From the IMG/VR virus record IMGVR_UViG_3300010368_000140, positions 1 through 21,512 of that record: a DNA stretch of 21,512 bases. One strand, written 5' to 3'. The stretch comes from a virus. Made by a program: the position numbers and the translations under genes. A model generated the notes under the pieces. The model was given only the letters and a program-made list of their open reading frames with translations, was not told where the DNA came from and made no database searches. The stretch's first letter is position 1. Each line of letters begins with the position of its first letter. Of the stretch, positions 1 to 21,512 are shown in pieces.

Positions 1-766
1 TGCTGTCCGAATCACTGACTATGTCGCTACCACTGGTGATCCCTGCTGTAGCGGTTAATGCGCCCGTAACGCCTAATGTGCTTGAAAGCGTGGTAGCACC
101 CGTAACGCCGAGTGTGCCACCCACTGCCATGTTGCGCGAAAAGAAACCATCGCGTGGCCGGGTTGCTCCCGATTTGCCGATGTCATACGTCGCATCAGTA
201 AACAACAGATCACTCGTCACGGTGGCATTCACGGTCAACGTGTCTGATGCACTATCTCCCACGACCACAGCACCGTTCAGGGTTAACCCGCCGGTTAACG
301 TCAACGCGCCGCCCACAGTTACATCGCCGGCAAACGTTGCCGCCTGTGCTGACGATAGCGTGAGTGCTGTTGCGCCGTTGGTAGTAAACGCCAGGCTGTT
401 TGCACTGTGACTGTATGCTATCTTACCTACATCGTTATCAGCCGCATCCCCGAAAAAGATGTTCCCATCGCTGCTACTGCCCGACAGAATCGACAGACCT
501 GACGCTGCGCTGTTTTCTAGTACAGCCTCGTCTGCATCTGCGTGTGCTTGAACACTGCCGGCTGATGCTGTGTGGACATGAAACTGCCCACCGTCTGCTG
601 CAGTGATGCCCGATCCTACCACCAACTCGCCTAAGACATAGGTTCCAGTGCTATCTATGTCTGAGTTAGTAATAGTGTGTGTGTAGATGTTCTGGAACTC
701 GCCGTTTAGGTCTGTTGCCGTTAGCGTTTCACCAGATACCCACGTTTTTAATGCGGTTAAATTCAT
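1..766 (-). CDS. Tail fibre protein, N-terminal part (runs off the left edge)
   Basis: An open frame starts at an ATG at 766 and stays open to the window edge for 255 codons, so the C-terminus is missing. An in-frame TGA directly precedes the ATG, which fixes the start. GGGAGA lies upstream as a ribosome site. The protein begins MNLTALKTWVSGETLTATDL and then becomes Gly/Thr/Ser/Val-rich with short beta-type repeats, such as GDVTVGGALTL, DATYDIGKSGATRPRDGFFS and two nearby copies of TLGVTGA. This style is familiar from phage tail fibres, especially those with a C-terminal intramolecular chaperone (peptidase S74 type), but any such domain would lie outside the window. It is the last gene of the late block seen here, after the internal virion proteins. 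The inferred role is a receptor-binding appendage. The fibre call is firm; which fibre it is remains unknown. Confidence 0.85.
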   Translation of the reverse strand, partial: MNLTALKTWVSGETLTATDLNGEFQNIYTHTITNSDIDSTGTYVLGELVVGSGITAADGGQFHVHTASAGSVQAHADADEAVLENSAASGLSILSGSSSDGNIFFGDAADNDVGKIAYSHSANSLAFTTNGATALTLSSAQAATFAGDVTVGGALTLTGGLTLNGAVVVGDSASDTLTVNATVTSDLLFTDATYDIGKSGATRPRDGFFSRNMAVGGTLGVTGATTLSSTLGVTGALTATAGITSGSDIVSDSDS

Positions 767-817
767 TCAGCAGTTTTCTCCCACGGTCTTATGATTTGTT
801 ACCGGGCCGTGTGCCGG

Positions 818-3373
818 TTATTGTCCCAAGTATTCCCGTCCTGTGCGCGCTCCTACTTGCCCCGATGCGCGTCCCAATACGTTGATCAACTGTTGGCTTG
901 TAGCGTCTTGTAACACACCTTCGGTTAAATATCTTCTGCCGCCTGGCGTAATAAACGCATCGCCAATCTTTCTCTGTGCAAAAAAGCCTGCCAATGCTGT
1001 TAATGGCCGGCGAAAAAATTCCATCACTTGTTCAAACGCCGCTACGCTCCTACCCGATTTAGACATATTTCTGAACCGCTCAGATGTGCTTGCTTCACGC
1101 AGCATCTTGGAAAAGTCCAACAGATCGCGCGCCAACTCTTGCCCAAATATGGCAACCATCTTCTTCTCGCCGCCGATGCTTTCGATAAAACTTTCCATCT
1201 TAGCACCGCTTAGATTCACACCTACGTCACCGCGCACCTGCGCCTTTTTACGCATCTCTTCTAACACTTCAGCTTGTAGGTTTCTAAACGCCTCTACGCC
1301 CTCTTTTGATGCCGGCACGCCCGATGGCGTTTCTACTGCACCTAATAGTTGCTTAAGGCGTATTACTTCCGTTGGTTGGAAATTGCTGCTCATAACGCGC
1401 TTTGCTATGCCTTCTGTTTTATCTGGATTCTTAACCAGATTTGCAGCTGAACTTGCATCTAAGTCGAACGCCTCTTTAGCCATAAGTCTTGCTTGGCGCG
1501 CTTTGGCCGGCAATTCTCTGGGCAATCGAGCAGCCTGACCCATTTGTTCGTCTGCTTGTGCAGCTAACGCGTCTTTGGTTGCTTGGCTGCCACCTTCCAG
1601 GTCTACAATGCGCTTATTCAGCAGTGTATCTAATCGCTGCTGGTTGAATTGACTTAACTCGCCACGCTCTACAGCATCCACTAAACGCGGTGCAAAATCC
1701 ATCAACTCTTCGCTGTTCATATACCCAATAGCCGACTCCACCATATCTACGTCACGGAAATCAATATCCTGTTCACGTTGGGCAAACAGACTCAACGCCT
1801 CTTCTTCTGGATCAGCTGCAATCTTTTTGTAAAAAATGTCATCGCGGCGCAGTGCCTCTAACAAATCGTCTTGTGTTTCTATGCGTAGCTGTGGGAATCG
1901 CAATCGTAGCTGTTCGGCCACTAAATCAGCACCCTGCGGAGCCACTTTTGTTGCATTGCGTATGCTCGTTTCAACGCCTCTGAGCCGGCGCATAACGCGT
2001 GGCGATATGTTGTCTGGCAACCCTTTTGTGTTAAGGCCGCCAACGCGCTCAATGGCCTGTGATAGGCTGATCATGTTAGCCGGATCAACTGCACCTTGTG
2101 CCGCTTGGCGCGCTGCAACATCCGACTCACGCGCTAATACACTCCGCATCTGCGCGTCATCTAACCGCGTTCCCTGCATAAAAAACGTTTCGGCATCATC
2201 TGCCAATCCACCGTATATATCACGCAAATGTGCGTCTAACCCCGTTGCGCGCGCCGTTTCCGGCTTGCTTCTGAGCATATTGCCTATGCGCTTTCTAAAA
2301 TCATCCAACTGCTTGAACGTGGTAATTGTCCCTACATCGTTCATAATCTTTGCTAAGTCTTGATCTAATGCGCTGCCCGTCTGAAAACCACCCCCTGCGC
2401 CGGTGCGATCCATTACGCGCTGCACGGCTTCTTCCGTCTTCGATGTGACAACCCTTGCCTCTGGTGCTACAAACTTTTGTAACTCGTCATAGGCTTTACC
2501 TATTGCGTCTTGTCGCACATCAACTGCCGTTTCTACAGCTGTGTTGTAAAGCTGATTGCTATCAACGCCCTTTGCTATCTGTAGATCGCCTACTATGCGG
2601 TCAAATGCCTTGCCCACTTCTTCATTGTAGGGGCGCGTTACCTGCTCTTCATACCGTCCAATCGTTGCCGGGAATGTGTCCCTAACGCGCTCTTCAAGGT
2701 TTTGCAATGCTGGACTTGTCGTTTGCGCGCTGAGTGGCAACTTGCTTTCAATCTCAGTGCCAAGTTTGGTGTCGAATCGAGCCGCTTCGTCAATGACGTT
2801 GCTGCGCTGCGTGCCGGTCAATGCGCCTTTAAACGGTGCTGCCGCTGCCCTTCCTATTCTTGCTAATCCTCGACCTAAAAAGTCACCACCTGCTGATGTA
2901 AGTGCTTCCATCCCCAAATCACCTACATTCACCCCCTCTTCACTGCCCAACAAATTACCAATGCCCTGCTCTATAGCTGCACCCGTAACGCCGCCAGCAG
3001 ATGCTGCTGCTATGGGCGCACCCGTAAATGCCGCTGGTGACGTTGCTATCCCTGCCAAAATAGAAAGAATGGTGCGTGGAGAACGCCCCACCATATCAGC
3101 CAGATCGCCTAATTCTATCTCATCTGGATCAACCGGCTGCGTGCCTAATTCCGTTCGCACCATTGGCCGGCCATTGTCTAAATATGCGTCGTATCCCCTA
3201 CCCCTGAGAATGTTGACTTCACCCTGTGGCGTAGTAGCAAATCCAGACTGTAAACGATCAATAAACCCTGGCCCTGCAGTTTTTTCTATGAAATCGTCCA
3301 GTTCCTTCTGCGAATACATCGCCGCGATCTCTTCGACGGACATATTTTCTATTTGTTTTAACGATATTGGCAT
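818..3373 (-). CDS. Large probable internal virion / DNA-ejection protein (851 aa)
   Basis: The ATG at 3373 lies 9 bases after the stop of the upstream gene, with AGGT just before it. The N-terminus is acidic and helical. Residues about 101-143 form a Gly/Ala-rich hydrophobic stretch (TILSILAGIATSPAAF onward) that could insert into a membrane. The rest is long, charged and mostly alpha-helical, with many Arg/Glu/Gln segments and a helical, basic C-terminus (for example FRRPLTALAGFFAQRKIGD at about residue 770). I see no catalytic motif. Large helical proteins with a membrane-active segment, encoded after the tail genes in podoviruses, are typically packed in the head and ejected with the DNA. 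That role is inferred from position and composition, not from a recognised family. A structural baseplate or needle-associated protein is the alternative. Confidence 0.7.
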   Translation of the reverse strand: MPISLKQIENMSVEEIAAMYSQKELDDFIEKTAGPGFIDRLQSGFATTPQGEVNILRGRGYDAYLDNGRPMVRTELGTQPVDPDEIELGDLADMVGRSPRTILSILAGIATSPAAFTGAPIAAASAGGVTGAAIEQGIGNLLGSEEGVNVGDLGMEALTSAGGDFLGRGLARIGRAAAAPFKGALTGTQRSNVIDEAARFDTKLGTEIESKLPLSAQTTSPALQNLEERVRDTFPATIGRYEEQVTRPYNEEVGKAFDRIVGDLQIAKGVDSNQLYNTAVETAVDVRQDAIGKAYDELQKFVAPEARVVTSKTEEAVQRVMDRTGAGGGFQTGSALDQDLAKIMNDVGTITTFKQLDDFRKRIGNMLRSKPETARATGLDAHLRDIYGGLADDAETFFMQGTRLDDAQMRSVLARESDVAARQAAQGAVDPANMISLSQAIERVGGLNTKGLPDNISPRVMRRLRGVETSIRNATKVAPQGADLVAEQLRLRFPQLRIETQDDLLEALRRDDIFYKKIAADPEEEALSLFAQREQDIDFRDVDMVESAIGYMNSEELMDFAPRLVDAVERGELSQFNQQRLDTLLNKRIVDLEGGSQATKDALAAQADEQMGQAARLPRELPAKARQARLMAKEAFDLDASSAANLVKNPDKTEGIAKRVMSSNFQPTEVIRLKQLLGAVETPSGVPASKEGVEAFRNLQAEVLEEMRKKAQVRGDVGVNLSGAKMESFIESIGGEKKMVAIFGQELARDLLDFSKMLREASTSERFRNMSKSGRSVAAFEQVMEFFRRPLTALAGFFAQRKIGDAFITPGGRRYLTEGVLQDATSQQLINVLGRASGQVGARTGREYLGQ

Positions 3374-3382
3374 TCGTCTGAC

Positions 3383-4897
3383 CTAACGTGGGTAAGTTCT
3401 ATTTTGTCTGCCGCTTTGAACCCGTTGCAATTCTCTTGCTTGCCTTACCTTGTCTAACGCATTCATTTCTATTTTTACTTCTTCAGGCTGCCAAAGATTG
3501 AGCCTTATACCTGAATAGTTTTTACGCAGTTGTTCCAAATCGTTTGGCTCTAACATTTCATTGACTTGTGACAATCTTAGCGGCTTAGTGTAATTCGTAA
3601 AATCTTGTTTAAGGTTCGTATATCGCTCCGCTCTTGCATCAATCATCCCATTGATGAATGTGTCTATCTCCCTGCGGCGCGCTTCATACGATGCAAACCC
3701 TAATTCCAACACTAATTTTCTGCCCTCATCCGTAAGTCTATTACCCTTTATAAATCCTTCCAGCTTGACACCATATCTATCCATCACCGATTGCGCGTTT
3801 TCCATTGTCCTAAATTCTTCTTCACGCACAACAGAATTGGGGTCTTGCAATCGTGCTAATGCTTTAAGCATTCCAATGTCAGCAAATCCAGATTCTTGCT
3901 TTGATGCTTGCACCATCTCCGTCAATCCGCGCGAAACATCACCACGGATTTTTATGAACGGTTCATTTTTCACCGCATTATACAATTCGTTTAATACGGT
4001 TTCATTGTCCTGGCGTATTTGTCTTTTTACAACTGGACTTTCCATCATGTATGCTGACACAAGCTGACTTGCTGCTGTGCCTGATGGGTCATCCGTCATT
4101 GCTTTTGTAAAGAAAGCTGTTCCAGTAATGTCATCTGCTGACATATTGGGATTTTGGTTTGCCAACGCTTTGCCGTTTTCAGTTGCGTTTTTAACTATAT
4201 TGTTCAAAGCATTTGTCGGCTGTCTTTTCTCTGCTTCTGCCTGTGCTGTGGCTAAACCTATGCGCGCTGTTGTTAATTGCTTTTGCAGATCAAACAATTC
4301 ACGTTCACGCACTCGATCAGCAGCACCTAACTGACGTTGCCTTATCGTTGCGTCAAACACACTACGCCCGTAATCACTGGTCACACCTTCGGGATACTGT
4401 ACGCCGGACTGACCCACTGCGCGCAACAGTTCAACGCCCTGTGGCGGTGCTATGCCAACCCCTTTGCCCAACATCCTATCGGTTGGTAAAGGTGCTGCTT
4501 GTCCAGCTGCCTCGGCTAACTGTCTATCAATCGTCATCTGTGCAGCCGTGTTTTGTAGTCTGCGCGTTTCTTCGGCTGCTTTTCGCGCGGCTTCTGCTTC
4601 TTTCATGCCGCTATACAACCCAATCGCCTGTGACCCCAAACCGGCAACCTGACCCAATGACCGCAACGTATTGGCACGATCACTGCCCCTATAGTTGACA
4701 GGTATCTGCGCCGCCCTCGCATTGCCTCCAAACGCGTTCATAAGGTTTACGCGGTTGTTTTCTTTTTCCTGTGCTACGCGTTGCCGTTCGCGCGCCCGGT
4801 TCATAGCACGCTGCTCTGCTTGCTGCGCTTTGCCACCTAAATAGGACTGCCCTGCCTGCAGTGCTAATTGGCCTAATATTGCCCACGGTATCACCAT
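3383..4897 (-). CDS. Probable internal virion protein (504 aa)
   Basis: The ATG at 4897 directly follows the stop of the upstream gene. The protein opens with a mildly hydrophobic segment (MVIPWAILGQLALQAGQSYL). A long Arg/Glu/Gln/Ala-rich helical region follows, with coiled-coil character over residues about 20-130 (AQQAEQRAMNRARERQRVAQ, then KEAEAARKAAEETRRLQ). The middle and C-terminal parts are also helical and charged. There are no cysteines in the parts I read and no enzymatic motif. An N-terminal short hydrophobic segment plus long coiled helices fits the smaller internal core or ejection proteins of podoviruses, and its place between two other large virion-type genes agrees. I recognise no specific family, so the function is inferred from context. 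Confidence 0.68.
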   Translation of the reverse strand: MVIPWAILGQLALQAGQSYLGGKAQQAEQRAMNRARERQRVAQEKENNRVNLMNAFGGNARAAQIPVNYRGSDRANTLRSLGQVAGLGSQAIGLYSGMKEAEAARKAAEETRRLQNTAAQMTIDRQLAEAAGQAAPLPTDRMLGKGVGIAPPQGVELLRAVGQSGVQYPEGVTSDYGRSVFDATIRQRQLGAADRVRERELFDLQKQLTTARIGLATAQAEAEKRQPTNALNNIVKNATENGKALANQNPNMSADDITGTAFFTKAMTDDPSGTAASQLVSAYMMESPVVKRQIRQDNETVLNELYNAVKNEPFIKIRGDVSRGLTEMVQASKQESGFADIGMLKALARLQDPNSVVREEEFRTMENAQSVMDRYGVKLEGFIKGNRLTDEGRKLVLELGFASYEARRREIDTFINGMIDARAERYTNLKQDFTNYTKPLRLSQVNEMLEPNDLEQLRKNYSGIRLNLWQPEEVKIEMNALDKVRQARELQRVQSGRQNRTYPR

Positions 4898-7800
4898 TTA
4901 TAACATCTCCCATGACATTTCATTGCCCATCTGCCGCAGTATATACACCTCGCCACCTGCCCCTATCGCCCGATCTGGATTAAATGGATCTTGTCTTGCG
5001 CCAGGCGGTAGTGAGGGGCGCGTGCCGTCAAGTGTTGAATAATCTGTGCTGTCAAAGGTTCCGTCACCGCTACCCGTATCTGTTGTGTTGGTAGTAGTGG
5101 TTCCACTGATGATGCCATCTAACAGTTCATTAAGGATTTGGTTGCGTTGCTCTGTATTGAGAAAACCCGATTGTGCCAGTGCCAACGTCTGCTGCACATC
5201 CAAGTCCCTAATCTCACGATCAAATCCAGTGCCGGCACGCTGGTCTGCTCTGCCCGATAGCGTTGGTTCTCCATCTACGCGACCAAAAAGCGCATCCTGT
5301 AAAGCGCGTTCGGCCCGACTCTCTGCGCCCTGCGATGCGGCAAGGTCTTGCTCGATGGCTCTTGATTGCAACGTCTGCGTTGGTGCTTGGTTATATCCGC
5401 GCGCAAAAAACTGTCCCGTTGCATCTGCTTCCGATAACCTGCGCTGAAGATCAGCCGTTGCTAAGTCGGACGATAACGCCTGTGCAGCACGAAGATCCGC
5501 TGCCGTTTGTAGACCCCTATTTGCAATCGCATTTATTATGTCTTGCTGTGTTAGTTGCTGTCGTCGCCGGCTATCAGCTGAAGCAATCTGTCTATTCAAC
5601 CGCTGCGTCAATAAATCATCGCGCGCCTGTTCGCCGGCCAATGTTTGTATAGGATCGCCCGTTTGACCCGTTTGCACCTGACCGAAGAGAATAGACTCTA
5701 ACTGCTGCTGTGCTCGTTGGTCGTTGGCACGCGCCAAGTCCTCTTCTAATCCCATCGCACGCCCTGCCAACGTATCCACAGGTGCTTGATTAGCTGCATC
5801 AAAAAACTGACCCGTCACCCCAGCTTCTGCTAACCTGCGCTGCAAGTCCTGTGTCACCAGGTCAGATCGAAGTGCATCAGCCGCACGTTCGTCTGCACTG
5901 CGCGCCAAGCGTCTGCTTTCCGCTGCGCCTACCAAATCAGATCCCAATGCCTGTGCAGACCGCAAATCTGCCGCCTGTGCCAATCGACGCTGTAAATCTG
6001 CTGTAGTCAGATCACTCTGCAGCACTTGGCCGGCACGCTGGTCTGCTGCGTTTGCCAATGCGCGCTGTTGGGCAGCTGTTGCTAAGTCTGACCCCAACGC
6101 TTGCTGTGATCGTAAATCTGCTGCTGCTGCCAGTGCGCGCTGCTGTGCCGCCGTCGAAAGGTCACTGCCCAATGCCTGACCAGCACGTTGATCGCCAGAG
6201 AGTGCCAACCTGCGCTGCAGTTCAGCCGTAACTAAGTCTGATTGTAATCCACGCTCTTGCCTACTGGCATCGTCCATTGCCAACTGACGACCCAAGCGTT
6301 CGGTCTCTAACTGTGCAAGCTGACCCTGGCGGCCAAACACATCTGCGCGCGCCTGACGCTGCATCTCTTGATCGGCTAACCCCAACTGATCTACGCGCGT
6401 CTGCAACCCTAATGCTTGAGATATTGCATCGCCGGCAAGACCTGCCCCTAATGCTTGCCTGTTGTCCATCTGCGCCGACAGACCGGCCACATCGCCAATA
6501 GCTGCCCTTGCCAAATCCTCATTGGCTAATCGCAGATTGTCGCGCCGACCTTCAAAGTTCAACGCGTCATTTATCGCCTGTGTTTGTAGGTCATACCCTA
6601 ATGCGTTTATGTCGTTTAATGTGCGTTCACGCGACCCGATAAAATCACCAAACGCCTCTGCTGTATCGCCGCTTCGCAGCACACCCAAGCGATTTAAGTT
6701 TTCGCGTAATTGTCGTTGCTGGTCTTCGCTGCGCCGTAGAAAGTCCGCACGCTGTTGCTCTATAAGTGGGTTGCTGCCACCACTCAAGCGATCAAGTATG
6801 GCCTGTTCAGCCTGTTGGGTAAGGTTAGTATCGAGCAATACGCCCGTATTGTTCAGCCTGTTTCGTGCCGCCACCATTGCCTGATCTAAGTCAGCACCAG
6901 ACCCCAATGGATCGCCCTGCAGCCGGTCTAATACGTTCTGCTGCGCTGCATCTGTTAAGTCCGAGCCAGTGCTTACCAGTTTGCCGGCACGTACTTGGTT
7001 TAACAGTGCTTGGTCAGCTGCCATCGCGCCGTAATCGTTCCGCGTTGTGCCGATGCCTGTTCCCGTTCCCACCTTCAATGCGTCATCAAACCCCAATGCG
7101 CCATACGGCGTTGCTACTCCCGTTCCCGGATCAATCGCAGTCGCACCAGTCATATCAACTGGATCGATACGGGTTAGGTCTGCGCGTGGTTGGTTGTAAT
7201 CACCTATTGCAGTGCCGGGTGTAAGGCCAAGACGCTTCATCGCGTCCGACATCGTTTCGCCCTGCACGTTATTAAGGTTCGATGCTGTTATATTTTCCTC
7301 ACCTATTGCAGTGCCAGGCGTAAGGCCAAGGCGCTCCATCGCGTCTGCGTACGATTCACGGTCGCCCATCGCACCATCGCCGCCGCCTATACCTGTGCTA
7401 CCACTAAACCCACTCAAATCTGGCCGTGCTGGATCATCACCAGCTAATATTTTTGCGTATTCATCCGCCGACATTGGCGGTGCTGGAGCAGGTGGCGTAT
7501 ACGGCGTACTAGTGCCACTCGCATACGGATCAAATATTGGTGGTGGAGCAGGTGGCGGTGTATACGGCGTACTTGTCCCACTCGCATACGGATCAAATAT
7601 TGGTGGTGGTGGCGTATACGGCGTGCTTGTCCCACTCGCGTATGGATCAAATATTGGTGGTGGTGGCGTATACGGCGTGCTTGTCCCACTCGCGTATGGA
7701 TCAAATATAGGTGGTTTAGATGATGCAGGCGGTGTATACGGTGTACTAGTGCCACTGGCGTATGGATCATCAGGATCATCAACCCCAACAGCTTTAAATA

Positions 7801-7912
7801 GATTGTTAACAGCTGGGGTGCTGGTTCCACTCGCATATGGATCAAATATTCTTTTCTCTTTCCTTCGCGTTATCGGTGTGCTGCTGCCACTTGCATATGG
7901 ATCGTATGCCAT
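4898..7912 (-). CDS. Repeat-rich structural protein with DPYASGTSTP motifs and 25-residue helical repeats (1004 aa)
   Basis: The start ATG overlaps the TAA of the tail-hub gene by one base (TAATG). Three regions can be seen. (1) Residues 4-137 hold seven copies of DPY-A-S-G-T/S-S-T-P separated by Pro-rich linkers such as YTPPPPIF, probably extended and flexible. (2) Near residues 187-225 the block RLGLTPGTAIG occurs twice. (3) Residues 556-705 form six tandem 25-residue units (LxSDLxTAxxQRRLAxAxDxR type), and a seventh stands at 813. A longer module ending in LFG[QR]V occurs at 681-746 and again at 813-879. The C-terminus is Gly/Thr/Asp-rich and ends WEML. The length and repeats suggest a rod-like virion component acting with the hub or the ejection proteins, but I do not recognise a family. 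Confidence 0.75.
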   Translation of the reverse strand: MAYDPYASGSSTPITRRKEKRIFDPYASGTSTPAVNNLFKAVGVDDPDDPYASGTSTPYTPPASSKPPIFDPYASGTSTPYTPPPPIFDPYASGTSTPYTPPPPIFDPYASGTSTPYTPPPAPPPIFDPYASGTSTPYTPPAPAPPMSADEYAKILAGDDPARPDLSGFSGSTGIGGGDGAMGDRESYADAMERLGLTPGTAIGEENITASNLNNVQGETMSDAMKRLGLTPGTAIGDYNQPRADLTRIDPVDMTGATAIDPGTGVATPYGALGFDDALKVGTGTGIGTTRNDYGAMAADQALLNQVRAGKLVSTGSDLTDAAQQNVLDRLQGDPLGSGADLDQAMVAARNRLNNTGVLLDTNLTQQAEQAILDRLSGGSNPLIEQQRADFLRRSEDQQRQLRENLNRLGVLRSGDTAEAFGDFIGSRERTLNDINALGYDLQTQAINDALNFEGRRDNLRLANEDLARAAIGDVAGLSAQMDNRQALGAGLAGDAISQALGLQTRVDQLGLADQEMQRQARADVFGRQGQLAQLETERLGRQLAMDDASRQERGLQSDLVTAELQRRLALSGDQRAGQALGSDLSTAAQQRALAAAADLRSQQALGSDLATAAQQRALANAADQRAGQVLQSDLTTADLQRRLAQAADLRSAQALGSDLVGAAESRRLARSADERAADALRSDLVTQDLQRRLAEAGVTGQFFDAANQAPVDTLAGRAMGLEEDLARANDQRAQQQLESILFGQVQTGQTGDPIQTLAGEQARDDLLTQRLNRQIASADSRRRQQLTQQDIINAIANRGLQTAADLRAAQALSSDLATADLQRRLSEADATGQFFARGYNQAPTQTLQSRAIEQDLAASQGAESRAERALQDALFGRVDGEPTLSGRADQRAGTGFDREIRDLDVQQTLALAQSGFLNTEQRNQILNELLDGIISGTTTTNTTDTGSGDGTFDSTDYSTLDGTRPSLPPGARQDPFNPDRAIGAGGEVYILRQMGNEMSWEML
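5798..6247 (-). repeat. Six tandem 25-residue helical repeats
   Basis: Residues 556-705 of the 1004-residue protein align as six units of exactly 25 residues. Each has L-x-S-D-L near the start, Q/S-R-R/A-L in the middle and an A-D-x-R type end, for example LGSDLATAAQQRALANAADQ. The last unit changes after its LQRRLAEA core into GVTGQFF. Twenty-five residues equal two heptads plus one hendecad, a spacing compatible with a long coiled coil or helical bundle. The DNA copies have diverged, so the array is old and kept at protein level. Confidence 0.9.
7502..7903 (-). repeat. Seven in-frame coding repeats of a 10-residue motif
   Basis: This stretch encodes seven copies of DPYASG[TS]STP at residues 4, 24, 49, 71, 89, 107 and 128 of the 1004-residue protein. 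The spacing shrinks to a regular 18 residues in the middle. There, two 54-base units (7591-7644 and 7645-7698) are identical, and the next 10 bases match again before diverging. The outer copies differ by synonymous changes and by linker length. Exact inner copies with diverged outer ones indicate recent slippage or unequal recombination in an older array. All copies keep the reading frame. Confidence 0.95.
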
Positions 7913-9474
7913 TAAGTAACCCCTGCCTTTGGTTTCCTATGCCGCCCAATGACCTTAAACTGTAAATGCGTACGGCGTATTCTATAGGGTTCATCTTTCG
8001 TGTTGTTAGTAAACTTCAAACTGCTGTGTGGATCGTATCCCTTCAGATCAATATCCTTCGACACCATGCGCTTAGTTCCTACAGCATCTACGCCCAAGGT
8101 AAACGAATCCATCACACCGCCGCCGCCCGTTGTCGTCAACGTAGTCGTGTTTCCACCCACCCCTTGTGATTCTTGCTGCACACCAAGCGTGTATGCACCC
8201 AACGCGTCAAAGTATGTCCGTGCATACAACCACCTCAGATCAACGTCACCGCCTAACGGTGCTGGTGCAGATGTTTCAAAATGCGTGTCATATGCTGCAC
8301 CTTCATGGCTGTAATAGGCTGCCGGTGCATGATCTAACAGCTTGCCATTGAAGTTCCCTGCGTGCGGCTTGTCGTCTATGATGCCGGCACAGTTACGTTC
8401 AAAGGTTGTCCCTGCACCATTCAACGGCCCATACCACGCAAAGCGCGTCTGCCCGGAAACGTCATCCACGTACCTATGCCGCAGTGACATCACCATTATT
8501 TCATTGCAGTTTGTATTGTTGTTCGGTAGCCAAAACCACACCTCATTCTCGTCTGCGTAATACACGGCAAACGCTTGGTGCAGCCGATTCTTCGACAAGT
8601 TCGGCCAGTATCCTTCATCCAGCGCATAGGACACCTTTTCAACCGTTTCGCCGCCGGCCCACATATACACGCCATCTTCTAATACGAACACCTGCGCGTT
8701 GCCGGGAATCGTTACAACAGCACGGCCCGATAGTGTGCCACCCTGTTGTGGGTTGCGTGGATCTGTTGTAGTGCGTTGCTGAAGTTGGTATGGAATGGTC
8801 GCGTTGCCGGTAGGCAGTAGAATAGATATGAAATCTTCTGTATGGATTGCTAACGCGTTTTGTAATGGCTGCAGACCCGTTACAGGCGAACCCAAGTTAT
8901 AAAAAGACGATGCGCCCCACGTTTCTGGATCGCCGGCATCTGAATACCAAACCCTATCTTTGTCTGCATTTGTGTTAGCACAAAACACACGGTTATCAAA
9001 GAATGCAACGTGTTCGGCTGTAGTAAACCGACTGTCCACATCCAACACATCCGCGTTGCCCGTCCCCGTCCACTTGATCGGAGGATTCACGCCATTGGTC
9101 AGAATCAACGTATCAAACGCGCGCACCCATTGAAACGTGTTATCGTCACCAGCTGTGATTGTGACAGAACCAGTAATATCTGTCCAACCGCTGTTGTAGT
9201 AATACATCGTTGCGCCGGCCACGATAAACACATACTCTGTGCCACTCGATGGCGCACGAAACTGCCCACAGGCTGTAAGTGTAGGTGTGCCGGCTATTGC
9301 ACTGGCATTCTCATAGCTTTTGACACCCAACACTTTTTCAACCGATGCCGCTTGTGTCAGACGCGTGTTGAGCATATCGCGCAACCCGTTCGGCCCTATA
9401 TCTTCAGCAGCCAAATCATACCGCACGCCCTGCGTCCACGGCCCGTATTTAATAGTCTCTGCAGCTATGGGCAT
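7912..9474 (-). CDS. Tail hub / stabilisation protein candidate (P22 gp10-like, 520 aa)
   Basis: The ATG overlaps the previous gene's TAA by one base, with GAGG as ribosome site. The opening, with GPNGLRDMLNTRLTQAASVEK followed by a GVKSY turn, matches the way gp10-type hub proteins begin: a short arm, then a 'mean, source, reading' beta series. The body is beta-rich with aromatic turns (FQWVRAFDTLILTNG, VWYSDAGDPETWGA, VFVLEDGVYMWAGGETVEK), which suggests beta-propeller blades. P22 gp10 has 472 residues, so the size fits. In such phages the hub sits below the adaptor ring and carries the tailspikes or needle. The order here, adaptor then hub, agrees. The family call rests on pattern memory and gene order; a beta-rich tail protein of another family is possible. 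Confidence 0.7.
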   Translation of the reverse strand: MPIAAETIKYGPWTQGVRYDLAAEDIGPNGLRDMLNTRLTQAASVEKVLGVKSYENASAIAGTPTLTACGQFRAPSSGTEYVFIVAGATMYYYNSGWTDITGSVTITAGDDNTFQWVRAFDTLILTNGVNPPIKWTGTGNADVLDVDSRFTTAEHVAFFDNRVFCANTNADKDRVWYSDAGDPETWGASSFYNLGSPVTGLQPLQNALAIHTEDFISILLPTGNATIPYQLQQRTTTDPRNPQQGGTLSGRAVVTIPGNAQVFVLEDGVYMWAGGETVEKVSYALDEGYWPNLSKNRLHQAFAVYYADENEVWFWLPNNNTNCNEIMVMSLRHRYVDDVSGQTRFAWYGPLNGAGTTFERNCAGIIDDKPHAGNFNGKLLDHAPAAYYSHEGAAYDTHFETSAPAPLGGDVDLRWLYARTYFDALGAYTLGVQQESQGVGGNTTTLTTTGGGGVMDSFTLGVDAVGTKRMVSKDIDLKGYDPHSSLKFTNNTKDEPYRIRRTHLQFKVIGRHRKPKAGVT

Positions 9475-10385
9475 TAGCCGGCCTCGACCACCAACGAGTT
9501 ATCGGTGCGTACAATAAATGCGTATGGCTGATCAGATGCCGGATACCGACGATTGCCCTGTTGCGCCAGGTTCGCTTTCATCATCAGCCGCACTACGCGC
9601 GCCATCTCTGCTGCTTCGCGCTGCGCGCCTGACTCATCCCCCTTCTCTTCGTAATACAGCTTCGATGCACCGTAAACAAGCGCAGACTCAGCTATCTGTG
9701 GGAAACCCAACGTGAGAAATGTTTTGTTGTCGTCCGATGCGCCCCATTCGGCTATGGCAATCTGGTATCTGACGCGAATCGTGACGTTCGTATCCGATGG
9801 CGTGTAATACAGTTCAATCGTAGGATACCCCGTGGTCGTATCAACGCCGCCAACAAATACTTTATATACGTTGCCGGTAAGACTTCGGTCTTCGTCCATC
9901 ATATCGTATTCATCTGGCCCGACGATCTCTAACGGCCACTCGTCTGTTTCGTTGACAAACGACCACCATGCAGTGACCGCCCCATCTACAGGCGTGTAAA
10001 CGCGCGTTGTGGACGACGAATCAAACGTAGCCGTGACACCGCTTGTGCCGCCGGTAAGCGTTTCAGTGGCCGTAAACGCGCCGGACTCGCTATATACATA
10101 CAGCCGATTGTTGGTAGTGTCGTGCGAATCCACAATAGCCGTATTGCCACTTGTCCCACCTGTGACCGTTTCACCCACGGTAAACGTGCCACTGGCAGAC
10201 GAAACAACAAACGTCAACGTAGTCTTGAACGTGGTCGTACGGTCTAACCACCACCACTTGAGCAGGTTTGATATTTCAACAGCTGTCAGATTTAGGTATT
10301 TGCGCGCGCGGTTCTTAAACGATGTGTTGCCACTATCTAACCCTACGCGATCTAATACCAGGCTGATACCTTCGTCTAATGTCAT
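9474..10385 (-). CDS. Head-tail adaptor protein with an inserted beta domain (303 aa)
   Basis: The N-terminal helices (MTLDEGISLVLDRVG, then FKNRARKYLNLTAVEISNLLKWWWL) and C-terminal helices (PQIAESALVYGASKLYYEEKGDES region, then AEMARVVRLMMKANL) are typical of podoviral adaptors of the P22 gp4 / SU10 type, which bind under the portal ring and close the head. Between them, at residues about 57-130, sits a beta-rich Thr/Gly/Ser insert made of two similar units (FTVGETVTGGTSG and FTATETLTGGTSG, 36 residues apart). P22 gp4 has 166 residues; the extra length comes from this insert and the following beta region ending near residue 210. Its gene lies between head genes and the hub gene, as expected. 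The C-terminus (DQPYAFIVRTDNSLVVEAG) is an extended tail. Confidence 0.8.
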   Translation of the reverse strand: MTLDEGISLVLDRVGLDSGNTSFKNRARKYLNLTAVEISNLLKWWWLDRTTTFKTTLTFVVSSASGTFTVGETVTGGTSGNTAIVDSHDTTNNRLYVYSESGAFTATETLTGGTSGVTATFDSSSTTRVYTPVDGAVTAWWSFVNETDEWPLEIVGPDEYDMMDEDRSLTGNVYKVFVGGVDTTTGYPTIELYYTPSDTNVTIRVRYQIAIAEWGASDDNKTFLTLGFPQIAESALVYGASKLYYEEKGDESGAQREAAEMARVVRLMMKANLAQQGNRRYPASDQPYAFIVRTDNSLVVEAG

Positions 10386-10392
10386 TCATAGT

Positions 10393-10629
10393 CTACGATG
10401 TGGTTATGTTTACCCACGCGCCGCCCTTATACACCTGTAGCTGATCGTCTGTTGTGTTGTATATGATCCAGCCATTCGATGCCGTAAGCGCATTGCGTTC
10501 GGTTGTGGTTAATGTCGGTGCTTGTAGCACTTGACCTATCTCTACTACATCAAACTGTGCAACCGTGCCAAACGTTGTTGCTTGCTTGACCTGCCCTGCA
10601 ATGTTTGGCGATTGCCGGGGGATCTGCAT
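10393..10629 (-). CDS. Small fibre-like virion protein (78 aa)
   Basis: The ATG overlaps the upstream stop (TAATG) and the stop is 8 bases before the adaptor gene. The C-terminal half (TTTERNALTASNGWIIYNTT, then DDQLQVYKGGAWVNI) is a motif I know from the shaft or tip regions of phage tail fibres and head fibres: a turn, an 'I-Y-N-T-T' strand and a 'Y-x-G-G-x-W' strand. The N-terminal half (around QVKQATTFGTVAQFDVVEIGQ) is unlike it. A free-standing protein of this size between head and adaptor genes could be a head fibre or a small decoration on the neck. The gene is well supported by its overlaps; the role is inferred. Confidence 0.65.
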   Translation of the reverse strand: MQIPRQSPNIAGQVKQATTFGTVAQFDVVEIGQVLQAPTLTTTERNALTASNGWIIYNTTDDQLQVYKGGAWVNITTS

Positions 10630-11252
10630 TAAGCCAACTCTACACCCTGGTCGTGCCGCATAGTTTCTTCCGCAGCGATATCAAACCGCACATTGCTGTC
10701 CATCTTCGTGCCATTCTTGTGGTGGTCGATCCACTCTTTGTATCGCTCCGTCTTAATTGGCTGCCCCTTGCCGTCTTTCACGGCCAATGCAGGGTCATTC
10801 GTATCATCGCCGCCCTGCCCCTTATACATTGGCAACCAGCCGGGGGGCAATGGGGTAAACCCTTTTGGGTGTGCTACCTCTACACCACCAAACACACGCA
10901 ACGCTGGTTCACTGGTGTAATCCCTGTTGTAATCGCCTAATGCCGGCCCTGTGCCAGCCTGTAAACCAAACATCGAGCGCGTGCGTTCATTGCCGGCCAA
11001 TAAATCTGCCAACCCTTCCACCACCGCAGGGTTTTCTTGCGCCTCTGCCAGTATCTGCTCTACAATGCTTTTAGGCTTTGTGATCTTAGCCTTTGCCGGC
11101 TTTTCTTGTGCTACGTCAACCAGCGGCTCTAAATCGTTCGCCTCTGCGACCTTTTCCACTGCACTTTGAATTGGTTCGCCTTTAGCTGCACCCATAGGTT
11201 GACCCATGTTATCGTATGCCGCATCTACTATACTGCTCTTACGTTTAGCCAT
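10629..11252 (-). CDS. Unknown head-module protein (207 aa)
   Basis: I do not recognise this protein. It starts MAKRKSSIVDAAYDNMGQ. A hydrophilic, Lys/Glu/Ala-rich first third follows, then a helix around SIVEQILAEAQENPAVVEGL, and then a Gly/Pro-rich part with LPPGWLPMYKGQGGDD and a final YKEWIDHHKNGTKMDSN segment. No cysteine or metal motif is visible. It lies directly upstream of the small fibre-like gene and downstream of the probable decoration gene, and the hairpin at 11275-11302 sits 23 bases before its ATG. It has only a weak ribosome site. It is presumably a virion or head-completion protein, but only the location says so. Confidence 0.7.
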   Translation of the reverse strand: MAKRKSSIVDAAYDNMGQPMGAAKGEPIQSAVEKVAEANDLEPLVDVAQEKPAKAKITKPKSIVEQILAEAQENPAVVEGLADLLAGNERTRSMFGLQAGTGPALGDYNRDYTSEPALRVFGGVEVAHPKGFTPLPPGWLPMYKGQGGDDTNDPALAVKDGKGQPIKTERYKEWIDHHKNGTKMDSNVRFDIAAEETMRHDQGVELA

Positions 11253-11274
11253 GTTTTGCTTTCGTTATGTGTGA

Positions 11275-11302
11275 GCCGGTAAGGAATTGCTCCCCTACCG
11301 GC
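11275..11302 (-). terminator. Hairpin between decoration and unknown gene (no T tract)
   Basis: GCCGGTA at 11275-11281 pairs with TACCGGC at 11296-11302. After one A/C mismatch, two G-C pairs extend the stem, leaving a loop of about 8 bases. It lies 14 bases beyond the decoration gene's stop and 22 bases before the next ATG. On the transcribed strand the stem is followed by TCACACATAAC rather than a T run, so it is not a standard intrinsic terminator. It could attenuate transcription, stabilise the abundant upstream message, or mark an RNA processing site. Confidence 0.4.
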
Positions 11303-11315
11303 CCGTTTTCACTGC

Positions 11316-11804
11316 TTAGTTACTTACGTTGTTGACAAAGGGGTGCGAGATGCTTGAAAGCGTCTTGCCGCCCGAATCATCTGCAACAGCGTATGCACCG
11401 TAAATGACATCGCCAGCTACAACCGCATCGTCAACCGATCCAGCCGTTGAGGTCAGATACAGCTGCGCGCCATCGGCCACATCACCGCTAGTGATTTCGA
11501 CCGTGCCGTCAACGCAATACCAACCATACTGGCTGGCAACGTTAGCCGACATCGCTACAGCGCACTTGCCCACACCATTGGCAGACGCGCGCGTGGTGGT
11601 GAATCCAGATCCATCAATCAACACCAGATCGCCCGCAGCGGTGCTTGCTACGCCTACGCCGTAGACAAACTCCATCGTTCCATATTCGGGATTGTCAATG
11701 TCGCGCGCCTGTACACGCGATCCCAACGGTGCTTCTTGATAGGTTGACGTTTCATCAATATCCTGATTGAACGTCACCCCTCCTACCATCTTCCAAGTAG
11801 CCAT
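11316..11804 (-). CDS. Probable capsid decoration / cement protein (162 aa)
   Basis: The ATG is preceded by a strong AGGAAGGG, separated from it by an AT-rich spacer. The protein is beta-rich, Gly/Ala/Val/Thr-heavy and nearly free of charge clusters, with segments such as GDLVLIDGSGF, CAVAMSANVASQYGWYCVDG and GDVADGAQLYLTSTAGSV. This style, in a 110-170 residue protein encoded right after the major capsid gene, is typical of phage head decoration proteins (DUF2190-like or related beta-barrel types). It would bind the outside of the expanded capsid and stabilise it. The family is not certain; the strong ribosome site and position next to the coat gene favour a high-copy virion protein. Confidence 0.6.
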   Translation of the reverse strand: MATWKMVGGVTFNQDIDETSTYQEAPLGSRVQARDIDNPEYGTMEFVYGVGVASTAAGDLVLIDGSGFTTTRASANGVGKCAVAMSANVASQYGWYCVDGTVEITSGDVADGAQLYLTSTAGSVDDAVVAGDVIYGAYAVADDSGGKTLSSISHPFVNNVSN

Positions 11805-11825
11805 TATATAGTCACCCTTCCTTTC

Positions 11826-12815
11826 TTAAATGCCGGTGATATTCGTGGCAACGCCCAAGCGGCGGCGATTGTTCGTAATCTGCTGCACGCCGGCAACCAT
11901 ATAGGCCAGCTGACCCAACTGCCCACTGCTCTGCAAGCTGACAAACGGCGTTTTCTTGAAGTTCGCCTGGCGCATCACACGCAACTGGTGCGAACGCTTG
12001 TCCACAAAGTAGGCGTGATTAGCGGCAATATCGTTGTCAGCTACGATTGCAGCACCCATGTAGGCCGGGAATTCCTGACCGTTCAAACCGTTTAGCTTAG
12101 TGCCGTTCAGTTCGACGTATCCCTGTGACGTAAGCGCAACGCGATACGCGCCGGCAATCGAGTAGGTGGTAAAGATTGCGTCCGTCTTGCCGCCCTGTTT
12201 ACGAATCGAATCCATCACGGCATTAAAACGCGTAATACCGTCAAAGATGTTAGTAGTCGTCTGAGACAAGAACGTGGTGGCAGTGGTATCTTTCTGGTTC
12301 TGCCAGAACGTGCTGGTAGAAGAATCAATACCGCCGATCGTACCCGTGCCGGCATCTGCAATCAGATCCTGCAAACCGAGCATCGACTTGCCAGACTGCG
12401 CGCCGCACGCGTCCTCGTTGATGGTCTTGAGCAAGCTATTCATGGCGTTGTCACCCAACGCACTCAGCAACTCAAATACCTCTTCTGCACCGCTGTTTTC
12501 CCAGTTTTCCGTATCGCTCAACACGATGGGAACAGCGTAGTAACGCCGCTTGTAAAACGCACTCTCAAACGGATCGCGCGGAGACTTGGAAAGCGGATCA
12601 TACTTGTCGAACGCTTCAGCCGTTCCAGCACTCGATTCAAGAATGACCTGGATTTCCTTCCCACCGCCATCCACCATCAGAGAGCCGCCACCACGCTTTC
12701 TTAGTGCGTCGATGACATTATACGGCTCAAAAATATTGTCGATCTGCGCCGGATCAATCGTGCGACGAGTCGACGACCAGCGACTATCCCATACTTCACT
12801 TGTGGTCTGTGCCAT
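11826..12815 (-). CDS. Major capsid protein (HK97-fold type, 329 aa)
   Basis: GAGGT lies 7 bases before the ATG. The N-terminal arm (MAQTTSEVWDSRWSSTRRTI) is followed by the E-loop/P-domain region with YDPLSKSPRDPFESAFYKRR. The mid-protein block (MLGLQDLIADAG then TIGGIDSSTSTFWQNQ) is a hallmark I associate with a group of phage coat proteins. The A-domain part includes AIFTTYSIAGAYRVAL, and the C-terminus is MVAGVQQITNNRRRLGVATN. The length (329) fits HK97-fold coats that lack an internal prohead protease domain. A separate scaffold gene lies directly upstream and a probable decoration gene directly downstream, the classical head order. This is the building block of the icosahedral shell. 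Confidence 0.92.
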   Translation of the reverse strand: MAQTTSEVWDSRWSSTRRTIDPAQIDNIFEPYNVIDALRKRGGGSLMVDGGGKEIQVILESSAGTAEAFDKYDPLSKSPRDPFESAFYKRRYYAVPIVLSDTENWENSGAEEVFELLSALGDNAMNSLLKTINEDACGAQSGKSMLGLQDLIADAGTGTIGGIDSSTSTFWQNQKDTTATTFLSQTTTNIFDGITRFNAVMDSIRKQGGKTDAIFTTYSIAGAYRVALTSQGYVELNGTKLNGLNGQEFPAYMGAAIVADNDIAANHAYFVDKRSHQLRVMRQANFKKTPFVSLQSSGQLGQLAYMVAGVQQITNNRRRLGVATNITGI

Positions 12816-12835
12816 TGTTTTACCTCGTTATATGC

Positions 12836-13759
12836 CTATACATACGTCTGGCGTATTTCGTCTAAGGCGGTAGACTTTGATATTACACCACTCGATTGCG
12901 TGTTGCGCGCGCCCGTTGACTGTCCACGCGTTGCAGCACCAGACTTAGCATTACGCCGTTGTGTGCGCTGCATTTCTCGCGCTTCCCTCGCTTCTTCCGC
13001 AGTGCGCCCTGTCCACTGACCAACTAACTCGGCCAATGTCCAGTTTTCGCCTGTTTTCGGATTCACCTCGTTCAACGCGTCCCGGTTTCGCTCAATAAAC
13101 CGCAATGTCGAAACATCTTTGCCGATATCTTGCCCAAACACCTCTACCACTTCAGCTATCTGCTTTTGCATTCGCTGCTGCATCTGTGCTTGGTTTTGGC
13201 CCTGCAGCTGTTCAACCACCTGACGCAACTGCCCTACTTGGTCTAACCCATTTTTCTGTAGTGCCTGTTGTATCTCTTGGCTGATCAAGTTATGCACATA
13301 GTCGATGCCGGCAGCTTGTTCCATTAATGAACGCTGCTGCTCTGCATCTGTTGCTTGCATGGCTGCGCGCCGTAGTGATTCAGCATCTTGCATGGTCTGC
13401 TGCTGCACCGTTTGCGATTGCGCTTGCTGCTCTTGTAGCTGTTTTAGCTTGGCCATTTCTTGTGCAACATACTGATCGTGCTGCTGCTTCAACTGAGTGA
13501 AATATCTGTCTGCCTCCCGACGATCACGCTCCAACGGAGATAGGTCGTCATTTGTTGAATTGCGCGCTGATGCGCTTTTTTCTACTTCGACTTCTTCAGC
13601 ATTAGTCTGCCCTGCACTCTGTTCTTCGGGGTCGCTTCGGGGTTGATCCAGATCCAGCATCCCCAGGCCCATTTCATTAATGGGTTCTGCAGATCCTTCA
13701 TTGGTTCCCTCAGTCGTCTGCCCTTCCGAAACGGCTGGGTCTATTGCCACTTCCGTCAT
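12836..13759 (-). CDS. Scaffold protein (307 aa)
   Basis: I place the start at the ATG at 13759 (MTEVAIDPAVSEGQ), because AGAGGTGAGT stands immediately before it. An upstream in-frame ATG at 13789 has no ribosome site and would add ten residues. The N-terminal third is acidic and disordered (Glu/Asp/Ser/Thr/Pro-rich). Residues about 70-200 are a Gln-rich coiled coil (for example QYVAQEMAKLKQLQEQQAQ). The C-terminus is short, basic and Arg-rich (MQRTQRRNAKSGAATRGQS), as expected for binding the inner face of the coat. Disordered acid, coiled coil and basic tail directly before the coat gene is the usual profile of a scaffold that assembles the procapsid and leaves before or during packaging. 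No protease domain is visible. Confidence 0.82.
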   Translation of the reverse strand: MTEVAIDPAVSEGQTTEGTNEGSAEPINEMGLGMLDLDQPRSDPEEQSAGQTNAEEVEVEKSASARNSTNDDLSPLERDRREADRYFTQLKQQHDQYVAQEMAKLKQLQEQQAQSQTVQQQTMQDAESLRRAAMQATDAEQQRSLMEQAAGIDYVHNLISQEIQQALQKNGLDQVGQLRQVVEQLQGQNQAQMQQRMQKQIAEVVEVFGQDIGKDVSTLRFIERNRDALNEVNPKTGENWTLAELVGQWTGRTAEEAREAREMQRTQRRNAKSGAATRGQSTGARNTQSSGVISKSTALDEIRQTYV

Positions 13760-13824
13760 ACTCACCTCTACATGAAAAAAACGCGCCAACTATGCCGGTG
13801 CAGGGATTAGTGCCGTAACCCCCA

Positions 13825-13874
13825 CTGACCCGGCACGGTCAGCGCGTTATGTTTTGTGTGACCGCGTGGTCACA
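13825..13874 (-). promoter_or_regulatory. Two hairpins in the gap before the scaffold gene
   Basis: The 128-base gap 13760-13887 is the largest non-coding stretch between genes on the transcribed strand. It holds CTGACC-CGGCAC-GGTCAG (13825-13842, 6-bp stem, 6-base loop) and TGTGACC-GCGT-GGTCACA (13857-13874, 7-bp stem, 4-base loop). Neither is followed by a run of T on the transcribed strand. Both contain the half-site GACC/GGTC, so they may be related protein-binding or RNA-processing sites rather than plain terminators. They sit between the zinc-ribbon gene and scaffold/coat, where expression usually steps up. Confidence 0.4.
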
Positions 13875-13887
13875 TTGTAAATACTAC

Positions 13888-14355
13888 TTAGTCGTTGTTG
13901 TCCGTGAACAACCCTGGACTGTCTACGCTTCTGTTTAGATCGCCTGTTGCGCCCTTGTCTACCTTGTCCCAATCAATCTGATCCATGATCTCTTCAACAC
14001 TATCGGCTGCCAACGTCTGTGCGCCGGCGCGCCTTTCCATCTGCGCTTTCTGTGCATCGTATGTCTCAGCCTCGATTTGGCTGCGCGTCTTTTGATCGCC
14101 CTCTTCTAACCCTAACGCCTTCAACTTAGTGCGCTTGTCTGTGGCGTGTTCGTAATACATACCCGTCTGTGGGTCAGGCATAGCTTGGTTATGGCCCTGC
14201 GTAGACATCAGCCTATTAAATGCGCCCATCGAGCCAAAATTTATGGTCGATATCTCGCCGCACTCTGGACATTCGCGCTTCTTCATAGGCCGGCCAGTGT
14301 AATACACATCCATCTCTGCATGGCCTAATCCGCATATGTAGTTATGTGTTGGCAT
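13888..14355 (-). CDS. Zinc-ribbon protein, FmdB-like (155 aa)
   Basis: The N-terminus shows C8, H12, C29 and C32 in the arrangement YICGLGH-x(16)-CPECG, a short zinc ribbon with His as one ligand in place of Cys, similar to small FmdB-type ribbons seen in many phage head modules. The remaining 120 residues are helical and charged, with ALGLEEGDQKTRSQIEAE and VEEIMDQIDWDKVDKG. It starts at an ATG after GGGTGA and faces the plus-strand gene head to head. Such ribbon proteins occur next to terminase, portal and scaffold genes in many phages, but their task is unknown; nucleic-acid or protein binding is plausible. Confidence 0.72.
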   Translation of the reverse strand: MPTHNYICGLGHAEMDVYYTGRPMKKRECPECGEISTINFGSMGAFNRLMSTQGHNQAMPDPQTGMYYEHATDKRTKLKALGLEEGDQKTRSQIEAETYDAQKAQMERRAGAQTLAADSVEEIMDQIDWDKVDKGATGDLNRSVDSPGLFTDNND

Positions 14356-14414
14356 TTCACCCTAATTTTCGTATTTTTTATAGACGATTTTCATCTAAAA
14401 AAAGACGGTTCTTA
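14356..14414. promoter_or_regulatory. AT-rich gap between diverging genes with promoter-like boxes
   Basis: These 59 bases separate the starts of the zinc-ribbon gene (minus) and the small gene (plus) and are much richer in A/T than the rest of the window. On the plus strand TTCACC (14356-14361) and TATAGA (14379-14384) are 17 bases apart, each matching the sigma-70 consensus at 4 of 6 positions. On the minus strand TATAAA (14382-14377) is a good -10 box, but no clear -35 box lies at the right distance. A divergent promoter pair is plausible but not proven. Confidence 0.4.
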
Positions 14415-14594
14415 ATGAGTCAAGCAGCTATTGGTTCAGCCCACGATGACCCTGTTTTGGACTACATGATCCGTAATAATATGGATCTACACGCCGATGT
14501 TTATTTAGCGTATGCTTACCCCGATGGCGTGCCAGATGATGTTGATCCAAAAGACATTTTACCTGATGAGTTATTAGGCACACTTACTGATTAA
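14415..14594 (+). CDS. Small acidic phage protein encoded on the opposite strand (59 aa)
   Basis: This is the only convincing plus-strand gene. It reads MSQAAIGSAHDDPVLDYMIR and continues with NNMDLHADVYLAYAYPDGVP and an acidic DPKDILPDELLG end. This layout (a 'V-x-x-Y-M-x-x-N' helix, a 'Y-L-x-x-A-Y-x-D-G-x-P' turn, and an acidic 'L-P-x-E-L' tail) matches small proteins of 50-70 residues that I know from many phages near the packaging genes, function unknown. I chose the ATG at 14415; an upstream in-frame ATG at 14346 would add a basic segment that overlaps the neighbouring start and does not fit the family. No strong ribosome site is visible. Its last 11 bases overlap the end of the 799-residue protein's gene. 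Confidence 0.68.
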   Translation: MSQAAIGSAHDDPVLDYMIRNNMDLHADVYLAYAYPDGVPDDVDPKDILPDELLGTLTD

Positions 14595-16983
14595 CCCAAT
14601 CTGGTAAATCAACGCCGCCCGATATTCTCAGCACTTCCTTCTGTAAATCTTCCAGCGTCATGTTGCCCTTTCTAAAGTTTTGAAACACTTCATTGACGCT
14701 TGCTTGAAACTTTTTGTCCCTCTTTTGCTCTGGACTATACATTCCACGCACGCCTTCCCAAGTAACCGATTGTATTTGCCGTGGCAGCATACCTTCTTGA
14801 GTAGCTAAATCACGATACGCCTCTGCGTGCATTGGATACGTACCTTGCACCCCTATTGGCTTAGACGCAGATACGTTTTGACCTAAATTGTGTGAAACTT
14901 CAGGTGAACTACCAGATAAAGGACGCAACAAGCCGGCAGCTACTGCGTGCGTGTCCATTGTCACATCGCCGTATATCGCATCTGGATCAACTATGTTGTT
15001 ATAAAAATTCCTAACCTTGTGCTGCATACCCATAGTGCGGCTTATGTTTTCCATAGAACCGTCATCGAACACCTTGACAGCTTTTGCTATGTCTGCAAAC
15101 GACCCCCAACCAGCGCGTGCATTATTCCCGTCCGCTTTTTTTACTACATCTCCAAAATCGCCTTCTGGTGTAAGTATTCTATAACCTCGATCACGCGTTG
15201 TTTCGTCAAACGCACGCAACCATAACGCTTTCTCTACCGGGTCAACTATCTCTTCTAATCGCTTACCCCTGATATTGTCTATCGCCTGCCGCCAATCCGC
15301 AGAACGTTTCGTAGCTGGCTCCTTGTAAAAATTAGAATCCAGCCATTCCATCATTTCTTTTGTATTTGCAGCAGATTGGTGGTTTTTCATTGTGTCCATC
15401 ACACGTTCAGCTAATGTGACGTTTTTAAACCAATCCATCTGCGGCGATAACGCAGCCATAATGCCGGCAGATTGTTCGGTTGATAACCCATACCGCTGCC
15501 CAAACTCGTTTGCTACCTTGTTTGCTCCGTCATACCATTGCATAGCGCGGTCACGCACTTCGGGCGGCATTTGGTCAAATATGAAACGCAGATTGGATAT
15601 TTCATGATCCTTCATAGCTTCGATTATCTCATCTGCATCGCCACGCTTCACTACTTGTTCCGGGATGTTGGGATACTCTGATATGGTCTGCACCAACTTG
15701 CCAGTCAGCTTCGGATCAGACCGCATGACATCTGTGTCTATAATTAAATTTTCCGTCAATGGGTCTTCTGTAGCTGTAGCACCCATTGGAAACCGTTGGC
15801 TTATGCGCGCGCCAGGTTCATTTTCAAGAATTTTTGCGTAGGCTGTAGCTTCGCCCGGATCTGACAACAAATCGCCGGCTTTTGCTTTTGTAGACGCATC
15901 AACAATATCCTGTGCTTGCTTCGACATCTTTGATGTGCTGCCAGTTGCCTTATTAAAAAATTCAAGCAAACCGTCTTTGTCTTCTTCTAATTGTGCTGCA
16001 AATTCTACCATTTTCTTAGCTGATACTTCTTCTGGCGATGCAGCATACGCATCAAAATCACCTTTAAGTGCTTGTTCTGCACCCTGTACTTGTCGGCCTT
16101 TCAATTTTCGTAGCGTGTGCGCGCCTTCTTCTAATATTGTCCCTACTATTTTATTCTTTTTAATGTCAGCATCATTACTAAGAAAAATAGCCGGCTGTCC
16201 TTTATAACTGCCCGATGCGCCAAAAAAATCAACATCGCCTAAGTCTACTTTTTTACCTTTATGTACAGGAGTGTTTAATATGATTATGGGCGTGTTAAGA
16301 GCATCTGAATACAATTCTCTAACCTTTTTCCCAATAATAAAATCACCTAATACTAAACCTGTTTCACCCTCTGCTTCATTTTGTAATCTTTCAGCTACAC
16401 CAAAATCATATTTACCGCCACCAGTTCTATAAAAGAAATGGTCAAAATCGCGCGAATCTTTTGCTATTTCTGAAAACGTTTTTTCTGCTATGCTTTCTCT
16501 TACATCAGCACGTTTAGACGCATCAACAATATCCTGTGCTTGCTTCGGCATCTTCGGCATCTTGCTCATCATGGCTGCTGCGCCTATGCCGCCCATAAAC
16601 TTGCCGGCTTTCCCTACCACTGGAACAGCATCCTCTACGCCTACAAATGCGCCTAACCCCTTATCCAACACATCTTGCTCTAATCCCTGAACCAATGCGC
16701 TTGCCACTGCGCCAGGTTGCTCAGTAACCGCAGAAACGATGTCGGGTAATGTGCGTCTTGCTTGCCGGCCTAATTGCTCTGCTTTGTCCAGCTGACCAAT
16801 CGACCCGACCACATCAACGCCCGTCTGTATCCCTTCGCCTATAGACTTAGCCACGCCGCCCGGCGTTTTTAGTATGATCGCTTCCAACAATCGCTGTAAA
16901 CGCTCTTGCTCGTCTGTAAGCGGTTGCATCCCACGATTGCCAGATGCAAATGCCGGCGTTATGTCACCGCGAAATTGGTTCAT
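14584..16983 (-). CDS. Mosaic virion-associated protein with zincin-like insert (799 aa)
   Basis: The start overlaps the portal stop (TAATG). Residues 1-145 are helical with Gly/Ala-rich stretches (TPGGVAKSIGEGIQTGVDVV; FMGGIGAAAMMSKMPKMP), like virion-packaged proteins. Residues about 157-353 form a separate domain with FIIGKKVRELY, SYKGQPAIFLS and TILEEGAH (E285-H289) followed by E318/E319, the layout of a zincin metallopeptidase in which the first ligand His is Glu. The segment KQAQDIVDAS stands on both sides of it (residues 147 and 355). Residues about 460-760 form a second domain with YGLSTEQSAGIMAALSPQMD, KVRNFYNNIVDP and VTMDTHAVAAGLL. This recurs in phage proteins as a domain of unknown function (I recall DUF7178, unchecked) and faintly recalls HhH-type DNA glycosylases. 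Encoded between portal and scaffold, it may be packaged cargo or a morphogenesis factor. Confidence 0.75.
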   Translation of the reverse strand: MNQFRGDITPAFASGNRGMQPLTDEQERLQRLLEAIILKTPGGVAKSIGEGIQTGVDVVGSIGQLDKAEQLGRQARRTLPDIVSAVTEQPGAVASALVQGLEQDVLDKGLGAFVGVEDAVPVVGKAGKFMGGIGAAAMMSKMPKMPKQAQDIVDASKRADVRESIAEKTFSEIAKDSRDFDHFFYRTGGGKYDFGVAERLQNEAEGETGLVLGDFIIGKKVRELYSDALNTPIIILNTPVHKGKKVDLGDVDFFGASGSYKGQPAIFLSNDADIKKNKIVGTILEEGAHTLRKLKGRQVQGAEQALKGDFDAYAASPEEVSAKKMVEFAAQLEEDKDGLLEFFNKATGSTSKMSKQAQDIVDASTKAKAGDLLSDPGEATAYAKILENEPGARISQRFPMGATATEDPLTENLIIDTDVMRSDPKLTGKLVQTISEYPNIPEQVVKRGDADEIIEAMKDHEISNLRFIFDQMPPEVRDRAMQWYDGANKVANEFGQRYGLSTEQSAGIMAALSPQMDWFKNVTLAERVMDTMKNHQSAANTKEMMEWLDSNFYKEPATKRSADWRQAIDNIRGKRLEEIVDPVEKALWLRAFDETTRDRGYRILTPEGDFGDVVKKADGNNARAGWGSFADIAKAVKVFDDGSMENISRTMGMQHKVRNFYNNIVDPDAIYGDVTMDTHAVAAGLLRPLSGSSPEVSHNLGQNVSASKPIGVQGTYPMHAEAYRDLATQEGMLPRQIQSVTWEGVRGMYSPEQKRDKKFQASVNEVFQNFRKGNMTLEDLQKEVLRISGGVDLPDWVNQ
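15891..15923. repeat. 33-base direct repeat, copy 2 (downstream edge of the inserted cassette)
   Basis: These 33 bases are identical to 16515-16547. After one mismatch six further bases match. The copies are 624 bases (208 codons) apart, so both are read in the same frame and give KQAQDIVDAS with its preceding Met-Pro or Met-Ser. This copy precedes TKAKAGDLLSDPGEATAYAK, which probably continued the ancestral protein before the cassette arrived. Confidence 0.95.
16515..16547. repeat. 33-base direct repeat, copy 1 (upstream edge of the inserted cassette)
   Basis: This is the partner of the copy at 15891-15923 and encodes residues 147-156 of the mosaic protein. Perfect identity over 33 bases, including every silent position, within a gene whose other parts share nothing with each other, means that the duplication is recent or is kept alike by recombination. 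The DNA between the copies is markedly AT-richer. Confidence 0.95.
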
Positions 16984-19100
16984 TAGCTACGCGCTTGTGC
17001 CTCTATCACATCCGATGTGCGCTGCGCGTTTGATCGCACCTGCGCCATTAGATCCGTTTCGCCTGTACTAGCTGCAGCGGCTCGACCTGCACTAACAGGC
17101 CCGGCTGATTCGCCCTGCTGTGATTGCTGTGCGGCCTGTTGATGCTGCTGCATATGCTGTTGCATCTGTTGATCAAGTGCTTGTAACTGCTGTATGGCCT
17201 GCGGATTAGCCGGCCGCCCCACCATATCGCGCGCCTGTGCTTGCATTTGCAGCTGCACATAGACCTGATGCTGTTGGTATTGCGCGTGAACGCCCATGTG
17301 CGCTTCGTGGTCTTGCTCTGGCAGCACTTCAATAGGTACGCCCTGCATCACCCGGTCATTCTCGTATTGTGCAGCGCGCTCTGCTTCCACGTTGCTCATA
17401 TCCCGTATAACCGAATCCACATCTTGTATGCCATTTGCCACGGCAGCTAACTTGTCGATTTCCATCTGGTCATAGTTGGGACGCTGCGCCGCATAGGAGA
17501 CAAACGCCATCGTGCGATCACGCTCTAACTGTGCATAAAGCGGTTGCGTGCTGCCCGTCTTGGTTTCGATGCGATAGTTATACAAGAAATCGCTGGTGCG
17601 TAGTGCGCGGATCACTCGATCATCCCCGTCTGGCGCAACGTTTTCGGCAAAGTTTTCTGGTGTGTATCTTGGATCGCCCATTATTTGAAAAGCATTCCGC
17701 ACGATACCCTCGTAAAACCCATTTACAGCCGCTTCCATCCACTGCCCGTTGATCTGTGCAGCTGCAGCCACTACTGCCGCTTCTGTTGCACTGTCCGTTG
17801 AGCCGGCAGCCGGCGGTTGTAGTGCAGCTATCTCGCGCTCCATGCCCATAACCATGCTGAAATAGTTATACACATCCGGCGGCACGCTTCCCCAGGCTAT
17901 TTCACGAAAACTGTTCAGGTCTTCTAACCCGATCACCTCACCGTCACGGCCTGTGCGTAAGGTTTCGCCTAATTCGGGATTCTGCTCCAATTCTGCGTTG
18001 GATACTGCTGCCATACGCGATGTACGTTTGAGCATATCCGAAATGCGCGATGTTTGTTCAATGATCGCGTTTTGTAGATCCTCCAAATACTTCAAATGAC
18101 CTTTGGGGTAAAACGTTTCGGCACTCAGATCAAACTTGATGCACACAAACGGAAACCCCTGCTCAACCAACCACCCGGGTTGGTCTACCCCGTTATCCAG
18201 GTCTAACACAGGCTCAGTTGGTTCGCCGGTATCTGGATCAATATCAAAGACGGGTTGGTTAAAGGTGTCTACCACTTGTGGGAACACCATCTTGCGATAC
18301 GGGTGCGGTATATCTTTGATCGGCTTGTCTACGCCGGCAGCAAACGTCACTTCGCGCCGTTCGACCCTCATGTGCCACCGCTCCAGCTGCACAAACTCGC
18401 CATTAGAAATAGCGTCTGTGATAGCCTGTTGCTCTGCGCTATCGTATCGCGCGCCCATCAGATCGCCATACCCCAGCTTGTCTTCCTTCGACATGGCCGT
18501 AGGCTTGATGCTCTTTTTGTTCTGAATGGTGGGATCGTCTAACAGAAACTTGAGCGGAACCCAAAACTTTTCACGGATATAGCGTTTATCGCCCAACCTG
18601 TGTGGACTGCCGGTGGGATCAACGTGAACACAATGCGGTGCAACGCGCGATGCTACAACTAAATCTTCGGCCATATCGTCGTTGGTGACGTATGGAGCAA
18701 TAATGTCATCGCCTACTGGGTTATAGTCGAGTCTGACCCAACCCACGCCGGTAAACAGCGCGTCGAATATAGCTTGATGTACGTGTGATTTGAGGTTGCA
18801 AATTTTCATCCAGCTGGCACTGGCACGCTCTAATATCTCTGCAACACCCTGGTTTACTTCATCGTCCACACTGAATGATTGCACCGGGTAATTGTGGGCA
18901 ATCGTGCCGAGGATCTGACGAACAATGGGGTAAAAACGCGAAACCTTTACGACATCTTCGCTTCGCAGGTCGCGTATGCGCTTATCAAACTTCAAGTCGT
19001 ATGCGTCATATAGCTTCTGCCATTCGTCGGCCCGTTCTTTATAGAGCCGGTCAAGCATCTGACCTTCTGACTTATACCATTTAACTTCGTATCTGTTCAT
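16983..19100 (-). CDS. Portal protein (P22-type, 705 aa)
   Basis: The portal forms the dodecameric ring through which DNA enters and leaves the head. Size (705, P22 gp1 has 725) and layout agree: an N-terminal helical clip/wing region with YKSEGQMLDRLYKERADEWQ and SEDVVKVSRFYPIVRQILG, then HQAIFDALFTGVGWVRLDYN, VAPHCVHVDPTGS, an LKYLEDLQNAIIEQTSRISD helix in the stem region and YFSMVMGMEREIAALQPPAA (crown side). The C-terminus is strongly Gln-rich (QQMQQHMQQHQQAAQQSQQG), forming a barrel or flexible tail. It lies directly after the large terminase gene, 16 bases from its stop. The start ATG at 19100 is the only suitable one; AAGGA lies 13 bases before it, a rather long spacing. Confidence 0.92.
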   Translation of the reverse strand: MNRYEVKWYKSEGQMLDRLYKERADEWQKLYDAYDLKFDKRIRDLRSEDVVKVSRFYPIVRQILGTIAHNYPVQSFSVDDEVNQGVAEILERASASWMKICNLKSHVHQAIFDALFTGVGWVRLDYNPVGDDIIAPYVTNDDMAEDLVVASRVAPHCVHVDPTGSPHRLGDKRYIREKFWVPLKFLLDDPTIQNKKSIKPTAMSKEDKLGYGDLMGARYDSAEQQAITDAISNGEFVQLERWHMRVERREVTFAAGVDKPIKDIPHPYRKMVFPQVVDTFNQPVFDIDPDTGEPTEPVLDLDNGVDQPGWLVEQGFPFVCIKFDLSAETFYPKGHLKYLEDLQNAIIEQTSRISDMLKRTSRMAAVSNAELEQNPELGETLRTGRDGEVIGLEDLNSFREIAWGSVPPDVYNYFSMVMGMEREIAALQPPAAGSTDSATEAAVVAAAAQINGQWMEAAVNGFYEGIVRNAFQIMGDPRYTPENFAENVAPDGDDRVIRALRTSDFLYNYRIETKTGSTQPLYAQLERDRTMAFVSYAAQRPNYDQMEIDKLAAVANGIQDVDSVIRDMSNVEAERAAQYENDRVMQGVPIEVLPEQDHEAHMGVHAQYQQHQVYVQLQMQAQARDMVGRPANPQAIQQLQALDQQMQQHMQQHQQAAQQSQQGESAGPVSAGRAAAASTGETDLMAQVRSNAQRTSDVIEAQARS

Positions 19101-19116
19101 TCATAGTGTATCGTCC

Positions 19117-20496
19117 TTATGCATACCTGCTACTTGGCTTCTCTGCTATGATCTGCTCGATCAGCCGCCCCCCGTCAGCAGCAGCAGGTTTTGTCCCTTT
19201 GCGCGGCTTGTAAACATGATTGATGCCATACCGCAGCGCATCTGCTCCGTGGTCATCGCCGCCCTTTGCTACATCTTCCATGTTCCGCGTATCTCTCTGC
19301 ACACTCAACAGCGAATCGAGTATAGGCTCAGAATACCCCCGAAAAAACTTGAGCCGGCCATGATGCAGCAGATTGCCTATGTTGCGCCAACCGTTCACCC
19401 GATCCATGTTTGCCCGATGCAGGTATACGCCGTTCTCTGTAAACGTATCGGCCACGGATCTGGCCTGTGACGCTTCCCCTGGCGCGCGCTTCGTCCACAT
19501 ATCAGACGGTGCTAACACCTGCCGCGCTGCGCGTCCTACCACGCCATGCTTACCACGCGTAAATGGGCAACCCTCAATCATGCGATTGATGCCACGCGCG
19601 TGTTCTGCGCCGGCTCCCGATGCGTAGTAGCTGTTTATTACCCACACATCGTCATCGTAGTCCACAGCAAGAAGACAACCGGCAGTAGGATTATTCTCCC
19701 CGTAGTCCAGTGCCGCAAATATGACCCAACTATCTGGTATCTCAAACGGATCAACCACCAGCGAATCGCGCGAAACAGCGAACATTGAACCCGGTGACGC
19801 ATCCCAATCCCCTTCTAACCATGCTGCTACCAATGCCGGATCACCAACCGCGTGCAGCCGGTCTATGTATCCCGGATCTTTCTCTAACAGTATCCTGTTG
19901 TCCTCGACCCGTGCCGGTATGTAGCACCTGACCATGCCCGATTTCTTACATCGAAACGGCACATAACCACCGGGCGCACGGTCAATGCCAAAGTATGCTT
20001 TCACTTCAGCATGACACCGACCACCGGGGTTAGCTGTCGATACGACCCGTTTGTTCTTTGCCGGCCCTCGCAGCGTGCCGAGCATCGCTTTGTAGGCATC
20101 GAGGCTGCTGTGGTTTGCTAACTCGTCCCACAACAGTATGGAGTACTGATGCCCTTGATACCGCGTGACATCGGCCTCGTTATCCAGATGCCTAAACGAC
20201 AGCTGCGCCCCGTTAGGCCAATGCCATTCACGCCGGCCCACTTTCCACTCACCACCCGTTGCCGGGTATATCTCTAAACTCTGCTTGACTACTTCGTCTA
20301 ACTCTGGGTGCGAACGCCTAAACAGGATACCGCGCCAGGCTGCCCCTTGATCCAGATCCTGTGCGAAACTGCCCAGAAGTAGGCTTGTTTTGCCGCCGCC
20401 GCGTGCGCCTCCATACAGTAATTCATCTATGACCTTGCGTGCTGTGATCGCGTGCAGCTGTGGGCCGACCTGTGGTGACCATACGTAATCGGTCAA
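19117..20496 (-). CDS. Terminase large subunit (459 aa)
   Basis: This is the DNA packaging motor ATPase and nuclease. Visible motifs are Walker A GGARGGGKTS (residues 29-38), Walker B ILLWDE (120-125), the coupling-type motif STANPGG (153-159) and the nuclease acidic residues D264 in AALDYGENN, with later candidates around D332 and the DDHGADALRYG block (D414-D419). Length fits P22 gp2-like enzymes (499). The start is TTG at 20496: no ATG or GTG lies between it and the preceding in-frame TGA, and AGAGG stands 10 bases before it. It overlaps the small terminase stop by 4 bases (TTGA), so translation is probably coupled. It acts with the small subunit and the portal at the head vertex. Confidence 0.96.
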   Translation of the reverse strand: MTDYVWSPQVGPQLHAITARKVIDELLYGGARGGGKTSLLLGSFAQDLDQGAAWRGILFRRSHPELDEVVKQSLEIYPATGGEWKVGRREWHWPNGAQLSFRHLDNEADVTRYQGHQYSILLWDELANHSSLDAYKAMLGTLRGPAKNKRVVSTANPGGRCHAEVKAYFGIDRAPGGYVPFRCKKSGMVRCYIPARVEDNRILLEKDPGYIDRLHAVGDPALVAAWLEGDWDASPGSMFAVSRDSLVVDPFEIPDSWVIFAALDYGENNPTAGCLLAVDYDDDVWVINSYYASGAGAEHARGINRMIEGCPFTRGKHGVVGRAARQVLAPSDMWTKRAPGEASQARSVADTFTENGVYLHRANMDRVNGWRNIGNLLHHGRLKFFRGYSEPILDSLLSVQRDTRNMEDVAKGGDDHGADALRYGINHVYKPRKGTKPAAADGGRLIEQIIAEKPSSRYA

Positions 20497-20945
20497 TCCT
20501 CTAACGCCTCTGCCACTTCAGTGCGCGCCGCTTGCACCTTCTGCTTGATCTCAAGCCATTCCTCGATGCTGTTGGCTGCCGGCGGCGTATCAATCACACG
20601 CGTTTCTGTCTGTATCGCACCACCGTTCGCGCCGGTAATCTCTGTGCGTTCTGACCAATCACTGCGAACAGTCTTATTGTGCGTCAGGAACCACTTAGCA
20701 CACCCGGCATCGCCACTCATGATACCGTCTATGATCGCATTGCGCGCGATCTGGCCGACGACCTTATCCGCATTCTCTAATGCCTCTTCGACCTGTGGGT
20801 ATTTCTTAGCGTATCGCCAGACCGTCATAGGATCACACCCCAACACATCAGCCGCATCTATCCGTGATCCATTAGCTGACATAATCGCGTCTACCATCTC
20901 TTCTATGGTAAACTGCTCTGTGTTTGTACCTCTGCGCTTCTTCAT
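20493..20945 (-). CDS. Terminase small subunit (150 aa)
   Basis: A basic start (MKKRRGTNTEQF) leads into a helix-turn-helix at about residues 28-50 (RIDAADVLGCDPMTVWRYAK), the DNA-recognition part that binds the packaging site. A helical oligomerisation part follows (NADKVVGQIARNAIIDGIMS) and an acidic C-terminus (WLEIKQKVQAARTEVAEALE) likely touches the large subunit. AAGG precedes the ATG. Its gene directly precedes and overlaps the large subunit gene, the usual order. A Terminase_2-type or HTH-type small subunit is likely; I cannot decide which family. Confidence 0.87.
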   Translation of the reverse strand: MKKRRGTNTEQFTIEEMVDAIMSANGSRIDAADVLGCDPMTVWRYAKKYPQVEEALENADKVVGQIARNAIIDGIMSGDAGCAKWFLTHNKTVRSDWSERTEITGANGGAIQTETRVIDTPPAANSIEEWLEIKQKVQAARTEVAEALED

Positions 20946-20963
20946 AACAACCTTATATATAGA

Positions 20964-21059
20964 TCACGCGTATAATGCTATGTGATCCGCTATGCGCTCT
21001 TTCAGCCGGATCTGCTTGCCAGTTCGCCGGCGCAACCACTTATACACTAGTACGACCAT
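20964..21059 (-). CDS. Possible 31-residue basic ORF
   Basis: An ATG at 21059, overlapping the last codons of the M15 peptidase gene in another frame, opens MVVLVYKWLRRRTGKQIRLK and ends IADHIALYA before a TGA. It fills the otherwise empty gap before the small terminase gene. Hydrophobic start, basic middle and the gap-filling position are in favour. Against it: the only G-rich stretch (AGGGG) is one base before the ATG, too close for a good ribosome site, and nothing is known of such a peptide. It may be an accidental frame. Confidence 0.3.
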   Translation of the reverse strand: MVVLVYKWLRRRTGKQIRLKERIADHIALYA

Positions 21060-21445
21060 ACCCCTGGCCGAATATCCGAGTCCACGGTATCCAGATGCAG
21101 AAACCGCGTCTGGTAATCACCCGATTGCGACACGCCAATACCTGAAAATCCTAACGCCAACGCAGCAGTTAAAATCTTGTGCGCCTTGCTGCCCATACAC
21201 TGCACATCAATCGCTTTGCCCTGTGCGTGCGCCCCAACAGTAGACTTCTTGGCCTCGATGGGATGATCCGGCGATCTGTATCCACTGGTGATAACCAACG
21301 GTTCACCGACCAAAACGCGCAATTTCTGCACTTTGTCCATAAAGTCGGGATCAATATCGCACTCGCCCGTATGCTGGCACGCGATCTCTATAAACGAGAA
21401 ATTAGGCCACTGATCTGTGGGCCATGTGTCTTCAGTGTATTTCAT
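21047..21445 (-). CDS. M15-family peptidoglycan peptidase (132 aa)
   Basis: This is a zinc DD-carboxypeptidase/endopeptidase of the Peptidase_M15 type. Motifs: NFSFIEIACQHTGECDID (start of the fold), PLVITSGYRSPDHP (residues 49-62), H73 and D80 in GAHAQGKAID as zinc ligands, and H117 in FLHLD as third ligand. All expected ligands are present. There is no signal peptide and no cell-wall binding domain, so it is a minimal 132-residue enzyme that needs a holin or acts inside the virion. It is the first gene of the block, just before the small terminase, which suits a lysis gene leading the late operon. The ATG at 21445 has no clear ribosome site but is preceded by TATATATAAT. Confidence 0.87.
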   Translation of the reverse strand: MKYTEDTWPTDQWPNFSFIEIACQHTGECDIDPDFMDKVQKLRVLVGEPLVITSGYRSPDHPIEAKKSTVGAHAQGKAIDVQCMGSKAHKILTAALALGFSGIGVSQSGDYQTRFLHLDTVDSDIRPGVWSY

Positions 21446-21512
21446 TGGCTATTATATATATGTGGAGTGATGCCGGGACGATATTTCGACACCACCCCAC
21501 CCGGAGGAAAAA
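21446..21512 (-). other. Non-coding right end with an AT box
   Basis: No gene is seen in the last 67 bases. Read in the direction of transcription they contain a pyrimidine-rich start (TTTTTCCTCC), GC-rich DNA, and then TATAAT at 21456-21451 five bases before the peptidase ATG. If this is a -10 box, transcription would start about at the ATG, giving a leaderless message; no -35 box stands at the right distance. The window may simply cut the region here. Confidence 0.3.

What the first reader, a model, noticed from the sequence alone, without database searches (positions are those of the whole stretch)
15891..16547. In-frame domain cassette bracketed by exact 33-base direct repeats in a virion-associated gene
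Two identical 33-base stretches (16515-16547 and 15891-15923) lie exactly 208 codons apart inside the 799-residue gene. The DNA between them is about 33-35% GC in three 60-base lines that I counted, against about 43-50% in the flanks. The protein between them is a self-contained zincin-like domain, and removing one repeat plus the domain would leave a continuous frame joining KQAQDIVDAS to TKAKAGDLL. This is what a recently acquired, exchangeable domain would look like, with the repeat acting as a recombination target. It suggests that the phage swaps cargo domains in a protein made next to the portal.
Basis: partly seen in the sequence, partly recalled or inferred. Interest (0 to 1): 0.82.

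Follow-up and report, generated by a model that had tools for sequence, protein, structure and literature searches.

The report
Swappable cargo slot beside phage portal
Next to its portal (DNA-entry) gene this environmental phage has a gene with a constant front part and replaceable enzyme domains behind it; close relatives carry completely different domains or none, so these phages appear to exchange payload domains in a protein that is probably packed in the phage head.

Summary
In detail: an exact 33-bp direct repeat (39/40 when extended) lies 208 codons apart, in frame, around a segment of GC 0.374 and GC3 0.23. The core interpretation also holds: this is a replaceable-domain slot. Near-identical sister phages (portal 98%, MCP 97-99%) keep the ~156-residue N-module but carry ART or GNAT cargo. 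Others carry a methyltransferase in the same slot (L002), two tandem N-module genes (L009), or no insert (L006/L007/L010). Synonymous divergence shows that the insert, and the C-terminal DUF7178 domain with its small neighbour gene, moved separately from the backbone. Two points are weaker. The repeat looks more like a scar (relic of a second N-module 3' end, 40/40 to sister L034) than a dedicated recombination site. 'Zincin' is unproven (EEGAH, not HExxH). The C-module most resembles HhH-GPD 8-oxoguanine glycosylases and is often paired, on either strand, with a small protein that travels with it. Packaging and injection are inferred. Closest known kinds are polyvalent proteins and MuF polymorphic toxins; this is a new variant with an N-module that matches no known family.

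The parts
16516..16983 (-). Constant N-terminal module (residues 1-156), starting right after portal
   Evidence: Conserved 55-95% in sister phages with different cargo; no Pfam or PHROG match
16515..16547 (-). Repeat copy 1: the 3' end of the N-module, encoding (P)KQAQDIVDAS
   Evidence: Exact 33-bp match to copy 2; 39/40 extended; part of the N-module in the relatives
15925..16515 (-). Inserted low-GC domain, residues 157-353 (EEGAH; zincin-like by motif only)
   Evidence: Only homologue found is in L009, 79% aa identity; GC3 0.23; absent from L006/L010 and a methyltransferase in its place in L002
15891..15923 (-). Repeat copy 2, relic of an N-module 3' end, encoding (S)KQAQDIVDAS
   Evidence: Window 15893-15932 matches the N-module end of sister L034 at 40/40, better than copy 1
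14584..15891 (-). C-terminal module, DUF7178 (PF23802), HhH-GPD 8-oxoG-glycosylase-like
   Evidence: Pfam E 3.9e-27; pLDDT mostly above 90; best structural match 3knt Z 8.9, AGOG and OGG1 next; K656 and D677 conserved in 37 of 38
14415..14594 (+). Small acidic protein gene (59 aa, net charge -11), convergent and overlapping the end of the C-module gene; linked partner of DUF7178
   Evidence: HMM homologues sit at the end of DUF7178 genes on either strand in many phages and essentially nowhere else in the fetched loci; absent in sisters lacking the C-module; 1/37 synonymous differences to L002 against 242/461 in portal
16983..19100 (-). Portal gene, left-hand conserved flank of the slot
   Evidence: phrog_156 portal; 98% aa identity to the L033/L034 group
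13888..14355 (-). Zinc-ribbon-like gene (CxxC pairs by eye, no Pfam match), right-hand conserved flank of the slot
   Evidence: DNA similarity to L034 resumes at 14355 with 96.8% identity; no Pfam hit

Best explanation
The gene is a portal-adjacent cargo carrier. A constant ~156-residue N-terminal module, probably the part that places the protein in the head or ejection apparatus, is followed by a slot in which effector domains are exchanged between phages by recombination. In this phage the slot holds an AT-rich 197-residue domain (possibly a degenerate zincin) and a DNA-glycosylase-like DUF7178 domain that travels with a small acidic partner gene. The 33-bp repeat is the 3' end of a second N-module, left when an N-module-plus-domain unit was fused in front of the DUF7178 part, either by deletion between tandem N-module genes of the kind seen in L009 or by recombination at the N-module end. 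Shown: constant and variable parts, an insert-free allele, replacements at the same boundary, separate histories of cassette and backbone, and the pairing of DUF7178 with the small gene. Inferred: packaging and injection, the fusion route, and all biochemical activities.
For: Same N and C modules joined without insert in L006/L007/L010. N + methyltransferase + C in L002 (Methyltransf_11 at its cut-off). Sisters L033/L034/L036/L037 with ART-PolyVal-type cargo and L039/L040 with GNAT. Window versus L034: ~94.6% DNA identity through terL, portal and N-module, none over the cargo, 96.8% again from the zinc-ribbon gene. L009 has two tandem N-module genes, one with the same inserted domain. In a more distant lineage a methyltransferase-like segment sits at the N/cargo boundary in L114 and is absent in L099. 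Discordant synonymous divergence: window/L009b insert 0.34 versus adjacent N-module 0.64 (p 5e-6) and portal 0.54 (p 6e-5); window/L002 C-module 0.28 and small gene 0.03 versus portal 0.53 (p 6e-11, 2e-10). Cargo GC3 is 0.23-0.43 against ~0.55 in portal, and the C-module stays near 0.42-0.43 even on the GC3 0.69 backbone of L006. Copy 2 matches the L034 N-module end 40/40. L039/L040 keep a 71-nt relic (93%) of an ART-type gene end, mostly past the GNAT stop codon.
Against: No direct evidence of packaging or injection. The 33-bp repeat and its junctions occur in no other fetched contig, so the fusion route rests on a single case. Several N-module relatives are near-duplicates, so independent events are fewer than contigs. 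Low GC3 may itself reduce synonymous differences somewhat.
Confidence: 0.72

Rival explanations
1. The repeat is an active recombination target: the 33-40 bp ends are maintained so that the domain can be looped out or swapped in and out.
For: Exact in-frame repeat; deletion between copies gives the architecture seen naturally in L006/L010. The N-module end is the point where cargo changes in several relatives.
Against: No other cassette in the family is flanked by such repeats, and no second N-module end was found inside other cargo. No recombinase is tied to the site. Ordinary homologous recombination in the long shared flanks (portal, N-module, zinc-ribbon gene) suffices.
Confidence: 0.15
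2. The repeat is a target-site-like duplication made when a mobile element or repair of a staggered break inserted the domain.
For: Direct repeats flank a compositionally foreign insert.
Against: No transposase, homing endonuclease or intein family in the insert. Copy 2 matches the L034 N-module at two sites where copy 1 differs, though later mutation of copy 1 could also explain this. The same domain follows an N-module in L009b without a duplicate.
Confidence: 0.08
3. The window gene is an assembly chimera joined at a shared 33-40-mer.
For: Environmental contig; neither junction of copy 2 was found in another viral contig.
Against: The frame is intact over 799 codons. Genes on both sides of the junction (portal; zinc-ribbon, scaffold, MCP) match the same sister group. 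The modular exchange conclusion does not depend on this junction.
Confidence: 0.06
4. An ordinary virion gene that has diverged in place, with the low-GC segment under relaxed constraint rather than exchanged.
For: Ejection and polyvalent proteins vary strongly in sequence and size (PMC8954989, PMC5512222).
Against: Non-homologous replacements between phages with 98% identical portals, and an insert-free allele. The insert evolves under purifying selection (dN/dS 0.30 against L009b).
Confidence: 0.02

Closest known systems
Polyvalent proteins of phages and conjugative elements (Iyer et al. 2017, PMC5512222)
   Same: Encoded beside virion genes; ART (PF18760 ART-PolyVal), GNAT and methyltransferase domains occur in the same slot in relatives; that paper already raised cassette-like recombinational variability for one kinase-bearing locus and proposes injection with DNA.
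   Different: Here a short constant N-module and one exchange boundary are resolved between near-identical phages, with an insert-free allele. The window gene itself has no established polyvalent domain, and that paper's main text does not mention glycosylases.
MuF polymorphic toxins (Jamet et al. 2017, PMC5576092)
   Same: Gene directly after portal, constant N-terminal domain, variable effector domains including ART, and a small ORF next to the gene.
   Different: The N-module has no Pfam MuF match; the slot accepts internal as well as terminal domains; the small gene can lie on the opposite strand.
HhH-GPD DNA glycosylases (OGG1, archaeal Ogg2 and AGOG)
   Same: The predicted fold of the C-module matches these best; a Lys and a DTH-type Asp are conserved.
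   Different: About 10% identity, moderate Z, fused to a virion-region protein; activity unknown.
Ejection proteins of podoviruses (review PMC8954989)
   Same: Swapping of a functional domain among internal virion proteins is known (peptidoglycan-hydrolase domain between T7 gp16 and gp15 homologues).
   Different: There one entry-related domain changes carrier; here unrelated enzyme domains replace one another behind a constant N-module.

Membership tests
Polyvalent proteins | Two or more domains of disparate biochemical activity in one polypeptide | tested here: inconclusive
   Window: glycosylase-like C-module plus a domain of unproven nature. Relative L002 has methyltransferase + DUF7178.
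Polyvalent proteins | Carries a domain of the described polyvalent set (e.g. ART-PolyVal) | tested here: not met
   Window gene: only DUF7178 in Pfam. Met by genes in the same slot of relatives L033, L034, L103 and L104.
Polyvalent proteins | Encoded among late virion genes | tested here: met
   Between portal and scaffold/MCP
Polyvalent proteins | Packaged in the virion and injected with DNA | not testable with these tools
   Needs virion proteomics and an injection assay
MuF polymorphic toxins | N-terminal MuF domain | tested here: inconclusive
   No Pfam match for the N-module up to E 10; the MuF3/MuF4 profiles of PMC5576092 were not available
MuF polymorphic toxins | Gene immediately downstream of portal | tested here: met
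   Portal 16983-19100 abuts 14584-16983 on the same strand
MuF polymorphic toxins | Toxic C-terminal domain with an immunity gene | not testable with these tools
   A linked small gene exists; toxicity and protection not tested
Zincin-like metallopeptidases | HExxH zinc-binding motif | tested here: not met
   EEGAH in both known copies
Zincin-like metallopeptidases | Zincin fold | tested here: inconclusive
   Model pLDDT 34; profile comparison with zincins from related loci, E 0.09 (motif only) and 0.25
HhH-GPD DNA glycosylases | HhH-GPD fold | tested here: inconclusive
   15 of the 16 best structural rows are OGG/AGOG/MutY-type glycosylases, best Z 8.9 over 181 residues, but the model is mostly helical so this Z is moderate; Foldseek E only 0.065
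HhH-GPD DNA glycosylases | Catalytic Lys of the hairpin and downstream Asp | tested here: inconclusive
   K656 and D677 conserved in 37 of 38 sequences; their superposition on the OGG active site was not examined

The most novel reading that the evidence does not exclude
The N-module is a general head-targeting or ejection tag and the locus is a dedicated payload slot. DUF7178 plus the small acidic gene is a mobile effector-inhibitor pair, in which a glycosylase-like enzyme acts on DNA after injection and the small protein restrains it in the producing cell.
Probability: 0.3. Interest if true: 0.75.

Novelty: new variant of a known kind. Interest (0 to 1): 0.57.

Why it matters
It is a compact natural experiment: near-identical phages that differ mainly in one payload region beside portal, plus an insert-free allele in a relative. 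That makes testable how phages exchange effectors that are probably injected, and supplies a candidate short N-terminal module for loading proteins into phage heads. It also links DUF7178, a family of unknown function, to a DNA-glycosylase-like fold and to a conserved small partner gene.

Tried and rejected
Structure of the inserted domain alone (2 sequences): pLDDT 34, unusable. PDB profile search with it: none. Homologues of the insert in annotated phages and in genome contigs: none; in viral contigs only L009. Profile comparison with zincins from giant polyvalent relatives: inconclusive. N-module in annotated phages: none. Intein, transposon or homing-gene insertion: no such family in the insert. 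Junction sequences of copy 2 in other viral contigs: none. Whole-model Foldseek against PDB gave no significant E-value; the VIA second look was more informative. The shared C-terminal YTANEE of several cargo genes was first taken as a protein tag, but it ends right before the next gene's start and may simply hold that gene's ribosome-binding site. An N-module tree was unresolved and one row was misframed, so it was not used; the portal tree from the same call was sound. Papers on DUF7178: none held.

Full report
OBSERVATION. The two 33-base stretches are identical, 624 bases (208 codons) apart, in frame in the 799-aa minus-strand gene 14584-16983. The match extends to 39/40. Codon-shuffled versions of the gene reach at most 18. 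The segment between the copies is GC 0.374 and GC3 0.228, against 0.53/0.51 before it, 0.46/0.43 after it, and a window mean of 0.509 (sd 0.038); it is among the lowest-GC stretches of its size in the contig.

RELATIVES. A scan of viral contigs gave 80 loci. L006, L007 and L010 have the same N and C modules joined directly (592 aa): the insert-free allele. L002 has N + a methyltransferase-like segment (Methyltransf_11 exactly at its cut-off) + C. L033, L034, L036 and L037 have the N-module at 94-95% identity followed by an ART-PolyVal-type protein (Pfam-tested in L033 and L034). L039 and L040 have a GNAT (Pfam-tested in L039). L009 has two tandem N-module genes, the second carrying the same inserted domain as the window (79% aa identity) followed by an ART-like segment just under the Pfam cut-off. 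All sit between portal and the zinc-ribbon-like gene.

THE EXCHANGE IS LOCAL. Against L034 the window keeps about 94.6% DNA identity through terL, portal and N-module, loses similarity at the N-module end, and regains 96.8% at the zinc-ribbon gene. The portal tree groups the window with L033, L034 and L036, so its nearest backbone relatives carry unrelated cargo. Synonymous differences show that pieces moved separately. Window/L009b: insert 0.34, its adjacent N-module 0.64, portal 0.54. Window/L002: C-module 0.28, small gene 0.03 (1 of 37 sites), portal 0.53, zinc-ribbon 0.58; the contrasts tested are significant. Sliding identity to L002 is 97-98% over the C-module end and small gene and drops to 78% in the zinc-ribbon gene. 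The C-module keeps GC3 0.42-0.43 on backbones of portal GC3 0.55 and 0.69. L039 and L040 retain a 71-nt, 93% relic of an ART-type gene end that runs past the GNAT stop codon.

THE SAME SLOT IN WIDER RELATIVES. Portal-based retrieval shows the pattern further out. L114 has a methyltransferase-like segment (by sequence resemblance; Pfam E only 0.15) at the N/cargo boundary where L099 has none. L101-L104 carry ART-type cargo after a 32-37% identical N-module. L106, L108 and L112 carry an unknown cargo after an L003-like N-part. Roseobacter phage CRP-738 gp40 has another N-part, a similar methyltransferase-like segment, and the C-module.

WHAT THE REPEAT IS. Copy 1 is the normal 3' end of the N-module. 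Copy 2 with its flank (window 15893-15932) matches the N-module end of sister L034 at 40/40, two positions better than it matches copy 1. In L009b the same domain follows its N-module with no duplicate. The simplest reading is a scar: an N-module-plus-domain unit became fused to a piece of a second N-module gene carrying DUF7178. The tandem arrangement in L009 is a plausible intermediate (inference). Two diagnostic sites are suggestive, not conclusive. Loop-out between copies would give an L006-type architecture, so a functional role cannot be excluded, but no other family member examined has such repeats.

WHAT THE DOMAINS ARE. The insert has no database match. Its EEGAH lacks the first histidine of HExxH; profile comparison with real zincins from giant polyvalent-like relatives was inconclusive, with only the motif aligned in one case. 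It is under purifying selection (dN/dS 0.30). The C-module is DUF7178. The predicted model is confident (mostly pLDDT above 90), and 15 of the 16 best structural rows are 8-oxoguanine/MutY-type DNA glycosylases (3knt Z 8.9). K656 and D677, a plausible Lys/Asp pair, are conserved in 37 of 38. The small gene at 14415-14594 (+) has homologues at the end of DUF7178 genes in 24 of 48 deduplicated groups at E below 0.01 (4 further weak), convergent in some and co-directional in others, and essentially nowhere else in the fetched loci. Four homologues measured had net charges from -2 to -11.

HOW IT MOST LIKELY WORKS. By position (after portal, among virion genes) and by analogy with polyvalent proteins and MuF toxins, the protein is probably packaged and delivered with the DNA; the N-module would be the delivery part and the rest the payload. 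This is inference. What is shown is modular exchange.

KNOWN OR NEW. Polyvalent proteins and MuF toxins already describe portal- or virion-linked multidomain effectors, and cassette-like variation has been raised for one polyvalent locus (PMC5512222, PMC5576092). New here are the N-module without a known family, the insert-free allele and non-homologous replacements resolved between closely related phages, and the mobile DUF7178-small-gene pair.

LIMITS. Relatives include near-duplicates. The window junction is seen in one contig only. There are no expression or virion data and no function was tested.

Noticed in passing
14415-14594 (+): Small acidic gene (59 aa, net charge -11) convergent with and overlapping the end of the 799-aa gene; homologues sit at the end of DUF7178 genes on either strand across many phages, and it is nearly identical at synonymous sites to L002 while the flanks are not.
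   Followed up: yes
L039 2873-2943; L040 3645-3715: Relic, mostly untranslated, of an ART-type gene end (93% over 71 nt to L009) spanning and following the GNAT stop codon: a footprint of cargo replacement.
   Followed up: partly
L009 4001-7163: Two tandem genes each beginning with an N-module, with different cargo; the second N-module is the more divergent one.
   Followed up: partly
7484-7910: Repetitive segment with seven copies of a ~36 nt unit (54-75 nt spacing) at the 5' end of the 1004-aa gene, coding the motif DPYASGTSTP.
   Followed up: no
L088 10520-18627: Sister phage genome encodes a sigma-70-like factor, an SSB, an HTH regulator and a DNA-repair-exonuclease-like phosphoesterase.
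   Followed up: no
L106, L108, L112 (gene after portal): An 874-910 aa cargo protein with no Pfam match (tested in L106) follows an L003-like N-part in the same slot.
   Followed up: no
21047-21445 (-): Peptidase M15-type gene (PF08291) upstream of the terminase genes, possibly the endolysin.
   Followed up: no
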